This document shows positions 1 through 64,000 of a DNA stretch of 64,000 bases, in pieces (positions within the stretch are counted from its first letter, which is position 1; each line of letters begins with the position of its first letter). This stretch comes from Nitrosarchaeum sp. (GTDB taxonomy: Archaea > Thermoproteota > Nitrososphaeria > Nitrososphaerales > Nitrosopumilaceae): positions 62,001-126,000 of the forward strand of contig NZ_JAVYIM010000006.1 in the NCBI RefSeq assembly GCF_035968265.1. The letters are read 5' to 3'. Made by a program: the position numbers and the translations under genes. The notes beneath the pieces were generated by a model, which saw nothing but the letters and a program-made list of their open reading frames with translations, was not told the DNA's origin and made no database searches.

Positions 1-1
1 A

Positions 2-286
2 TTACCCTATTGGTTATCTCAATCGGCTGATCCAAAAGAAGTTGAAAATTATAAAATGAATAGTCCTAATGAGTTTCAAGTAAATCAAATGAATCATCTA
101 CTTCATTTCAAAGCTGTTGATATAATGTCGTCAAATCCAATTACAATTGAAGCTGATGAGGATGTTGGAATAGCTGTATTACTAATGATTAGAAATGGAA
201 TTAGTGGATTACCAGTTGTAAAAAAATCAAAACTGGTAGGAATTATCACTAAAGCAGATATCGTAAATGCTATTGCACAAGCCTAG
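2..286 (+). CDS. CBS-domain protein, 3' part only
   Basis: The frame is open from the left edge of the window, so the gene begins upstream and only about 94 codons are visible. The last ~60 residues form one CBS domain (segments DIMSSNPITI, GISGLPVV and LVGIITKADI), the fold that binds adenosine nucleotides and usually occurs as a pair, so a partner domain is probably upstream. It is followed on the same strand by two UspA-type genes and sits in a cluster with two further CBS proteins, which suggests a role in energy-status or stress sensing. What the CBS domain regulates cannot be told from this fragment. Confidence 0.85.
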   Translation, partial: LPYWLSQSADPKEVENYKMNSPNEFQVNQMNHLLHFKAVDIMSSNPITIEADEDVGIAVLLMIRNGISGLPVVKKSKLVGIITKADIVNAIAQA

Positions 287-350
287 TTTGATTATTATGA
301 TTGATAATCTTGATTTGGTGTTAAATCATAAAAATATAGGTTAAAAGTGA

Positions 351-773
351 ATGATTAGAAAAAATATAAAAAAAATTCTTGTTCCTCTTGATGGTTCTAA
401 AAATTCTATGAGAGGATTGGATGAGGCAATTTATCTTGCAAGACAATGTCATGCAACAATTACAGGATTGTATGTAATTCCAATTTATCCAAGAAATTTT
501 AGTGATGCTATAATGCCATATCAGATGCACCTTACAAAATCGGCAAAAAAATTCATGGAGTCTTCAAAAACTAGATGTGCACAAAAAGGAATTGTGTTTA
601 AATCTAAAATAATTTTTGGAAGCCCAATTGTAGAAATTATTGATATGGCAAAAGGATTTGATATCATTGTTATTGGATCTAGAGGTCAAAGTGGATTAAA
701 AGAAATTTTCTTAGGGAGTGTTGCAAATGCCGTGGTACACAAATCAAAAATTCCGGTATTAGTCATAAAGTAG
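351..773 (+). CDS. Universal stress protein, UspA family
   Basis: A 140-aa single Usp domain, the normal length. The N-terminus has the family entry KKILVPLDGSKNS and the C-terminal part has the ATP-binding pattern G-x2-G-x9-G-S in IGSRGQSGLKEIFLGS, so this is probably an ATP-binding member. Usp proteins are cytoplasmic and act in survival under starvation and stress; the exact partner is unknown. Bases 360-484, covering the first third, are identical to the N-terminal third of the opposite-strand usp gene at 2007-2429, while the rest has diverged strongly. The next usp gene starts at this gene's stop codon, so the two are probably co-transcribed. Confidence 0.93.
   Translation: MIRKNIKKILVPLDGSKNSMRGLDEAIYLARQCHATITGLYVIPIYPRNFSDAIMPYQMHLTKSAKKFMESSKTRCAQKGIVFKSKIIFGSPIVEIIDMAKGFDIIVIGSRGQSGLKEIFLGSVANAVVHKSKIPVLVIK
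360..484. repeat. 125-bp perfect inverted repeat, left copy
   Basis: These 125 bases inside the first usp gene are identical, base for base, to the reverse complement of 2302-2426 inside the second usp gene. Identity begins in an A-run just after the start codons and stops abruptly after the codons for YVIPI. The two genes share no comparable nucleotide identity downstream. Confidence 0.97.
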
Positions 774-1249
774 TGATCACATTGTTTTCAAAAATGCTAA
801 CCAAAATCCTTGTTCCATATGATGGTTCTAAATATTCAATAAAAGCATTAACTAGAGCTATGGAGCTTGCACATAATCTTGATTCAGAGATTTTTCTATT
901 TTCTGTCATTTATTTAGATTATATTTCGCCACCAGGAATGTTAGGATTAACTAAAATAAAATCAGAAAAAGAGACTAGAAAAAAATGGAAAAAGTCAGTT
1001 ATGGCAGATTCAGAAAAAATGTTAAAAACAGCAATTAAAAGATGTAATGAGAAAGGAATTTCTGCAACATATCATATTACATATGGTAATGTTGTAAATG
1101 AAATTTTGAAATTTGCAAAAAGAAAGAATATTTCATTAATAGTAATTGGCAGTTATGGTTTGCATGGGATTAATAAATTAAAAACACTGGGAAGTACTAG
1201 TAGAAAAATTTCAGAATTAGCTAAATGCCCTGTATTATTAGTTAAATAA
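773..1249 (+). CDS. Universal stress protein, UspA family
   Basis: A Usp-domain protein of up to 158 aa. It begins TKILVPYDGSKYS and ends with IGSYGLHG...GSTSRKISELAKCPVLLV. The phosphate-binding loop has ten rather than nine residues between its second and third glycines, so ATP binding is less certain than in its neighbour. The GTG at 773 shares its G with the upstream TAG stop. The ATG at 794, seven codons later, places the Usp domain directly at the N-terminus and is an equally good start. It probably forms an operon with the preceding usp gene. Its sequence is clearly different from the two usp genes that share the 125-bp repeat. Confidence 0.9.
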   Translation: MITLFSKMLTKILVPYDGSKYSIKALTRAMELAHNLDSEIFLFSVIYLDYISPPGMLGLTKIKSEKETRKKWKKSVMADSEKMLKTAIKRCNEKGISATYHITYGNVVNEILKFAKRKNISLIVIGSYGLHGINKLKTLGSTSRKISELAKCPVLLVK

Positions 1250-1252
1250 TTT

Positions 1253-1483
1253 TTAGACTAATTCGCCTAGAAAATGAACTACTTTGTTTACAACAATTAC
1301 TGTTCTATCTTTAGGAACATGAAATAATTTTTCTGAATTGTCCGATGTTTCAATTATCATTTTAGAATAAGGATCTTTAAGTGACTTGTATAAAACCCCC
1401 CTATCTCCCACTGATTGAGACCAATTTGTACCTTGTAAAAACGAAATTGATTCAAATTTAATGACATGATATGAAAAAACCAT
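1253..1483 (-). CDS. Conserved-looking small protein, unknown function
   Basis: A 76-aa reading frame from the ATG at 1483; a TTG at 1495 would add four codons and overlap the stop of the upstream CBS gene, so translational coupling is likely. I recognise no family. The protein is of mixed composition without membrane segments or a cysteine motif, and its C-terminal half (KDRTVIVVNKVVHFL) looks like beta-strand. It lies directly downstream of the CBS gene at 1492-1935 on the same strand and its stop is only a few bases from the convergent usp gene stop. Position rather than sequence links it to the stress cluster. Confidence 0.6.
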   Translation of the reverse strand: MVFSYHVIKFESISFLQGTNWSQSVGDRGVLYKSLKDPYSKMIIETSDNSEKLFHVPKDRTVIVVNKVVHFLGELV

Positions 1484-1491
1484 GTTTAAAC

Positions 1492-1935
1492 TCAAAAATT
1501 CTCTTTTTCCATTCTAGTAATAATTTGATCACATATTTTCCTCATTTCTGAATCAGATCCAACACTGCAAATTTTTACTAAATCAGTGGTTGTAACAATT
1601 CCAATAATCTGATTATCTTTTTTGACAGGTAATTTGTGAATATTATTTATTTTCATAATTTGGGCAGCTTCCCATACTGTTTCATTTGGGTCTATTTCAA
1701 TCAACGGTGAAGACATTACTTCTTCTAATACAATAGATAGTGGTTTTTCTTTAGCAGTTATTCGTTTAACGAAGTCTCTTTCGGTTAAAATTCCCACAGG
1801 TAATTGATTTTTAGTTACAATTATGCAACCAATGTTCTTTTCATCCATTAATTTTGCAGCATCTTTAATTGAAGTAGACACATCTAGTGTGGCTAAATCA
1901 TTAATCATTACATCTTTTACAAATGTATGTGTCAT
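1492..1935 (-). CDS. Tandem CBS-domain protein
   Basis: A protein of 147 aa made almost entirely of two CBS domains (about residues 6-60 and 70-125), with landmarks VGILTERDFVKRI in the first and IIGIVTTTDLVKI in the second. Such stand-alone CBS pairs bind AMP, ADP, ATP or SAM and act as sensors. I chose the ATG at 1935 because a TTTATAAA box lies about 25 bases upstream on the minus strand, the expected distance for a leaderless archaeal transcript; an upstream TTG at 1986 would add 17 residues that look like non-domain sequence. The small gene at 1253-1483 follows in the same transcript. Confidence 0.9.
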   Translation of the reverse strand: MTHTFVKDVMINDLATLDVSTSIKDAAKLMDEKNIGCIIVTKNQLPVGILTERDFVKRITAKEKPLSIVLEEVMSSPLIEIDPNETVWEAAQIMKINNIHKLPVKKDNQIIGIVTTTDLVKICSVGSDSEMRKICDQIITRMEKENF

Positions 1936-2006
1936 GTTATTTTCTATGATTTTCTTTTTATAAATAAGATCCTTATTTTCATACAAGAAAGTAACTGAAT
2001 AATTGA

Positions 2007-2429
2007 TTATTTTACAATTAACACTGGAATTTTTGATTTGTGTAAAACATAATTGGATGTACTTCCTAGAAAAGCCTCTTTAATAGAACTCATTCCTCTA
2101 GATCCAATAACAATAATGTCATATGCTTTGTTATCTGCGTAGTTTATGATTTTTGGCCCTTCGTCACCGTAAGCAATATCATCATCAAAAAGAATGCCAT
2201 TTTGTCCACAACGTATTTTTGCTTTTGATATAAATTTTGAAGCATTATTTAGTAAATATTTTTCCAAGTAAGAAATTTGTGAATCTGACAAAGGTTTTGC
2301 TATTGGAATTACATACAATCCTGTAATTGTTGCATGACATTGTCTTGCAAGATAAATTGCCTCATCCAATCCTCTCATAGAATTTTTAGAACCATCAAGA
2401 GGAACAAGAATTTTTTTTATATTTTTCAC
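2007..2429 (-). CDS. Universal stress protein, UspA family
   Basis: A 140-aa Usp domain starting at GTG, with a TTAATTT box about 25 bases before it. The ATP-binding pattern G-x2-G-x9-G-S is intact in IGSRGMSSIKEAFLGS. Its first ~42 residues after the start are the same as those of the usp gene at 351-773, and the DNA there (2302-2426) is identical over 125 bp in inverted orientation. The remaining two thirds are a different Usp sequence. This pattern points to gene conversion or recombination between the two genes rather than simple duplication. Confidence 0.93.
   Translation of the reverse strand: MKNIKKILVPLDGSKNSMRGLDEAIYLARQCHATITGLYVIPIAKPLSDSQISYLEKYLLNNASKFISKAKIRCGQNGILFDDDIAYGDEGPKIINYADNKAYDIIVIGSRGMSSIKEAFLGSTSNYVLHKSKIPVLIVK
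2302..2426. repeat. 125-bp perfect inverted repeat, right copy
   Basis: Reverse-complement partner of 360-484. The repeats face each other with 1817 bp between them. That interval holds the C-terminal part of the first usp gene, the second usp, the small protein, a CBS gene and the C-terminal part of this usp gene. Recombination between the copies would invert it and exchange the two C-terminal regions. Confidence 0.97.
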
Positions 2430-2543
2430 AATTATCTGATAGAAGAACTGAAATTAAGAGTATTACAACATTATCGAGTTTGATTTTCAACTATGAAATT
2501 GTACATAGCCACTATATACAGAAAATTTAATAATAATTTGAAA

Positions 2544-3005
2544 ATGACTGATGCAGATAAAATTACGGTTAGAGATATCATGACAAAATCTGTGATTGCA
2601 GTAGATTCTACAATTACTGTAAACGAAGCAGCAAAATTAATGGAAGATGTGAAAGTGGGAGCTATTATAGTTATGGAAAATAATACACCTGTAGGAATAA
2701 TTACAGATAGAGATTTTACAGTAAAGATTGTAGCTCATGCTTATCAAATTACAACTCCAGTAAAACAGATTATGTCAACTCCTCTAATTGCAATAGGTCC
2801 TGATGAATCAGTGTGGATGGTAGCTGATCTAATGTATACTAGAGGTATTCGTAAACTACCAATTATAGAAGATGATAAAGTCATAGGAATTATCACTGCT
2901 ACAGATCTAGTAAACCATCTTGCAATATCAACAGATGAAGATATTAGAAAAATGTATCATGAATCAGTGATCAAAGTTTACAAACAATATAGCCCATACA
3001 ACTGA
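2544..3005 (+). CDS. Tandem CBS-domain protein
   Basis: About 153 aa forming two CBS domains (VRDIMTKSVIAV...GIITDRDFTVKI, then IMSTPLIAI...GIITATDLVNHL). It is a paralogue of the opposite-strand CBS protein at 1492-1935. The start at 2544 is favoured by a CTATATA box centred about 28 bases upstream; an in-frame ATG at 2493 would add 17 residues and place the TATA box inside the gene. It ends one base before the convergent crcB gene. Function is probably nucleotide sensing in the stress cluster. Confidence 0.9.
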   Translation: MTDADKITVRDIMTKSVIAVDSTITVNEAAKLMEDVKVGAIIVMENNTPVGIITDRDFTVKIVAHAYQITTPVKQIMSTPLIAIGPDESVWMVADLMYTRGIRKLPIIEDDKVIGIITATDLVNHLAISTDEDIRKMYHESVIKVYKQYSPYN

Positions 3006-3386
3006 TTAACCATTTACTATAGCAGACATTAATGATCTTCCACCAACTAATGCACCAATAGACAAACCAACATTTGCAACAAGATTAATAGCTAAAGTAC
3101 CATAATGATGATTGTCAAACAGATTACTAGAATCTAACGCAAAAGATGACATTGTAGTAAGTGAACCACAGAAACCTACTGCAGCTAAGAGTGAATATCT
3201 CCCATCAAGATTCCACTGTTCTGATATAATGATAAACATGCCTAAGACAAATGCTCCAATAACATTAACAATCAAAACATTAAGAGGTAATGTATTAAAC
3301 AGTAATGGCGATTCTGTTATTTTATATCTTAGAAAAGATCCAAGCACAGATCCGACTGCTAAAAATACAAATTCTAAACCTTTCAT
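3006..3386 (-). CDS. crcB: Fluoride channel CrcB/FluC family
   Basis: A 126-aa protein with four predicted membrane helices, the usual FluC size. It shows the family signatures GSFLRY near residue 16, NVIGAFVLG in helix 2 and GFCGSLTTMSSF in helix 3; the latter includes the conserved polar and phenylalanine track. FluC channels form dual-topology dimers that export fluoride down its gradient. An AGAGGT ribosome binding site lies 5-6 bases before the ATG. I looked for a fluoride riboswitch in the 130 bases upstream and saw none. The stop codon directly abuts that of the convergent CBS gene. Confidence 0.88.
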   Translation of the reverse strand: MKGLEFVFLAVGSVLGSFLRYKITESPLLFNTLPLNVLIVNVIGAFVLGMFIIISEQWNLDGRYSLLAAVGFCGSLTTMSSFALDSSNLFDNHHYGTLAINLVANVGLSIGALVGGRSLMSAIVNG

Positions 3387-3520
3387 GATGTACCTCTAAT
3401 TTTCGGATTATTAGATATTATTAGTGTAAAAGTTGATTTTTCATCCAATTAAGACAGTAATTTATTATTCTGAATGCTAAACTGAGGATTTTTATAGCAT
3501 TGATAATTTTTGCACAATGA

Positions 3521-3715
3521 ATGACGCTGAAACTAAGATGTCAAGACTATGGATTTGAGTGTGAATTCGTTTTGGATGGAGAGAAAAACATCACACTCCT
3601 TGAAAAACTACGACAACATTTTGAAGAGGAGCATGGTATTGAGTATACTACTGAAGCAATCACTCAAATGATTGTTAATCGTGGTCACTCTTTAGAATCT
3701 ATACGAAAAGAATAA
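3521..3715 (+). CDS. DUF1059 small metal-binding-type protein
   Basis: A 64-aa protein with the DUF1059 pattern: a Cys pair in RCQDYGFECEF near the N-terminus followed by a helix with HFEEEHG. The family is common in archaea and has no established function; the cysteines and histidines suggest a metal site. A TTTTTATAG box about 28 bases before the ATG supports a leaderless start. It stands alone between the crcB promoter region and tfb. Confidence 0.8.
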   Translation: MTLKLRCQDYGFECEFVLDGEKNITLLEKLRQHFEEEHGIEYTTEAITQMIVNRGHSLESIRKE

Positions 3716-3888
3716 TCTCTAATTTTAAAAAATTTATTTTTAACATTTATTAAAAAGTATTTTCTATAGCAAATAGAATTCATTCTAAGCAAAATTAGAG
3801 GAATTTTTTGAAGTTAAAATAGTCTTTTAGTAGTAAAATTACCTGTTTCAATCTATTTTTATTTTATGAATGCATATTCTGTGTAACA

Positions 3889-4809
3889 GTGTTAGAAGAT
3901 TATTCAAATAATTATGATGTCAAGTGTAAACTAGACACTTGCAAAACCTATCCCATAATTACTGATTCAGAAAGAGGTGAAATATTTTGTGGGGGATGCG
4001 GTATTGTTCTAGTGCAAAACATGTCTGATACTTCAAATGAAGGAAACGGATACGGCCAAGAAGATTTTTTAAAATTATCAAGAACTGGTCCTGCAACATC
4101 ATTAACCATGTATGACAGAGGATTATCAAGTGTAATTGGAATTAACAAAGATTCTTCAGGTAATACTTTATCAAATAAAACAAAATATGAATTTAAGAGA
4201 CTTCGTACATGGGATCAAAGAAGCAAATCTAGATCAACTGTCTCATTAAGCAAAGCTTTTACTATATTGAATGGGATGAAGACAAAATTAGGAATACCAG
4301 ATAATGCAGTTGAAAATGCAGCTTATATTTATAGAAAAATTTCAAATGCTAAACTAACTAGGGGAAGAACCATGGCTTCATTAGTTTCCGCATCTTTGTA
4401 TGCAGCATGTAGAGAAAATAACATACCTAGAACATTAGACGATATTGTAATGGCAGGCAACATAGAAAGAAGAATCTTATCAAGAGATTTAAGAACAATT
4501 ATCAAAAAACTAGGATTAAATCTAAATCAATATGATACCTCATCGTTTATTTCAAAAATTTCAAATAATATGAATTTGAAAGAAAAGACAAAACGTGATG
4601 CGTTTGATATCTTAAAACGTTGTGAAATAAAGGAAATTACTGCAGGAAAACATCCTGTAGCACAAGCAGCTGCTTCTCTGTATATTTCATGTATAATTAA
4701 TGATGAGAAAATTAGTCAGAAGAAATTTGCAGAGGCATCTGGAGTAAGTGATGTCACCATAAGAAACAGAGTTGTCTTAATTAAAAAAACATTAAAAATA
4801 TTAGAATAA
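3889..4809 (+). CDS. tfb: Transcription initiation factor TFB
   Basis: A 306-aa TFIIB homologue that recruits RNA polymerase to TBP-bound promoters. The zinc ribbon has cysteines at residues 13, 18, 34 and 37 (spacing C-x4-C...C-x2-C, slightly wide in the first pair). Two cyclin-fold repeats follow at about 108-200 and 205-300, including the family stretch SLVSASLYAACRE and HPVAQAAASLYISC. The start is GTG with a TTTTTATTTTA box about 27 bases upstream. The linker region between ribbon and core (residues 45-100) is rich in Ser, Asn and Gly. Nitrososphaerota usually carry several TFBs; this is one of them. Confidence 0.95.
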   Translation: MLEDYSNNYDVKCKLDTCKTYPIITDSERGEIFCGGCGIVLVQNMSDTSNEGNGYGQEDFLKLSRTGPATSLTMYDRGLSSVIGINKDSSGNTLSNKTKYEFKRLRTWDQRSKSRSTVSLSKAFTILNGMKTKLGIPDNAVENAAYIYRKISNAKLTRGRTMASLVSASLYAACRENNIPRTLDDIVMAGNIERRILSRDLRTIIKKLGLNLNQYDTSSFISKISNNMNLKEKTKRDAFDILKRCEIKEITAGKHPVAQAAASLYISCIINDEKISQKKFAEASGVSDVTIRNRVVLIKKTLKILE

Positions 4810-4836
4810 AAATAGACTATTAGTAATTAAATTGAT

Positions 4837-5055
4837 TTATTTAAAGAAATCAAATTCTTGATCTCTTTTTTGTTTAGGTAGATCTTCCATAACTGCTTGT
4901 ACGACCTCATTATGATTATACGTGAGATGTCGTAAAAATTTTGCGGACTCGTCAGCTCTTTTCTTTGCATCCGCAAATAGCATTTCAGGACTACTTAATT
5001 CAGCCATCATTGTATTACATTCTTGGCATGGATTAAAGTCAAGATATAGCTTCAT
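4837..5055 (-). CDS. Small protein co-transcribed with cdc48, unknown function
   Basis: A 72-aa, highly charged protein with one Cys pair (CQEC, residues 10-13) and a helix-rich remainder. It starts 30 bases after the cdc48 stop on the same strand, and that gap contains GGAGGT, eleven bases before the ATG, so it is probably the third gene of the hsp20-cdc48 transcript. I recognise no family. Co-transcription suggests a link to protein quality control, but nothing in the sequence proves it. Confidence 0.72.
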   Translation of the reverse strand: MKLYLDFNPCQECNTMMAELSSPEMLFADAKKRADESAKFLRHLTYNHNEVVQAVMEDLPKQKRDQEFDFFK

Positions 5056-5085
5056 TGATTTGTATGACCTCCCTTAGTATTTAGA

Positions 5086-7230
5086 CTATTTTATGGATTG
5101 TGGAATAGGAACATCTCTTCTAGGCTTTACCTTATTGATTGAATCGAGTAGATCTTCTTGTGATATCTTGATTTCTTTTACATTCTTTGATTTTCCACTT
5201 ACATATCTCTTTAAAGCAGTAATTGCTGCTCTATTTGCAACAGCTGCAATTTCTGCACCGCTAAAACCATCTGTTAATTCTACTAGTTTTGCAATACTTA
5301 CATCACTAGCTAATGGTTTCTTTTTGGTGTGAATCTCAAAGATATGTTGTCTTCCTTTTGAGTCAGGAGTTGGAACTTCTATGATTCTATCAAATCTTCC
5401 AGGCCTTAGTAGTGCTTCATCTATGATATCTAATCGGTTTGTTGCACCAATGATCAATACATTGTGTAATTCTTCAAGTCCATCAATTTCAGTTAAAATT
5501 TGTGAGACTACATTTTCGGTAACATGTGAGCTCGAATCTCCACTTCCTCTTCGTGGTACAAGTGCATCAACTTCATCTAAGAAGATAATACATGGTGCTG
5601 CTTGTCGCGCTTTCCTGAAAATTTCTCTAACTCCTTTTTCAGATTCACCAACCCATTTTGAAAGGAGTTCAGGGCCTTTAATGCTGATAAAGTTTGATTC
5701 TGTCATTTTAGCAAGTGCTTTTGCAATCAAAGTTTTACCTGTTCCAGGTGGACCATGAAGTAAAATTCCCTTTGGACTTTCTACATTAACATAATCAAAT
5801 GCTTCTTTGTATTTCATAGGCCATTCAACTGCCTCTAAAAGTTCTTCTTTTAGTTTATCTAAACCACCAACATCATCCCAACTAACATCTGGAATTTGGA
5901 CTTGTACTTCTCTAAGTGCACTTGGCCTAACTTCTTTTAATGCATCTCTGAAATCCTCACTTGTGATTTTTATCTTTTGAAGAATTTCAGATGAAATTTT
6001 TTCTTCATCAAGATCAATATCAGGAAGAAGTCTTCGAAGAGATCTCATTGCAGCTTCTTTTGATAATACTTCTAAATCAGCTCCTACAAATCCATGTGTA
6101 ATTTTTGAAATTTGTTTAAGATCTACTTTTTCATCAATTGGCATTCCACGTGTGTGAATTGAGAGAATGTCAAACCTTCCTTCGGTATCTGGAATTCCAA
6201 TTTCTATCTCCCTATCGAATCTACCTGGTCTTCGAAGTGCTGGATCTATAGAATCTGGTCTGTTAGTAGCTGCAATAACTACTACTTTTCCTCTAGATTT
6301 CATCCCATCCATTAATGTCAATAGTTGTGAAACTATTCTTTTCTCTACTTCGCCAGACACTTCATCTCTTTTTGGAGCAATAGAATCAATCTCATCTATG
6401 AAAATAATACTAGGTGCATTTTCCTCAGCCTGTGAGAAAATTTCTCTAATTTTTTCTTCACTTTCTCCATAATATTTTCCCATAATCTCTGGACCACTAA
6501 GTGAGATGAAATGAGCGTTTGTTTCTCCAGCTACTGCTTTTGCAAGTAAAGTCTTTCCTGTTCCAGGTGGACCATATAGCAACACACCTTTTGGTGCTTC
6601 TACGCCTATTTTTTCAAATAATTCAGGATGCCTCATTGGTAGTTCTACCATTTCACGAATTTTTCTAACTTCATTTTTTAAACCACCTAATTCATCATAA
6701 GTTATTCTTGGAACATTAGTATTAACTGCTTTTGTCATAGAACCAAGTTTGAATATTGTACTTTCTGTTACTATTACTGGTTTTGATGGTTTTGTACTAG
6801 TTACAATAAATTGAATTTTTCCTCCCATTTGGGTTGGAAGTTGAATTGAATCATGAACTGTAAATACATGATTTTGAAAATTTGTAATCATAACATCATG
6901 TAATTGTTCTTCATCAATAGCTAATTTTTCAGTTGGAGATAAAGTAATTTGTTCTGCGTCTGCAGCTTCTACTGATTTTATAGAAATTTTATCACCAATT
7001 CCAGCTCCAATGTTTTGTCTAGTCATTCCATCAATTTTGATAACACCAGTACCATATTCTTCAGTTGAACCAGGCCAAAGTTTTACATGTGTTTTTTTAT
7101 TATATGTTAATTCTAAGATTTGTCCTGGTTTCCATTTAGTTTCTTCAATAATTTTAGGATCAACTATAGCTCTTCCTCTACCAATATGTTGTTGTGGAAT
7201 TTCAACAATTTTTAAAATAATTTCATCCAT
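5086..7230 (-). CDS. cdc48: Cdc48/p97-type AAA+ ATPase
   Basis: A 714-aa segregase/unfoldase with the standard order: N-terminal double-psi barrel domain (about 1-185), then two AAA+ modules. Each module has an intact Walker A (GPPGTGKT, near residues 215 and 490), Walker B (IFIDEID and IFLDEVD) and arginine fingers in RRPGRFDRE / LRPGRFDR. Archaeal Cdc48 hexamers unfold proteins and can feed the proteasome. The C-terminus ends PIPQSIK and has no obvious HbYX tail. I chose the ATG at 7230 because GGAG lies seven bases before it; a TTG at 7242 would overlap this site. It follows hsp20 by 25 bases in one operon. Confidence 0.96.
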
Positions 7231-7255
7231 GTTTTTCTCCAAAATTTAGGGAGGT

Positions 7256-7753
7256 TTATTCAACCTCCACTTTTTTGCCTTTTGGCTTTGTATCTTCAAT
7301 CAATTTGAAGACAAGTTCAAGAATTCCATTTTTGTATGAAGCTTTGGCAGAGTTTTCATCAACTTTATGGTTGATTGGAACTTTTGTATGGTATTTCTTT
7401 TCACCGTGTTCTGCAGAAATATCTACTAATTTGTCTTGGACCAAAATTTTAACATCTGTCTTTTCAACTCCCGGCATTTCTGCTACAAGTTTCACTTGTT
7501 TTTCTTTTTCATCGACAATTACATCTACAATTGGTTCTCTATTATCAGATGTAGGAAGTAATCCTGGTTTTACGTTTCCATATTCTTTTAGAACCGGTTT
7601 TCCATTAGAACCAACGGTCATTGTATAACCATAATAAATTGGGCCAGTATTGGAATCACTTTTCTTGAATTCTTCAAATATGTCATCTATATCAAAAAAT
7701 GAGCCTGACATTCTCTTGAAGATTCTATCAAATTCATCATCAAACATTGTCAT
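7256..7753 (-). CDS. Small heat-shock protein, Hsp20/alpha-crystallin family
   Basis: A 165-aa protein. An N-terminal region begins with a Phe/Asp-rich segment (about 1-75). The alpha-crystallin domain (about 75-150) has the strand VKLVAEMPGVEKTDVKI and the C-terminal NGILELVFKL typical of the family. It prevents aggregation of unfolded proteins as an oligomer. It is the first gene of an hsp20-cdc48-small-protein operon, a natural quality-control grouping. Its promoter contains an ATTATATAAAT TATA box with palindromic sites on both sides, so it is probably heat- or stress-regulated by a dimeric repressor. Confidence 0.92.
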   Translation of the reverse strand: MTMFDDEFDRIFKRMSGSFFDIDDIFEEFKKSDSNTGPIYYGYTMTVGSNGKPVLKEYGNVKPGLLPTSDNREPIVDVIVDEKEKQVKLVAEMPGVEKTDVKILVQDKLVDISAEHGEKKYHTKVPINHKVDENSAKASYKNGILELVFKLIEDTKPKGKKVEVE

Positions 7754-7766
7754 ATTTATCTACTGT

Positions 7767-7784
7767 ATGTAATACACATTACAT
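7767..7784. promoter_or_regulatory. Inverted repeat in hsp20 promoter (site A)
   Basis: ATGTAAT-ACAC-ATTACAT is a perfect inverted repeat with 7-bp arms. It lies between the hsp20 TATA box (about 7783-7793, minus strand) and the start codon, over the expected transcription start. A bound dimer there would block RNA polymerase, so I infer a repressor site. Confidence 0.7.
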
Positions 7785-7807
7785 TATATAAATATTATGT
7801 ATTATTT

Positions 7808-7821
7808 TGTAATATATTACA
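7808..7821. promoter_or_regulatory. Palindrome upstream of hsp20 TATA box (site B)
   Basis: TGTAATATATTACA is a perfect 14-bp palindrome with the same half-site (TGTAAT/ATTACA) as site A. It lies on the other side of the hsp20 TATA box and also between that box and the divergent gene at 7859, whose own TATA-like sequence is at about 7826-7833, so one regulator could act on both genes. Confidence 0.65.
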
Positions 7822-7858
7822 TAATATTATTATATCTGACATAGTATAATTATGCCTG

Positions 7859-8527
7859 ATGAGAAATTCAAGTATGTCTATACCTGAATTAGTTAGGGAG
7901 ATTATTACTAGAAATCGTTCAATTTATGATTGCATGAAAATGGATTTGATTAACTATACAGCATTAGCTGTAAAGATTCAACCCGAGATTGAAAGAATTT
8001 TGGGCAGTACTGTAAATCTCAATACTATTGTAGTTGCTATAAAACGATATGCAGATTCGTTTGAAATTAAAGAAAATATTAGGGATGAGAGTGTTTTGAA
8101 GAATGCAAGACTTTCGTTAACAGATGGAATCATGGATATCAAATTTTCTATGAAAGATTTTGCCGAAATGGATACAATGTCAATTTTGGATAAATTCTCA
8201 AAAATTACTAATAATTATGAATTTTTTAGGATGTCTGATTCATTTAGATTTCTTACAGAGGATATAGAAAGTATAAGGCAAATTTTTGAAAATGTACCAA
8301 ATAATGAAAGTATGTTTAGTACCGGTCTTGCAAAGATTAGAATTTCAATTCCAAGTAATCAAAATCAATCAGATGTGGTGTCTTATGTTGCAGAGATTTT
8401 ACATGATAATGGAATAGAACTTGTAAATGCATTTTTTAGTCAAGAGAGTATAATTATAATTCTAAATGAAAAAGATGCCTCAAGGGCGTATGAGATACTA
8501 CACTCAGATATAGTTAAAATTTCATAA
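7859..8527 (+). CDS. ACT-domain-like regulatory protein
   Basis: A 222-aa soluble protein. The C-terminal ~70 residues (IRISIPSNQNQSDVV onward, ending SIIIILNEKDASRAYEIL) resemble an ACT domain of the aspartokinase type, a small-molecule-binding fold. The N-terminal ~80 residues (SIPELVREIITRNRSIYDCM) look helical and could be DNA-binding, but I see no clear HTH. Thus it may be an amino-acid-responsive regulator; the ligand is unknown. It is divergent from hsp20 and shares its promoter region. An ATTATATA box about 29 bases before the ATG fits a leaderless transcript. Confidence 0.65.
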   Translation: MRNSSMSIPELVREIITRNRSIYDCMKMDLINYTALAVKIQPEIERILGSTVNLNTIVVAIKRYADSFEIKENIRDESVLKNARLSLTDGIMDIKFSMKDFAEMDTMSILDKFSKITNNYEFFRMSDSFRFLTEDIESIRQIFENVPNNESMFSTGLAKIRISIPSNQNQSDVVSYVAEILHDNGIELVNAFFSQESIIIILNEKDASRAYEILHSDIVKIS

Positions 8528-8603
8528 ATTCAAAAAATAGTAATAAAATATTAGAATATTTGATCTCATAGGATATATTCAGTAATTTTATGGTATAGGA
8601 TAA

Positions 8604-9962
8604 TTGGCTAAAAATAAGAAGAAAGTAGTGATTTTAGGAGGAGGGTTTGCTGGAGTAGAGTGTGCTAGACAGTTAGAGTCTTTTTTCAAAAACAATTCCG
8701 AAATTGAATTAGTAATGGTGAGTGAGGATAATTTCTTATTATTTACTCCAATGTTACCTCAGGTAGCATCAGGTATTATTGAAACAAGACATATCGTAAT
8801 GCCTATTAGAGCAATTTGTAAAAAAACTAAATTTTATGAAGGTAGAATAAAAAATGTAGATCCGTTTGGAAAACTTGTAACATTATGGGGCACGGGTGAA
8901 AAACGTGGTGTTTCAATTTATTATGATTATCTAGTAGTTGCATTAGGTAGTGAAACCAATTTTTTTGGAATGGCAGATGTTGAAAAAAATGCCTATACAA
9001 TGAAGACACTCAATGATGCAGTTGTTTTAAGAAACAGAGTCGTAGATATGCTTGAACAAGCTGATAATGAAACTGATACTATTCTTCGTGATAGTCTTTT
9101 AACATTTGTAATTGTGGGGGGAGGATTTGCTGGAATTGAAACTGCTGGAGAATTATTAGATTTATTATTAGATGCACGAAAACATTACCCTACAATTCAC
9201 AAAGACGATATTCGTGTTATAGTTTTAGAAGCTCTTCCAATGATTCTTCCTGGCTTTAATGAAAAATTAGCAGATTTTGCAAAAGAAAAAATGATTCAAA
9301 GAGGAATTGAAATTAAACTTCGTATGGCAGTAACAAGTTTTGATGGAACTGAGGTCTCTGTAAAATCATTAGATGAAAACCCAAAAGACTCTGTAGACGA
9401 ATCAAAGATTAATGGAATTAGAACTAAAACGTTGATTTGGACTGCGGGTGTAACACCTGTAAATACAATAAAAAGATCAATGTTCAAAACAGATAAGGGG
9501 AAAATTATTGTTAATAATTTTCTTGAAGTTCCAGAATTCCCAGGAGTTTTTGCAATTGGGGATTGTGCATTATTTATGGATCCACAAACAAATAGACCAT
9601 TTGCTCCTACTGCACAAATTGCTGAAGCACAAGCTAAGATTGCTGCACATAATCTAAATGCCCTAATTAAAAATTCAGAGAAAGAAAAATTTGTTTATCA
9701 TTCAAAGGGGCAAATGGCAATAATTGGAAAAAGAACTGGAATTGCAACGTTTCTAGGCATGAATATTTCGGGATTTTTAGCTTGGCTTATTTGGAGAAAT
9801 GTCTATCTATCAAAAATTCCATCGCCTGATAAAAAAGTCAGAATTTTTTTAGATTGGATAATAGACTTGTTTTATGATAGAGATATTTCAAGACTAAAAC
9901 TTTTGAAACGTGAAACAGAAAAAGAATACAAGGTTCTTGATGAAGTAGATGATGTTTGGTAA
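8604..9962 (+). CDS. Type II NADH dehydrogenase-like FAD oxidoreductase
   Basis: A 452-aa two-dinucleotide-binding flavoprotein. FAD-binding VVILGGGFAGVECA opens the protein, a second Rossmann motif VIVGGGFAGIETA lies near residue 170, and the FAD phosphate region VFAIGDCALF is near 316. The C-terminal ~70 residues contain a hydrophobic helix (NISGFLAWLIWRNVYLS) followed by basic residues, the monotopic membrane anchor of NDH-2 enzymes. Such enzymes pass electrons from NAD(P)H to quinone without proton pumping. The start is TTG, with an ATATATT box about 28 bases upstream. The electron donor is inferred from the family. Confidence 0.85.
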   Translation: MAKNKKKVVILGGGFAGVECARQLESFFKNNSEIELVMVSEDNFLLFTPMLPQVASGIIETRHIVMPIRAICKKTKFYEGRIKNVDPFGKLVTLWGTGEKRGVSIYYDYLVVALGSETNFFGMADVEKNAYTMKTLNDAVVLRNRVVDMLEQADNETDTILRDSLLTFVIVGGGFAGIETAGELLDLLLDARKHYPTIHKDDIRVIVLEALPMILPGFNEKLADFAKEKMIQRGIEIKLRMAVTSFDGTEVSVKSLDENPKDSVDESKINGIRTKTLIWTAGVTPVNTIKRSMFKTDKGKIIVNNFLEVPEFPGVFAIGDCALFMDPQTNRPFAPTAQIAEAQAKIAAHNLNALIKNSEKEKFVYHSKGQMAIIGKRTGIATFLGMNISGFLAWLIWRNVYLSKIPSPDKKVRIFLDWIIDLFYDRDISRLKLLKRETEKEYKVLDEVDDVW

Positions 9963-10002
9963 AACAATAATTATAAATTTTTATACAAATTAATTTTTAG
10001 AA

Positions 10003-11541
10003 TCAGAATTTATTTTTAATTTTGATAATTGCAATTGTAGGGATTACAAAATACATTCCAAAATTTAATGCAAGTACAGAAAGTCCTAATCCTAACACTT
10101 CGATTTCAGAACCATCTTCAGCTAATGTCATAATTGAAAGAGTTGATAACATTGGAGTAATAGCCAATTTAACTACCTCTTTGAATACAGGATTTTCTCT
10201 TTCAAGATCTGCTACAATAGGACTGAAAGAATAGTAAAATTGGTTAAATCCAGTCATAAATGTAGTTCCAAATTGAGTTGAAAGAATAGTATTATCTCTT
10301 ATTTCTCTTAGTAGTTGAATTTGAGGAGCTAATTCTGAGCCATATGCTGCTGTAGCAATTAAACATCCACCACCTTTTTCGTCTGTCTCTACAGAAGCTG
10401 ATGCAGATTTTATTTCTTTAATTGGTTCTGATATTATTTTAAAAGAATTAACAGAGTCATCAAATTTAGAAAGTTGATCATTAAATTCGTCTATTCCATT
10501 ACTATATGAAAAAATGTAGAATTTTTTAGGAGTTGAAATTATTATTTCTTTGAATTGTACATTATATGATTCTCCACCACTTTGAAAAATGCCTTTAGCA
10601 TGAGTGATGAATGCTTCCTTTTCATTTATTATAGATTTTTCTTGAGAAATAATTTCCAAGTTACCTGCTTTAAGCGCAACATCTAAAAGTTTAGCTTTTT
10701 CTTGAATTAAATTATCTAAAGTTTTTCCATCAACATTTGAAATTGTTAGAGAAATAACTGGATTAATTGGGCCAATTCTGGGTCCTACAACAACTACATC
10801 TGGGGAATTCTCATTAGTTTTTTCTGGTTGTTGTAATAACCAACCTTCTGGTGCATCAAATTCAATATCTAATGCCTTATCTTCATATCGTTGAAAACCT
10901 AATGAAGTTGTAATTGGGGTAGTAACTCTTTCAGGTTCTGATAATTGAAGTAAATTAGTTAGGGTAGAACGATTTACAACCTCAACTTTGGTGATTTTTA
11001 CTTGTTCAGTGTTTGTTGGAATGTCTTTCTCTCCAGTTTTTACTGATGCAATCTTGTCAAGTGTTGCAAAACTTTCTTCAGTTACAATTCTTCCAAAGAC
11101 AGTATATTGCTGATCAAGAAAATTTGAATCTTTATGAACTATAAAAAATTGTGAACCTGCACTGTTTGGATCTTGTGCCCTAGCCATAGAGACAATTCCA
11201 CGGTTGTGTTTGATTGTATTAAATTCAGCATTTACAGAATAACCTGGTCCTCCAGTTCCCCAAGTACTTTGATCTCCACCTTTTGTGTTTGGATCACCAC
11301 CTTGAATCATGAATCCCGGGATTATTCTGTGAAAAATAGTGCCATCATAAAATCCATCTTCTGCTAATTTAATAAAATTCTGAACATGATTAGGAGCATC
11401 ATTTGGGAATAATTCGATTACAATATTACCAAGGTTAGTATGCAAAATTACTAATTTTTCATCTGATTGTGCAAATGATTGATTTCCTAAATTAATTAAA
11501 AGTAATGATAATGAAATTATAATAAGAATTTTTTTCAACAA
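10003..11541 (-). CDS. Exported cyclophilin-type PPIase with PsbP-like and CFI-box regions
   Basis: A 512-aa exported protein with an unusual three-part layout. After a signal peptide (about 1-25) comes a cyclophilin domain (about 28-190) with FHRIIPGFMIQGGDP and AGSQFFIVH. A middle domain of ~150 residues, starting YEDKALDIEFDAPEGW, resembles the PsbP/MOG1 fold. The C-terminus has the CFI-box signature CLIATAAYGSE followed by hydrophobic helices, placing the protein at the membrane with its domains outside. It probably helps fold exported proteins. The start is a TTG (11541 or 11538), with a TTTTATG box about 25 bases upstream. Confidence 0.88.
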   Translation of the reverse strand: MLKKILIIISLSLLLINLGNQSFAQSDEKLVILHTNLGNIVIELFPNDAPNHVQNFIKLAEDGFYDGTIFHRIIPGFMIQGGDPNTKGGDQSTWGTGGPGYSVNAEFNTIKHNRGIVSMARAQDPNSAGSQFFIVHKDSNFLDQQYTVFGRIVTEESFATLDKIASVKTGEKDIPTNTEQVKITKVEVVNRSTLTNLLQLSEPERVTTPITTSLGFQRYEDKALDIEFDAPEGWLLQQPEKTNENSPDVVVVGPRIGPINPVISLTISNVDGKTLDNLIQEKAKLLDVALKAGNLEIISQEKSIINEKEAFITHAKGIFQSGGESYNVQFKEIIISTPKKFYIFSYSNGIDEFNDQLSKFDDSVNSFKIISEPIKEIKSASASVETDEKGGGCLIATAAYGSELAPQIQLLREIRDNTILSTQFGTTFMTGFNQFYYSFSPIVADLERENPVFKEVVKLAITPMLSTLSIMTLAEDGSEIEVLGLGLSVLALNFGMYFVIPTIAIIKIKNKF

Positions 11542-11611
11542 GCCATTTCAAAATATCTTACATAAAAGCTAATTGTATTAGTTTTTAACAAAGTCTAATA
11601 AATTAAGCATA

Positions 11612-12103
11612 TTGCAATCAGATGAAAAGATTCAAGCACATTTGGTTTCGGTATGGAGAGAGTCAAAGAATTTCTTTTCGATTGGTGGAAAAGAAGGGAT
11701 GTTAGTATTAACTGATAAACATCTAATGTTTGTTCACAAAACAGATGCTAAAATGAGATGGTGGCAAGCAATTAGACAAAGACAAGTAATTAGTTTTTTA
11801 AAATCGAAAAATACAATGATTCGTCATGATGGATATAATGAAAGTAATTTAATTGAAGATATAAAAAATAAAAAAAATATTCAAATATCTTTTGATGATA
11901 TTTTGAATATCTCACATGAAGAAAAGGAGTGGGGAAGTATCTTACTTTTAGAATATAAAAAAGATGGAAAACAGCAAAAATATCAATATTCAATTGCACA
12001 GGATTGGGTAAAATATCCAGTTAAAGAGCCTACAAAGTATATGAAAGTAGATTGGGAACCTTTTGTGCAATATATTAAAGACAGGCAGAAATTTACAAAG
12101 TAA
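11612..12103 (+). CDS. PH/GRAM-like protein, unknown function
   Basis: A 163-aa soluble protein beginning at TTG. The N-terminal part (EGMLVLTDKHLMFVHK) has the strand pattern of PH/GRAM-like domains, in which a protein reports on a ligand or membrane; the later part is rich in Lys and aromatic residues (IAQDWVKYPVKEP). I recognise no exact family. The cbiE gene starts two bases after its stop, so they are likely co-transcribed, though no functional link is evident. Confidence 0.7.
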   Translation: MQSDEKIQAHLVSVWRESKNFFSIGGKEGMLVLTDKHLMFVHKTDAKMRWWQAIRQRQVISFLKSKNTMIRHDGYNESNLIEDIKNKKNIQISFDDILNISHEEKEWGSILLLEYKKDGKQQKYQYSIAQDWVKYPVKEPTKYMKVDWEPFVQYIKDRQKFTK

Positions 12104-12104
12104 A

Positions 12105-12821
12105 TTGGGAAAAATTTATGCTGTAGGCGTAGGTCCAGGTTCGCCAAAATATGTTACTGGAGTTGTAAAAGAAATCATACAGAATTGTGATATAGTTATT
12201 GGATACAAATACACATTGAAAACAATTGAAGATTTGATTGTAGATAAAGAGATTCATGAAATAACTATGAACAATCAGGAAGAATCATATCAAAAAATTC
12301 ATTCAGTGTTGGGTAATCGTTCGTTAGTAATTCCATTTACAGGTGATGTTAATTTTTCAGAGTCTGAGGTTGTAGATAGACTAATTGAGATTTTTGGGGA
12401 TGTAGAAATAATTCCGGGTATTAGTTCAATTCAAGTTGCAGCATCAAAAGCAAAAGTCCCGTTAGATAAATCCAAAGTAATTACAATGCATGTAACAACT
12501 TCAATTGAAGAAAAGAAACTTGAATTACAAAAAGCACTAATTGATGGATATAATGTGGTTTTAGTTCCTAGACCATGGCCTAAACAACCCGACAAACACT
12601 TTATGCCATCAGAGATTGCAAAATATCTAAAAAATAATGGGTTTGATACCGAAAATATGAAAGTTCATGTTTTTGAAGCACTTACTACTGAAAATGAGAC
12701 TAGTTTTGTTGGAACTGTGAAGGATTTGGAAGGAAAAGAATTTTCAGATTTATCTGTAATGGTTTTCAATCAGGTTGTTTTGGACTCCTATATGAATTAC
12801 AAATGGCAATGGAAAAATTAA
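12105..12821 (+). CDS. cbiE: Cobalt-precorrin-7 C5-methyltransferase, CbiE
   Basis: A 238-aa SAM-dependent tetrapyrrole methylase of cobalamin synthesis. It opens with GKIYAVGVGPGSPKYVT, the glycine-rich SAM site, followed by VIGYKY near residue 36 and the core IIPGISSIQVAASKA. The length is that of a stand-alone CbiE rather than a CbiE-CbiT fusion. I chose the TTG at 12105, one base after the upstream stop, because the SAM motif then sits at the N-terminus as in the family; a TTG at 12063 would lie inside the upstream gene. Cobalamin synthesis is a known trait of ammonia-oxidising archaea. Confidence 0.85.
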   Translation: MGKIYAVGVGPGSPKYVTGVVKEIIQNCDIVIGYKYTLKTIEDLIVDKEIHEITMNNQEESYQKIHSVLGNRSLVIPFTGDVNFSESEVVDRLIEIFGDVEIIPGISSIQVAASKAKVPLDKSKVITMHVTTSIEEKKLELQKALIDGYNVVLVPRPWPKQPDKHFMPSEIAKYLKNNGFDTENMKVHVFEALTTENETSFVGTVKDLEGKEFSDLSVMVFNQVVLDSYMNYKWQWKN

Positions 12822-12825
12822 TTTA

Positions 12826-13752
12826 CTATTTGCCTTGTCCAAGAACTACATTACCGTCTATGGTTGGAAATACATAGGCAGTAAGTTCCATCCATTGATA
12901 TTTTGGATCATATAATCTATAAAATCCAGCTTTATCTAATGTAATGTTAGTTGATTCGCCTGGTAATATTTCACCTGTTGAAATTCTGTTGTCAGCAGTA
13001 AATTGAATATAACGATCATTGTTTTTTGTTCCACTTAGAATACTATGTGATACTATATCGTCATTTACAATAATAATTGTTGTTCCTGGTTCAACTGAAA
13101 TTCTATCTTGAGAAAAATATCTTAATCTTAATGAATCAGTTGAACTTTGAGTTTGTGATGCTTGTTGTTTAGTTCCTGCAAGATCAATGTATGTACCTAT
13201 ACCTTGAGTTGATGAACCTTTAGTAATATGAATTGTAATTTGTTTATCTATTGTTGATTCTGTTGTTTTAGGATCTGTTGCAGTTTTAATTTTTGTGAGT
13301 TCTGATAGTTTTGCCGTATAGATTATTTTATAATTATCATTATCAATTGTTATTCTTCCAGTAAAACCATAGATTGAAGCATTTTTACTTTCTTCAATTA
13401 ATTTTCCAAAAAAACTAATCGATGCTTGATTACCAATATCACTGTCAATAACTCCATTAATTCTAATGTATTTACCTTCACGTAACATAGTTGCCTTTAA
13501 TTCGGTAGTTAGAAAGTCTTCATCATCTAAAGTAATGAACCCATCTTCAACTGACGATGCAATACTACTTCCAGTTTGTTTTTGGGTCGAAATTGCTAAA
13601 TCAATTTCAGAAGTTTTAATAGTATTTTCTGTTACTGCATATCCTGATCCTTCCAAAGTAAAAGCACTGTTTGGTGAAATTGCAAACGAATCAGTAAAAG
13701 CAAATCCAGAAAAAACCAAAAACGCTAAAAATGCCAGAATGATAGTATTCAT
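12826..13752 (-). CDS. Exported protein with degenerate cupredoxin domain
   Basis: A 308-aa exported protein. The signal peptide is followed by a beta-rich region of ~170 residues of no known family, then a C-terminal cupredoxin-like fold (about 215-300). The first copper-ligand position is kept in DDIVSHSIL and the last in KYQWMELTAY, but the cysteine and second histidine of type 1 copper sites are replaced (FYRLYDPKYQWM). It therefore probably cannot bind copper in the blue-copper manner. An intact relative at 48469-49461 in this window provides a direct comparison. It converges with cbiE. Confidence 0.75.
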   Translation of the reverse strand: MNTIILAFLAFLVFSGFAFTDSFAISPNSAFTLEGSGYAVTENTIKTSEIDLAISTQKQTGSSIASSVEDGFITLDDEDFLTTELKATMLREGKYIRINGVIDSDIGNQASISFFGKLIEESKNASIYGFTGRITIDNDNYKIIYTAKLSELTKIKTATDPKTTESTIDKQITIHITKGSSTQGIGTYIDLAGTKQQASQTQSSTDSLRLRYFSQDRISVEPGTTIIIVNDDIVSHSILSGTKNNDRYIQFTADNRISTGEILPGESTNITLDKAGFYRLYDPKYQWMELTAYVFPTIDGNVVLGQGK

Positions 13753-13834
13753 GCTATATTTCTCTTCTAATTCGGTTTATAATTTGCTACTGAATTATTT
13801 TAAGCTGATTAGATAAATCAATAGGTTTTTCAAA

Positions 13835-14371
13835 TTAAAATCCAGGAAGTGTAACGGATTCGTCTTGAACTAATTTAATCATATAATACTCTAGATATCC
13901 ACCTGCCAATAGTAGTCCTATCACTATTCCTATTTCCAGTATAGTTGGTTTTAGAAATTGAATTAGGTTAGATTTTCTATAAATGGCTTTAATCAATATG
14001 AAACTTCTAGACGTAGCTAAAGAATAGGCAGTAAGTTCCATTATGCCAAACGGTGATAAAAAGAGAATTGCAAGTGGTGGAACTTTTGCTAATTCTGGAG
14101 AGATTGAAACTATTGCTGAAAAAGCAAATCCAGTTGACCAAGCTGAAAATAATCCCCATATCATTCCAAATCCAGGAATAAACATAGGTAATGAAATTGT
14201 AGAGTTGTGCAGGAAGATTCCTATAGCATCAATATCTTTAACTAATTTTTCAAATTCAGTCATAAATGTCGTAGCTTCTTCTTCGCTGACTGTAGACATT
14301 GAACCGATTTGATATGCAGCTGTAAACAATCCCATAAATATGAAAAACGTAATTATTCTAATCTTAGACAT
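13835..14371 (-). CDS. SpoIIM-like (DUF95) membrane protein
   Basis: A 178-aa integral membrane protein with four hydrophobic segments. The core FLHNSTISLPMFIPGFGMIWG and SPFGIMELTAY matches the stage II sporulation protein M family as found in archaea, where it is not connected to sporulation and has no defined role. The N-terminus could be a signal anchor. It lies upstream of the degenerate cupredoxin gene on the same strand with 82 bases between them, so a shared transcript is possible. Confidence 0.78.
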   Translation of the reverse strand: MSKIRIITFFIFMGLFTAAYQIGSMSTVSEEEATTFMTEFEKLVKDIDAIGIFLHNSTISLPMFIPGFGMIWGLFSAWSTGFAFSAIVSISPELAKVPPLAILFLSPFGIMELTAYSLATSRSFILIKAIYRKSNLIQFLKPTILEIGIVIGLLLAGGYLEYYMIKLVQDESVTLPGF

Positions 14372-14444
14372 GTGGATTTTTTATTGTAAACGATATTTGA
14401 GGGTTAGGTATAGGCGCAGATTTAATTAAACCAGAAAACATTCT

Positions 14445-15896
14445 TTGATATTGAAAAAAGAGCTATCAGTTGCTTTGAATTATGCTTTGAATAAGGGGTT
14501 TCAAATTCATCCAAATGCATTTAAGTTTCTTGAAAATGTAGATGTAAAAAAATTAGAGAAAATAATTAAAGAGATTGTTCGTGAAAAAACAAAACAAAAA
14601 TCGTATCAGATTAATCAAGATGATCTAGAAGTTTATTTAGGAATTAAAGACGATCAAACTTTACAAAATGAGCATAAGATACTCTTTGATCCAACATCAA
14701 GAATTACTACTGGAGAGGGAGTAAAAGGGTATAATGCATTGTTTTCTAGTCGTTTTAACAAGTTAAAACGAATAATTTCAGATAGGCCTGAATCAAGGAT
14801 GTTAAAATCAATTGCTTCAGTGAAGACTGCAAAAACTGATGATGACATGTATGTTTGTGGTCTTGTTACTAGTAGAAGTGTAGAGAGAAACATAACAAAA
14901 TTGGTTTTAGAAGATCCTTCAGGTTTGTTTGAAGGAATAGTTTTCGATAATGAATTACAAAAAACCGCAGGCTCATTACTTAATGACCAATTTATCATGG
15001 CCCGAATAGGTTTTGGTAAAAATGCTGGTTTTATCATAAAAGATTTGATTTCGCCTGATGTTCCTGACCAAGCCTCAAATAGATCTGAAACTGAAACATA
15101 TGCTGTTTTTCTTTCAGATCTGCATATTGGTAGTAAGTACTTCATGGAAGAAGAATTTACAGCGTTTGTATCTTGGTTGTCCAGTCCAGATTCAGTAGCA
15201 AGAAAAATTCGTTTTGTGTTGATTGGTGGGGATTTAGTAGATGGTGTTGGGATTTATCCAAATCAGGATAAAGAGTTAGTTTGTCAGACTATTGAAGAGC
15301 AGCTAAAAAAAGTTGAAGAATTTATTAGTAAAATTCCTAATTATATCAAAATATTCATTATGCCAGGAAATCATGATCCTGGTCGTAGGGCATTACCACA
15401 ACCAGCAATTCCTAAAAAATACAATTCAGGGTTGTGGGAAAGAGAGAATGTCTTTATGGTTGGAAATCCTGCCGTAATTTCTTTAAATGGAGTAAAGGTA
15501 ATGATGTTTCACGGTCAAAGTATAGATGATATTGTAAAAACTACGCCTGGTTTAAGTTATGATAAACCTACTAATGTAATGAAACATCTTCTAAGAGCGA
15601 GACATCTTAGTCCAATTTATGGTAGTCAAACCCCAATAGCCCCAGAAATGGAAGATTTGATGGTAATTGATGATATTCCAGATATCTTCCATGTAGGTCA
15701 TGTACATAGAGCGGAGTTGGATATGTACAAAGGAATTCTTTTATTAAATTCTGGTTCTTGGCAAAACCAAACACCATTTCAAGCAAGTGTTGGAATGACC
15801 CCAAATCCAGGAATTGCACTTATGGTAAATTTGAAGACTTTCACAGTATATCATGAAAATTATAGTACTAATCTAAACAATATCTTGCAAAGTTAA
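14445..15896 (+). CDS. polB: DNA polymerase D small subunit (DP1)
   Basis: A 483-aa subunit of the replicative family-D polymerase, providing the 3'-5' exonuclease. The N-terminal ~90 residues are helical, then an OB-fold (about 125-205), then a Mre11-like phosphoesterase domain with every metal motif intact: SDLHIGS, GGDLVDG, MPGNHDPG, MMFHGQ and GHVHRAE. The start is TTG at 14445, with another TTG at 14451; a TTTAATTAAA box at 14421-14430 fits the second better. The 3' end overlaps the convergent orc1/cdc6 gene by 24 bp. The large subunit is at 20168. Confidence 0.95.
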   Translation: MILKKELSVALNYALNKGFQIHPNAFKFLENVDVKKLEKIIKEIVREKTKQKSYQINQDDLEVYLGIKDDQTLQNEHKILFDPTSRITTGEGVKGYNALFSSRFNKLKRIISDRPESRMLKSIASVKTAKTDDDMYVCGLVTSRSVERNITKLVLEDPSGLFEGIVFDNELQKTAGSLLNDQFIMARIGFGKNAGFIIKDLISPDVPDQASNRSETETYAVFLSDLHIGSKYFMEEEFTAFVSWLSSPDSVARKIRFVLIGGDLVDGVGIYPNQDKELVCQTIEEQLKKVEEFISKIPNYIKIFIMPGNHDPGRRALPQPAIPKKYNSGLWERENVFMVGNPAVISLNGVKVMMFHGQSIDDIVKTTPGLSYDKPTNVMKHLLRARHLSPIYGSQTPIAPEMEDLMVIDDIPDIFHVGHVHRAELDMYKGILLLNSGSWQNQTPFQASVGMTPNPGIALMVNLKTFTVYHENYSTNLNNILQS

Positions 15897-17075
15897 ATCG
15901 TCTTTGAAGGTTTTTTTAATCATTTCCGATGAGATAGTAAGTTTGTATTTTTTTGTTCTTCCATGTATTCCTTGATGAATTAATCTGCCTGAGATAATTC
16001 CAGATAATTCAATTTCACTAAGCATTTGAGTAATTCGCCTTTGTGTTAGTTCATCTCTTCCTACTATTTTACATAGTCCTTTGTAAGATGAATAAATCTC
16101 GCCAGTTGATGAACCTCCGGCCTTCATAATTGCTAGGATTACAAGTTTTTCATGGAGAGGGTATGATTTTAGAGATGTTTCCTCTTTATTTTCTTCAATT
16201 TTTAGTGATGCTTCCCTAACATGATCTTGGGATACCTTTTCTGATTGTTGCCTTTCAGCGATTTCACCTGCAACACGAATAAGATCAATTGCCCTTCTAG
16301 CATCGCCATGTTCTCCCCCTGCCAAGGCTGCACAAAGATTTAGTGCTGGTTCTTCTACTGAATTAGGAATAAATGCCTCATCAATGCGTTCTTCTAATAT
16401 TTTTTTAATTTGTTCTACATTATAGTTTGTAAAAACTACCTCTTCTTCGCCTAAACTACTAATCACCCTAGGATCAAGTTTTTCCTTAAACGTAAGGTCA
16501 TTTGAAATTCCTACCAAAGTCAACGAGCCTTGTTTTAGACGTTCGTTTGCTCTAGTAAGTTGATATAGAATATCTTTGCCTGTTTTTGAGACAAGTTGAG
16601 CAAGATAATCAATTTCATCTATAACAAAAATAGCATTTATTTTAGATTCATCAATATTATTTAGAATTCTTTTGAAAACTTCACTAATTGCTAGGCCTGT
16701 TCCAGGTAGTTCTTTATCACTCATGCCTAACTGCCTTCCGAAACTTACTAACAAACCATAAAGTGTGGTTTCTTCTTTGGAGTTTGCATAGATGAGTTTT
16801 ATTGGAAATTTTGATTTTTCTACCCTCTCCTGAATTTTATTTAATACTTTTTTAACTACAAGTGTCTTGCCAGTACCTGGTTTACCATAAACTAGTAGGT
16901 TAGATGGCCTTGAATGTTTAAGAATTGGTAGTAGTGATTGAGTAACTTGTTCTTGTTCAGAATTTCTATGTTGAATTGTATTTGGGATATATGTAAAATG
17001 AAGAATATCTCTATTTTTTATAATTGATTTTCCTGATTCGGCTGCATCAAGTAATCTATCAATTGGATCAGACAT
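15873..17075 (-). CDS. cdc6: Origin recognition protein Orc1/Cdc6
   Basis: A 400-aa initiator ATPase that binds origin boxes and loads MCM. It has Walker A GKPGTGKT (near residue 65), Walker B FVIDEID (near 150), a sensor segment and a C-terminal winged helix (about 310-395) for DNA contact. ATG at 17075 follows a GTG two codons upstream (17081), so either could be used. The sequence upstream is a 480-bp gene-free stretch with ORB-like repeats, as expected for an origin next to its initiator gene. Confidence 0.95.
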   Translation of the reverse strand: MSDPIDRLLDAAESGKSIIKNRDILHFTYIPNTIQHRNSEQEQVTQSLLPILKHSRPSNLLVYGKPGTGKTLVVKKVLNKIQERVEKSKFPIKLIYANSKEETTLYGLLVSFGRQLGMSDKELPGTGLAISEVFKRILNNIDESKINAIFVIDEIDYLAQLVSKTGKDILYQLTRANERLKQGSLTLVGISNDLTFKEKLDPRVISSLGEEEVVFTNYNVEQIKKILEERIDEAFIPNSVEEPALNLCAALAGGEHGDARRAIDLIRVAGEIAERQQSEKVSQDHVREASLKIEENKEETSLKSYPLHEKLVILAIMKAGGSSTGEIYSSYKGLCKIVGRDELTQRRITQMLSEIELSGIISGRLIHQGIHGRTKKYKLTISSEMIKKTFKDDLTLQDIV

Positions 17076-17246
17076 ACTCACACACCTATGTTTCTACTCT
17101 TTAGTAACATAATGATATCTAGTATTAGAGAGTAAAGATAGGAATAGTTATTCTAATTTAGTTTATAATTAATTATTTTTAGTTAGTTTTTAGATTTTCA
17201 ATAAAAAAAATTAAAGAAAAGAATAGAGTGGAAAAGTAGGTGTGTG

Positions 17247-17295
17247 GGTTAATCCTAATTGTTAACAAATTGTTAATTTGGTGTTAGGATTAACC
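17247..17295. repeat. Inverted repeat in the origin region
   Basis: GGTTAATCCTAA at 17247-17258 is the exact reverse complement of TTAGGATTAACC at 17284-17295. The 25-bp spacer contains the palindrome TTGTTAACAA (17259-17268). It lies between the AT-rich segment and the first ORB-like box. Confidence 0.85.
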
Positions 17296-17310
17296 AAAAA
17301 AAGGTCAATT

Positions 17311-17335
17311 TTACCCCTTAATTTCCATTCCAGGC
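17311..17335 (-). promoter_or_regulatory. ORB-like origin box 1
   Basis: On the minus strand this reads as a GGAA-TGGAAA core followed by AAGGGGT, matching the general layout of archaeal origin recognition boxes: an imperfect dyad plus a G-string. It is identical over 25 bp to 17373-17397. The two boxes are in the same orientation and 62 bp apart start to start, about six helical turns. Confidence 0.75.
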
Positions 17336-17372
17336 GTTAAGATTGATGTTAACATTGTGAATATCCTAAAAC

Positions 17373-17397
17373 TTACCCCTTAATTTCCATTCCAGGC
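17373..17397 (-). promoter_or_regulatory. ORB-like origin box 2
   Basis: Second perfect copy of the 25-bp box at 17311-17335, with the same orientation and the AAGGGGT string on the minus strand. Together with box 1 it would place two Orc1/Cdc6 molecules on the same face of the DNA. Confidence 0.75.
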
Positions 17398-17557
17398 ATG
17401 ATAGAGGTGGTTAAAAATAAGAAAACCTAATCATTAATGTTAATAACAAAATATGACCTAGGCGTGGGCTAGGCAGTCAATGTTAACAAACCTCTTAGTT
17501 AACAAATATTCTGGGATCAATTGAACTGTTAATGCTAGATCCTCATAGATCTAAAAG

Positions 17558-17953
17558 ATGGCCAAAAAAAGGATTCGAATTGATATGGAAGATGCTGATG
17601 GGGCACGATATGATATAAAACTAGAAGGAAATGTTACTAGAGAAAAAGTTCTAAAAATCTTTGAAATGATGGATTTGATGAATATTGAAGAAGAGGAACA
17701 AAAAACCATGAATATGGACTCTACAGGCTCAAAAATATGGCATATTGTTGATAAATTCTTCCCAATGGGAAAATTCACATCTACAAACATACTTGAGAAA
17801 TATGAAGACGAATACAACGAGCCGGTTAAATTAAGTATAATTTCCACATATTTGTCTAGATTCTCTACAAAAGGTAAAATCGATAGAATACGAACTGGTC
17901 GTGAATGGACCTATCAGGCCATTAAACTAAAGCCAAAAACAACAATAAACTAA
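17558..17953 (+). CDS. Winged-helix-like protein next to the origin, unknown function
   Basis: A 131-aa basic protein of no family I can name. The N-terminal ~30 residues contain a beta-hairpin-like stretch (RIRIDMEDADGARYDIKL), the middle is helical and acidic, and the C-terminal ~65 residues (FTSTNILEKYEDEY...LSRFSTKGKIDRI) look like a winged helix. It is transcribed away from the origin, opposite to orc1/cdc6. Position and fold suggest a DNA-binding role in replication or chromatin, but that is inference. Its last four bases overlap the convergent AbrB-like gene. Confidence 0.7.
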   Translation: MAKKRIRIDMEDADGARYDIKLEGNVTREKVLKIFEMMDLMNIEEEEQKTMNMDSTGSKIWHIVDKFFPMGKFTSTNILEKYEDEYNEPVKLSIISTYLSRFSTKGKIDRIRTGREWTYQAIKLKPKTTIN

Positions 17954-18111
17954 GATATAGTAATTTTTCTAACTATGAGTCTGTCTTTACCCAATATCAC
18001 TTTAACATATTCCCCTTTTTGAATATCCATATATTTTCTAAATTGTTTAGGAATAGAAATTGTTCCTGCAGATGTGATTTTAACTAAAACCTCATTTTCT
18101 TGAACAGACAT
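17950..18111 (-). CDS. AbrB/SpoVT-type small DNA-binding protein
   Basis: A 53-aa gene. The protein begins MSVQENEVLVKITSAG and continues ISIPKQFRKYMDIQKGEYV, which is the swapped-hairpin AbrB/MazE fold: beta-strand, TISIPKQFR turn, then GEYVKVIL. These proteins bind DNA as dimers and act as transition-state regulators or antitoxins. No toxin gene is adjacent, so a regulator is more likely. The upstream 130 bases are almost pure A and T, with two direct copies of TATAATTTAATA. Confidence 0.82.
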   Translation of the reverse strand: MSVQENEVLVKITSAGTISIPKQFRKYMDIQKGEYVKVILGKDRLIVRKITIS

Positions 18112-18119
18112 ATTCTTAT

Positions 18120-18148
18120 TATAATTTAATAATATATATAATTTAATA
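18120..18148. repeat. AT-rich direct repeats before the AbrB-like gene
   Basis: TATAATTTAATA occurs at 18120-18131 and again at 18137-18148, spaced 17 bp, in a 130-bp intergenic stretch that is almost all A/T. It lies in the promoter region of the AbrB-like gene (minus strand). AbrB proteins favour such bendable AT-rich DNA, so an autoregulatory site is possible. Confidence 0.45.
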
Positions 18149-18244
18149 TATTATAATAATTATAAAAAATAATAAAAATATTGAGTTGAATATGATTTTT
18201 AATAAAAATGATGAATTTTAATAATAAAAATAAACCGAAATTGA

Positions 18245-18850
18245 TTATGCAATTAAAGAATTAGATTCTAAAACATTAATCTTTTCTTTTCCTTTTTCAG
18301 TAATTGAATAAGTATATGGTTTTGTATTTGTATTCCTTTTAACAAATCCATCATCATAAAGCTTCTTCATTAATCTTGAAGTATGTTCTCTACTCCGTTT
18401 TAATGTGATTTGTATATCACGTGATGTCATAGCTTTGTCTGTGATTAGATACAACACATAATCTATAGCATTATTATGATCCAAATTAGGCATACGTTGA
18501 ATGATTTTAGGTTCTTCTTTACTAACATCTGTTTTTTTAGGTGGTATTGTTGGATTTTCTATTGCTTGTTGATTTTTAGTTAATTTATCTAAATATTGTT
18601 TAATTTCTAGAGTAGGATCCTCCTTTTTCTGTTCAACACCTTGCATTTCCATAGAATCTAGGCGTATTTTCATATCGATTAATTGTCTTTCATAATATTC
18701 TAATCGCTCTAACTGTGATGAGTCTATCATTTCATTCTTAGTTTTAATGAATGGACGAATTTTGTAATAACTATACAAACCAACCAAACCAACAACAAAT
18801 GCAACTATCACGGCTAAAATCACATCTGGTTCAGGAATTTCAATCAACAT
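18245..18850 (-). CDS. Membrane-anchored winged-helix protein
   Basis: A 201-aa protein with one N-terminal membrane helix (about residues 9-28), a basic juxtamembrane segment, a coiled-coil-like stretch (about 40-90), a Pro-rich linker and a C-terminal winged helix (about 125-190: AMTSRDIQITLKRSREHTSRLMKKLYDDGFVKR). The DNA-binding domain would face the cytoplasm. Such one-component membrane regulators or DNA-tethering proteins are known in archaea but I cannot assign a family. Two starts are adjacent: ATG at 18850 and GTG at 18853. TTGTGAT repeats lie over and upstream of the start. Confidence 0.75.
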   Translation of the reverse strand: MLIEIPEPDVILAVIVAFVVGLVGLYSYYKIRPFIKTKNEMIDSSQLERLEYYERQLIDMKIRLDSMEMQGVEQKKEDPTLEIKQYLDKLTKNQQAIENPTIPPKKTDVSKEEPKIIQRMPNLDHNNAIDYVLYLITDKAMTSRDIQITLKRSREHTSRLMKKLYDDGFVKRNTNTKPYTYSITEKGKEKINVLESNSLIA

Positions 18851-18886
18851 CACAAAAATTAATCAATGGTTGTGATTTATTGTGAT
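18849..18886. promoter_or_regulatory. TTGTGAT repeats at the start of the membrane wHTH gene
   Basis: ATCACAA at 18849-18855 and TTGTGAT at 18870-18876 form an inverted repeat, and a second TTGTGAT follows at 18880-18886, ten bases after the previous one. The group overlaps the start codon of the gene at 18245-18850, so a bound regulator would repress it. Autoregulation is inferred. Confidence 0.5.
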
Positions 18887-18975
18887 TGAGCAACATTATT
18901 TCACACTTTAGATTAACATTAACACACATCACATCATAAAAAAATCACTTCAATTATCACTACTAAACTATAATA

Positions 18976-19338
18976 TCACATATTACATGCTTGACGGACC
19001 AATCTATCAATCACATCAATGACCTCATCTTCCCTTTCTGGGAATATATCACTCTCATTTATCACACGAATCTGCTCAGAAAGCTTTGATATCACATCAA
19101 TATCATCTGGTAAAAGTATGCCTAAACCTCGCAAAAGCATGATTGAATAGAATAATGCTACTAATTTGTCTCTAGATTGACCAACTTGTCTATAATAGGC
19201 ACCTTTACTAATGTTGAATTTAGAGTTTAGAAGATCTTTCTGATTTAAAATAATTTCAATTTGTCGTTCAGTAAACAATGATTTTTTTATAATTTGTTTA
19301 ATAATATTATTAAAATTGGATTTTTCAAACTCTGCCAT
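18976..19338 (-). CDS. Helix-rich possible DNA-binding protein, unknown function
   Basis: A 120-aa all-helical protein. Residues about 20-60 (LFTERQIEIILNQKDL...ISKGAYYRQVGQSRDK) have the spacing of a helix-turn-helix in which GAYYRQVGQSR would be the recognition helix. No family assignment is possible by eye. An inverted repeat TATACA-N4-TGTATA lies 4-19 bases upstream of the ATG, consistent with autoregulation. It neighbours the membrane-anchored winged-helix gene on the same strand with 125 bases between. Confidence 0.65.
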   Translation of the reverse strand: MAEFEKSNFNNIIKQIIKKSLFTERQIEIILNQKDLLNSKFNISKGAYYRQVGQSRDKLVALFYSIMLLRGLGILLPDDIDVISKLSEQIRVINESDIFPEREDEVIDVIDRLVRQACNM

Positions 19339-19341
19339 AGC

Positions 19342-19357
19342 TATACAATTCTGTATA
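19342..19357. promoter_or_regulatory. Inverted repeat before the helix-rich gene
   Basis: TATACA-ATTC-TGTATA has perfect 6-bp arms and lies four bases upstream of the ATG at 19338 (minus strand). It is well placed to act as an operator over the transcription start. Confidence 0.5.
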
Positions 19358-19402
19358 CCACACTACAATTAAACTTTAAAGAGTCATCTACAAATTCCTT
19401 TT

Positions 19403-20155
19403 ATGACTGGAAATAAAGTTGAATCATTCCTAAAATCTGAACTTAAAAAGAAAAACGCATTATTGTTTGTATTAATTGATTCTGAAGAATCTAAGTTAGA
19501 ATCTTCACAAAAACTTGCTCAAGATGTTGAAAAAATAGGCGCGTCTGCAATTCTAGTTGGTGGCTCATCTGCAACAGATCAAATTGAAATGGCTAAAGTT
19601 GTAAAAGGCATTAAAAAAGGCATTAAAATTCCAATCATACTCTTCCCTGGAAACATCACAGGAGTTGTACCTGATGCAGATGCTATCCTGTTTAGTTCAT
19701 TAATGAATTCTGAAAACCCATATTTTATTACTCAGGCACAGGCATTAGGAGCTTCAAGCGTTCTTAAATTTGGATTAGAACCATTACCTACTGCTTACTT
19801 GGTTATTGGAGATGGAACTTCTGCCTGGTTTGTAGGTTCAGCAAGAGGCATACCTTTTGAAAAACCAAAAATAGCAGCAGCATACGCCCTTGCTGCACAA
19901 TTTCTTGGAATGAGATTTGTCTATTTGGAAGCAGGCTCTGGAGCAAAATCTAGTGTTACTCCAGAGATGGTTAAGACAGTAAGAAAAGCATTTAATGGAT
20001 TTTTGATAGTGGGTGGTGGAATTAGAGACATTAAAACTGCTTCAGATTTGGTCAAAGCTGGTGCTGATGCACTTGTTATTGGAACCTTTCTAGAGAAAGG
20101 TGGAAGTATTAAGAAACTAGCTGAAATAACAAAAGCAATTCAAAGAAGTAAGTAA
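19403..20155 (+). CDS. Geranylgeranylglyceryl phosphate synthase
   Basis: A 250-aa TIM-barrel prenyltransferase of the PcrB/GGGPS family. It makes the first ether bond of archaeal lipids from geranylgeranyl diphosphate and sn-glycerol-1-phosphate. Family features include LIDSEE near residue 25, the GGSSATDQ loop, LFPGNITGVVPDADAILF, the KFGLEPLPTAY segment, YLEAGSGAK, and the C-terminal phosphate site GGGIRD and AGADALVIGT. An AACTTTAAAG box about 27 bases upstream fits a leaderless ATG. The polD large-subunit gene starts 12 bases downstream in the same direction. Confidence 0.95.
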   Translation: MTGNKVESFLKSELKKKNALLFVLIDSEESKLESSQKLAQDVEKIGASAILVGGSSATDQIEMAKVVKGIKKGIKIPIILFPGNITGVVPDADAILFSSLMNSENPYFITQAQALGASSVLKFGLEPLPTAYLVIGDGTSAWFVGSARGIPFEKPKIAAAYALAAQFLGMRFVYLEAGSGAKSSVTPEMVKTVRKAFNGFLIVGGGIRDIKTASDLVKAGADALVIGTFLEKGGSIKKLAEITKAIQRSK

Positions 20156-20167
20156 TTAGACCGTATT

Positions 20168-23100
20168 ATGTCTGAAAATGATGCCATTTCTCGTATAAGT
20201 GGTATTAAGATGCCAAATTATTATCTTGACTATTATTCCAATCTCTCAAAAGATACCTATACTGTTTTTGAACATGCAGCTATGGCTAAATCAACTCTGG
20301 TTGATTCATCAGGAATAATTGAGCCTAAAATTGCATTTGATTTAGCAGATCGGGTTTCAAAAATGCATGATATAGATATCGCAGAACCTTTACGAGAATT
20401 GCTAAAAATCCATGGAAAAGAAATATCCGCATTAATTTTATCAAAAGAAATTGCATTAGGAAAATATTCACTAAGTGATTCCACTCTAGAAGAAAAATTA
20501 GATCTAGCAGTTAGAGTGGGATTAGCTATTGTTACAGAAGGAGTTACAATTGCTCCATTACAAGGAATTAGTGAAGTTAAGATAAAGAAAAACAAAGATG
20601 GAAGTGAATATCTCTCTGTATCTATTGCTGGACCAATGCGTTCAGCAGGTGGAACCGAGTCAGCAGTAACAATCTTAATTGCTGATCATGTGAGAAAAGC
20701 AGTAGGCTTATCAAAATATCAAGCAAATTGTTTTGATGATGAGACTGGGAGATTTATTGAAGAACTTCGAATTTATGAAAGAGAAGCTAGTAGTTTTCAA
20801 TTTCATATACTAGATGAAGATATAGAACATGTTATTTCACATCTACCTGTAGAATTAAACGGTGTAGACACAGATCCTTTTGAAGTTGTAAATCACAAAG
20901 GAATGACTCGTATTACAACAAATAGAGTTAGAGGAGGAGCATTACGAGTTTTAAATGACGGGCTAATTGGAAGATCTAAAAAACTACTTAAAAGAATTGA
21001 AATGTATCAATTGGATGGTTGGGAGTGGTTAGGAGATCTAAAAGGAGCGGTTCAAACAGGAGATAATCAAGAAGATGCTGCAGCCAAGAGGATGCGGGAA
21101 GTTATTACAGGAAGATCTGTTCTATCCATGCCTAACAAGCTGGGTGGTTTTCGATTAAGATATGGTAGAGCATGTAATACCGGGTTTGCAGCAGTGGGAA
21201 TTAATCCTATAATTGCAGAAATTTTAGATCATACAATTGCTGTTGGTACTCAAATCAAAACTGATATTCCAGGTAAGGGAGCAACAGTAGCTTTTGTTGA
21301 TTCTATTGATACCCCAATAGTTCGACTCAAAAATGGCGATGTTATTAAAATTAAAGATGTAAAGCATGGAATTGAAATTAAAGGAGAGATCGAAAAAATT
21401 TTACATTTGGGTGATATCTTAATTTCATTTGGTGATTTTCTAGAAAACAATGCCCAACTCATACCTTCAGGATATGTTGAAGAATTTTGGATTGAAGAGT
21501 TAAAAGAAAAATTAACAAAATATGCCCCCGACGATGAATTTTTAATTCAATTTCTAACTAAAATTCCTACTTTGGATGAAGCGTTAAAACTATCAATAGA
21601 TTTTCAAATACCTCTACATCCACAATACTTGTATTATTGGGATCAAATATCATTAATAGAATTTTCACAAATATTACATCCAATAAAGATTAATGAAAAT
21701 TCTATTGAATATTCTATAGAAACAAAAAATATTCTTGAAAAACTTGGAGTTCCTCATAAAATGAATAATACCCAAATAGTTCTTGAAAAAGAAGAATCTA
21801 GAATTTTTTATAATCTTCTTTTTAGATACGAACCAAAAATAAACGATTTATCAATTCCACAAATTATTTCAAAATCATCTGGAATTTTAATTAAAAATAA
21901 ATTTTCAACTTCAATCGGAGTTAGAATAGGAAGACCCGAAAAAGCAGCTCCTAGACAAATGAAACCGCCAACTCATGTTTTATTTCCCATTAATGATAAA
22001 GGAGGTCCAACCAGAGATCTCTTAAAGGCTTCAAGACAAGACAATTTTTTCACAAATATTTTCAATAGATCTTGTCAAGAATGTAATGAACCATCAATTG
22101 GCATTAAATGCTCTAAATGTGGCATCAAAACAACAATAGTTTATCGATGTGGAAATTGTCGTGACGTCCTTGATAATCCATTTTGTGAAAAATGTAAACG
22201 AAAGGCATCATCTCACTCTCATCAGGCATTTCCATTAAAAACAAAATTATTGTTAGCACAAGAAAAAATGGGCTTACGTGCTCAAGAACCATTCAAAGGA
22301 GTTAAAGAATTAATCAATCAAGATAGAATAGCAGAACCATTAGAAAAAGGACTAGTTCGTCAAAATTTTGGTCTTACGGTATTCAAAGATGGAACTGTTC
22401 GTTTTGATGCCACAAATTCTCCTCTTACTCAATTTCAACCATCATGGATAGGTACATCTATTGAAAAGCTAAATGAATTAGGATATACTCATGATATTGA
22501 TGGAAAACCACTAACTGATCCAAATCAAACAGTTGAACTTCGGATGCAAGATGTAATTATCCCAAACGAAAGTGGAAAATATCTAGTATCTATATGTAAA
22601 TACATTGATACTATTTTAGAAAAATTTTATGAAAAATCAATCTTCTATAACGTTAAAAACACAGACGATTTAATTGGTCATCTGATAATTGGATTAGCAC
22701 CACATACATCTGTCGGTATTGTTGGAAGAATAATTGGCTATACTGAAACACATGTTTGTTTTGCCACTCCAAACTGGCATTCTGCAAAAAGAAGAGACGC
22801 AGATGGGGATGCTGATTCTATTATGTTATTGATGGACAGTCTTCTAAATTTTTCAAGACAATTTCTTTCTGATAGAATTGGTGGTTTAATGGATGCGCCA
22901 TTATTAATTCAACCACTTGTATTACCACATGAATCTCAACCACAAGCACACAATCTCGAAGTTGTTAAATTTTTACCGCTTGAATTCTTTAAATCCACAA
23001 TTCAACAAACTAAAGCCCCAGATGTTACCTGTGTAGAAATAATCAAATCACGTCTTGAAACAGAGAGACAGTTTTTTGGATATTATTTCACACATTCTAC

Positions 23101-23545
23101 AACTTCGCTTACCACATCAAAATCACGTAGCGCTTATTCCACGCTTGGTTCAATGCTTGATAAATTTGATATGCAAATTAAAAATGCTGAACTTATAGAT
23201 GCTGTAAATACATCTGAAATTGTTTCAAATGTAATTTCCACTCACCTAGTTCCAGATATTATGGGAAACCTACGTGCTTATGCTCGACAAAATTTTAGAT
23301 GTACAGGTTGTGGAAAATCATATCGTAGAATCCCTTTGATTCAAACTTGCATTTGTGGCCATAATTTAATTCCCACAATTACAAGAGGCTCTGTAGAAAA
23401 ATATCTTAAACTTGCAAAGCGGTTAGTCGATAAATATGATGTTGGAACTTATCAAAGAGGACGAATTCACGCATTATCTGATGAAATTGACCTAGTTTTT
23501 GGAAAGAACAAAGGAGATCAATCACTCTTAAGTGATTACACTTAG
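20168..23545 (+). CDS. polC: DNA polymerase D large subunit (DP2)
   Basis: An 1125-aa catalytic subunit of the archaeal replicative polymerase PolD. The active-site carboxylates lie in RRDADGDAD near residue 876. Zinc-binding cysteine clusters occur near 636-672 (CQEC, CSKCG, CGNC, CEKC) and at about 1047-1065 (CTGCG and CICGH), the latter being the region that binds PCNA and DP1 in characterised enzymes. The gene is uninterrupted: I see no intein, although inteins are frequent in this family. It is probably co-transcribed with GGGP synthase. It ends four bases before the convergent glyA stop. Confidence 0.96.
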   Translation: MSENDAISRISGIKMPNYYLDYYSNLSKDTYTVFEHAAMAKSTLVDSSGIIEPKIAFDLADRVSKMHDIDIAEPLRELLKIHGKEISALILSKEIALGKYSLSDSTLEEKLDLAVRVGLAIVTEGVTIAPLQGISEVKIKKNKDGSEYLSVSIAGPMRSAGGTESAVTILIADHVRKAVGLSKYQANCFDDETGRFIEELRIYEREASSFQFHILDEDIEHVISHLPVELNGVDTDPFEVVNHKGMTRITTNRVRGGALRVLNDGLIGRSKKLLKRIEMYQLDGWEWLGDLKGAVQTGDNQEDAAAKRMREVITGRSVLSMPNKLGGFRLRYGRACNTGFAAVGINPIIAEILDHTIAVGTQIKTDIPGKGATVAFVDSIDTPIVRLKNGDVIKIKDVKHGIEIKGEIEKILHLGDILISFGDFLENNAQLIPSGYVEEFWIEELKEKLTKYAPDDEFLIQFLTKIPTLDEALKLSIDFQIPLHPQYLYYWDQISLIEFSQILHPIKINENSIEYSIETKNILEKLGVPHKMNNTQIVLEKEESRIFYNLLFRYEPKINDLSIPQIISKSSGILIKNKFSTSIGVRIGRPEKAAPRQMKPPTHVLFPINDKGGPTRDLLKASRQDNFFTNIFNRSCQECNEPSIGIKCSKCGIKTTIVYRCGNCRDVLDNPFCEKCKRKASSHSHQAFPLKTKLLLAQEKMGLRAQEPFKGVKELINQDRIAEPLEKGLVRQNFGLTVFKDGTVRFDATNSPLTQFQPSWIGTSIEKLNELGYTHDIDGKPLTDPNQTVELRMQDVIIPNESGKYLVSICKYIDTILEKFYEKSIFYNVKNTDDLIGHLIIGLAPHTSVGIVGRIIGYTETHVCFATPNWHSAKRRDADGDADSIMLLMDSLLNFSRQFLSDRIGGLMDAPLLIQPLVLPHESQPQAHNLEVVKFLPLEFFKSTIQQTKAPDVTCVEIIKSRLETERQFFGYYFTHSTTSLTTSKSRSAYSTLGSMLDKFDMQIKNAELIDAVNTSEIVSNVISTHLVPDIMGNLRAYARQNFRCTGCGKSYRRIPLIQTCICGHNLIPTITRGSVEKYLKLAKRLVDKYDVGTYQRGRIHALSDEIDLVFGKNKGDQSLLSDYT

Positions 23546-23549
23546 AATC

Positions 23550-24872
23550 TTATCTTAATTTTACGTATTCGTAAGCCCCAAGTTTTTTATCAAAACAATA
23601 ATGCACTTTTTGATAATTCTTTCTAAAAGATTTTACTTTTGTAAGGATTTTCTTGGGATCTTTTTTATCAATTATTACCTCTTTGATATATGATGCAATC
23701 TCTTTCATCTCATTTTGTTTCATACCTAGTCTAGTAATTTCAGAAACTCCTAGTCTAATTCCTCCCGGATGAAAATAATTACGACCAGCTCTGATATCAC
23801 CTGGAATAAGCTGTCTATTTACGATGATGTTAGCTTTTTCTAAATCTGCTTCAACTTTTCCTCCATCAGAATAATCTAAAACATTAACAGCAATTTGATG
23901 TGATTCTGTAAACCCTCGCTTTTCACCTAGAACTTTAAAACCTGCATCATTAAGTGATTCTGCAAACACTTTGGCATTTTTGATAACTTGATTAGCATAA
24001 TCTTTTCCAAATTCTAATGCTTCTGCAAAAGCTACTGCCTTACCTGCCATATGATGAATGTGATGACTACTAGTTAATCCAGGAAATGTTGCTTTCTTGA
24101 TTGGATCTTCGTGTTTCTCAGAACCTAAAACAAGTCCTCCTTGTGGACCAAACAAAGTTTTATGAGTACTCATTGTCATAGTGTCTGCACCTTCTCGTAA
24201 TGGATCCTGAAATCTTCCACCAGCAATTAATCCAGCAACATGTGCTGCATCATAATTGATATGCATATTAAAACTCTTTAGAAAATCTGCCAATTCTTTT
24301 ACAGGGTGTGGAAACAAAAACAACGATCCACCAAACATCGCCATTTTTGGTAGATTACCCGCTTTCTTTAATTCTTCAACTTTCTGCTTTGTCTTTTCAA
24401 CATCAATTGTCATCTCTTCGGCATCAAATGGATAAAATTCAATTTCTAAACCATGAACTAATCCTGCAGTTCCTGAATGTTCTTTTTTACCATGAGAAAT
24501 ATGACCTCCAGCAGGAATTGAAGGTGCTAACATTACATCGCCTGGATTTGTAAAAGCAGAATATACTGCAAGATTAGCAACTACGCCAGAGATAGGTCTT
24601 ACATCTGCAAATTTGGCCTTGTACAACTTCTTTGCAAGTTTCATACATTCAAACTCAACCTCATCAATGTACACACATCCCGCATATACCCTCTCACCCG
24701 GCCAACCCTCAGCATATCTATTTCCAAAATCTGATATTATTGCCTCTCTAACAGCAGGACTAGGTACATTTTCACTTGCAATTAATGGAATAGAATTTTC
24801 AAACCATTTATGATGTTCTTTTAAATTTGAAAAAATTTTATTGTAAGATTCTTTATTTGATGATTTTACCAT
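23550..24872 (-). CDS. glyA: Serine hydroxymethyltransferase
   Basis: A 440-aa PLP enzyme that interconverts serine and glycine while charging a pterin C1 carrier. The PLP lysine is in STHKTLFGPQGG, the PLP aspartate in NYDAAHVAGLIAGG, and the substrate region in NRYAEGWPGERVYAG. The length and motifs fit archaeal SHMT, which may use a tetrahydromethanopterin-type carrier. I chose ATG at 24872 because a TTTTTAAA box lies about 26 bases upstream; a TTG at 24881 would bring the box too near. It is divergent from the thermosome gene. Confidence 0.95.
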   Translation of the reverse strand: MVKSSNKESYNKIFSNLKEHHKWFENSIPLIASENVPSPAVREAIISDFGNRYAEGWPGERVYAGCVYIDEVEFECMKLAKKLYKAKFADVRPISGVVANLAVYSAFTNPGDVMLAPSIPAGGHISHGKKEHSGTAGLVHGLEIEFYPFDAEEMTIDVEKTKQKVEELKKAGNLPKMAMFGGSLFLFPHPVKELADFLKSFNMHINYDAAHVAGLIAGGRFQDPLREGADTMTMSTHKTLFGPQGGLVLGSEKHEDPIKKATFPGLTSSHHIHHMAGKAVAFAEALEFGKDYANQVIKNAKVFAESLNDAGFKVLGEKRGFTESHQIAVNVLDYSDGGKVEADLEKANIIVNRQLIPGDIRAGRNYFHPGGIRLGVSEITRLGMKQNEMKEIASYIKEVIIDKKDPKKILTKVKSFRKNYQKVHYCFDKKLGAYEYVKLR

Positions 24873-24948
24873 GTTTTGCAAATTAAATTTCCCAATTTAA
24901 AAACACCGATTTTTGACTATTTTATTTACGAGTTTTTGATCTGCAACG

Positions 24949-24956
24949 TATAAAAG
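24949..24956 (+). promoter_or_regulatory. TATA box of the thermosome gene
   Basis: GTATAAAAGG preceded by ACG resembles a strong archaeal TATA box with an upstream BRE-like purine stretch. It is centred about 28 bases before the ATG at 24980, which argues for that start rather than the TTG at 24962. Confidence 0.75.
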
Positions 24957-24979
24957 GGGAATTGAGTGTTTTTCTTTCT

Positions 24980-26656
24980 ATGGGTATGCAAGCAACTTCT
25001 AAGGGTACTATGCCAGTTGTACTACTAAAAGAAGGAGGTTCTGAAACCAAAGGACGAGACGCACAAAAAAACAACATTGCAGCAGCCAAGATTATCGCTG
25101 AAATTGTACACTCCAGTCTTGGTCCAAGAGGTATGGATAAAATGCTTGTTGACTCACTTGGAGATGTTACAATTACAAATGATGGTGCAACAATTCTCAA
25201 AGAAATTGACGTACAACATCCAGCAGCAAAAATGCTAGTTGAAATTTCAAAAACAACCGATAATGAAGTTGGTGATGGTACAACATCTGCTGTTATTTTA
25301 GCAGGCGCGCTTTTGGAAAACGCTGAATCACTTTTAGATCAAGACGTTCACCCAACAATTATTGTAGATGGATATAGAAAAGCTGCAAAAAAGGCAAAAC
25401 AATTTCTTCAAGAAATATCTGAGACTGTCTCTGCAAATGACAAAACAATTCTAAATAAAATTGCAAAAACATCTATGCAAACAAAATTGGTAAGAAAAGA
25501 TTCTGATCAATTAGCTGATATTATTGTAAAAGCAGTTCTTGCAGTTGTTGAAAAAGAAGGTGAAAAATTTAATGTTGATATTGATGATATTAAAGTAGAA
25601 AAGAAAGCCGGTGGCTCGATTAAAGATTCTGTAATTATCCAAGGTATTGTACTTGATAAAGAAATTGCTCATGGAGGAATGCCAAGAAAAATTTCTGATG
25701 CAAAAATAGCCTTAATTAACAAAGCATTAGAAATTAGTAAAACCGAAACTGATGCTAAAATTAACATTTCAAACCCACAACAATTGAAATCATTTCTTGA
25801 TGAGGAAAATAGAATGTTAAAGAATATGGTCGATAAAGTAATTGGTTCTGGAGCAAATGTAGTATTATGTCAAAAAGGGATTGATGATATGGCTCAACAT
25901 TATCTAGCAAAAGCAGGAATCATTGCAGTTAGAAGAATCAAAGAAAGTGATCTTACAAAACTTGCAAAAGCAACTGGTGCTAGAATCGTAAACAATCTTG
26001 ATGATATATTTGAAAAAGATCTAGGAGATGCTCAACTTGTAGAAGAACGAAAAATTGAAGAAGACAAATGGGTATTCATTGAAGGTTGCAAACATCCAAA
26101 ATCTGTCACTTTACTTCTTCGTGGTGGTTCTCAAAGAGTTGTTGATGAAGTTGAACGTTCAGTACACGATTCACTAATGGTAGTAAAAGATGTAATTGAA
26201 AAACCAGAAATTGTTGCAGGAGGTGGTGCTCCTGAAACCTATGCTGCAACTAAGATCAGAAGTTGGGCAAAATCACTAGAAGGCAGAGAACAACTAGCTG
26301 CTGAAAAATTTGCTGATTCTTTAGAATCAATTCCATTAACACTTTCAGAAAATGCTGGAATGGATCCAATTGATACACTAACAGTTCTTCGTTCTAGACA
26401 AATGAAAGGAGAAAAATGGACTGGAATTGATGTTATGAAAGGTAAAATCGCAAATATGAAATCAAGTGATATAATTGAACCTTTAGCAGTTAAACTTCAA
26501 ATTGTTTCAGCAGCTGCAGAAGCAGCTTGTATGATTCTTAGAATTGATGATGTCATTGCTACACAAAAATCTGCAGGACCACCACCAGGAGCAGAAGGTG
26601 GCATGCCTGGAATGGGTGGTATGGGTGGCATGCCTGATATGGGCGGAATGATGTAA
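24980..26656 (+). CDS. Thermosome subunit (group II chaperonin)
   Basis: A 558-aa ATP-dependent folding chaperonin that forms a closed double ring. The ATP site is shown by [22 protein letters not shown] and [12 protein letters not shown], and by GGGAPE near the C-terminal equatorial part. The C-terminus ends in a Gly-Met-rich tail ([13 protein letters not shown]), which projects into the cavity in this family. The ATG at 24980 fits the TATA box; an ATG two codons later is also possible. It lies near the hsp20-cdc48 quality-control genes only in a broad sense. Confidence 0.96.
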
Positions 26657-26715
26657 ATTTTTTGATAGAATTTATTTTTCAAAAGTTTATTTGATTATCA
26701 TATTTACAAACCGTA

Positions 26716-26994
26716 TTGAATAAGACTACATCAAAAATGTTAACCGGTTTCAAATATGTTTATTTGATAGCATTTTTTGCATTACTGTCAGGATTTTTCC
26801 ATCCGTTAGTTACTCATACAAGTTTTGATAGCGTAGTGATTGGAGTTATTGTGTTATTCGTTGGTTTAGCAGGTAGTATTTTGCTTTACAAAGCAGCCAT
26901 TTCAGAGAAAAAGAGAATAATATTTCTTGGTATAGGTTTTACTTTAATATCTATTTCATTATTTTATATTTTTCAAATTACTGGAAGAATTTAG
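26716..26994 (+). CDS. Small membrane protein, unknown function
   Basis: A 92-aa protein with three hydrophobic helices (about residues 14-32, 40-60 and 68-88) and short basic loops. It starts at TTG, with a GTTTATTT box about 27 bases upstream. I recognise no family. Its stop overlaps that of the convergent glnA by four bases. Confidence 0.7.
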   Translation: MNKTTSKMLTGFKYVYLIAFFALLSGFFHPLVTHTSFDSVVIGVIVLFVGLAGSILLYKAAISEKKRIIFLGIGFTLISISLFYIFQITGRI

Positions 26995-28451
26995 ATATCA
27001 AAATACAGATAAAATTCATGAGGATGTGGTCTTATTGCAATCTCCCGTTGATCTCTTTTACCTAACTCAATTATTTTATCAATGACATCATTTGTATAGA
27101 TTGGAAGAAGGAATTTTCTATCACTTTCTAATTCATCTATTGCTTCGCCTAAACTTTTTGGTAATACTCCGATTCCTCTTTTAGCTCTATCTGATTTTGT
27201 CATTTTAAAAATATCATCACGAACTTGATCACCCGGATCCATTTTCTTTTTTACTCCATCCATTCCAGCTGCAGTAACTGCAGCAAATACCAGATATGGA
27301 TTTGATGAAGGATCAGGAGCTCTAAATTCAAGTCTCTTAAGACTAGCATAATTTTTACCTTTAAGATGTTGTGGTACTCTAACTATGGCAGATCTATTGC
27401 CTGCACTCCATGCGATATAAGCTGGTGCTTCATAACCTGGGACAAGTCTGTGATATGAATTAGTAGTAGGATTACAAATTGCAGATAATGCTTTTGCGTG
27501 ATTAATAATTCCACCACAAAAATATTTTGCAGTTTGACTTAATTCATCTGCATCATCAGGATCATAAAACACATTCTCTTTTCCTTTCCACAAACTAACA
27601 TTAACATGCATTCCAGAACCTGCATCCATTGCAATAGGTTTTGGCATCATAGTTGCAACTTTACCGTATTTTTGTGCTACATTTTTTATTACATATTTGT
27701 AAGACTGGGCTGCGTCAGCAGCATTTGTCATGTAGTCATATTTGATATCAATTTCACATTGTCCAGCAGTAGCTACCTCGTGATGATGATTATCACATAA
27801 TATGCCAAAATCATTATTCAAAATATTTACACATTCATTTCTATAAGGAGTTAAAGTATCTGAAGGAGTACTTGGATAGTATCCTTCTTGAAGACCCATA
27901 GGATATCCACTTCCTTCATTATTCCATGGAGCCTCTTTTGATTCAATTGAATAGGATTGACCTTTGTATGGAGTCAAAACATCCCAATGTACCCTATCAA
28001 ACACAAAAAATTCTACTTCTGGACCCCAAGCACTATAATCAAAACCCTGAGATTTTACATATTCTTCTGCTTTTTGTGATATTCCTCTAGGATCCCTAGA
28101 TAATCTTCCCCTATTGCCACCCCAATAGATATCACATAGCAGCCTTGCCGTTTTATTTTCAGTCATCCATGGAATTATGGCAAAGGTATTAGGATCTGGT
28201 TTTAAAATAAGATCAGAATCATCAACATTAGTAAAACCAATAATCGATGAACCATCTAATTTTGGTAATCCATCCCTCATTTGTTCAGGGGTAAAAGTTA
28301 TAGCTGAAATAGTAGTATGATGAAAACGTCCGGTAAGACCAGTAAATTGCAGATCTATGAACTGAATTCCTTCATGTTGAATTCTAGCAAACACTTCATC
28401 TGGTGAATATGTTACTTGAAGTGCTTTTCCATGACTAACTTTATAGGGCAA
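26991..28451 (-). CDS. glnA: Glutamine synthetase, type I
   Basis: A 486-aa GS that fixes ammonium into glutamine, the main assimilation step beside ammonia oxidation. Catalytic-domain landmarks are the metal-ligand motif GSGMHVNVSLW, the ATP segment NPTTNSYHRLVPGYEAP and NRSAIVRVP. The loop that carries the adenylylated tyrosine in enterobacterial GSI has no matching NLY sequence (DDIFKMTKSDRAKRG), so control is more likely by feedback or by PII, encoded at 48011-48337. The start appears to be TTG at 28451. It is divergent from gins51. Confidence 0.95.
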   Translation of the reverse strand: MPYKVSHGKALQVTYSPDEVFARIQHEGIQFIDLQFTGLTGRFHHTTISAITFTPEQMRDGLPKLDGSSIIGFTNVDDSDLILKPDPNTFAIIPWMTENKTARLLCDIYWGGNRGRLSRDPRGISQKAEEYVKSQGFDYSAWGPEVEFFVFDRVHWDVLTPYKGQSYSIESKEAPWNNEGSGYPMGLQEGYYPSTPSDTLTPYRNECVNILNNDFGILCDNHHHEVATAGQCEIDIKYDYMTNAADAAQSYKYVIKNVAQKYGKVATMMPKPIAMDAGSGMHVNVSLWKGKENVFYDPDDADELSQTAKYFCGGIINHAKALSAICNPTTNSYHRLVPGYEAPAYIAWSAGNRSAIVRVPQHLKGKNYASLKRLEFRAPDPSSNPYLVFAAVTAAGMDGVKKKMDPGDQVRDDIFKMTKSDRAKRGIGVLPKSLGEAIDELESDRKFLLPIYTNDVIDKIIELGKRDQREIAIRPHPHEFYLYFDI

Positions 28452-28505
28452 TTTTGTGCTTCAATCAAACACAAATACATCCGAGATTTAAGGATTAGGT
28501 AAGAA

Positions 28506-29063
28506 ATGTCAGAAACAAACGAAATAGATCTAAACAAATTACACCATATAGTACTACGAGAAACTGAAAATGATTCTATACAAGAAATCAACCCTGATTT
28601 CTATAGGAAACTTTCAGATTTTATTGGTGATTTGAAAAAACAAGAATTTGATGGAGTAGAAAATAACATTAAAAAAGTGATAATTGATACTGCGACAGAA
28701 CTAACATCACTTTTTATCAATATTAGACTTGAAAAAATTTCTAAATCAGGAAATATTTATTTTCAAAATCTTTTAGATGAAGAAAAATTTATTCTTGATG
28801 CAGAGGAAGAACGTAGAGAAAGAGCTGAAATGATTCTTTCAGCAACAATTAATGGAAAATCAAAATTTCTTGAATCTATCTCTCAAAATCATAAGACTAA
28901 GACTGTTGTTGTAAGATTTCTTCAGGAGGTAGATGAAATCATAGGTGCTGATCTAGAAAAATATGGACCTTTCAAAGTAGAAGATATTGCAACAATACCA
29001 TATGAAAATGCTCAGGCATTAATTACAAAAAATATTGCCACCAAAGTTCGTTGGGAAGATTAG
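28506..29063 (+). CDS. GINS complex subunit Gins51
   Basis: A 185-aa archaeal GINS protein, part of the CMG-type helicase with MCM and GAN/RecJ. The helical A domain fills the first ~130 residues, and the small B domain is C-terminal (VVRFLQEVDEIIG...YGPFKVEDIATIPYENAQALI), the order that defines Gins51 rather than Gins23. It joins orc1/cdc6 and both PolD subunits as another replication gene in the window. The start ATG is 55 bases from the divergent glnA start. Confidence 0.85.
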   Translation: MSETNEIDLNKLHHIVLRETENDSIQEINPDFYRKLSDFIGDLKKQEFDGVENNIKKVIIDTATELTSLFINIRLEKISKSGNIYFQNLLDEEKFILDAEEERRERAEMILSATINGKSKFLESISQNHKTKTVVVRFLQEVDEIIGADLEKYGPFKVEDIATIPYENAQALITKNIATKVRWED

Positions 29064-29093
29064 ATAGAAATTATACCTCATTTACTTTCATTT

Positions 29094-29378
29094 ATGACAC
29101 ATACAGGGGTAGATGTAATTGATTTTCTTCTTTATACCATTTATCCAGTAATTGGTATCTTTATTGTTGAAGCAATTTGTAGAGTAACTAAAACTCCAAA
29201 ATGGATTAAACTATGGACACAAGCCACCGTATCCGTAGGATTTGGAATATACTATCTGTTTGTGTTACAAGCACCACAAAATTTTCCATTAACAGCAATG
29301 GTGATGTTTGCTCTTGCTTTAGCATTAATTTATCAAGGAAGACGCGCAAAAATATCTCCTGACAAAAGTCCTTATTAG
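29094..29378 (+). CDS. Small membrane protein, unknown function
   Basis: A 94-aa protein with about three hydrophobic segments (residues 10-28, 42-58 and 64-82) and a basic C-terminus (QGRRAKISPDKS). It starts 30 bases after gins51 and is likely in the same transcript. I cannot name a family. Confidence 0.68.
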   Translation: MTHTGVDVIDFLLYTIYPVIGIFIVEAICRVTKTPKWIKLWTQATVSVGFGIYYLFVLQAPQNFPLTAMVMFALALALIYQGRRAKISPDKSPY

Positions 29379-29382
29379 TTCT

Positions 29383-29616
29383 CTAGTCTTTGAATTTTCT
29401 AAACATTCTTTTGAAAACATTTTGTTTGTTTGGACCTCCATCTCTGATCACTTTTTTCTCACCAAATCTACGAGCTCTGATCTGAGTTAATTTTACACAT
29501 CTATGTTCTTCTGGAAGTCTATGTTCAGCGCAAAATGGATCTTTACAATAATTACACTGAAATGGCATATCTACCATGTCACCACAATAAGCGCATTTTT
29601 CAGGCTTCATACACAT
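29383..29616 (-). CDS. AN1-type zinc-finger protein
   Basis: A 77-aa protein whose first ~40 residues form an AN1 finger: CAYCGDMVDMPFQCNYCKD, then FCAEHRLPEEHRC, with Cys/His ligands in the expected order. The C-terminal part is basic (RRFGEKKVIRDGG, FKRMFRKFKD). AN1 proteins in archaea are poorly understood; eukaryotic ones act in ubiquitin and proteasome biology. Two ATGs two codons apart (29616, 29610) are possible starts. It converges with the preceding membrane-protein gene, four bases apart. Confidence 0.87.
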   Translation of the reverse strand: MCMKPEKCAYCGDMVDMPFQCNYCKDPFCAEHRLPEEHRCVKLTQIRARRFGEKKVIRDGGPNKQNVFKRMFRKFKD

Positions 29617-29732
29617 CCTATAGTTTTTCTTCTAATAAACTTGCTATGATTTATTATGAAATTAATTATTTTTAAAAAATTCAGGTAAACGTTTTTACGA
29701 TGTTGAAATTAAAAATAACTACGTGAATATTG

Positions 29733-30473
29733 ATGATTGAAAATAAAGTAGCGATAATTACCGGTGCAAGTAGTGGAATTGGATTTGCTACCGCATTAGC
29801 ACTTTCAAAAGCAGGAGCAAAAGTTGCAATAGGTGCACGACGAACAAACATGCTTTTAGAATTAGAAAAAAAGATCAAAGAAAATGGTGGAGAAGTTTAT
29901 TCTCAAAAACTAGATGTTACTAATAGAAATGAATGTAATTCTTTTGTCGAAAACGTTTTGAAAAAGTGGGGAACTGTAGATATTCTAGTAAATAACGCAG
30001 GACTTATGCCTCTAAGCTTTTTCAAAAATTTGAAGATTGATGAATGGGAACAAATGATTGATGTCAATATCAAAGGCGTATTATATTGTACAGGAGCTGT
30101 TGTTACGCACATGCTTGAAAAGAAATCAGGACATATTATTAACATCTCTTCTGTTGCTGGAAGAATAGTTTTCCCTGCTGGTAGCGTTTATTGTGCCACA
30201 AAACATGCAATCACTGCTTTTAGTGAAGGACTAAGACAAGAACTTAGCGTAAGAAAGAATATCCGCGTGACATGTATTGAACCGGGAGTTGTTGCAACCG
30301 AACTAACAAGCACAATCACTGATGAATCGTTACAAGCATTTGTTGAAAGTGCTAAAAAGATGGAAGCATTACAAGCTGAAGATATTGCAAATGCAATTGT
30401 TTATGCTGTTGAATCACCAAATCATGTAAATGTCAATGAAATTCTAATCAGACCTACTACACAAGATCGTTAA
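29733..30473 (+). CDS. Short-chain dehydrogenase/reductase
   Basis: A 246-aa classical SDR. It has the cofactor motif TGASSGIG, the NNAG motif in LVNNAGLMPLS, and the catalytic Ser...Tyr-x3-Lys in SSVAG and YCATKHA. An arginine pair after the second strand (GARRTN) hints at NADP(H). The substrate is unknown. The ATG at 29733 is preceded by an AATTAAAAATA box about 27 bases upstream. It is followed after one base by a flavoprotein gene, so the two enzymes are surely co-transcribed and may act on related substrates. Confidence 0.9.
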   Translation: MIENKVAIITGASSGIGFATALALSKAGAKVAIGARRTNMLLELEKKIKENGGEVYSQKLDVTNRNECNSFVENVLKKWGTVDILVNNAGLMPLSFFKNLKIDEWEQMIDVNIKGVLYCTGAVVTHMLEKKSGHIINISSVAGRIVFPAGSVYCATKHAITAFSEGLRQELSVRKNIRVTCIEPGVVATELTSTITDESLQAFVESAKKMEALQAEDIANAIVYAVESPNHVNVNEILIRPTTQDR

Positions 30474-30474
30474 A

Positions 30475-31626
30475 TTGACTTCTATCCCCCACGTCTTAAT
30501 TCTTGGTGGAGGATTTGGAGGATTAGCTGCAGCAAATGAAATTAGAAATAACCTCACATCATCTCAAGTTAAGATAACAGTTATTGACAAAAAAGATTGG
30601 TTCATGATAGGCTTTGCCAAACTTTGGATCATCAATGGTACACGAACATTTGAAAATTCAATAGGATCACTAAATCAACTAATTAAAAAAGAAATAAATT
30701 TTTTAAAAGAAGAAATTATACAAATTGATCTTCAAAATAAACAAATTAAAACAACTACCAAAACTTTATCGTATGATTTTTTAATTATTGCAATGGGTGC
30801 AGTTTTAGCACCTGAAAAAATTCCAGGCCTTTCAGAAAATGGAATGAACCTTTATGATCATAATCAATTAACTGGGATTCATAAAAAAATAAAAAATATG
30901 AGATCTGGCAACATTGCAATTTCCATTATGGGAATGCCATACAAATGTCCTCCAGCACCATTTGAGGCTAGTTTATTGATTGATTCAATGCTAAGAGATG
31001 CAGGAGTTAGAGAATTAATACAAATTCACTTCTATAGTCCTGCTCCAATAACATTACCTGCGGCTGGTCCAGAAATCAGCAAAAAAATTCTCAGTTTAAT
31101 AAATTCGGAGAACATTATTTTTCATGATTCATGCAAAATAAAATCTGTTGAAAAAAATAAACTGATTTTTCAAAATGGAGAAGAAGCTATTTTTGATTTA
31201 CTTCTTGCAGTACCTCCACATGTTGCACCTAAAGTAATTTATGAATCCGGATTAGCCAAAGAAGATGGGTTTATACCAATTAACAGAGATTGCAAAACTC
31301 CATTTGAAAATGTCTATGCAGTAGGTGATGTGACAACTTTAACAGTAATTGATACCATGACTGTTCCTAAAGCAGGTGTGTTTGCAGAAGGAGAAGCAAT
31401 TACAGTTGCACAAAACATCATATCTAATATACAAAATAAAAATGAGTTATTGTTATTTGATGGAAAGGGAGGATGCTTCATTGAATCTGGGAGAGATACT
31501 GCATCTATAATTGAAGTTGATATGTTTACAGAATCTAAACCGACAACAAAGTTAACAGACTCTACAGCTAAACATCTTGATGAAAAGTTACAATTTGAGA
31601 AAGAACGACTTTCAAAATGGTTCTGA
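30475..31626 (+). CDS. SQR/NDH-2-like FAD-dependent oxidoreductase
   Basis: A 383-aa flavoprotein with the FAD motif HVLILGGGFGGLAAA at the N-terminus and NVYAVGDVTTL near residue 280. The centre contains GMPYKCPPAPFEASLLI, the Cys-Pro-Pro-Ala-Pro-Phe-Glu segment of sulfide:quinone oxidoreductase and flavocytochrome c type proteins. Only this central cysteine of the usual redox pair is obvious, so sulfide as a substrate is uncertain. It begins at TTG one base after the SDR stop. There is no clear membrane anchor. Confidence 0.82.
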   Translation: MTSIPHVLILGGGFGGLAAANEIRNNLTSSQVKITVIDKKDWFMIGFAKLWIINGTRTFENSIGSLNQLIKKEINFLKEEIIQIDLQNKQIKTTTKTLSYDFLIIAMGAVLAPEKIPGLSENGMNLYDHNQLTGIHKKIKNMRSGNIAISIMGMPYKCPPAPFEASLLIDSMLRDAGVRELIQIHFYSPAPITLPAAGPEISKKILSLINSENIIFHDSCKIKSVEKNKLIFQNGEEAIFDLLLAVPPHVAPKVIYESGLAKEDGFIPINRDCKTPFENVYAVGDVTTLTVIDTMTVPKAGVFAEGEAITVAQNIISNIQNKNELLLFDGKGGCFIESGRDTASIIEVDMFTESKPTTKLTDSTAKHLDEKLQFEKERLSKWF

Positions 31627-31836
31627 TTAATCAGTTTTTTTATTTTCTTTTGTAAGGTGTTCTAAAATAGCTTTTACCTCAACACCCAAACCCAAAGTAT
31701 CTTTTGCTAAATCTAATTTTTCAGGAATACTCTGTTTAAAATTTTCATCTTCATTTTCTATTCTTATTTTTTGAATACAATCAAGATGATCCTGATCATT
31801 TCCAGAAATTCTATTACAAATGCTGCAAATTTTCAT
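31627..31836 (-). CDS. Small CxxC protein, unknown function
   Basis: A 69-aa protein with CSICNRISGNDQDHLDC near the N-terminus, a likely zinc site (two close Cys, then His and Cys), followed by an acidic helical tail. I recognise no family. Its stop directly abuts the stop of the convergent flavoprotein gene, and its start lies 56 bases from the tRNA. Confidence 0.7.
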   Translation of the reverse strand: MKICSICNRISGNDQDHLDCIQKIRIENEDENFKQSIPEKLDLAKDTLGLGVEVKAILEHLTKENKKTD

Positions 31837-31860
31837 TAATAATCAATAATAACCCGACGA

Positions 31861-31870
31861 TTTAATAATT
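31861..31870 (+). promoter_or_regulatory. TATA box of tRNA-Pro
   Basis: TTTAATAATT lies with its centre about 27 bases before the first base of tRNA-Pro, the expected position for an archaeal promoter that starts at or just before the mature 5' end. Confidence 0.65.
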
Positions 31871-31892
31871 TCATTTTGTGCCTCACTCATAA

Positions 31893-31966
31893 GGGGTCGT
31901 AGTCTAGCTTGGTATGATACTAGTCTGGGGGACTAGTGGTCGCAGGTTCAATTCCTGCCGGCCCCA
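31893..31966 (+). tRNA. tRNA-Pro (anticodon GGG)
   Basis: The cloverleaf can be folded by hand. The acceptor stem GGGGTCG pairs with CGGCCCC. The D arm starts at GTCT. The anticodon stem CTAGT pairs with ACTAG around the loop CTGGGGG, giving anticodon GGG. The T arm is GCAGG-TTCAATT-CCTGC and the discriminator base is A. CCA is not encoded. No intron is present. Its 3' end abuts the stop codon of the opposite-strand kinase gene. Confidence 0.95.
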
Positions 31967-32728
31967 TCATAATTTTAATATCTTTAAAATATCCTCAAAA
32001 CTTTTTCGTGTTGGTTCATGCTTATATTTTCTTAAAGCATCAATAATTTTTCCCTTTTCGGGAATTTTATAGATTCTTTGAACTTTTTTAGCAATTCCTG
32101 ATCCAATAAAAATAGCTTGAGTAATCGAAGTTACATTTGACGCTCGTCTATTAACACTCGAGCTTTCAAAATCAATTAAAGTTGCTCTTAATTTTCCAAC
32201 AATAACATGCTTTGAAATACTGCTTAATTCACCATGATCAAAACCAATTTTATCTAATCTATAACAATCCTCTAAGATTATTTTGATTATTGACTTTAAT
32301 TTCTTAGAACTTCCATTACCTTTTAGAGATTGTATCCAATCACCAATTTTATCGCCATCAAGATATTCCATTACCAAAAAATTCTTACTTACATCATATA
32401 ACTTGGGTCCAACGTTTACCATATTTACCAATTTCATTAATTTTGCTTCACTTTTCATTTCACTTCTTTGAGAATCTAATCTTCTAATCTTTAATGCAAC
32501 AACGATGTTTCCTTTTTTTGCTAATACTACCACTCCAACATATCCCTTACCCAAAATTTGTAAACTACCGATAGTCGTTTGTCCAGTAAATGATATTGAT
32601 CTTATTTTTAATTTTTCTAATTCGATAATTCTTGATTGAAGTTGACGCGAGCTAGCTTTTGGATAGCCAAGAATTTTTGAATACGGTTCTTTTATTAATT
32701 TTTTAATTGGTATGAAAAATAGAGTCAT
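31967..32728 (-). CDS. RIO-like atypical Ser/Thr protein kinase (COG2112 type)
   Basis: A 253-aa kinase-fold protein. It has a glycine-rich loop (LGKGYVGVVV), the ATP lysine in VALKIRR, a catalytic loop changed to DHGELS (canonical HGDLS) and a metal-binding DFE instead of DFG (TLIDFES). These changes are typical of the archaeal COG2112 group, whose targets are not known. It overlaps the cca gene by 26 bp and is the last gene of thpR-cca-kinase, so a link with tRNA or RNA repair is plausible. Its stop codon directly abuts the tRNA-Pro gene. Confidence 0.82.
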   Translation of the reverse strand: MTLFFIPIKKLIKEPYSKILGYPKASSRQLQSRIIELEKLKIRSISFTGQTTIGSLQILGKGYVGVVVLAKKGNIVVALKIRRLDSQRSEMKSEAKLMKLVNMVNVGPKLYDVSKNFLVMEYLDGDKIGDWIQSLKGNGSSKKLKSIIKIILEDCYRLDKIGFDHGELSSISKHVIVGKLRATLIDFESSSVNRRASNVTSITQAIFIGSGIAKKVQRIYKIPEKGKIIDALRKYKHEPTRKSFEDILKILKL

Positions 32729-34034
32729 CAGTTGAAATAAGATCTAAAACTGCCTCTTTAATTGATTTGCTTAAATTTTTATTTCCAATAGTAATTTCAA
32801 CTCCTTTCCTAAAATCACTCTGTAATCCTTTTGGTATGCCTGTTTGGAGATTGTTTTTTAATAATTCTGTCATAAATTTTACAACTTCATTATGTCTTCT
32901 TTTCTCAAGTGCAATAATTTTTCCATCATCATTAATCCACATTAAATTAGTTTTTGTAATGTTTTTTGAAATAAAACTAGTACAATCACTTACTCTAAAG
33001 AAATCAGGACCGCTTTTAGAATAATTTATTGGAATTTTAGTTGATTCTAAAAGGAAAAAAAGACAAGCTTCACTCGTATTATCTGAATGTGCTTTACTTC
33101 GTAAAACATTGAAACCTCCTAATTCTAATTGAGTTGTAAGCGAAGAAGTCGCTCTCTTAATTTGCCCCCAAATTATATCTGGACTTCGATTTTTAAAACT
33201 AAATTTTATCACAAGTACATTTTCCAAACCGTTTTTTGATATTTTCAATTTTTTTTGAGTAAAAAATTTTAATTTAGGTTTGTTTTCAAATGTTCTACAT
33301 AAAAGAATGAATTTTCCTATATTTTCATTTGAAATTGCTGCAGCCAAATTTCTATTACTATCAATAGGATCTATAATTGAAATCAATGTCTCAAATACTT
33401 TTGATGTCTTTCCAATAATTTGACCTTGTTGAATTTTTCCAATTGAACTAATTGTATTTTCAAAATTACCAAAATTTAAAATTAAAACCTCTGATACATA
33501 TCCACTAAAGCCTTGTTTTGCAATTTCAGAACCATAAATTTTGTTTGCCTTTAGAAATATTTTGAGCATTCTTACTTCGTTTCTCATTTCATGAGTAAGT
33601 GACTTTTCCATGTATTTTGTATGAAAAGGAGATCTATCTGCAGAACTTTTCCATTCTCCAGAATTTACATCATAACATGGAACAACATTTATCTTTGTTT
33701 TTTTAATTTTAGCCTCAACATACGGATGTTCAGAATATCTTACATATGGATTATATTTTTTCATTGATTGAAATCCAACCTTTTTTGAAATCTCTGTAAA
33801 TTTTTCTTCAGAAATAGTTTTTTTAAATTTAATAAAAATATCAATATCTGCTTCTTCTGAAAGCCAGGTATCTTTTGCATAAGATCCTCCAAATTCCAAT
33901 CCTATAATTTCAGGATGATTTTTTATTTGATTTTCAACTAATAGATAAGCTTCATCGGCGATTTGTTTTTTTAATTTTCTTACATTTTCTGATATTATTA
34001 CAGATTTTCTAATTTTAGATAATACTTGTTTCAT
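32703..34034 (-). CDS. cca: Archaeal (class I) CCA-adding enzyme
   Basis: A 443-aa tRNA nucleotidyltransferase that builds the 3' CCA end, which the tRNA-Pro gene here lacks. The catalytic motif is GGSYAKDTWLSEEADIDIF (G-S then D-x-D, near residues 49-67), and the third carboxylate follows in KTKINVVPCYDV. Class I enzymes are archaeal and differ from the bacterial type. Its ATG overlaps the thpR stop by one base (TAATG), so translation is coupled. The 3' end overlaps the kinase gene. Confidence 0.93.
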   Translation of the reverse strand: MKQVLSKIRKSVIISENVRKLKKQIADEAYLLVENQIKNHPEIIGLEFGGSYAKDTWLSEEADIDIFIKFKKTISEEKFTEISKKVGFQSMKKYNPYVRYSEHPYVEAKIKKTKINVVPCYDVNSGEWKSSADRSPFHTKYMEKSLTHEMRNEVRMLKIFLKANKIYGSEIAKQGFSGYVSEVLILNFGNFENTISSIGKIQQGQIIGKTSKVFETLISIIDPIDSNRNLAAAISNENIGKFILLCRTFENKPKLKFFTQKKLKISKNGLENVLVIKFSFKNRSPDIIWGQIKRATSSLTTQLELGGFNVLRSKAHSDNTSEACLFFLLESTKIPINYSKSGPDFFRVSDCTSFISKNITKTNLMWINDDGKIIALEKRRHNEVVKFMTELLKNNLQTGIPKGLQSDFRKGVEITIGNKNLSKSIKEAVLDLISTDDSIFHTN

Positions 34035-34573
34035 TATTCCGCTTTAACCTCTATTAAATCAGAATAAACAGAGCCCATTGAACTAAGAACGCTTTGTTTA
34101 AGCTTAAATCCTGTAATTTCTTGAGTTCCAAAATTAATTAATTTGAATTTATTCAACTCTTTTTCAATATCTCCAATCTTATTTTTAATTCTAAATACTG
34201 TGATATGAGGTTTAAACGGTTTATCTACAGTAAAACCCAATGGAAGGAGTACATTTTCAACGTTTTTTGCTAGTTCTGTCAATAATTTACCTCCATTTTC
34301 ATCAGTTCCAATCCATACAATCCTTGGAAATTTTAATTTAGGAAACACACCGATACCTTTGAAATCTACCATAAATTTAGAAAATTTAACTGATTTTAAA
34401 GCAACTATTACTTTCTCTACAACATCTTGTGGTGTCTCTCCTAAAAATTGTAATGTAAAATGAAGATTAAGTAATTCTACAGGTTTTGCATCAATGTTAA
34501 TTTCAGATTGAAATTTAGAAATGGAGTTAATTATTTTATCAGATGTAATTTCAACTGCAACAAAAACCCGCAT
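34034..34573 (-). CDS. thpR: RNA 2',3'-cyclic phosphodiesterase (LigT/ThpR)
   Basis: A 179-aa 2H-phosphoesterase with both histidine motifs, HFTLQFLG near residue 43 and HITVFR near 125. The family opens 2',3'-cyclic phosphates and was first known as 2'-5' RNA ligase. It is the first gene of an operon with cca and the COG2112 kinase; thpR and cca together point to RNA 3'-end processing. The gene is divergent from the UPF0200 gene. Confidence 0.9.
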   Translation of the reverse strand: MRVFVAVEITSDKIINSISKFQSEINIDAKPVELLNLHFTLQFLGETPQDVVEKVIVALKSVKFSKFMVDFKGIGVFPKLKFPRIVWIGTDENGGKLLTELAKNVENVLLPLGFTVDKPFKPHITVFRIKNKIGDIEKELNKFKLINFGTQEITGFKLKQSVLSSMGSVYSDLIEVKAE

Positions 34574-34647
34574 GATAATTTCCCTTATTGATGTTTTATA
34601 ATAATTTCCGGTAACTTCATAGACCAGACTGTTTTTTCATTCTGATA

Positions 34648-35196
34648 TTGGTAAAACTAATTGTTTGTTTAACAGGTATGCCTGGAGCAGGTAAATCAAC
34701 CATAGCTGATGGTCTCAAATCAAAAGGTTATGATGTTATTAACATGGGTAATGTGGTAAGAGCTGAAGCTAAAAACAGAAATCTTGAACCAACAGGACCA
34801 AATCTCGGCAAATTAATGATTGAACTAAGAGAAAAAAATGGTCAAGGAGCAATAGCGGAATTAGTGGTTCCTCAAATTGAAAATACTGAATCAAAAGTTG
34901 TAATAATTGACGGTATAAGATCTAATGCTGAAATAGAAGTTTTACGTAAACATGGAACCGTTAAACTCCTTGCTATACATGCATCAACTAATACAAGATT
35001 TGGATTTTTAAAAAATAGGGGAAGATCTGATGATCCACAAACTAAAGAAAATTTTGAAGAAAGAGATAATCGAGAAATAGGGGTTGGTATTAGTAATTCA
35101 ATTGCATTATCTGATGAAACAATTTCTAATAATAATTTAACAAAAGATGAATTGATTGATTATTCCTTCAAAATTATTGAAGGCTGGATAAAATGA
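34648..35196 (+). CDS. UPF0200 family nucleoside kinase-like P-loop protein
   Basis: A 182-aa P-loop protein of the adenylate/dephospho-CoA kinase superfamily. Walker A is GMPGAGKST near residue 10, and the LID-like arginines are in NRGRSDDPQTKENFEERDNRE. It matches the archaeal UPF0200 family, whose substrate has not been established to my knowledge. The start is TTG at 34648. The UPF0201 gene overlaps its end by four bases (ATGA); the two occur as a single fused protein in some Crenarchaeota, so they probably act together. Confidence 0.85.
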   Translation: MVKLIVCLTGMPGAGKSTIADGLKSKGYDVINMGNVVRAEAKNRNLEPTGPNLGKLMIELREKNGQGAIAELVVPQIENTESKVVIIDGIRSNAEIEVLRKHGTVKLLAIHASTNTRFGFLKNRGRSDDPQTKENFEERDNREIGVGISNSIALSDETISNNNLTKDELIDYSFKIIEGWIK

Positions 35197-35585
35197 AAGT
35201 TCCTAGTATTAGTTGTAAAATTGAAATTACTTCTTCAATAAATCCATCTGAAGATCCAAAAAAAATTGAAACCGCAATTTTAAATATTTTTCCTAATGCA
35301 AAATTAAAAATTGAAAAGTTTTCTATTATATCAAACTCAAAGGATCTTAATTTACTTGAAAAGATCTATGATGTTATTCATTCAAATCAATCACAAAAAA
35401 TCTATCAACGACAACTTGAAAAAAATTTAGAAGGTGATATAACATGGTTTTATCTCAATAAACAGGCTGCATTAGTGGGAACAGTTGCTCTTTGTGAAGA
35501 ACCAGATGAATCACCATTAGGTCCAATCAAAGTAACATTGACTTCATCTAATATTGATAGTATTTTGGATTGGTTAATTCTTTAA
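35193..35585 (+). CDS. UPF0201 family protein
   Basis: A 130-aa soluble alpha/beta protein matching UPF0201: it opens with an IEITSSINPSEDPKKIETAI strand-helix unit and later has LNKQAALVGTVALCEE and ESPLGPIKVTL. The family has no proven function. The four-base overlap with the UPF0200 kinase-like gene indicates coupled translation and probably a shared complex. Confidence 0.85.
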   Translation: MKVPSISCKIEITSSINPSEDPKKIETAILNIFPNAKLKIEKFSIISNSKDLNLLEKIYDVIHSNQSQKIYQRQLEKNLEGDITWFYLNKQAALVGTVALCEEPDESPLGPIKVTLTSSNIDSILDWLIL

Positions 35586-35615
35586 AACTAATTTAATTAT
35601 TATTGAAGATTTTAC

Positions 35616-36332
35616 TTATTTAAAAATTGATACTAATTTAGGTAGTGCAATAACACTAGTACTTCTTATTGATAAATCCATATCAGATGACATCATTGTT
35701 TCTTCAGGATTTAATTCTATAAGAAATGCATTATGTTGTTTGGCATAAAGTGGTAATGTATTTGCAGGTGATACCACTAACGATGTACCTGCAATTATCA
35801 TAACATCACAATTACTTGAATGAATCATAGCTTCTTGCCATGTATCCTGCGGAAGCGGCTCCCCAAACCATACTACATTTGGTCTTAAAATATTTCCACA
35901 TTTACATAAAGGTGGGGTATTTGTAAACTCTGTTAAAATTTTATTTTTAAATTTACAAACACTACATTTTACTTCAATAATACTACCATGTAATTCTAAC
36001 ACTTTAGTACTTCCTGCCCTTTGATGCAACCCATCAATATTTTGAGTTAATATGACAACTTTTACAAACTTCTCTAATTCTGCTATTGCTTTATGTCCTA
36101 AATTTGGTTCTGCAGAAAAAATATTCTTTCTTCTTTCATTATACCATTCCCAAACTAATTTTGGATTTTCATAAAATGCATCAATTGTAGCTAATTTCAT
36201 TGCATCATAATTTCTCCATAATCCATCTTTTCCTCTAAATGTAGGAATTCCACTCTCTTGAGAAATTCCTGCTCCTGTAACAAATACGATTTTTTGAGCC
36301 TCTTTTAGCTTTTTTATGGCTAGTTCAAACAT
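35616..36332 (-). CDS. Sir2-family NAD-dependent protein deacylase
   Basis: A 238-aa sirtuin with every core motif: GAGISQESGIPTFRG, TQNIDGLHQRAG, the catalytic His in LELHGS, the zinc cysteines CSVC and CKCG, and the NAD-binding GTSLVVSPAN. A Tyr-x2-Arg motif (WYNERR, near residue 65) is the feature that lets class III sirtuins remove succinyl or other acidic acyl groups, as in CobB. The substrate in this organism is unknown; chromatin protein Alba is the classical archaeal target. It is the last gene of prs-trm-rnz-sir2, seven bases after rnz. Confidence 0.93.
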   Translation of the reverse strand: MFELAIKKLKEAQKIVFVTGAGISQESGIPTFRGKDGLWRNYDAMKLATIDAFYENPKLVWEWYNERRKNIFSAEPNLGHKAIAELEKFVKVVILTQNIDGLHQRAGSTKVLELHGSIIEVKCSVCKFKNKILTEFTNTPPLCKCGNILRPNVVWFGEPLPQDTWQEAMIHSSNCDVMIIAGTSLVVSPANTLPLYAKQHNAFLIELNPEETMMSSDMDLSIRSTSVIALPKLVSIFK

Positions 36333-36339
36333 TTTTTAA

Positions 36340-37239
36340 TTATTTTATCTCAATTTCTAAGAAATCTTTTGCTGCAATAACTGACTGATGAATTTGTTTT
36401 GCTTCTTCTAGATGTCTAGTTTCATCTTTATATCTTGCAGAAAAATGTGTTAAGATCAGATTTTTTACTTTAGCATTTTTTCCTAACATTGCTGCTTGTT
36501 TTGCAGTTGAATGACATGTTTCTTGAGCCTTATCTGAAGTTTCATCTAAAAATGTAGAATCAAATACAAGATAATCACAATTCTCAAAGAATTTTTCTAA
36601 TTCTTTTGTTGGCATTGTATCCCCTGAAATTCCAATTTTTTTACCTGGTCTTTTTTCTCCTAATACCTGTTCTGGAAGAATAATTCTTCCTTCAATTTTA
36701 ATTTCCATTCCATTTTGTAATTGATTCCACAACTTTCCTTCTGGAATTGTTAATGCCTTAGCTTTTTCTATATCAAATCTACCAGGCTTATCTTTTTCTA
36801 CAAAAAGATAGGAATAAGTGGTAACTGAATGATTAGCTTTACAAGCATATATTGAATAAATTTTTGAATCAAATACTATTCCATCTTCTACTATTGTAAT
36901 AATAACAGAAAATGACAATCCAAAATTTAAAACTTTAATATTTGCAGATATAAATTCCTCAATTCCACTAGGTCCGTAAATTTCTAAGGCCTCTGTTCTA
37001 TGTTGCATAGTCATTGTCTGAAGTAATCCTAACAATCCTATACAATGATCTCCGTGAAGATGTGTGACAAAAATTTTCATTTTTTTATTCCATCCTAAAC
37101 CTGATTTTAAATAAGAAATTTGTGCAGCTTCTCCTGCATCAAACATTAGAATTTCACCTTCTCTTTCTAAGCAAATACATGACAACCCTCTATTTTCAGT
37201 AGGTTGAGCAGCTGAAGTTCCTAAAAACACTAGTTTCAT
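36340..37239 (-). CDS. rnz: Ribonuclease Z (tRNA 3' endonuclease)
   Basis: A 299-aa short-form tRNase Z that trims the 3' trailer of pre-tRNA before CCA addition. It has the family opening [13 protein letters not shown], the metallo-beta-lactamase motif [10 protein letters not shown], the downstream metal ligands in GISGDT and [15 protein letters not shown], and THFSARY. It overlaps the methyltransferase gene upstream by four bases. Together with cca and thpR at 32703-34573 it makes this part of the window rich in tRNA maturation genes. Confidence 0.94.
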
Positions 37240-38183
37240 TTTATCAAAATTATTCTTGTCAAGCTTTTATGCCTATAGATCTCATATTTTTTAATTGGGT
37301 TTATCTTCAATTTTTTTTCAAATCCCTTCTTGCACATAATACCAATTTTCTTACGCTTGGGCAAAATTGATACAAATTTCTTCAATAATTCCTCAGGATT
37401 TTCTGATGATTTTGAAGCGATTCCATAAGGCAAATCTGTAACAATTCCATCAAATTCATTTATCATTTTAGTTAATTGACTGAAATCAGACTTGATTATT
37501 TTTGAATTGTATTGATTTGCATCTAAATTTTCTTTGGAAATTTTACACATTTTTTCATCAAAATCTAATCCAATTGCATGAATTCCCATCGATTCAGCTT
37601 CTAACAATGTAGTTCCAGTACCACAAAATGGATCACAAACAGTCTCTCCCTCTTTTAATCCAGCTAAATTTATCATAGCTCTAGTAAGCTTCCAGTCTAA
37701 TTCATGTGGGTGTTTTTTAATTTTCTTTGGTCTGCTTTTAATTTCATATCTTTTTGAAAACCCAAAAAAATTTTCCTGATCAGTAAAAATTAGATATATG
37801 CTGATATCTGGATTTTCAAGAGAAACTTGAGCTTTTGAAAATTTAGTTATCATATCTCCCATCGCCTTTTCTAATTCTGGAATGTTGAAATTATTTGATG
37901 ATAAATTAATAATTCTACATACAAAAGTTTTGGCATTTTTTAACACTTCAAAATTTTCTTCATCTAAAAATAAACCAGACATTTTACGAAGTATTTGACC
38001 CGAAATTTTTACAAAAGTTGCACGATTTGCAATTTCCTTCCAATTTGTCTTTGATTGAATTATTACTAAATTTGATATAATTTGTGCTTTGGCAAATCTA
38101 TCATATATTTTTGCTATTGAAATTATTTCGTCAATTGCAATTTCTAGATAATCTTTAGATAAAATAAAAAAACTCTCAGGCAT
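37236..38183 (-). CDS. tRNA (guanine-10-N2) methyltransferase, Trm11/Trm-G10 type
   Basis: A 315-aa SAM methyltransferase. The N-terminal ~140 residues correspond to the THUMP-containing RNA-binding part. The C-terminal Rossmann domain has SAM motif [15 protein letters not shown] (near residue 185) and catalytic DLPYGI (near 257), which in this family methylates N2 of G10 in tRNA. It starts one base into the prs stop codon and overlaps rnz by four bases, so the four genes form a tight operon. Whether it mono- or dimethylates cannot be told. Confidence 0.88.
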
Positions 38184-39061
38184 TATATTATTGCCTTTGC
38201 AATTGTATCTGAAACATCAACCAATGATGTTTTTCCAAGAATTGTATTTGTACTAATTATTTTAGTTACTCCTGCATTTTTGATTTTCTTTTCAGCACCA
38301 TTTCTAAGTAATGCATGCGTACATGCTACAAATACCCGTGCACATTTTTGCTTTTTAAGAAACTCGGTAGCTTTGATAATGCTTCCTCCGGTACTAATCA
38401 TATCATCAACTAAAATCAAATCTCTACCTATAATCTCATCAAAATTTGTAGATTTAATTTCTACTTTTCCAGTTTTCCGATCTCTTTGTTTCTCAAGAGT
38501 TATGTATTCTGTCTTTAACAATTTTGCAAATTCTTTTGCTCTTTCTTTTCCACCGTGATCTGGGGACACTACCAATGGATTTTTTAATTTTAGTTTTGCA
38601 AAATATTTTACTAGATCTGGAATTGCGGTTACATTTTTTGATTTTATATTAAAATATTTCAAACCTATCATACTGTGAATATCTACAACAATTATTCTAG
38701 ATGTGCCTACACTTTTGAATAACTTTGCAATTACTTTCATTGTTATCACTTCTCCAGGTAAAAATTCTCTATCTTGTCGGGCATAACCCATGTAAGGTAT
38801 AACTGCAATTACTTCTGTTGCATATTCATTTGCTTTTGAAATTATTGAAAGTGTCTGAATTAAATTCTCATCAACAGGTGGATATGTTGATTGTATGACA
38901 ATAATTTTATTTTTTTGAGGTTTTTTTTGAAAAGTAATTTTACTTTCACCATCTGGAAAAATCCTTAATTGTGATTTTATGAAATTTGCATCTAATTTTT
39001 TTGCTAATTTTTTTGCTAATTCTTCGGATGAACTTCCAGATATAACAGTAAATTTTGTCAA
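38183..39061 (-). CDS. prs: Ribose-phosphate pyrophosphokinase
   Basis: A 292-aa PRPP synthetase, which transfers pyrophosphate from ATP to ribose 5-phosphate for nucleotide, histidine and cofactor synthesis. The ATP loop region is RIFPDGESKI, followed by PYMGYARQDREFLPGE, VVDIHS, the flexible SPDHGGKERA and the PRPP loop LILVDDMISTGGS. It begins at TTG, with an AATTTAAGAA box about 30 bases upstream, and heads prs-trm-rnz-sir2. It is divergent from the exported protein at 39162. Confidence 0.94.
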   Translation of the reverse strand: MTKFTVISGSSSEELAKKLAKKLDANFIKSQLRIFPDGESKITFQKKPQKNKIIVIQSTYPPVDENLIQTLSIISKANEYATEVIAVIPYMGYARQDREFLPGEVITMKVIAKLFKSVGTSRIIVVDIHSMIGLKYFNIKSKNVTAIPDLVKYFAKLKLKNPLVVSPDHGGKERAKEFAKLLKTEYITLEKQRDRKTGKVEIKSTNFDEIIGRDLILVDDMISTGGSIIKATEFLKKQKCARVFVACTHALLRNGAEKKIKNAGVTKIISTNTILGKTSLVDVSDTIAKAII

Positions 39062-39161
39062 TAGTTCAACGAGAAAGAAGGGGTTCTTAAATTTTGAGGG
39101 TTTTGGAAATATTTCCTTATCAATAGTTTATAGAACCTTTTTAAAACAGAAATGAATTTTT

Positions 39162-39803
39162 TTGTCATTGAATTTTAAAAATTTATTATTTTTGTTATTA
39201 CTAATTTCTGGTACTTTTAGTACTGCTTTTGCTCATACAGTTGATTCTGTAGGTGAATATAGATTGGAAATTGGATGGATGAATGAGCCTGTAGTCTCAG
39301 GAGAAACAAATGGTATTGAATTGCTAGTTAGTCATCTTGAGCCTGGTCTAGAATTAAAGCAACAAAAATTTGATGATGGTGTATCTGGACTGGAAAAATC
39401 TTTAAAACTAGAATTATTATTCAAGGAAGAAAAAATAATACTTTCTCTATCACCTGATCATAACATTCCTGGAAAATATTATGCATTTGTTAATCCGACA
39501 GTATCTGGGTTTTATCAAGTAAATGTTTTAGGTAATATTGAAGAAACTCCAATTAGCTTATCGATGCATCCTCCAAAAGTTGATGAACGTTCTTACATTG
39601 AATTCCCAAAACCATCTGATCTTACATTAACTCAACTAATTGATGGACATACAGCACTTCTTGGAGAAGTAAATAATTTAAAAAAATCATTTACTGAATT
39701 AGAACAATCTAATCAACAAATGAATATTAGTTATCTAGCTATTGGTATTAGTGTATTGGGAATTATAATTGCATCAATTACTCTTTATAAAACAAGAAAA
39801 TAA
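39162..39803 (+). CDS. Exported membrane-anchored protein, possibly metal related
   Basis: A 213-aa protein with a signal peptide cleaved near AFA-H, an extracellular beta-rich domain (about 25-150), a short coiled coil (about 155-180) and one C-terminal membrane helix (about 187-207). The mature protein would start with HTVDSVGEYRLEIGW, and such an N-terminal histidine is common in copper-handling proteins (CopC-like), but sequence similarity is weak. TTG at 39162 or 39168 are possible starts; a TTTTTAAAA box at 39139-39147 fits the second. It is divergent from prs. Confidence 0.75.
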   Translation: MSLNFKNLLFLLLLISGTFSTAFAHTVDSVGEYRLEIGWMNEPVVSGETNGIELLVSHLEPGLELKQQKFDDGVSGLEKSLKLELLFKEEKIILSLSPDHNIPGKYYAFVNPTVSGFYQVNVLGNIEETPISLSMHPPKVDERSYIEFPKPSDLTLTQLIDGHTALLGEVNNLKKSFTELEQSNQQMNISYLAIGISVLGIIIASITLYKTRK

Positions 39804-39883
39804 TTATCTTTCTAAATTAACTTTTGATGTTTCTAATTATAATATATGAAGTTTAACAAGTATGATGTTTTGATAGGATTAGA

Positions 39884-41173
39884 TCATTTACCTATAAACG
39901 ATTTTCTATTAAAAATTACATAAAGTAGTGCACCTATAGATACAATTATCAATCCCACCAGCATAATTTCCATCTCAAATTGAATTATCATATACATTGT
40001 AACTCCTAGTCCAACCAATGGAAGAACTGGAAATCTTCCAATATTACATGGAACTTTAAACGGCCTTTCTAATTTAGATTCTGTATATCTTAATACAATT
40101 ACAGACAAATTTATCATGGCAAATGTTATCACTACAGCAAATACTGTTATGTTAGCTACAACAACAATATCTCCAGTAAAGGTAAATACTATAGATGTAA
40201 TCGAAATTATAATTACTGCTATCCAAGGCGTTTTTGTTTTTGAATGAATTTTACCTAAAAATACAGGAATGGATTTGTGATTTGCCATTCCATAAAGCAT
40301 TCTAGAACCAGCTACTAATGTGATTAGAACTGTACTGGCTGTTGCAAAAAGTGCAATTCCAGATAGTATGATATTACCTTGTATTCCCAATGATCTCTCA
40401 GCTACGTCTGCAAGAGGAGCAGCTGATTGTCCTAACTCTTCCCAGTTTATGACACGAACCACAGATAAAGAAACTAGAATATAGATAACTCCTGAAATTA
40501 CAACAGCAAGAATTATTGCTCTAGGAAGTGTTTTTTGGGGTCTTTTTACCTCTTCTGCTATATTTGCCATATCCTCAAAACCAATAAATGCAAAAAATAT
40601 CAAAATAAACGCCAAAATTATTCCAGTCATTCCGTTTGGATTCTCAAAATAATCAACTGGCTCAGTAGTCTCAAACGACATTCCTAAAAATATTATCAAT
40701 GCCAGACCTCCAATTGTAATAATTGCAAAAATAGTATTTGCCCAAGATGATTCTTTTATTCCAATAAAATTTACAACTGACAAACCTACGATCAACAAAA
40801 CAGCTGACACTGTTATTGGTAAATCAATAAACTGTGTAAAATAACCTCCAAAACCTAACGATACAGTTGCTGCCGTAATCATAGAAGTTATTGCTGTTAG
40901 CCATCCGATGATAAATGCAAGAAAATTATTCTTGAATGCATGTTTTACAAAAGTGTATTCTGCGGCTGCCTTTGGAAATAATGCAGTTAGCTCAGAATAG
41001 CTTAACCCTGCAAATACAGCAGATATCATTCCAAGCAAAAAAGAAATCCACACAGAGTTTCCTGCAAATAATACAGCTTCTCCAATCAATACATAAATTC
41101 CAGCACCAATAATCATCCCTATACCATACATGGTAAGATGAAAAAGTCCCATGTGACGCTTTAGTTCAGACAT
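39884..41173 (-). CDS. APC-family amino acid permease
   Basis: A 429-aa transporter with about 12 membrane helices. The N-terminal helix carries the unwound substrate motif GMIIGAGIYVLIG, and the signature GLSYSELTALFPKAAAEY follows near residue 60. Both are typical of the amino acid-polyamine-organocation superfamily; the amino acid transported cannot be predicted. It lies 40 bases downstream of the four-CBS gene on the same strand, and CBS domains often accompany or regulate transporters. Confidence 0.9.
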   Translation of the reverse strand: MSELKRHMGLFHLTMYGIGMIIGAGIYVLIGEAVLFAGNSVWISFLLGMISAVFAGLSYSELTALFPKAAAEYTFVKHAFKNNFLAFIIGWLTAITSMITAATVSLGFGGYFTQFIDLPITVSAVLLIVGLSVVNFIGIKESSWANTIFAIITIGGLALIIFLGMSFETTEPVDYFENPNGMTGIILAFILIFFAFIGFEDMANIAEEVKRPQKTLPRAIILAVVISGVIYILVSLSVVRVINWEELGQSAAPLADVAERSLGIQGNIILSGIALFATASTVLITLVAGSRMLYGMANHKSIPVFLGKIHSKTKTPWIAVIIISITSIVFTFTGDIVVVANITVFAVVITFAMINLSVIVLRYTESKLERPFKVPCNIGRFPVLPLVGLGVTMYMIIQFEMEIMLVGLIIVSIGALLYVIFNRKSFIGK

Positions 41174-41213
41174 TTTAATACAAGAATAGTTTGTAAATTA
41201 AATTAATTTCAAG

Positions 41214-42089
41214 TTAATACAATTCCTTGTATTGTAGTCTTAATTTCTCATGCGGTTTTACAATAGAAAGAGCCCTTACAACATCAGTTTTACTAACTAT
41301 CCCTACTAAATTATTATTAGAATCTACAACAGGAATTCCGCTAATTTTGTTTTTTATCATTTTGTTAGCTGCTACTACTAAATCTTCTTCTTCATTTATT
41401 GTTAAAAGTTCATCAGTTAGTAAATCATTAACAGTTAGTTTTTCTGTATTTATTGGAATTAAATAATCTCTAGACCGTGTACTACCTTTAGTAAAATAAT
41501 CACTATGTGTTAATAATGTATTAGTACTAATAAGACCAATAGGGCAACCATCATCATTAGTTACAATCAATCTTGAAACTTGATTTTTATTCATTATACT
41601 TATTGCAAATTTAATTGAATCAGTTTTTCTACACGTAACAATATTTCTACTCATAAAATTTTTCACTAAATACTTTCCACCAAATACAACAGCAAATGAT
41701 TTCACTAAATCTGTTCTTGAAATAATTCCTGTCAATTCTCCTTTATCATTTACAATAACTATAGAACCAATTTTGAAAGTTTCCATTCTTGCTGCACATT
41801 GTTCAAAATAATCTTCTATTCCTTCAGATATGGTAATTACATTTTTTTTCATCACATGTTTAATTGGAATTTCATTTATTGCGTGGGCAGTTTTATCTTC
41901 CTCTAAAAATTTATTGATATCTCGTTCAGTTACAATTCCAACAGGTATGTTTTTAATAGAAATTACTATATGTTTTACAAAATTAGTTTGCATTTGTAAT
42001 AATGCATCAAAAATTGATGACTCTGGATTAACAGTAATTACAGGAGACGAATAAATTTTTTTCATATTAACTATGATTATAATTTTCAT
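41214..42089 (-). CDS. Protein with four CBS domains
   Basis: A 291-aa protein made of four CBS repeats, recognised by their ends: IPVGIVTERDINKFL, GELTGIISRTDLVKSF, CPIGLISTNTLLTHS and NLVGIVSKTDVVRAL. Two stacked CBS pairs would form a disc that binds adenine nucleotides. There is no catalytic or DNA-binding domain. The ATG at 42089 and an in-frame ATG at 42065 (MKKIYSSPVITV) are both possible starts. It is followed by the APC permease gene, so it may control transport in response to energy state. Confidence 0.87.
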   Translation of the reverse strand: MKIIIIVNMKKIYSSPVITVNPESSIFDALLQMQTNFVKHIVISIKNIPVGIVTERDINKFLEEDKTAHAINEIPIKHVMKKNVITISEGIEDYFEQCAARMETFKIGSIVIVNDKGELTGIISRTDLVKSFAVVFGGKYLVKNFMSRNIVTCRKTDSIKFAISIMNKNQVSRLIVTNDDGCPIGLISTNTLLTHSDYFTKGSTRSRDYLIPINTEKLTVNDLLTDELLTINEEEDLVVAANKMIKNKISGIPVVDSNNNLVGIVSKTDVVRALSIVKPHEKLRLQYKELY

Positions 42090-42147
42090 TTAAAACTAAA
42101 CTTAGATTATCAAATTTGATTTCAACAAAAATAAAAATATCTAGTAC

Positions 42148-42480
42148 CTAACAAGTATTAGGTACAATTTCAACTTCGATGTTATTTCCAATATATGATG
42201 TAGATATGGCCTTAACTTTACTTTTGTATAGAAAGTATTTTTTGCCATCATCACTAATTGAACCAGAAATTCCCAGCAATTTGTTATCATGTAATGTTTG
42301 CAGTCTTCTGTAAACAGTACTTATTGGGATTTTAGTTTCACCACTTATCTCCATTGCTGATTTTGGTTTTTCCATAGTGTTTTCTAAAATAGATCGACAA
42401 TATTTGTCTGATATGACCTCAAGAATTGCATCTTTCCTTGAATCATCGTCTATTTTTTTTCCTGAAATTAATTGTTGCAT
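42148..42480 (-). CDS. Winged-helix transcriptional regulator
   Basis: A 110-aa regulator whose centre (SAMEISGETKIPISTVYRRLQTLHDNKLL, about residues 40-72) is a clear winged helix of the ArsR/TrmB-like type. The C-terminal ~30 residues are a beta-rich extension without a metal-binding Cys or His cluster; one Cys is at the very end. An ATATTAAATT box about 25-28 bases upstream supports the ATG. It is divergent from the MDH-like gene, with 172 bases between that include the GCACTGCAC repeats near 42516-42535. Confidence 0.83.
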   Translation of the reverse strand: MQQLISGKKIDDDSRKDAILEVISDKYCRSILENTMEKPKSAMEISGETKIPISTVYRRLQTLHDNKLLGISGSISDDGKKYFLYKSKVKAISTSYIGNNIEVEIVPNTC

Positions 42481-42653
42481 GATTATTTATTATATCAATT
42501 TAATATAACAAGTAGGACTGCACTGCACTACAATGCAATCATTTTTAGTACAAATTTGCTTTGGAATTATGATATGCGATTTAAATTATATATTTTAATT
42601 AATTTAAACAATTTATTTTATCCTAATTATAAAATGGAGAAGATTAGTCTACA

Positions 42654-43556
42654 ATGATTACTATAATAGGAAGCGGTAAAGTTGGAACAGCAATTGCTTT
42701 TCTATGCATATCTACCTCATTAGATGATGTATTATTAGTAAATCGTACAAAGAATAAAGCCATAGGTGAGGCACTAGATATATCAAATGCTGTACCTGAA
42801 AATTCTAATGTTTCAATTCACGGAACTAATGATTTTTCTAAAATAATTGGTTCTGATATTATTGTAATTACAGCTAGTACGGGAACTTATCTAAAATCTA
42901 GAACTGAAATGATGGGTGCTCAAGTTAAAATGATTGAAGATATTGCAAAGGAAATTAAAAAATATTGTCCTTCAGCAATAATTCTAATTGTTTCTAATCC
43001 ATTAGATGTTTTAACATATGTTTTTCAAAAAGAAACTAAAATATTAAGAAATAAAGTAATTGGTATTGCATCAAGCTTAGATTCAAGTAGATTTAGGTAT
43101 TTACTTTCAGAGAAATTTAAGCTCAAACAATCTCAAATTAACAATGTAATGGTATTGGGCGAACATGGAGATTCAATGGTACCAATATTTTCTGGAGTAA
43201 AAATCAATAAAATGAATCTACTTGAGATGATTGATGAAACAGAACAAAATCTGATTACAACTGAAATTAGGAATTATTGGAAATCTTTGAGAAATTTCAA
43301 AAGTAGATCCCAATTTGGTATTGCTAAGAATACCTTTGATGTCCTAAATTCTATTATTAAAAATAATGAATTAATCATACCTGCATCAATTGTGTTAAAT
43401 GGTGAATATGATGAAAAAGATGTTTCAATGGGAGTTCCCGTAAAAATAAATAAAGATGGAATTAAAGAAATTATAGAAATAAAACTAAACCAAGCTGAAC
43501 ATAGTTTATTAAAAATATCAGCACAAACTATACGTTACTGTATAAATTCACTTTAA
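42654..43556 (+). CDS. Lactate/malate dehydrogenase superfamily enzyme
   Basis: A 300-aa NAD-type 2-hydroxyacid dehydrogenase. The cofactor motif is GSGKVGTAIAF, the Asp of NAD preference is replaced by a hydrophobic/Asn-Arg stretch (LLVNRT), and catalytic residues are present in VSNPLDV (Asn), DSSRFR (Arg) and GEHGDS (His). The mobile loop TGTYLKSR keeps the second substrate arginine. It is one residue shorter than in classical archaeal MDH and lacks the RKPGM stretch with the Arg that selects malate. The natural substrate is therefore uncertain, though malate dehydrogenase is the default. Confidence 0.83.
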   Translation: MITIIGSGKVGTAIAFLCISTSLDDVLLVNRTKNKAIGEALDISNAVPENSNVSIHGTNDFSKIIGSDIIVITASTGTYLKSRTEMMGAQVKMIEDIAKEIKKYCPSAIILIVSNPLDVLTYVFQKETKILRNKVIGIASSLDSSRFRYLLSEKFKLKQSQINNVMVLGEHGDSMVPIFSGVKINKMNLLEMIDETEQNLITTEIRNYWKSLRNFKSRSQFGIAKNTFDVLNSIIKNNELIIPASIVLNGEYDEKDVSMGVPVKINKDGIKEIIEIKLNQAEHSLLKISAQTIRYCINSL

Positions 43557-43571
43557 TTAACACGCAATTAA

Positions 43572-44255
43572 TCATTGAATTAAAATCTTTAAGCCATATC
43601 CTACATAATACGCAACTAATGATGCAATTCCACCAATTATCAATGTGTAAAAACCTGATCGTATTTTTGGTTTTTTAACAATTTTTCCTTTAATCATACC
43701 TACAAGAAAAAATGATGCCATTACTGAGATTGTAGAATAAACAAATGCTTCTGAATTTGCATCAATTTTCATTAATATAAAAATCATAAATGGAATTAAT
43801 GGAATTAACCCTATCAAGTTAAATCCGATAAAAGTGCTCACTGAGCTCTCAAGTGGGTTTTTTTCATCCTCAATTAATCCCAGCTCTTCTTTCATCATTG
43901 TATCCACCCAAACTTTTCGTCTTGATGTAATTATTCTAACAACCTCTTCTAACAATTCATCTTTGAATCCTTTTTTCTTGTAAATCTCTCTGATCTCCTC
44001 TTTTTCTTGTTCTTCCAAGTTGTCAATTTCCCATTCTTCTTGTTTTCTTTTCATCTCGATGAATTGATTTCTAGCTTTTGATGCTTGATAATTTGCAGCA
44101 GCCATTGAGAATCCATCTGCAAATAAATTGGCAAATCCAAGAATTAAAATAATTCCAGGAGATAATGAAGCACCAACAACTCCTGCAATTATTGCAAAAG
44201 TTGTAACTGCGCCATCAATGGAACCATAAATAAAATCATCAAAATGTAGTTTCAT
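43572..44255 (-). CDS. VIT1/CCC1-family Fe/Mn transporter
   Basis: A 227-aa membrane protein with five hydrophobic segments. Helix 1 carries DDFIYGSIDGAVTTFAIIAG, the family's metal-coordinating start, and GFANLFADGFSMAAANY is helix 2. The cytosolic loop between helices 2 and 3 is rich in Glu and Lys (about residues 65-125), matching the metal-binding domain of VIT1. It probably exports or sequesters Fe2+ or Mn2+. It converges with the MDH-like gene 16 bases away. Confidence 0.9.
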   Translation of the reverse strand: MKLHFDDFIYGSIDGAVTTFAIIAGVVGASLSPGIILILGFANLFADGFSMAAANYQASKARNQFIEMKRKQEEWEIDNLEEQEKEEIREIYKKKGFKDELLEEVVRIITSRRKVWVDTMMKEELGLIEDEKNPLESSVSTFIGFNLIGLIPLIPFMIFILMKIDANSEAFVYSTISVMASFFLVGMIKGKIVKKPKIRSGFYTLIIGGIASLVAYYVGYGLKILIQ

Positions 44256-44365
44256 AATTTTTAATAAACACGTTCATTATTTAACAAATATTCCTACTTT
44301 GGTCATAAAATAGCTATTTTTACTTTAATTTACAATTATGAAATTCTACATCTAGTAAAAATACT

Positions 44366-44860
44366 ATGAACTGTTATGTTATTATAAAAATGAAAGACAA
44401 ACTCTTTGTTATTATTATATTGATGATAGGAATTATGGGATTTGTAGCAATTATTGGCGTAATAGGTCAAGGAAATGTAAGACACGTTCAAATTTTTTGG
44501 CCAGAAAAAATTGAACAAACTGTTGCCTTTATTGATATTGATGATGAAGTAAAACTAATTGGCATTTCTGGTACATCTGAAGATAACAACCCAACATTAA
44601 TTATGAGAATTAGTTTTGCTTATGTTCTTACCGTCGAAAATAGAGGGAATCAACATCATAGATTATACATTGATGGTTTCAACATACAAACTGATCTATT
44701 AGAACCTGGACAAAAAGACACTATTGTAATCTATCCTGATAAAGAAGGAACTTTCAACTATTATGATAAAAGACAATATCTTTCAAAGCTTGGTCAACTA
44801 AAAGCTGTTCAAGTAACTCCCTCTGATAGTTTTACTGGATTTTTAAAAGACATGATATAG
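44366..44860 (+). CDS. Membrane-anchored degenerate cupredoxin-like protein
   Basis: A 164-aa protein with an N-terminal membrane helix (about 12-32) and a periplasm-side beta domain. The second half (NQHHRLYIDGFNIQTDLLEPG, then GTFNYYDKRQ) follows the cupredoxin plan, with a histidine near the first ligand position but Asp where the copper Cys should be. It therefore resembles copper-less cupredoxins. ATG at 44366 or 44390 could be the start; the second puts the helix nearer to the N-terminus. It is divergent from the VIT1-like gene. Confidence 0.68.
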   Translation: MNCYVIIKMKDKLFVIIILMIGIMGFVAIIGVIGQGNVRHVQIFWPEKIEQTVAFIDIDDEVKLIGISGTSEDNNPTLIMRISFAYVLTVENRGNQHHRLYIDGFNIQTDLLEPGQKDTIVIYPDKEGTFNYYDKRQYLSKLGQLKAVQVTPSDSFTGFLKDMI

Positions 44861-44950
44861 ATTTCATTTAATGAAAATTCTCAACATTTTATATCGTAAT
44901 AAACTAAAAGTATAGGAAATATGAAAAGAATAACCAAAAACTGAAAGAAA

Positions 44951-46105
44951 ATGGTGGAGAGTAACTATGACATATTGGGAATTCTTGAAGGCTCAACTGA
45001 GCACGAAATTCGTAATGCATTCCGAAGATTAGCATTGCTTTATCATTCTGATAAAGGAGGAGAAAATGATCAATTCATAAAAATTAAACAAGCATATGAA
45101 GATCTCAAAATTGGTAAAAAATATCCTGAAACTGATCTTGAAAAAATTAGAAATTCTAGAGTTTATTCTGGTGATTCAGAAGAGGACATACGAAGAAAAA
45201 ACCAAATTTTAGGCCAAGAGTTATTCAAAGAAATGAAATTAGCAGAAGAGTGGACAGCAGAACTTAATAGAACAAATTCAACCGGCATTAAATTATTTGG
45301 TTCAAAATCTCTTGGAGAAATTGAACTTGAAAGAAAAGCTAATGGTATACTTTCAATCAAAGGAAATTTTATGGCAGGCAATCTAACTTATGATGGCCCT
45401 ATTATTATGCAGGGAAATATAACAAGTCCATCTTGGACTGAAGAATTTAGAACAAATATTCATTTGACAAAAGGAGATTTTAAATTTATTAATCCACTTG
45501 AAAATAAATACAAAATTGAAAATGGTGCTAGAGTAATTGTAGATAATGGTGATATTGTAGTTGGAAATATTTTTGGTCGGAAATATAAAATTCAAGATTC
45601 AGATGGGAGAGTTGGAATTTTTAAAACTCAAGAACAACGGACTTTTGTATCTGCACCAAACGGAAAAATAATTGCAGAAAATATAATTAATACAGTTTCT
45701 CTTGAGGCTGATGTCATTATGGTTCTTAATTTGGAAGATGATGTTGAAATTAGTGCACGAGAAATTTTATTTTATGGAAGTAAAATCACTTATGATTCTA
45801 AAATTAAATTAAAAAAAGGTGGAATGATAAGATTTTTTGAAAATTTCTCAATTCAAAGTCTCAGTAATGATGCACTTATCAAACTTGAAAATGGTAAGGA
45901 AATTAGGTTATTTGATGTTAAAACGAAAAAAATCAAGGATTTACCGGATGAATTTGTGCCTAACAAAAGTGAGTTTGATAAGGACACCACAATGGTAGGC
46001 AATGGATTTACAATTACATATGAAATGTTAGATAATTTATCAAAAAAGCCAACAAAAAATCAAAAGAGTAAATGGGGTTCTAAATTTAAAATTTCTAAAA
46101 ATTAA
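44951..46105 (+). CDS. J-domain protein with degenerate HPD and beta-rich C-terminus
   Basis: A 384-aa protein. The N-terminal ~60 residues are a J domain (YDILGILEGSTEHEIRNAFR), but the HPD tripeptide that stimulates Hsp70 is HSD at residues 32-34. A charged linker follows, and from about residue 125 to 340 there is a series of short beta repeats (GNFMAGNLTYDG, GDIVVGNIFG, GKIIAENI, AREILFYGSKI) resembling a bactofilin-like or parallel-beta scaffold. It has no signal peptide. It may be a J-like scaffold protein; no dnaK or grpE lies in the window. Confidence 0.8.
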   Translation: MVESNYDILGILEGSTEHEIRNAFRRLALLYHSDKGGENDQFIKIKQAYEDLKIGKKYPETDLEKIRNSRVYSGDSEEDIRRKNQILGQELFKEMKLAEEWTAELNRTNSTGIKLFGSKSLGEIELERKANGILSIKGNFMAGNLTYDGPIIMQGNITSPSWTEEFRTNIHLTKGDFKFINPLENKYKIENGARVIVDNGDIVVGNIFGRKYKIQDSDGRVGIFKTQEQRTFVSAPNGKIIAENIINTVSLEADVIMVLNLEDDVEISAREILFYGSKITYDSKIKLKKGGMIRFFENFSIQSLSNDALIKLENGKEIRLFDVKTKKIKDLPDEFVPNKSEFDKDTTMVGNGFTITYEMLDNLSKKPTKNQKSKWGSKFKISKN

Positions 46106-46249
46106 ATAAATTTCTAAATTATCTATATTAAAAAACCAACTTAAATCATGAATAATTCCTTTATGAAAACTAATTATGTCCTAGTAAAGCTATTCTTATC
46201 ATAGAAAATACACGAAGAATTGATATTGTATAAAAATAACAAAAATTGA

Positions 46250-47998
46250 TTGCAAATTTCCTTTAGTATAGATAAAAAATTGATATTTTTAGTAATTATA
46301 GTATCTATAATTACACTTTTGGTTACAGCTTATTTGAGCTTTAACTATGCTGAACAAATTCTAATAGAAAGAGCTAGCGATCTATTATTAGGCGAATCAG
46401 CTACACGTGGTAATGCTATTAGACTTCTTTTTGAATCACGAATTGACCAAAATCAAATTTTAGCAAATGATCCAATGATAAAAATTCTTGTTAATGATTT
46501 AAACCAAGTTTCAGAAGATGATTTGCATAAAGAAAGAGAAATCAAACGCAGAGACTTCCTTACTCAAATCCAAGCATTTCAAACATTAGTTGGGTTTTCG
46601 ATAGGTTTTGAGGATGTAAAAATTATTGGTGCAAATGGTAATGTTTACTTTTCACTTGGTAAACTAACTGATAATAATTTTCTTCAAGATCCACTATTTC
46701 AAAAAGGATTAAAAAAACCAATAGTGGATTTTGAGCCAACTGCAACTGGTAAAAAAATGATTATAGTTTCTCCAATTTTTGCTCTAGATGATAAAAAAAA
46801 TGATGAACCAATTGGAGTAGTTATCTCTAGAATGAGAACTGAATCATTAGATAATATTTTGACTGATTCAAGTGGTTTAGGAAAAACAGGCGAAGTTTAT
46901 ATCGTAAGTGACGGGTTCTTGATGTTATCTGAATCTAGATTCATAGAAAACGCTATCTTTAAACAAAAAGTTGATACCGTTCCTGTCCAAAAATGTTTTA
47001 GGGAATCAGAAGATTTTTCAGGAATTTATTTGGATTATAGAAAAATCAATATTTATGGATCATCATACTGTGCTAATGATTTAGGATTTGTTTTACTTGC
47101 GGAAATTGACGAATCAGAAACAATTCAGCCTGTTATAATACTCCAAAATAGAATTTTTCAAACTGGTTTAGTGATCACTATAATAATGACAATTGTGGCA
47201 TTTCTAATTTCAAAATCTATGTCACGACCTCTAATTAAATTAAAAAATGCTGCAAACAAAGTTGCAAGTGGTGACTTTAATGTTCGAACAAATATCACAA
47301 CTAAAGATGAAATCGGTGAGCTATCTCAGGCATTTGATTTAATGACTGAAAAGCTTCAGAAATCATTAATTGAAATTAAAGAAAAAGAAGATGTTATAAA
47401 ACAACAAGAAGATATTTTATTGCAATTTTCTGATCATAGTGAGCAATATTGTGTATGTATGGTTGATATTATGAATTCAACAAAAATCACTCTTAATTTA
47501 TCCGAATCACAAACTAGTGAATTTTATAAAATTTTTCTTAATTCTATTGCTTCTACTGTGAGAAATTTTGGTGGAATTGTAATAAAAAATATTGGGGATG
47601 CATTATTGTTTTATTTTCCGGTTATACATTCAGAAGAAGAATCTACATTAAAAAAATGCCTAGATTGTTGTCTTGCATTAGGAGAGTTACATGACGATAT
47701 TGTAAAAAAACTTAAAAATCACAAATTACCTATTTTTGATTACAGAACTAGTTCAACCTATGGAATAGTTAGAATTGCAAAAACATCTACATCCTCTATC
47801 AATGATATATTTGGAAATACTGTAAATCGATGTGCAAAAATAAATAGACTCGCTCCTGCAAATGGCTTAGTAATCGGCGAAGAATTCTATAAAAGTGCTA
47901 AAAATTTTGACAACTATATATTTAAAAAAATAGAAAACACATTTTCTTCATCCGAATCTGATTATCCAGTATATCGTGTTTCTAGAAAAAATAGATAA
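46250..47998 (+). CDS. Receptor-type class III adenylate/guanylate cyclase
   Basis: A 582-aa membrane sensor. Helix 1 (about 10-30) and helix 2 (about 302-322) enclose an extracellular dCache-like sensing domain (about 35-290). A HAMP domain follows (RPLIKLKNAANKVASGDF), then a coiled coil and a cyclase domain (about 395-580). Catalytic features are the metal Asp in CMVDIMNS (near 406), IGDALLFYF (Asp near 450) and the transition-state Asn-Arg in GNTVNRCAKI (near 525), so it should be active. ATP or GTP preference is not decidable. It starts at TTG with GTATAAAAAT upstream. Confidence 0.9.
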   Translation: MQISFSIDKKLIFLVIIVSIITLLVTAYLSFNYAEQILIERASDLLLGESATRGNAIRLLFESRIDQNQILANDPMIKILVNDLNQVSEDDLHKEREIKRRDFLTQIQAFQTLVGFSIGFEDVKIIGANGNVYFSLGKLTDNNFLQDPLFQKGLKKPIVDFEPTATGKKMIIVSPIFALDDKKNDEPIGVVISRMRTESLDNILTDSSGLGKTGEVYIVSDGFLMLSESRFIENAIFKQKVDTVPVQKCFRESEDFSGIYLDYRKINIYGSSYCANDLGFVLLAEIDESETIQPVIILQNRIFQTGLVITIIMTIVAFLISKSMSRPLIKLKNAANKVASGDFNVRTNITTKDEIGELSQAFDLMTEKLQKSLIEIKEKEDVIKQQEDILLQFSDHSEQYCVCMVDIMNSTKITLNLSESQTSEFYKIFLNSIASTVRNFGGIVIKNIGDALLFYFPVIHSEEESTLKKCLDCCLALGELHDDIVKKLKNHKLPIFDYRTSSTYGIVRIAKTSTSSINDIFGNTVNRCAKINRLAPANGLVIGEEFYKSAKNFDNYIFKKIENTFSSSESDYPVYRVSRKNR

Positions 47999-48010
47999 TA
48001 CTTTTTACAA

Positions 48011-48337
48011 TTAAATTAATTTAGTTGATTTTTCTTTCGTACTAATATCGTATGATTCTTCTACATTTGTAACAAAAATTTTTCCGTCACCTTTTTGTCC
48101 TGTGTGAGCAACATTCATGATAGCTGAAACTACTGATTTTACCTCTGAATCATGAACAACTGTAAGTATTACATCTACTGAGTTAAACTCTATTTGACGT
48201 CCTCCTATTTCTGGTCGTTCTCCCATTCCCTGTCCTAACGATTGAATTAGTGTAACACCACCGACACCAGATTTTCTTATCTCATTGATTACTTGTTTAG
48301 AAACATCACTTTGTACAATCGCTTCTATTCGTTTCAT
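48011..48337 (-). CDS. PII-type nitrogen regulatory protein
   Basis: A 108-aa PII protein that senses ATP/ADP and 2-oxoglutarate and docks on transporters or enzymes of nitrogen metabolism. The N-terminus is MKRIEAIVQ, the T-loop GQGMGERPEIGGRQIEF and the B-loop GDGKIFV. The T-loop has no Tyr at the uridylylation position, so control must be by ligands alone. I chose the ATG at 48337 because a TTTTTAAAG box lies 27 bases upstream; an earlier ATG at 48370 overlaps that box. It ends 12 bases from the cyclase gene stop. Confidence 0.92.
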   Translation of the reverse strand: MKRIEAIVQSDVSKQVINEIRKSGVGGVTLIQSLGQGMGERPEIGGRQIEFNSVDVILTVVHDSEVKSVVSAIMNVAHTGQKGDGKIFVTNVEESYDISTKEKSTKLI

Positions 48338-48468
48338 TATCAAATAATTTCTATAATACTTTAAAAACATACTTTAGATTATCACTGATTTTTGATAATA
48401 TCAAAACTGAATATCATTATTGAAAATTAAGGTAATCTTTTATGCAATTTAAATTTTAAATTCTTATT

Positions 48469-49461
48469 ATGTATTTTTTATTACTTGTTACTATTATTTC
48501 GATATTGGGCTCTTCATCTCTAATTTTTGCAGATGAATATGAAATCAGCATCCCTTTTGGTGCGTATAATCCAGAATTAAACACTCCTGCAGAAGTATGG
48601 TATGATCCTCCTCAAATATTTGTAAAAATTGATGACATCATTACATGGTATAATGATGATCGAGAAGGTCATACAGTTACTAGTGGTAAAGGATCAGGAA
48701 GATTCGGTTGGATGAGTGATGATTTTGGAACGCCAAATGGATATTTTAATAGTGATAGATTCATGCCAGGCGAATCATGGTCATATGATTTTAAAGAATC
48801 TGGCACTTTTTCATATTATTGTACCAATCATCCTTGGATGGAAGGAGTTGTAATTGTTGAAAAATTAATTCCAGATTATCCGCATGATGCAACTGGAAAA
48901 GAATTAAAATTTCCACTTTTACAATACACTCCAGATCAAAACATAGAAGTAAATCTTACATGGGATCCACCAATTATCAAAACTCATGAAAAAATCCAAT
49001 TTGTATATCAGTTCTATGATCCTCAAACAAATTCTAATCTTGCAAAAATGAAATATACGATCATAATATTCCAAAATGGAAAAGAAATTCTTCGTGATGA
49101 TGGTATAAACCAAATTGGTGGTGATTATAGAAATTTTGTTTTCAGTGATTCAGGTTCAATAATAATTCGTATTGAAGGAATTCAATCTTCTTCAATCTTA
49201 GCTGAAGAAAGTGTAACTGTATCTGGAAATATTGAAAATAAAGCATTAAGGGCAGTAGACTTTACAACTGTAGTTTATGACAATCCAGAAAAAACCACTC
49301 ATGAAATTTATCATTTAAAACCAGCTCAAAGACTAAACACTTACTATGAATTAATGATAATTATTATTTTAATTCCTGCTATTCTATTCATAGGTATTTT
49401 ATTCTGGCTGAAGAAAAAACCAGAATCTACAACAAAAAAAGCTGGTGCTGTTAATCTCTAA
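48469..49461 (+). CDS. Plastocyanin-like copper protein with C-terminal anchor
   Basis: A 330-aa exported protein. After a signal peptide (about 1-20) there is a cupredoxin domain (about 25-130) with a complete type 1 copper site: His in REGHTVTSG and the C-x2-H-x2-M group in YYCTNHPWMEG. A second beta domain (about 155-270) follows and a membrane helix near 300-320 anchors the protein outside the cell. Ammonia-oxidising archaea use many such proteins as electron carriers in place of cytochromes c. It is a good reference for the degenerate relatives at 12826 and 44366. Confidence 0.9.
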   Translation: MYFLLLVTIISILGSSSLIFADEYEISIPFGAYNPELNTPAEVWYDPPQIFVKIDDIITWYNDDREGHTVTSGKGSGRFGWMSDDFGTPNGYFNSDRFMPGESWSYDFKESGTFSYYCTNHPWMEGVVIVEKLIPDYPHDATGKELKFPLLQYTPDQNIEVNLTWDPPIIKTHEKIQFVYQFYDPQTNSNLAKMKYTIIIFQNGKEILRDDGINQIGGDYRNFVFSDSGSIIIRIEGIQSSSILAEESVTVSGNIENKALRAVDFTTVVYDNPEKTTHEIYHLKPAQRLNTYYELMIIIILIPAILFIGILFWLKKKPESTTKKAGAVNL

Positions 49462-49495
49462 AATAATAAAAAGAAATTAAAAATGATGACCTAAT

Positions 49496-49795
49496 CTAAT
49501 CGATTAATTCGGTCCAACCTTTAACGAAGACTGAGTTCTTGTAGAGTGGAACTGGTTGTCCAACGGTAAAGTCCATTGGTCTCATCCAAAAGATTGCCTT
49601 TGTTGGGCAAACACCGATACATGCTCCATCGGAGATGCATCTTTCTGGGTAAAAGACAAATGCTTTTCCTCTCTTCCAGCCTTCGACTGGTTTTACTCTA
49701 AGTACATCTGGTCCTAATGTTGTACAGATTTCTACACATAGTGCGCATCCGATACACATTTGTTCGCTGATGTCTGGAATAATTCCTACTGGCAT
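49496..49795 (-). CDS. Ferredoxin with two [4Fe-4S]-type motifs
   Basis: A 99-aa ferredoxin. The first cluster motif is CIGCALCVEIC, and the second is CISDGACIGVCP, with one extra residue between the first two cysteines of the second motif. It carries electrons in the cytoplasm. Codon use looks less AT-biased than in the neighbours, as expected for a highly expressed protein. The ~30-residue aromatic C-terminal tail after the second motif is a feature of the archaeal group. It stands alone as a single-gene unit. Confidence 0.9.
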   Translation of the reverse strand: MPVGIIPDISEQMCIGCALCVEICTTLGPDVLRVKPVEGWKRGKAFVFYPERCISDGACIGVCPTKAIFWMRPMDFTVGQPVPLYKNSVFVKGWTELID

Positions 49796-49908
49796 AACAA
49801 AATTTCTTTCGATTTTGCTCTTAATATAATTTGCCCAAAAAATCTGTTCTATAACGGCGTTTCAAATTTTATAACACCGTTTAAAATTCTGATCGCTCTC
49901 AATGTGCA

Positions 49909-50532
49909 TTAAACATTGAATAATTCAATTCTGAATATTTTTTCAGTATTTCCGATTTGATTTAACGACCTAATTATCATACTCTTATCAATTCTTTTGA
50001 GATAAAACATTCCAGATTTTTTTGAATCAATAATGTGTCTACCTCCTGGAGAAAGAATCCATTCCCCTCCATCATTTTTTCGTGTTATTGCTGTAATTAT
50101 TACTGAAGAGCCATTTTCCCTTGAAATTGATGAAAGTAGCATTAATGACGCATTAATGAATCTTCCAGATTCTTTTTCATCAAATATGTTGTAGAATCCA
50201 TTAAGTGAATCAATTATGACCAAGAATTTTTCACTTGATATTTTATTTGCTATTTCAGATATGATTTTTTTCAAATCAATCTTACTTGGACGATAAATTT
50301 CTACTCTCTCATTTTTTTTAATTAATTCTGAAACTACATAACCACTATGGAGCAAATCAAAATCTAAGAAAATTACAGGATAACTGATAGAATCTATTAA
50401 TTCATTTAAAATTTCTGCTTTCAGAAAAGGCTCAGAGCATAAAATCATATTTGGATTTTTGATTGAAAATTCCTTTTTTACATATGTTAAATCATTATCT
50501 AAAATCTCTTGAGGATTTTTATCCAACACCAA
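49909..50532 (-). CDS. RecA/RadA-like protein without Walker A
   Basis: A 207-aa protein with the RecA/KaiC fold. A Walker B-like strand FLVIIDSLNGFYN is clear near residue 103, and the C-terminal part (GGRHIIDSKKSGMFYLKR) is like the RadA ATPase end. Where Walker A should be, near residue 32, the sequence is MILCSEPFLKAEI, without the Gly-Lys-Thr, so ATP hydrolysis is unlikely. It may be a regulatory partner of RadA. TTG at 50532, GTG at 50529 or TTG at 50526 could be the start. It is divergent from the class V enzyme. Confidence 0.75.
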   Translation of the reverse strand: MVLDKNPQEILDNDLTYVKKEFSIKNPNMILCSEPFLKAEILNELIDSISYPVIFLDFDLLHSGYVVSELIKKNERVEIYRPSKIDLKKIISEIANKISSEKFLVIIDSLNGFYNIFDEKESGRFINASLMLLSSISRENGSSVIITAITRKNDGGEWILSPGGRHIIDSKKSGMFYLKRIDKSMIIRSLNQIGNTEKIFRIELFNV

Positions 50533-50555
50533 TTTAGTATATTACAGATATAATA

Positions 50556-51707
50556 ATGAATTTGGCTTCAAAAGATATATCAAAAGATTTTCATAATTCT
50601 GACAAAATTTATCTAAATAATGCTTCTGTTTCTTTAATGCCTTTACAAAGCATAGAAGCCATGAAAGATTTTCAAATTTCATACAATTCTATGGGGCCTG
50701 ATTCAATAGACTCTCAACCATTTATCGCTGAAAAATTACAAAATGTTAGAAAAATTATTGCAAAAATTATCAATAGCCAACCAGAAGAAGTTGTCTTGAC
50801 TCAAAGTACCACAGATGGAATAAACATAGTTGCCAATGGACTCTCATTTGAAAAAAATTCTAATATTATAATTCGTGGATTTTCACATGAACATCATGCA
50901 AATTTCTATCCTTGGCTTAGATTACAGAAAAAAACTAAAATTAAAAATTTATCTATAGATAAAAATGGTTTTTTTAATTTTGATGAATTTCAAACCCTTC
51001 TTGATAGAGATACAACATTGGTAGCTATTAGTCATGCATTATACAATACAGGATCAATATTACCTGTAGAAAAAATTGGAAATATGCTTCAAAGTAATAC
51101 CTCGTTTTTCATTGATAGTGCACAAACTATTGGCTGCATAGGTAATTTTGATGTAAAAAAAACTAAATGTGATTTTATGTCATTTAATGGTTCAAAGTGG
51201 TTATGTGGGCCTATGGGAACTGGATTATTTTATTGCAACAAAAAATCACATGAATTACTAGAACCAATGACTATTGGAGGAGAATCAGCAATGATTTATG
51301 ATAAAACAAATCTTGCATTCAAAGACATGCCAGATAAATTTCAAACAGGATTTCGTAATTATGTTGGAATTGTTGGTTTAGAGTCATCTGCAAACTATCT
51401 TCTTAAATTTGGAATGGAAAACATTCGTAAAAAGAATCTTTATCTTTCAAATCTTTTAAGAGAAGAATTATCTAAAGTAAAAAATATTATTCTATATGGG
51501 CCAGAAAATCCTGAAGAAAGAACAAGCGTTGTCTCTTTTAATATTGATGGACAAAATCCACAAACAATTGTAGAAAGACTAGAAAAGCAAAATATTGTAT
51601 TGGCTGTTAGAGAAATTTTAGAACAAAAAATCGTACGAGCATCACCTCATTTTTTTAATACTGAATCTGAAATACTTGAGGTTGTTAATGCAATAAAAAA
51701 TCTATGA
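50556..51707 (+). CDS. Class V PLP-dependent aminotransferase/desulfurase-like enzyme
   Basis: A 383-aa fold type I PLP enzyme of the NifS/SufS/isopenicillin-epimerase group. The PLP lysine is in SFNGSKWLCGPMGTG, the PLP aspartate in FFIDSAQTIG, and the His stack in GFSHEHHANFYPW. The C-terminal loop that holds the catalytic cysteine of SufS is here AVREILEQKIVRASPHFFNT and has no cysteine, so classical cysteine desulfurase activity is doubtful. The reaction is unknown. The last six bases overlap the convergent Lrp-like gene. Confidence 0.85.
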   Translation: MNLASKDISKDFHNSDKIYLNNASVSLMPLQSIEAMKDFQISYNSMGPDSIDSQPFIAEKLQNVRKIIAKIINSQPEEVVLTQSTTDGINIVANGLSFEKNSNIIIRGFSHEHHANFYPWLRLQKKTKIKNLSIDKNGFFNFDEFQTLLDRDTTLVAISHALYNTGSILPVEKIGNMLQSNTSFFIDSAQTIGCIGNFDVKKTKCDFMSFNGSKWLCGPMGTGLFYCNKKSHELLEPMTIGGESAMIYDKTNLAFKDMPDKFQTGFRNYVGIVGLESSANYLLKFGMENIRKKNLYLSNLLREELSKVKNIILYGPENPEERTSVVSFNIDGQNPQTIVERLEKQNIVLAVREILEQKIVRASPHFFNTESEILEVVNAIKNL

Positions 51708-51974
51708 TTTTTCTTGCTCTTCTATTACCATCATTGTTAGTGTTGATTGTATTTTTCCAATTTTTCTAACTTTATTTGTAATAATTCCTCGTAATTTTTC
51801 GGCATCTTTAGATGATAATTTTAAGACTATATCGTATACTCCATAAACTCCTTGAACTTCATACTCGATGTCTTCAGTAGCAAGAATACGCTTGATATCT
51901 TCTATAATTGATTCATCAGATCCTAGGTCAGAATTCAATAAAACATACGCAGTAGGCACATTGCAGTTTTTCAT
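51702..51974 (-). CDS. Stand-alone Lrp/AsnC ligand-binding (RAM) domain
   Basis: A 90-aa protein corresponding only to the RAM domain of Lrp/AsnC regulators: AYVLLNSDLGSDESIIEDI, EVQGVYGVYDIVLKL and the final IGKIQSTLTMMVIEE strand. There is no DNA-binding domain, so it may be a small-molecule sensor that joins full-length Lrp proteins or acts alone. Such stand-alone RAM proteins are widespread in archaea. It converges with the class V enzyme. Confidence 0.88.
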   Translation of the reverse strand: MKNCNVPTAYVLLNSDLGSDESIIEDIKRILATEDIEYEVQGVYGVYDIVLKLSSKDAEKLRGIITNKVRKIGKIQSTLTMMVIEEQEKS

Positions 51975-52037
51975 AAAACACTATTTAACCTTTCATAGAT
52001 CTTAAAAACTGATTAATCCCCATCGTAATTTACTGAT

Positions 52038-52682
52038 GTGAAACCACTAGATCTTACATTGACAATATCTACATCCATTCCTACTTTTCCAGATTCACCA
52101 AAACCACAATTCATTCTTTGGTCTACACTAAAAGATGACAAATATAATCTTGAATTATTATTTCTCAGTTCTCATACTGGAACTCATCTTGATGCACCAT
52201 ACCATTTTGTAAAAAATGGAATAAAAATACATCAAATTCCACTTGATAGATTAGTAGGAAATGGTATTTTGATTAAAATAAAAAAAGGAAAAAATCAATC
52301 TATTACTAAAAATGATTTAATTTTATTTGAAAGAAAACATGGTAATATTCCAAAAAATTCATCCATATTTTTTTATACTGAATGGCAAAAAAACTTGAAT
52401 AGTAATTATTATTTTATTAATAATCCTGGTTTATCTGAATCAGCTGCTACATATCTTGTTTCAAAAAAGATCAATTTAGTTGGAATTGATTCACCTAGTA
52501 TAGATTTGGGTCAAGATAAAATTTTTAAAGTTCATAAAATACTTGCAAAAAATAATATTTTAATTGTTGAGAATCTATCAAATTTGAATAAAATTTCTTC
52601 AAACCAATTTGATTTTGTAATTTTACCGTTAAAGCTAAAGGATGCAACTGGTTCTCCAGTTAGAGCAATAGCTATTCAATGA
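52038..52682 (+). CDS. Cyclase-family (kynurenine formamidase-like) hydrolase
   Basis: A 214-aa metal-dependent hydrolase of the cyclase family. The metal motif HTGTHLDAPYHF lies near residue 46, and the C-terminal signature GIDSPSIDLGQ and NILIVENLSNL are kept. The family includes KynB-type arylformamidases, but the substrate here is unknown and there are no kynurenine genes nearby. The start is GTG at 52038. The 3' end overlaps the convergent radical SAM gene by seven bases. Confidence 0.88.
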   Translation: MKPLDLTLTISTSIPTFPDSPKPQFILWSTLKDDKYNLELLFLSSHTGTHLDAPYHFVKNGIKIHQIPLDRLVGNGILIKIKKGKNQSITKNDLILFERKHGNIPKNSSIFFYTEWQKNLNSNYYFINNPGLSESAATYLVSKKINLVGIDSPSIDLGQDKIFKVHKILAKNNILIVENLSNLNKISSNQFDFVILPLKLKDATGSPVRAIAIQ

Positions 52683-53734
52683 ACAAAATGAAATCTATTT
52701 TTCTTATAATTTTTAGATAAATTACCAATAATTGGGACTTGATTTCTACAAAACTGGCATTTATTTTTCTCATCTAGATTCCAACCTTCAATATCAAAAC
52801 CATATCTCTTAACTACAATATTGTTACATTTTGAACAATAAGTATGCTCAAAAGGATGACCTGGTACATTTCCGATATAAGCATACTCCAATCCAACTTT
52901 TTTTGCAATTTCATAATGTTTTTCTAAAGTTTTAACAGGAGTAGAATCAAATTCCATCATTTTATAATCTGGATGAAAACGTAAAAAATGAATTGGCATC
53001 TCTGGACCAAATTGGTCATAAATAAATTTACATAATTTTTCTGCATATTCTAAACTATCTCCTACTTTTGGAATAATAAGATCTGTAATCTCTACATGAA
53101 TCTTCGTCTTGTTACGTATTTCTAATAATGTATCAAAAATAGGTTGAGGATCAGGAACCCCGATAAATTTTTTTGTAAAATTAGGTTCTGCATTACCTTT
53201 GAAATCAATTGTTATAGAATCTAAAAATTCTCCCATCATATTTACTGATTCTGGAGTATCATATCCATTTGAGACAAATACATTGTAAAGATTTTTTTGA
53301 TGTGCTATTACTCCACAATCTCTAGCAAATTCAATGAATATAGATGGTTCATTGTATGTATACGCAATTCCATCTGCATCATTATCTAATGCTGCTTGTA
53401 CTACTTGTTCAGGAGTCATATCTACACCCTCTACTTTTCTTCTCTGACTAATGTCAAAATTCTGACAATATCTACAAAGCCAATTACATCCAGTGGTGGC
53501 AATTGAAAACACTTTAGATCCAGGATTGTAATGTATGACTGGCTTTTTTTCTATTGGATCAACATGTCCTGTTATTACTTTACCGTATACAAATAAGTCT
53601 AATTTTCCATTTTCATTACCACGTATTCCACATAATCCTATTTGGCCTTCACTCATCTCACAGTATCTTGCACAAGCAGTACAACGTACTTTCTTGTTAG
53701 GTAATTTTTCATAAAGAATTGCCTCTTTGTTCAT
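52676..53734 (-). CDS. amrS: Radical SAM enzyme, AmmeMemoRadiSam (AmrS) type
   Basis: A 352-aa radical SAM protein resembling the PFL-activating enzyme branch. It opens with a Cys-rich region (CTACARYCEMSEGQIGLCG), then the cluster motif CNWLCRYCQ (C-x3-C-x2-C form, near residue 82), and ends in a zinc-ribbon-like part (CSKCN, CQFC). It matches the AmrS component of the AmmeMemoRadiSam system, which in other organisms is encoded with AMMECR1- and Memo-family proteins. Neither of those is in this window. The role is unresolved. Confidence 0.9.
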   Translation of the reverse strand: MNKEAILYEKLPNKKVRCTACARYCEMSEGQIGLCGIRGNENGKLDLFVYGKVITGHVDPIEKKPVIHYNPGSKVFSIATTGCNWLCRYCQNFDISQRRKVEGVDMTPEQVVQAALDNDADGIAYTYNEPSIFIEFARDCGVIAHQKNLYNVFVSNGYDTPESVNMMGEFLDSITIDFKGNAEPNFTKKFIGVPDPQPIFDTLLEIRNKTKIHVEITDLIIPKVGDSLEYAEKLCKFIYDQFGPEMPIHFLRFHPDYKMMEFDSTPVKTLEKHYEIAKKVGLEYAYIGNVPGHPFEHTYCSKCNNIVVKRYGFDIEGWNLDEKNKCQFCRNQVPIIGNLSKNYKKNRFHFVH

Positions 53735-53816
53735 TTTAGTTAATTATAGATGATTTTCCCATATAAGGTGCATCACTTTTCGCAATCCTAAAAATATAGA
53801 AAATAACACATTACCT

Positions 53817-54314
53817 ATGAGTAAACCAGGAAATATTTGGAGAAAAGTTCATGGTAAAATTACTAAAAAACCAACCAATTTCTCATGGTTAATTGAAAAT
53901 AAACTTGCAGGTTCAGGAATACCAACAAGTTTTGATGAGTTTGATTGGATTCTAAAACAAGGTGTTACATCAATTGTAACTATGACTGAAAATGCTTTAC
54001 CTGAAGAATGGGTAAGTAATATTGGTTATTTACATGTCCCAACTCCAGATCTTACAGCTCCTGACATGGATAGAATTGATACCGCAGTTGATTTTATCCA
54101 TAAAAAAATTTCAAAGGATCAAGCTGTAATGGTTCATTGTGCAGCTGGAATGGGAAGAGCTGGAACAATTCTAGCTTGTTATCTGATAAAGTATCAAAAT
54201 TATCCTGCAAAAGATGCAATTAAAAAAATTAGAACTGAACGACCAGGATCTATCCAATCCGAAGTACAGGAATTAGCTATTACCTTCTATGAAAAACATG
54301 TAGGAAGTAAATAG
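53817..54314 (+). CDS. Dual-specificity protein phosphatase
   Basis: A 165-aa cysteine phosphatase with the catalytic loop VHCAAGMGRAG (C-x5-R, near residue 104), the general-acid aspartate probably in PDLTAPDMD near 82, and the usual C-terminal IRTERPGSIQ segment. It removes phosphate from Tyr or Ser/Thr of proteins or from small molecules. Its stop is adjacent to the convergent small-protein gene at 54316-54462. Confidence 0.9.
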   Translation: MSKPGNIWRKVHGKITKKPTNFSWLIENKLAGSGIPTSFDEFDWILKQGVTSIVTMTENALPEEWVSNIGYLHVPTPDLTAPDMDRIDTAVDFIHKKISKDQAVMVHCAAGMGRAGTILACYLIKYQNYPAKDAIKKIRTERPGSIQSEVQELAITFYEKHVGSK

Positions 54315-54315
54315 A

Positions 54316-54462
54316 TCACATAAACTGTGATACTAGTTTTCCATCTACAATCTTTATCTTTAATATTTTATTTTCTTGAAATACAAGAGTAATTCCACCA
54401 TCTGAATCAGGATCTTCAACCTTTACCAATTCAATCATTTTAATTTGTTCGAATTTATCCAT
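54316..54462 (-). CDS. 48-aa protein, paralogue of the next gene
   Basis: A short frame of 48 codons starting at ATG 54462, with GGTGA six bases before it. The core VEDPDSDGGITLVFQENK and IVDGKLV matches the neighbouring 50-aa protein VEEPDKEGGITFIFKDNR...VVDGKI, so these are tandem paralogues. The pattern suggests a small beta-hairpin protein. I recognise no family. It is co-transcribed with its paralogue, ten bases downstream of it. Confidence 0.78.
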   Translation of the reverse strand: MDKFEQIKMIELVKVEDPDSDGGITLVFQENKILKIKIVDGKLVSQFM

Positions 54463-54472
54463 TCATTTTCAC

Positions 54473-54625
54473 CTATTCTGGAATTGATACGGCATCTATT
54501 TTTCCGTCCACGACTTTAATGAACAAAAATCTGTTATCTTTAAAGATAAATGTGATGCCTCCTTCTTTATCTGGTTCTTCAACTTCAAGTATTGGTTGTC
54601 CTAACAGACCATCGTATTTTGCCAT
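54473..54625 (-). CDS. 50-aa protein, paralogue of the previous gene
   Basis: A 50-aa frame from ATG 54625 to TAG 54473. The protein has the same layout as the 48-aa neighbour: a short N-terminal segment, VEEPDKEGGITFIFKDNR, a hydrophobic strand, and VVDGKID. An ATATAAG-like box lies about 25 bases upstream on the minus strand, which fits a leaderless first gene. The pair's conservation supports both as real genes. Confidence 0.78.
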   Translation of the reverse strand: MAKYDGLLGQPILEVEEPDKEGGITFIFKDNRFLFIKVVDGKIDAVSIPE

Positions 54626-54743
54626 AATAATTAACTCAAAAAGTTCCTTATATCCCTAATTGACCTATGTATTTATTTATGATAACTATTTTTTCAGGCA
54701 CAAATTAACCCAAATTATTACCTAAATTAACACTTGTCCATTT

Positions 54744-54941
54744 CTAGGTAGCAAATTTGAAAATATTTTTTGCTCTTTTTCGATCAATTGCTAAATATCC
54801 TCCAAGAATAAAGATTATTCCTCCACCTAAATAAGATGCAGAAGGATTAATTTTTAAACCAGATTCTATACCTGCACCAATCAACGCAAGAAATACTCCT
54901 CCGATCATAAAAGCAATCGGACCTACAGTTTCTATTTTCAT
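54744..54941 (-). CDS. Small two-helix membrane protein
   Basis: A 65-aa protein with two hydrophobic helices (about residues 8-26 and 36-52) and a basic C-terminal tail (DRKRAKNIFKF). I recognise no family. Its upstream region contains an unusual set of nested palindromes (54967-55017), which may control it. Confidence 0.72.
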   Translation of the reverse strand: MKIETVGPIAFMIGGVFLALIGAGIESGLKINPSASYLGGGIIFILGGYLAIDRKRAKNIFKFAT

Positions 54942-54966
54942 TGGATCCCTCTCACCATAGGATCCT

Positions 54967-54992
54967 AATGTAATGGATCGATCAATTACATT
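54967..54992. promoter_or_regulatory. Inverted repeat AATGTAAT-N10-ATTACATT
   Basis: Perfect 8-bp arms around a ten-base centre (GGATCGATCA), 26-51 bases upstream of the small membrane-protein gene. The half-site contains TGTAAT/ATTACA as in the two hsp20 promoter sites at 7767 and 7808, so the same regulator could bind. This link is inferred from the half-site alone. Confidence 0.55.
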
Positions 54993-55005
54993 TACTTTTT
55001 TGTTA

Positions 55006-55017
55006 GATCAATTGATC
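55006..55017. promoter_or_regulatory. 12-bp palindrome GATCAATTGATC
   Basis: A perfect 12-bp palindrome 14 bases beyond the inverted repeat at 54967-54992, in the 252-base gap between the membrane-protein gene and the gene at 55194. The rest of this gap shows nothing further that I can support apart from AT-rich promoter sequence. Confidence 0.45.
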
Positions 55018-55193
55018 CAATTTTCATTAAACCCTTACCAAAAATGTTGTAGCCGATTTATATTGTACAAAAAATATTCTAGATTATCTTGTAACTTCTG
55101 GTGGAAGTATAGGTCCAAGTAAAATAAACGAGAAAAATAAACGATATACTGCCTGATCGCTTTCCTTAAATCAAATAAAATCATATTATATCT

Positions 55194-55436
55194 ATGGTTC
55201 ATCCTGCTTGGTTTTTTGTAGGTGCTATTGCAGCAGCAGAAGTATACAGGAAATATGCTACAAATGAAGAAAAATTCAACTGGGAGAATTGGATAAAATT
55301 ACATCATGGTGAAATAGGTACAATATCAGCTATTTTGGGCATTGCTACTAAATCACCTCGATTAACAGCAGTAGGTCTTGGTCTTGCATTACATGATATT
55401 GATGATGCTCCAAAGTGGTTTTCAAGTACAAAATGA
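55194..55436 (+). CDS. Small protein, unknown function
   Basis: An 80-aa protein. The first ~20 residues are hydrophobic (HPAWFFVGAIAAAEVY), the middle contains WENWIKLHHGEIG, and a second moderately hydrophobic stretch includes GTISAILGIATKS and GLGLALHDIDD. It may be membrane-associated; the paired histidines and aspartates (HHGE, HDIDD) could bind metal. I cannot name a family. A CTTAAATC box about 27 bases upstream fits a leaderless ATG. Confidence 0.68.
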   Translation: MVHPAWFFVGAIAAAEVYRKYATNEEKFNWENWIKLHHGEIGTISAILGIATKSPRLTAVGLGLALHDIDDAPKWFSSTK

Positions 55437-55499
55437 ATCTCAAATTAAGCTACAAATAGAAAGTTCAAAATTTTAAAGCATACATGTTATATGCATAAT

Positions 55500-55518
55500 T
55501 CTCATACCCTGTATGAGA
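55500..55518 (+). terminator. Possible hairpin terminator
   Basis: TCTCATAC-CCT-GTATGAGA folds into a perfect 8-bp stem with a three-base loop and is followed by TATTTTTG. It lies 64 bases after the gene at 55194-55436 and 52 bases before the next gene. It could be a terminator; a protein-binding operator for the downstream gene is an alternative. Confidence 0.45.
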
Positions 55519-55569
55519 TATTTTTGAGTAATTTACAAAAAAAGCCCTTGAAGGAATTGAGGATTTTAA

Positions 55570-56832
55570 ATGATTAAACGAAACCCAAACATTACAATTT
55601 TTTCTGGAATCTCAGGCATTGATAAACGTGCTTTTATTAAAAATTTTATTAAAAAATCTGGCAAATCAAAAAATGTACTTGTTATAGATTTTGAAAAAGA
55701 GCTTCTTAACGAAAGTAGGAATCCACCAGTATCTGCTCCAGATATGCCAACTTTTCTTAATAGTGATGATCCCACTTTGAAATTACGTTCAATCGAAACT
55801 AATTACAGTTGGATAGCAAAACAAATGGATAAAAGATCTGAAAAAACTACAGATATATTTTTGAACATGCATTTATCATATTTTAAAAACAGTGAATTTT
55901 ATCCTCCGTTTATTCCATTATATTTTAAAGAAATTTTAACCAAATTCCCTGATTCTGAAATTAGAATAATTACTTTAATTGATGATGTTTTTGCTATTTG
56001 GAAAAAAATTAAAGATAGAGAATGTGATGGTTTTCTTAATACTCAACTTACTTTACGTGAAATTTTAGCTTGGCGTTCCTTAGAATCATTACATGCTGAA
56101 GCTCTAAAAGAACACATTAGTATTCTAGAAGAAGGTTCAAGACGTGTAAGTCATTTTGTTGTTTCAATAAGACATCCGTTTAATACTTTTAATAATTTAA
56201 TTTTTCAGGATAATCCTCAAAGAATCTATCTTTCTTATCCAATATCTTCTACTAGAAACGATCCTAAGGATATTCGAGATATTAATAATTTTAGAAAAAT
56301 AATGCATAAATTTGCTGAAAAACATGGAACAGCTATTTTTGATCCAGTTGCAATAGATGAATTAGCTATGAAAACAGCTCTTGATGAAGCAATTTCTAAA
56401 AATAAAATTAATACTCTAGTAACTTTAAAGAAAGACCATAGATGGTTTTTAGATCCTTTAGAACCACTAACAGATGATGTAAAATATCCTATAGTAATAC
56501 CTCGTACCCAAATCGAAGAAGCTCTCAAAGATATTAACAATCAAATAGCATCCAGAGACTATACTTTAGTTGATTCATCACTCTTCTTGGCAGTTTATAG
56601 ACCAGTCTACAAGGGACAGCTTTCTCGTGGGGTTGATGCAGAAATTAAACGTGCTAATAATCACATGAAGAAAGTCATCATGTATCATCCAGAAGAGGAT
56701 CAAAAATTAAGCCCAAAAGCCACATCTACACATCCTTTTGGTAATAAGGTTGATCAATTTGAGGTCAAAAAAGACTTCGTTGATTATATACTAAAAGTAA
56801 TCAAGCAGCAAAAGAAAAGAGATAAATCATAA
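55570..56832 (+). CDS. P-loop-like / deoxyribosyltransferase-like fusion protein
   Basis: A 420-aa protein with two regions. The N-terminal ~215 residues look like a P-loop kinase, with ITIFSGISGIDKRAFI; the Walker A is degenerate, having Asp for the last Gly and Arg for Ser/Thr. From about 218 there is a nucleoside 2-deoxyribosyltransferase-like domain: RIYLSYPISSTRND is its entry strand and SRGVDAEIKRANNHMKKV holds the likely catalytic Glu. I know no such fusion with an assigned role. It forms a two-gene unit with the YwgA/SocA-like gene 17 bases downstream, and may sense or modify nucleotides. Confidence 0.72.
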   Translation: MIKRNPNITIFSGISGIDKRAFIKNFIKKSGKSKNVLVIDFEKELLNESRNPPVSAPDMPTFLNSDDPTLKLRSIETNYSWIAKQMDKRSEKTTDIFLNMHLSYFKNSEFYPPFIPLYFKEILTKFPDSEIRIITLIDDVFAIWKKIKDRECDGFLNTQLTLREILAWRSLESLHAEALKEHISILEEGSRRVSHFVVSIRHPFNTFNNLIFQDNPQRIYLSYPISSTRNDPKDIRDINNFRKIMHKFAEKHGTAIFDPVAIDELAMKTALDEAISKNKINTLVTLKKDHRWFLDPLEPLTDDVKYPIVIPRTQIEEALKDINNQIASRDYTLVDSSLFLAVYRPVYKGQLSRGVDAEIKRANNHMKKVIMYHPEEDQKLSPKATSTHPFGNKVDQFEVKKDFVDYILKVIKQQKKRDKS

Positions 56833-56849
56833 GATCATAGATATTTGCC

Positions 56850-57332
56850 ATGATCTCAACTCAAAATACTTCTGTTCTTAAAATTCTCCGTAGTTTTGGT
56901 GAAATCAATTTAGATCATTTTGATGATCGTTTACGACTCCAAAAATTAGGTTATCTTGCACAAAATCTTGGTGCAAATGAAGAATTTCCATTTTCTTGGT
57001 ATGTTCATGGTCCATATTCTACTTCTTTAACCAGCATTCTTTTTGCAGGTGATGAAAATGGTTCATTTGATGATGATGTTGAACTTACTACTACAGAAAA
57101 ACATGTAGTTGAAAATTTAAAAAATTTATTAAAAGAAAACACTTGCAATCCTTCTATTTTAGAACTATATGCTTCAATTTGGTATTTAACTCCAAATAAG
57201 AAATTATCTGATTCTGATAAGAAACATGTTGTTGATTTAATGAGAAAAGAAAAACCACACTTTAGCCAATTACAAATTGAGAATGCTCTCAAAGAAATTA
57301 TTTCTTTTAGATCAAAACTAAATTATTCATAA
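56850..57332 (+). CDS. YwgA/SocA-like protein
   Basis: A 160-aa protein. The N-terminal half contains RLRLQKLGYLAQNLG and FSWYVHGPYSTSLTSIL, the pattern of YwgA and of the SocA/Panacea (DUF4065) antitoxin-like group: a leucine/lysine helix, then Trp-Tyr-x-His/Tyr-Gly-Pro-Tyr-Ser. The second half has KPHFSQLQIENALKEI, also as in YwgA. These proteins occur near phage and toxin genes as protective partners. It starts 17 bases after the fusion gene, so the pair is a transcription unit next to the integrase. Confidence 0.75.
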   Translation: MISTQNTSVLKILRSFGEINLDHFDDRLRLQKLGYLAQNLGANEEFPFSWYVHGPYSTSLTSILFAGDENGSFDDDVELTTTEKHVVENLKNLLKENTCNPSILELYASIWYLTPNKKLSDSDKKHVVDLMRKEKPHFSQLQIENALKEIISFRSKLNYS

Positions 57333-57407
57333 TAACTAACAAAATAAGGCAATTAACAATTTTGGTTTATAATACATGATTCATTCTGCACTTCAAATTT
57401 GAATTAT

Positions 57408-58355
57408 CTAATTCATTATCCTAAGGGTTGGTTCAACTTTCAAATATAGTTCTAATTTTTCAGAATCTTCCTTTCTGTCATACATGTCAAGATAGGTAGT
57501 ATGCCCTACCATTGCATGAGCAACATCTGTATCATGAATTCGTCTTGCACGAATAAAAAAATATGATCTAAAGGTATGAAGAGATATGTGATGTCTTCTT
57601 GTTGACTCGTATTTTGCTGTCAGTCCTGCCCTCTGTCTATATCTGGCAAAAGCCTCAATCTCAGTCATTGAGGCATGATATGGGATAGAATTTGTTGCAA
57701 ACGCTAGATCATTATCATTCAAAGTTTCAAGATATGGTCTAAGGAAATATTCTGCCTCTTTTGAAACAAATGTTGTATGTGCAGTTCTTGTTTTAGTAAA
57801 TTGAGCAGGAATTTCTATCTTGATTCTCTTTGGATAATCTAAATCAAAATCTTTTTTCCTTAGTGCCACCGTTTCTCTAATTCTCATGCCAGAACCAATC
57901 AAAACTAGATATAGCATCTGCCTAGGCATGGGTGTAAATTTGAATAGCTGAATAATTTCCTCTCGGGTTAATGGATGGAGTTTTTCTTTGAACTTTTTTG
58001 GGATTCTGACATTTTGTCTTAGCTCTATTGGATGTACTCTAATTCCATTATAGCTAAAATAATAAATTGCAATCTGGTAATATTTTTGAATTGTGGTATT
58101 TGCCAGTTTTGATTTTGCTAGACAATTAACAAAATCCTGCATCACTCCAATGAATGCCTCGTCTTTATCTTCAGACTTTAATGATTTTATCTCATCGACA
58201 ACATCTTGTATGCTTTTTTTATCATAGTTAGAATAACAAAATTTTTCAAACTGTTTGAGAGTAGCGATATAATTTGTTCTTGTAGAGTATTCTAAATTTT
58301 GTATTCCTTCTAAAAATGACTTTTTTGTTTTCTTTTTTAGAAGAAATGACGACAT
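57408..58355 (-). CDS. Tyrosine recombinase / integrase
   Basis: A 315-aa site-specific recombinase. The N-terminal SAM-like core-binding domain covers about 1-125. The catalytic domain has all key residues: Arg in GSGMRIRETVAL, Lys in TKTRTAH, His-x2-Arg in LHTFRSYF, Gly-His in MVGHTTYLDMY and the nucleophile Tyr in that last motif. It should therefore be active and marks an integrated element to its right. No tRNA gene or obvious attachment repeat lies within a few kilobases, so the attachment site is unknown. Its promoter has TTTGCTAA repeats. Confidence 0.93.
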   Translation of the reverse strand: MSSFLLKKKTKKSFLEGIQNLEYSTRTNYIATLKQFEKFCYSNYDKKSIQDVVDEIKSLKSEDKDEAFIGVMQDFVNCLAKSKLANTTIQKYYQIAIYYFSYNGIRVHPIELRQNVRIPKKFKEKLHPLTREEIIQLFKFTPMPRQMLYLVLIGSGMRIRETVALRKKDFDLDYPKRIKIEIPAQFTKTRTAHTTFVSKEAEYFLRPYLETLNDNDLAFATNSIPYHASMTEIEAFARYRQRAGLTAKYESTRRHHISLHTFRSYFFIRARRIHDTDVAHAMVGHTTYLDMYDRKEDSEKLELYLKVEPTLRIMN

Positions 58356-58392
58356 ATTTCATATTTACAAAAATTATTGATTATTTGATATG

Positions 58393-58427
58393 TTAGCAAA
58401 TTCCAGTTTTTTGCTAAATTTTGCTAA
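58393..58427. promoter_or_regulatory. TTTGCTAA repeats before the integrase gene
   Basis: TTAGCAAA at 58393-58400 faces two direct copies of TTTGCTAA at 58410-58417 and 58420-58427, which are exactly ten bases apart. The cluster is 38-72 bases upstream of the integrase start and in front of the divergent PIN-like gene. It could be an operator or the recombination arm sites of the integrase. Confidence 0.6.
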
Positions 58428-58469
58428 TATCTAAAATAATTTATCTATTTGATTACATATTGAAAATTT

Positions 58470-58766
58470 ATGTCAAGTAAGGTCATAATCGATGAAGACA
58501 TTCTAAAGGTCTCATCCAGACAAGAGCTGAAAGAAAAATTCCTTGAAGTTGTACCAGTTGGAAAAATCAAGGAATTACCTGCAGGCTCAAAAGATGAAAA
58601 GATTGGTGCATACTGCTATGAAAATGGCTATGATTTGATTACTGCAGACAAACGTGCATATGATAAATTTTTCAGGGATGCACGAATTAAATCTGTAATA
58701 ATTTCTAATTATGGAGTTTTCAAAGAAGGCAAAAGACTGATCTACAGAATACAAATAATCAACTAA
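58470..58766 (+). CDS. PIN-like (DUF5615-type) protein
   Basis: A 98-aa protein. The N-terminal VIIDEDIL and the central ENGYDLITADKRAYDKFF give the acidic-residue pattern of the PIN-like nuclease family found as toxins (Asp near 8 and 10, then ADK with Asp near 60). Length and layout match the short DUF5615 group. An RHH gene, the usual kind of antitoxin, lies about 700 bases away rather than adjacent. It is divergent from the integrase and shares its repeat-rich promoter. Toxicity is inferred from the family only. Confidence 0.72.
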   Translation: MSSKVIIDEDILKVSSRQELKEKFLEVVPVGKIKELPAGSKDEKIGAYCYENGYDLITADKRAYDKFFRDARIKSVIISNYGVFKEGKRLIYRIQIIN

Positions 58767-58788
58767 ATAATATTGCTTTTAACATCTT

Positions 58789-59436
58789 TCAAGATGATAT
58801 AACGGAAATTGATTTTTTATGTTTTTTAAGAATCTGTTTAAATAATTTTTCCTCCTTTTTCATCCATTCTATATCCTGAAAATTCTTTTCACTTACTTTT
58901 TTTAATAAATATGATTCATAATCATTCCTCATTTTAGGGCTTATTTTATTCATGATTTTTAAAGTCTGTCTAATGAGTAAATTTAATTTTTCTAATTCTT
59001 TTTTGTGTTTATTTTGTAAACTTGTAGGCATATCAATTAAATTTAATAAAATAGTTCTCTGTCTATGTGCTAACATAAACAAATCGATACGATTATGTAA
59101 CATTTGAATTGTATCTTCAAATTGACCGTCTCCATCCTCAAAAAATATTATTTGAAGATCTTGTTGTAAAACATTTTCATTTTCTAAAATTAATCTATCT
59201 AATTCCTCGTCTGCTCTAAAATTTAAAAATTCATCTTTTGTGGATTGATTAACGTGGTATTCAGTAATTTTACCATTATTTTTTTTGATAACAAATTCAT
59301 CCTCTACTAATTGTTTCAAATGTTTATTGAAACTAGCTCGTGTCATTTTACATTTATCATGTGTTGCAGATAGAATTTTTCCAAATCTGTGATTACCTCC
59401 TATAATTGATAGCATTATCGCATCATCAAAATCCAT
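58789..59436 (-). CDS. Winged-helix regulator of the integrated element
   Basis: A 215-aa protein. The first ~75 residues form a winged helix (CKMTRASFNKHLKQLVEDEFVIKKNNGKITEY); the rest is a long helical, Lys/Glu-rich effector or dimerisation region with a possible coiled coil. It does not fit a family that I can name precisely; MarR-like is nearest. Its start codon lies at the edge of a perfect 20-bp palindrome (59436-59455), which strongly suggests autorepression. It converges with the PIN-like gene. Confidence 0.78.
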   Translation of the reverse strand: MDFDDAIMLSIIGGNHRFGKILSATHDKCKMTRASFNKHLKQLVEDEFVIKKNNGKITEYHVNQSTKDEFLNFRADEELDRLILENENVLQQDLQIIFFEDGDGQFEDTIQMLHNRIDLFMLAHRQRTILLNLIDMPTSLQNKHKKELEKLNLLIRQTLKIMNKISPKMRNDYESYLLKKVSEKNFQDIEWMKKEEKLFKQILKKHKKSISVISS

Positions 59437-59455
59437 AGTCTAGTATACTAGACTA
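59436..59455. promoter_or_regulatory. 20-bp perfect palindrome (operator)
   Basis: TAGTCTAGTATACTAGACTA is its own reverse complement over all 20 bases. It overlaps the start codon of the winged-helix gene and lies 32 bases before the RHH gene start on the other strand. It is followed directly by another GACTA, so the half-site TAGACTA occurs twice in series. An operator for the adjacent regulator is the simplest reading. Confidence 0.75.
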
Positions 59456-59486
59456 GACTATTTATCTGAAATGTCTAATCTGTTGT

Positions 59487-59621
59487 ATGCAAAAAAGACA
59501 AACAGTAGGCATTTCATTTGATAATGAAATTCTGAATATTATTGATAAAAAGCGAGGATTCGTGCCTAGATCTAGGTTTGTTGAAGAAGTTATGAGAAAA
59601 CATTTGGAGGTTATGAAATGA
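59487..59621 (+). CDS. Ribbon-helix-helix protein
   Basis: A 44-aa gene. The protein reads MQKRQTVGISFDNEILNII, then KKRGFVPRSRFVEEVM, which is a ribbon-helix-helix fold of the Arc/CopG type, with a beta-strand near the start and the turn at the VPRSRF helix. RHH proteins control plasmid copy number or serve as antitoxins. It overlaps the next gene by ATGA and starts a chain of overlapping genes that leads to the P4-type helicase, so a replication-control role is likely. Confidence 0.82.
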   Translation: MQKRQTVGISFDNEILNIIDKKRGFVPRSRFVEEVMRKHLEVMK

Positions 59622-59827
59622 AAGAAATGAAACTAGGTGTAATATTTCCACATAATTTTAAAGGAAAATTTCTGATTGCAATAGAAGAAGGATGGAAAAA
59701 TTTCTTCACAACTGACCCAACATTTGAAGTTGTAATCGATAAAGATAGAAGATATACGCTGAGAGGTCCAATAGTACAGAACTCTCAACATGATCCAACT
59801 GTAGCACAGGAGGATACAGATGAGTAA
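59618..59827 (+). CDS. Small element-encoded protein, unknown function
   Basis: A 69-aa protein of no recognised family, with a hydrophobic N-terminal segment (LGVIFPHNFKGKFLIAI) and an acidic C-terminal end (TVAQEDTDE). GGAGG lies seven bases before its ATG, inside the RHH gene, and it overlaps both its neighbours (ATGA at the start; the next ATG lies eight bases before its end). This tight coupling marks it as part of the replication module. Confidence 0.75.
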   Translation: MKEMKLGVIFPHNFKGKFLIAIEEGWKNFFTTDPTFEVVIDKDRRYTLRGPIVQNSQHDPTVAQEDTDE

Positions 59828-60104
59828 TACAATTCAATCTAATAAAACCCATGTTAGAAAAGATTACAAATCTTGTAGCACAACATGTTCCATTTGTAAA
59901 AGAATTGGAAAACAAAAGAGTAAACAGTTCAATACACTTTATGCACTTAAGTATCATCTAACAACCTCTCATGATCGTCAAGATGAAATCATTGCAGGAG
60001 TTACAAGAAAACAAATTTTACAAATGATTAGAGCAATTTCACAAGCATTGGAGCTGAATATGCTTTTAGATATTCCAAAAGGAAAATATGATGGAAAAAA
60101 ATGA
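59820..60104 (+). CDS. C2H2-like zinc-finger protein
   Basis: A 94-aa protein with a zinc finger in its middle: C-x2-C in CSTTCSICKRIG (three Cys in total) and H-x4-H in LKYHLTTSHD. The C-terminal half is helical. A strong AGGAGG site lies six bases before the ATG. Such short fingers are typical of archaeal viruses and plasmids and may guide the helicase to its DNA or control transcription. It overlaps the helicase gene by 17 bases. Confidence 0.8.
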   Translation: MSNTIQSNKTHVRKDYKSCSTTCSICKRIGKQKSKQFNTLYALKYHLTTSHDRQDEIIAGVTRKQILQMIRAISQALELNMLLDIPKGKYDGKK

Positions 60105-61746
60105 ATACATCTGTAAAACCTGCAAGGCTGGTCCATGGAATGAATATGCAATAGGGAGTAATGGTCTCTATATTGTTAAAGCCCATAGAGATTTAGGTCA
60201 TGATATAATTGAATATCAAGAGTTTGAAGAAATAAAATTTGAACGTACAGTATGGGATGATGAAGATAGACAAATATTCAAACTTATGTCAAAATATGGC
60301 GATAAAGAATTATCATACCTAGATTATGCAAAAATAATTCAAGAAATATGCAAAATAAAAACCCTAGAAGACACTCAAGAGTGTCTATTTTATGAAAATG
60401 GAATCTACAACTCTAATGCAGAAATTAAGATCAAAAGATTACTCTTAAAACTAAATCCAGAATTAAAACTACATGAGATTACAGAAATAATCGGAAAAAT
60501 AAAGCAGATGTCAGGCATAAAAAGAGATGAATTTGACAATACCCATCATAAAATATGCCTAAAAAACTGCATTGTTGACGTAAAAACCAGGCAAACAGAA
60601 CCGCATGATCCAGAAAAATATTATCGCATACAAATTCCTGTCACATATGATCCAAAGGCAAAATGTCCCAAGTTTTCAAATTTTGTAAATACATGCATTA
60701 CATCTTCTGATGAGCGAATCATGTTGATAGAGCAAATGTCAACTCCATTACTTGGTAATCTTCCAAAACTTGAGGCAATGTACTTCAATGTTGGAGATGG
60801 TGATAATGGAAAATCTACATTCTTTGAGATGATTGGTTGGGTTTATGGTAGTAATAACATCAGTACTGTATCTTTTCATGATCTAGTTACTAACAGATTT
60901 GCTAAAGCAAGACTGGAGGGAAAGCTACTAAACATATTTCCTGACATTGGCAGTGATGCATTAGATAACCTAAATCCAATCAAACCTATAATTTCAGGTG
61001 ACCCAATTGATGCAGAATACAAGTATCAAAACCCACACACATTTGTAAACCGTGCAAAAATGTTCTTCTCTGCAAACGAGCTTCCCGAAATCAAAGAAAA
61101 AACTTTTGCTGACTTTAAGAGAATTAGAGTGATTAAATGGATACAGCGATTCTTAAAACCAAATGAATATTCAATAAAATTTCATGAATTAAAGGCAAAA
61201 CTTGGGGATGCTTTCACAGATTCAGATATTGAAAATGAACTTGCCTCATCTGGGATACATAAAATGAACAAGCAATTTGTAAAATCAATTATTGATAATG
61301 AAACAGAAAAATCTGGAATATTCAACTTGTTGTTAGTCTGTGCAAGCAAAATCATACAAAGAGATGGCTTCTTTATTGAAAGAAGTATAGATGACATACG
61401 TGAAGCATGGTCAAAGAACAGTACAGCGCTAGAATCTTTCATAAAAGATTGTTTGATAACTTGTGAGGGTGAGATCTCACGTCATGAGGCTTACTTTACT
61501 TATTATAATTATTGTAAGGCTCTAGGCAAGCCCGCATTGCCTAATAACTCATTTCAAAGAGAACTTCAAGCATTAATCCCATCACTTGATCCTGATGGAT
61601 GGAGAGGCAAAACCAGAGTTTACAGAGGAATTTCCTGGAATAAAAATAATGAAATTGTAAAAAGATATGTTTCCACCACATCTACCACAGATAAACAACA
61701 AAACCTTTCTCCCAAAAACTCAAAGATTGATGAGAAATATGAATAA
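60088..61746 (+). CDS. P4-family SF3 helicase/primase-like replication protein
   Basis: A 552-aa protein. An N-terminal zinc finger (CKTCKAGPWNEYAIGSNG...HRDLGH) is followed by a D5-N-like region and an SF3 helicase domain (about 225-380): Walker A GDGDNGKST near 236-244, Walker B LNIFPDIG near 288, and sensor MFFSANELPEI near 325. I see no primase (Prim-Pol) signature at the N-terminus, so the priming activity may be elsewhere. It is the likely replication protein of the integrated element. Two ATGs in a row (60088, 60091) follow AAGG. Confidence 0.9.
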   Translation: MMEKNEYICKTCKAGPWNEYAIGSNGLYIVKAHRDLGHDIIEYQEFEEIKFERTVWDDEDRQIFKLMSKYGDKELSYLDYAKIIQEICKIKTLEDTQECLFYENGIYNSNAEIKIKRLLLKLNPELKLHEITEIIGKIKQMSGIKRDEFDNTHHKICLKNCIVDVKTRQTEPHDPEKYYRIQIPVTYDPKAKCPKFSNFVNTCITSSDERIMLIEQMSTPLLGNLPKLEAMYFNVGDGDNGKSTFFEMIGWVYGSNNISTVSFHDLVTNRFAKARLEGKLLNIFPDIGSDALDNLNPIKPIISGDPIDAEYKYQNPHTFVNRAKMFFSANELPEIKEKTFADFKRIRVIKWIQRFLKPNEYSIKFHELKAKLGDAFTDSDIENELASSGIHKMNKQFVKSIIDNETEKSGIFNLLLVCASKIIQRDGFFIERSIDDIREAWSKNSTALESFIKDCLITCEGEISRHEAYFTYYNYCKALGKPALPNNSFQRELQALIPSLDPDGWRGKTRVYRGISWNKNNEIVKRYVSTTSTTDKQQNLSPKNSKIDEKYE

Positions 61747-61818
61747 TAATTTTTCAAAAATCCTGTGGTAAGTGTGGTAGATGTTTCTAAATAATACATT
61801 TCAACAAGGTGATCTGAA

Positions 61819-61995
61819 ATAAGCTGTAAGGGGATATGTGATAATCTAGAAAATGGTTACTCTGGTTATCCAAAATATGATTCTGGATACAGATACTGCC
61901 GTAATTGCAGATTTTCAATAAAATGTAATGATGTGCAGTGTCCATGTTGTAATAAAACACTTAGAAAAAAAGCAAGAAACAAAATTCATTCTTAA
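61819..61995 (+). CDS. Zinc-ribbon protein with an apparent ATA start codon
   Basis: A 58-codon frame whose protein, read from ATA as Met, begins MSCKGIC and has four Cys pairs or clusters: CKGIC, CRNC, C at 36 and CPCC, ending KKARNKIHS. It resembles small zinc-ribbon proteins common in this phylum that begin with Met-x-Cys-(K/R)-Gly-Ile-Cys. There is no ATG, GTG or TTG in frame before the first Cys, and a stop (TGA, 61810-61812) precedes. However, GGTGAT, a strong ribosome binding site, lies five bases upstream of the ATA. An inactive gene is the alternative. Confidence 0.65.
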   Translation: MSCKGICDNLENGYSGYPKYDSGYRYCRNCRFSIKCNDVQCPCCNKTLRKKARNKIHS

Positions 61996-62021
61996 TACCA
62001 TGAGAAAATTAAATTGGATTT

Positions 62022-62531
62022 ATGTCAGAGATAAAAATGTCAAAAACTCTTGCTGATAATAATAACAAAAAGTCTCAAAACCATAAAAATCACGAAGAAA
62101 AAATTACGGTTGAAAAATTAAGTATTTCTGCACGACGTAAACTTGTTCATTCTTTAGATCTTCAAGGATTCTCAAATCAAGAGATAGCAAAACAATTGAA
62201 TGTTAGTTTGTCTACTATTGAAAAAGATCTTAATGAAATGAAACAAAATATCAGAGAATGGTTTTCTCAATTAGGTTCTGAAGAAAGATACCTTGCATTT
62301 ATTGATGCAGTAATTCACATTGATCTTTCAACAAAACAACTATGGAAAATGGCAAGAGAAGAAAAGGATCAAAAAGAAAAAATTAAACTTTTAGATCAAA
62401 TTACCAATAATGCTGTAAAAAAAGCAGGACTCTTTAAAACTTCAGAGGCATATCTTACTACATATTATTTTAAACAAAAAGATACTTCACCAAGAGAAAT
62501 AGCACGAGAAGAATTACGAGACATGCTATGA
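62022..62531 (+). CDS. HTH protein, possible terminase-small-subunit or regulator type
   Basis: A 169-aa basic protein. A helix-turn-helix lies at about residues 38-70 (LVHSLDLQGFSNQEIAKQLNVSLSTIEKDL), of the type seen in sigma-70 region 4, LuxR and terminase small subunits. A helical C-terminal region follows with many Lys and Glu. No large terminase is in the window, so a regulator is at least as likely. It is located between the zinc-ribbon gene and hsdR in the integrated region. Confidence 0.72.
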   Translation: MSEIKMSKTLADNNNKKSQNHKNHEEKITVEKLSISARRKLVHSLDLQGFSNQEIAKQLNVSLSTIEKDLNEMKQNIREWFSQLGSEERYLAFIDAVIHIDLSTKQLWKMAREEKDQKEKIKLLDQITNNAVKKAGLFKTSEAYLTTYYFKQKDTSPREIAREELRDML

Positions 62532-62665
62532 TTTTAGATTCTATTTTTCCGCATAAATTTTCACTAAAAATGAATAATTTCTTACAATGTTAAAAAATTA
62601 TGAACTTGATAGTATAATCTTCAATAAATGATCTTATTTTTAGACTAGTCATATACATCTGATTT

Positions 62666-64000
62666 GTGGGAAAACCAGGACCTGACTCAAACGAAGGAAG
62701 AGCACGAATAATTGATAAACTGCTTGAAGAGGCAGGTTGGGAAATCATCAGAGAAGGAGACCATATTCCAGACAAAGGAAATTACGCAGTTGAGGAATTT
62801 CAGACAGACTCTGGTCCAATGGATTATGCGTTAATCATTGACGGTAAAGTCTTGGGTGATGTTGAGGCAAAGCCCGAAACAACTGGAGTTCCATCTGTTT
62901 TACAACAAAATGAACGATATTCAAAAGGTTACACTAAAGGAAAATTAGAATATGATGGAGGATACCACATACCGTTTCTTTATGCATCAAATGGAAATAT
63001 AATTTGGTATAGAGATGCACGAACAAAAAGAAACATTCAGCGAGAAATAGAACAATTCCATACACCAGAAGCAATACTGGAATTTCTTGAAAGAGATGTA
63101 GAGAAATCATATCAATGGCTACAAGAAAACCCAATAGAAATTTCAGGAATCAGGGAATATCAAAAAGATGCAATAGAAAGTGTCGAACATGCAATAATGG
63201 ACAACAAAAGAAAATTACTTTTGGCAATGGCAACAGGAACTGGTAAAACGTTTACTGCTGCTGAAATGATTTATAGGCTATTAAAATCAAAGACTGCAAA
63301 AAGAATTTTGTTTCTTGTCGACAGACGAGTTTTAGCTGCACAAGCAGTAAGAGAGTTTGCAGCATTTGAGCCAGAGCCAGGACAAAAATTGGACAAACTA
63401 TATGAGGTGTATTCTCAAAGATTCAGAAAAGAAGACATTGGAGATGAAGACTTTGATCCCAGAGTTTTACCAAATGAATATCTGACAGATCCAAAATCAA
63501 ATCATACTTTTATTTATGTGTCTACTATTCAACGAATGCAGATCAATCTCTTTGGAGGATATGGAATAATTCCTGGAAGAGGCGACGAAGACATTGAAGA
63601 TGATGCAGACAAACTAGACATTCCTATTCATGCCTTTGATGTAGTAATTGCAGACGAGTGTCATCGTGGATACACATCATCTGAAGAATCAAAATGGCGT
63701 GATGTGTTGGATCATTTTGACGCAATCAAAATTGGCTTGACTGCAACTCCTGCCAAACACACTACAGCATACTTCAAAAATGTCGTTTATCACTATCCTG
63801 TAGAAAGGGCAGTCTTAGATGGCTATCTGGTTGATTGGGCTCTAGTCAAGATAGAATCAGGCATACGCATGAACGGTACATTCCTAAAAGAAGGTGAGGC
63901 TGTAGAGTTTATCGATACTGAGACTGGAAAAACAAAGTATGATGAATTAGAAGATGAGCGTGAAATCACAACCACACAGCTGGAAAAACAGGCTACAGTT
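62666..64000 (+). CDS. hsdR: Type I restriction enzyme HsdR subunit, 5' part
   Basis: A frame that is open to the window end, with 445 codons visible of a protein usually near 800-1000 aa. The N-terminal nuclease domain has the PD-(D/E)xK pattern (Asp in GPMDYALI, then ExK in GDVEAKPE near 67-69). The SF2 translocase has Walker A MATGTGKT near 188, DECHRG near 330 and TATPAK near 358. An in-frame TGA at 62660-62662 forces a start at GTG 62666, with a CTTATTTTTAG box about 28 bases upstream. The hsdM and hsdS genes must lie to the right. Confidence 0.9.
   Translation, partial: MGKPGPDSNEGRARIIDKLLEEAGWEIIREGDHIPDKGNYAVEEFQTDSGPMDYALIIDGKVLGDVEAKPETTGVPSVLQQNERYSKGYTKGKLEYDGGYHIPFLYASNGNIIWYRDARTKRNIQREIEQFHTPEAILEFLERDVEKSYQWLQENPIEISGIREYQKDAIESVEHAIMDNKRKLLLAMATGTGKTFTAAEMIYRLLKSKTAKRILFLVDRRVLAAQAVREFAAFEPEPGQKLDKLYEVYSQRFRKEDIGDEDFDPRVLPNEYLTDPKSNHTFIYVSTIQRMQINLFGGYGIIPGRGDEDIEDDADKLDIPIHAFDVVIADECHRGYTSSEESKWRDVLDHFDAIKIGLTATPAKHTTAYFKNVVYHYPVERAVLDGYLVDWALVKIESGIRMNGTFLKEGEAVEFIDTETGKTKYDELEDEREITTTQLEKQATV

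What the first reader, a model, noticed from the sequence alone, without database searches (positions are those of the whole stretch)
55570..57332. Two-gene unit: P-loop/deoxyribosyltransferase-like fusion with a YwgA/SocA-like partner
A 420-aa protein with a degenerate P-loop region and a C-terminal nucleoside-deoxyribosyltransferase-like domain is followed, 17 bases later, by a protein with the WY-x-HGPYS pattern of YwgA/SocA-type proteins. They sit directly beside an integrase. Nucleotide-acting enzymes paired with SocA/Panacea-like proteins would fit a toxin-antitoxin or anti-phage system. I know no described system with this pair. The function is inferred.
Basis: inference. Interest (0 to 1): 0.7.

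Follow-up and report, generated by a model that had tools for sequence, protein, structure and literature searches.

The report
Archaeal toxin-antitoxin-like pair on mobile element
An ammonia-oxidising archaeon carries, on a 14.7-kb mobile DNA element, two neighbouring genes that look like a poison-and-antidote pair: an enzyme predicted to break nucleotides apart, adapted from an ordinary archaeal protein family, and a small partner shaped like the part of a known bacterial antidote (DarG) that grips its poison.

Summary
P1 (55570-56832, 420 aa) is an archaeal adenylate-kinase-like domain with a degenerate P-loop, fused to a DNPH1/nucleoside-deoxyribosyltransferase-like (NDT-like) domain with an intact predicted active site (Tyr220, Asp330, Ser352, Glu358). 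P2 (56850-57332) starts 17 bp later. Its model matches one solved fold, the toxin-binding C-terminal domain of the antitoxin DarG (PDB 7yk3, probability 1.00). It is not the Panacea domain PF13274.

The pair recurs, P1 then P2, in five Nitrosopumilaceae-type genomes (one P1 broken). Close P1 and close P2 never occur apart in 400 class genomes, and their trees agree. It is mobile: seven same-genus relatives carry the exact empty site of a 14.7-kb element that also holds integrases, a P4-type primase and a type I restriction-modification system. P2 relatives form operons with ParE/RelE, PIN-like, wHTH and another NDT-like gene, as a promiscuous antitoxin would. Without P2, the P1 family is a core-type gene in many Thermoproteota, so the mobile version looks like a housekeeping enzyme recruited as a toxin.

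Most likely it is a toxin-antitoxin or abortive-infection module: a nucleotide or NAD+ N-glycosidase held by a DarG-C-like antitoxin. Toxicity, substrate and binding are inferred.

The parts
55570..56832 (+). P1, putative toxin/effector, 420 aa: archaeal adenylate-kinase-like N-terminal domain (about residues 1-190, degenerate P-loop) fused to a DNPH1/NDT-like C-terminal domain (about residues 214-400)
   Evidence: A3 profile hits archaeal adenylate kinases in the PDB, 1ki9 3e-10; AF2 pLDDT 85.7, pTM 0.87; Foldseek archaeal AKs probability 1.00; PF05014 hits in 14 of 19 relatives; Tyr220 and Asp330 in 27/27 and Glu358 in 26/27 homologues, the exception being a frame-broken copy
55606..55629 (+). 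degenerate Walker A of P1 (G13-I-S-G-I-D-K-R20)
   Evidence: K19 is present here but L, R or M in 17 of 25 homologues, and the Ser/Thr position is not kept
56227..56229 (+). P1 Tyr220, counterpart of human DNPH1 Tyr24
   Evidence: invariant 27/27; role of Tyr24 from PMC10483697
56557..56559 (+). P1 Asp330, counterpart of DNPH1 Asp80
   Evidence: invariant 27/27; profile alignment to DNPH1
56623..56643 (+). P1 S352-x-G354-x3-E358, counterpart of DNPH1 Ser98-Gly100-Glu104 (phosphate contacts and nucleophile), same spacing
   Evidence: S 25/27, G 26/27, E 26/27
56850..57332 (+). P2, putative antitoxin, 160 aa, stand-alone DarG C-terminal-like domain
   Evidence: DarG models hit: PADLOC PDLC02990 3.1e-8, NCBIfam NF048014 4.6e-5 over 57 residues; AF2 pLDDT 92.8; only confident fold match is 7yk3 chains B and D, probability 1.00, TM 0.61-0.63
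54651..54663 (.). left attachment repeat TATCCCTAATTGA; the mobile element runs from 54664 to about 69352 in window coordinates (beyond the window end), where TAACCCTAATTGA follows
   Evidence: empty site in 7 same-genus genomes, the flanks sharing 13 bp
57408..58355 (-). tyrosine recombinase/integrase inside the element
   Evidence: PF00589 38.7 bits, phrog_1 3.8e-18
60088..61746 (+). P4-type primase/helicase of the element
   Evidence: TIGR01613 1.4e-41, phrog_864 4.5e-62
62666..64000 (+). start of the type I restriction-modification operon (HsdR-like, then HsdM- and HsdS-like beyond the window, then a second integrase at the right end of the element)
   Evidence: ORFs in L179/L240; helicase, methyltransferase and integrase families

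Best explanation
P1-P2 is a mobile toxin-antitoxin-like (possibly abortive-infection) module. P1 is the toxic enzyme: its NDT/DNPH1-like domain breaks the N-glycosidic bond of a free nucleotide, either a (deoxy)nucleoside monophosphate or NAD+. Its adenylate-kinase-like domain, with a degenerate P-loop, binds a nucleotide for sensing or oligomerisation rather than acting as a kinase. P2 is the antitoxin: a stand-alone DarG-C-like domain that binds P1 and keeps it inactive. Loss of P2, or an infection signal that frees P1, would drain nucleotides or NAD+ and stop growth. Shown here: domain identity, predicted active site, co-conservation, mobility and the partner habits of the P2 family. Inferred: toxicity, substrate, P1-P2 binding and the trigger.
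For: (1) Linkage: the P1-P2 order is kept in the window, G274, G300, G244 and G039 (P1 broken), with 1-25 bp gaps in the four other loci. In 400 class genomes the five P2 hits below 1e-70 lie in exactly the genomes with paired-type P1; the next P2 hit is 5e-28. (2) Co-evolution: paired P1s form a clade (100/100) and so do paired P2s (97/94), with L080 and L083 as sisters in both trees. (3) P2 model: the only confident PDB fold match is DarG-C in the DarTG complex 7yk3, probability 1.00, all others at most 0.13. (4) P2 relatives sit in operons with at least five other partner families: ParE/RelE over the Pfam cut-off (L038, L162), PIN-like (five loci), wHTH, small proteins with membrane proteins, and an NDT-like protein (L034). 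(5) P1 keeps Tyr/Asp/Ser-x-Gly-x3-Glu as in DNPH1. (6) Mobility: exact 14.7-kb insertion with an empty site in 7 relatives, carrying integrases, primase and type I RM; P1 is absent from the 17 other genomes of the genus; G274 has VirB4/TrbL-type genes and G244 a recombinase beside the pair. (7) Precedent: the Retron-Eco1 effector is NDT-like (PMC12887533), and NDT domains were predicted as Abi toxins (PMC3710099).
Against: P1 relatives without P2 are common, core-type genes in other Thermoproteota (about 60 of 398 genomes at E <= 1e-42; conserved RNase P-component/DedA-type neighbourhood in f19). They are probably not toxic there, which leaves a metabolic role for P1 open. One f1 genome has a second P1 without P2 (L031). 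The NDT-like call for P1 itself rests on relatives and active-site residues: P1 alone has no Pfam hit, and the fold match of the C-terminal domain was not displayed separately. Neighbouring defence genes other than restriction-modification were not surveyed systematically.
Confidence: 0.66

Rival explanations
1. Metabolic cargo: P1 is a nucleotide-pool sanitation or salvage enzyme (DNPH1-like) and P2 a regulatory or stabilising subunit; the pair rides on mobile elements because it helps the host or the element's replication.
For: P1 relatives are core-type, mostly single genes in many Thermoproteota; the active site resembles the housekeeping enzyme DNPH1.
Against: Core relatives never had P2 beside them in the loci read; the P2 family sits with ParE/RelE and PIN-like toxins; the pair is sporadic (5 of 400) and on a mobile element with RM.
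Confidence: 0.17
2. DNA-targeting toxin: P1 removes bases from DNA (as NDT-type Abi domains were proposed to do) and P2 blocks the nucleic-acid site, as DarG-C does for DarT.
For: DarG-C blocks DarT by ssDNA mimicry (Deep et al. 2023, cited in PMC12170906); NDT domains were proposed to act on DNA (PMC3710099).
Against: P1 keeps the DNPH1 phosphate-contact residues Ser352 and Gly354, and its other domain is a mononucleotide-binding (adenylate-kinase) fold; both fit small nucleotides better.
Confidence: 0.1
3. A PanAT system: P2 is a Panacea (PF13274) antitoxin.
Against: No PF13274 match in this genome; profile-profile comparison with Panacea proteins from related genomes gives 0.9% probability.
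Confidence: 0.04
4. Chance neighbours with no joint function.
For: None beyond the existence of unpaired P1 and P2 relatives.
Against: Same order and 1-25 bp gaps in four diverged loci, perfect co-occurrence of the close forms, matching trees.
Confidence: 0.03

Closest known systems
DarTG (DarT toxin / DarG antitoxin)
   Same: P2 has the fold and a weak sequence match of the DarG C-terminal toxin-binding domain; the enzyme gene is followed by the antitoxin gene.
   Different: No macrodomain on P2; P1 is not an ADP-ribosyltransferase but an adenylate-kinase-like/NDT-like fusion.
Retron-Eco1 (NDT-like, NAD+-hydrolysing effector)
   Same: NDT-like enzymatic domain as a proposed toxic effector.
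   Different: No reverse transcriptase seen in the element; no sequence match to solved retron effectors; control by a DarG-C-like protein instead of RT-msDNA.
PanAT (Panacea) toxin-antitoxin systems
   Same: An antitoxin family whose members sit beside many unrelated toxins.
   Different: P2 is not PF13274 by HMM or profile comparison.
AbiJ-NTD1/NDT fusions predicted as abortive-infection proteins (PMC3710099)
   Same: NDT domain in a predicted conflict protein.
   Different: No AbiJ N-terminal domain; two-gene arrangement with P2.
DNPH1 / CMP N-glycosidase MilB / nucleoside 2-deoxyribosyltransferase
   Same: Catalytic Tyr, Asp, Glu and phosphate-contact Ser-x-Gly conserved in the C-terminal domain.
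   Different: Fused to an adenylate-kinase-like domain and paired with P2.
Archaeal adenylate kinase (AdkA)
   Same: Fold of the N-terminal domain.
   Different: Degenerate Walker A; fused to an NDT-like domain.

Membership tests
DarTG | DarG C-terminal toxin-binding domain | tested here: met
   Foldseek 7yk3 probability 1.00, TM 0.61-0.63; DarG models 3.1e-8 and 4.6e-5 over one segment
DarTG | Macrodomain (or NADAR) in the antitoxin | tested here: not met
   P2 is 160 aa; only DarG positions 164-226 are matched, no macrodomain hit
DarTG | DarT ADP-ribosyltransferase partner | tested here: not met
   P1 has no DarT/ART match; AK-like plus NDT-like
PanAT | Panacea domain PF13274 in the antitoxin | tested here: not met
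   no match in own genome; hhalign probability 0.9%
Nucleoside 2-deoxyribosyltransferase/DNPH1 superfamily | Catalytic Tyr, Asp, Glu | tested here: met
   Tyr220 and Asp330 27/27, Glu358 26/27; aligned with DNPH1 and MilB
Nucleoside 2-deoxyribosyltransferase/DNPH1 superfamily | Family HMM match of the protein itself | tested here: inconclusive
   P1 alone: none; 14 of 19 relatives hit PF05014, best 2.9e-5; PDB profile hits weak, E 0.09-1
Archaeal adenylate kinase | AK fold | tested here: met
Archaeal adenylate kinase | Functional Walker A GxxGxGK[ST] | tested here: not met
   GISGIDKR here; Lys and Ser/Thr not conserved in the family
Retron | Reverse transcriptase and ncRNA next to the NDT-like effector | tested here: not met
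   no RT among the element's ORFs by reading the ORF list and family hits; ncRNA not tested
Type II toxin-antitoxin module | Tightly linked, co-conserved two-gene operon | tested here: met
Type II toxin-antitoxin module | Toxin inhibits growth; antitoxin binds and neutralises it | not testable with these tools
   needs expression and binding assays; no joint structure prediction was possible

The most novel reading that the evidence does not exclude
A core archaeal nucleotide enzyme (adenylate-kinase-like plus NDT-like fusion) has been turned into a mobile toxin whose degenerate kinase domain senses nucleotide changes during virus infection. It is held by a member of a previously unnamed, promiscuous family of stand-alone DarG-C antitoxins that in archaea plays the part Panacea plays in bacteria.
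Probability: 0.35. Interest if true: 0.75.

Novelty: new variant of a known kind. Interest (0 to 1): 0.6.

Why it matters
Few toxin-antitoxin or anti-virus systems are described in ammonia-oxidising archaea. This pair would add an NDT-type nucleotide-cleaving enzyme controlled by a DarG-C-like antitoxin, show how a housekeeping enzyme becomes a toxin, and suggest that the DarG toxin-binding domain is a general antitoxin module whose partners (ParE/RelE, PIN-like, NDT-like) can be found by neighbourhood search.

Tried and rejected
Viral collections: IMG/VR scans with A1, A2, A4 and A6 gave no P1 and only one remote P2-like protein (L206). Phage and plasmid tblastn gave nothing for P1, P2 or the bacterial P1, so these sources do not show the pair as viral. 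Weak P1 hits in G062 and G074 (L003/L004) overlap a FAD-dependent reductase ORF and were dropped as spurious. Weak hits such as Inhibitor_I66, aden_deam and Cac1_C were dismissed as below cut-off. Foldseek against viral proteins returned mainly kinases and other P-loop proteins. Most of the 220 of 398 hits of the A3 phylum search weaker than about 1e-13 match only the N-terminal domain in ORFs of about 200 aa, i.e. true adenylate kinases, and were not counted as P1 relatives. Direct repeats inside 54300-62000 gave no attachment site; comparison with relatives did.

Full report
1. What is there. The genome is 1.5 Mb; its nearest named pair-bearing relatives are Nitrosopumilus/Thaumarchaeota MAGs, so it is read as an ammonia-oxidising archaeon of class Nitrososphaeria (class by inference).

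2. P1. Alone it has no significant family hit. With 18 relatives (A3) the profile matches archaeal adenylate kinases in the PDB (1ki9, 3e-10, positions 3-142), and the AF2 model (pLDDT 85.7, pTM 0.87) matches archaeal adenylate kinases with Foldseek probability 1.00. The Walker A is degenerate: GISGIDKR in P1, and the lysine is R, L or M in most relatives. The C-terminal half is NDT-like: PF05014 is hit in 14 of 19 relatives (best 2.9e-5). A C-terminal profile aligns weakly to CMP N-glycosidase and DNPH1 (E 0.09-0.5), with the active-site residues in register. In 27 homologues Tyr220 and Asp330 are invariant, and Ser352, Gly354 and Glu358 are kept in 25, 26 and 26. These correspond to DNPH1 Tyr24, Asp80, Ser98, Gly100 and Glu104, of which Glu104 is the proposed nucleophile and Ser98/Gly100 contact the 5'-phosphate (PMC10483697). 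The inference is an intact N-glycosidase site suited to a nucleotide.

3. P2. It matches DarG over one segment (PADLOC 3.1e-8; NCBIfam 4.6e-5), and 18 of 19 members of its alignment hit the DarG model. Its AF2 model (pLDDT 92.8) has a single confident PDB match, chains B and D of 7yk3, the DarTG complex of M. tuberculosis (probability 1.00, TM 0.61-0.63; next best 0.13). It is not Panacea: no PF13274 in this genome, and profile comparison with true Panacea proteins of related genomes gives 0.9%.

4. The pair is real. P1-P2 recurs in G274 (Nitrosopumilus sp. 21_July_SF_Bin12), G300 (Nitrosopumilus sp. H13), G244 (Thaumarchaeota RHO2_bin_25; P1 cut by the contig end) and G039 (P1 truncated, with an internal stop). 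In 400 class genomes, close P2 (E < 1e-70) occurs only in those genomes and the window's own, which are also the ones with paired-type P1. Paired P1s and paired P2s are each monophyletic, with the same sister pair L080-L083.

5. It is mobile. All seven same-genus relatives compared at the DNA level have an empty site: the left flank ends at window 54663 and the right flank resumes at 69353 (outside the window), sharing 13 bp (TATCCCTAATTGA; right copy TAACCCTAATTGA). The 14.7-kb element carries the pair, two tyrosine integrases, a P4-type primase and a type I RM operon, like the cryptic integrated elements of Thaumarchaeota (PMC6563490). In G274 the pair lies among VirB4/TrbL-type genes, and in G244 beside a recombinase (assignments by reading the sequence, the recombinase also phrog_1 9e-4). 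P1 was absent from the 17 other genomes of the genus.

6. P2 relatives behave like antitoxins. Among some 40 loci, adjacent same-strand partners cluster into PIN-like proteins (5 loci; PIN over the Pfam cut-off in a further, convergent neighbour in L176), a RelB-like gene followed by ParE/RelE (L038, L162; over cut-off), wHTH proteins (3), small proteins with membrane proteins, and P1 (4). In L034 a P2 relative precedes a small NDT-like protein (PF05014, E 0.015, below cut-off); it falls outside the P1-paired clade, hinting at a second, independent pairing.

7. P1 outside the pair. About 60 of 398 phylum genomes have a strong P1 relative (E <= 1e-42), repeatedly within the same families (for example f29, f33, f45, f50), without P2 in the loci read, and in f19 with a conserved neighbourhood (RNase P-type and DedA-type genes, by reading). 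This is the strongest argument that the ancestral function is not toxic. Two Proteobacteria MAGs carry P1 relatives preceded by a conserved small ORF of about 105 aa instead of P2.

8. Mechanism. Best reading (0.66): P1 cleaves a free nucleotide or NAD+ and P2 holds it inactive, as DarG-C holds DarT (Deep et al. 2023, cited in PMC12170906). NDT-like effectors have precedent in Retron-Eco1 (PMC12887533) and were predicted in Abi proteins (PMC3710099). Shown: domains, predicted active site, linkage, mobility, partner habits. Inferred: toxicity, binding, substrate, trigger.

9. Novelty. Neither DarTG (no macrodomain, no DarT), nor PanAT (no PF13274), nor a retron (no RT seen). I found no report of this pair in the library searched. 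It is a new variant of a known kind: a toxin-antitoxin-like module with a new enzyme and a new pairing.

Noticed in passing
window 54664-64000 (continues to about 69352): Complete 14.7-kb integrative element with a 13-bp imperfect direct repeat; empty in seven same-genus genomes. It carries two integrases, a P4-type primase and type I RM.
   Followed up: yes
window 58470-58766: Small protein with a DUF5615 match just under the curated cut-off (23.3 vs 23.8 bits), inside the same element; DUF5615 is PIN-like, from general knowledge.
   Followed up: no
L204:5287-6819 and L205:2575-4333: P1-like proteins in two Proteobacteria MAGs, each preceded by a conserved ORF of about 105 aa (the L205 one has no Pfam match), possibly an alternative antitoxin; the L204 copy is frame-broken.
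   Followed up: partly
L042, L043, L044, L045, L046: Repeated module in g11 genomes (G045 and G060, up to 9 P2-like copies): a P2-like protein, a 91-aa protein (fused in some) and a small membrane protein; a candidate toxin-antitoxin family.
   Followed up: partly
L166, L167, L169, L173, L177: P2-like gene followed by a PIN-like gene with gaps of -32 to +12 bp; the PIN call is mostly by eye (L177 weak Pfam hit).
   Followed up: partly
L034:4976-6082: P2-like protein with an N-terminal extension, followed 24 bp later by a small NDT-like protein; a possible independent NDT/DarG-C pairing.
   Followed up: partly
L206:5932-9032: Remote P2-like gene in an IMG/VR contig next to an 849-aa protein that looks like a nuclease-NTPase fusion.
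   Followed up: no
L088, L089, L090, L095, L087: P2-free P1 in a conserved neighbourhood with RNase P-component-like and DedA-like genes, suggesting a housekeeping role of unknown nature.
   Followed up: partly
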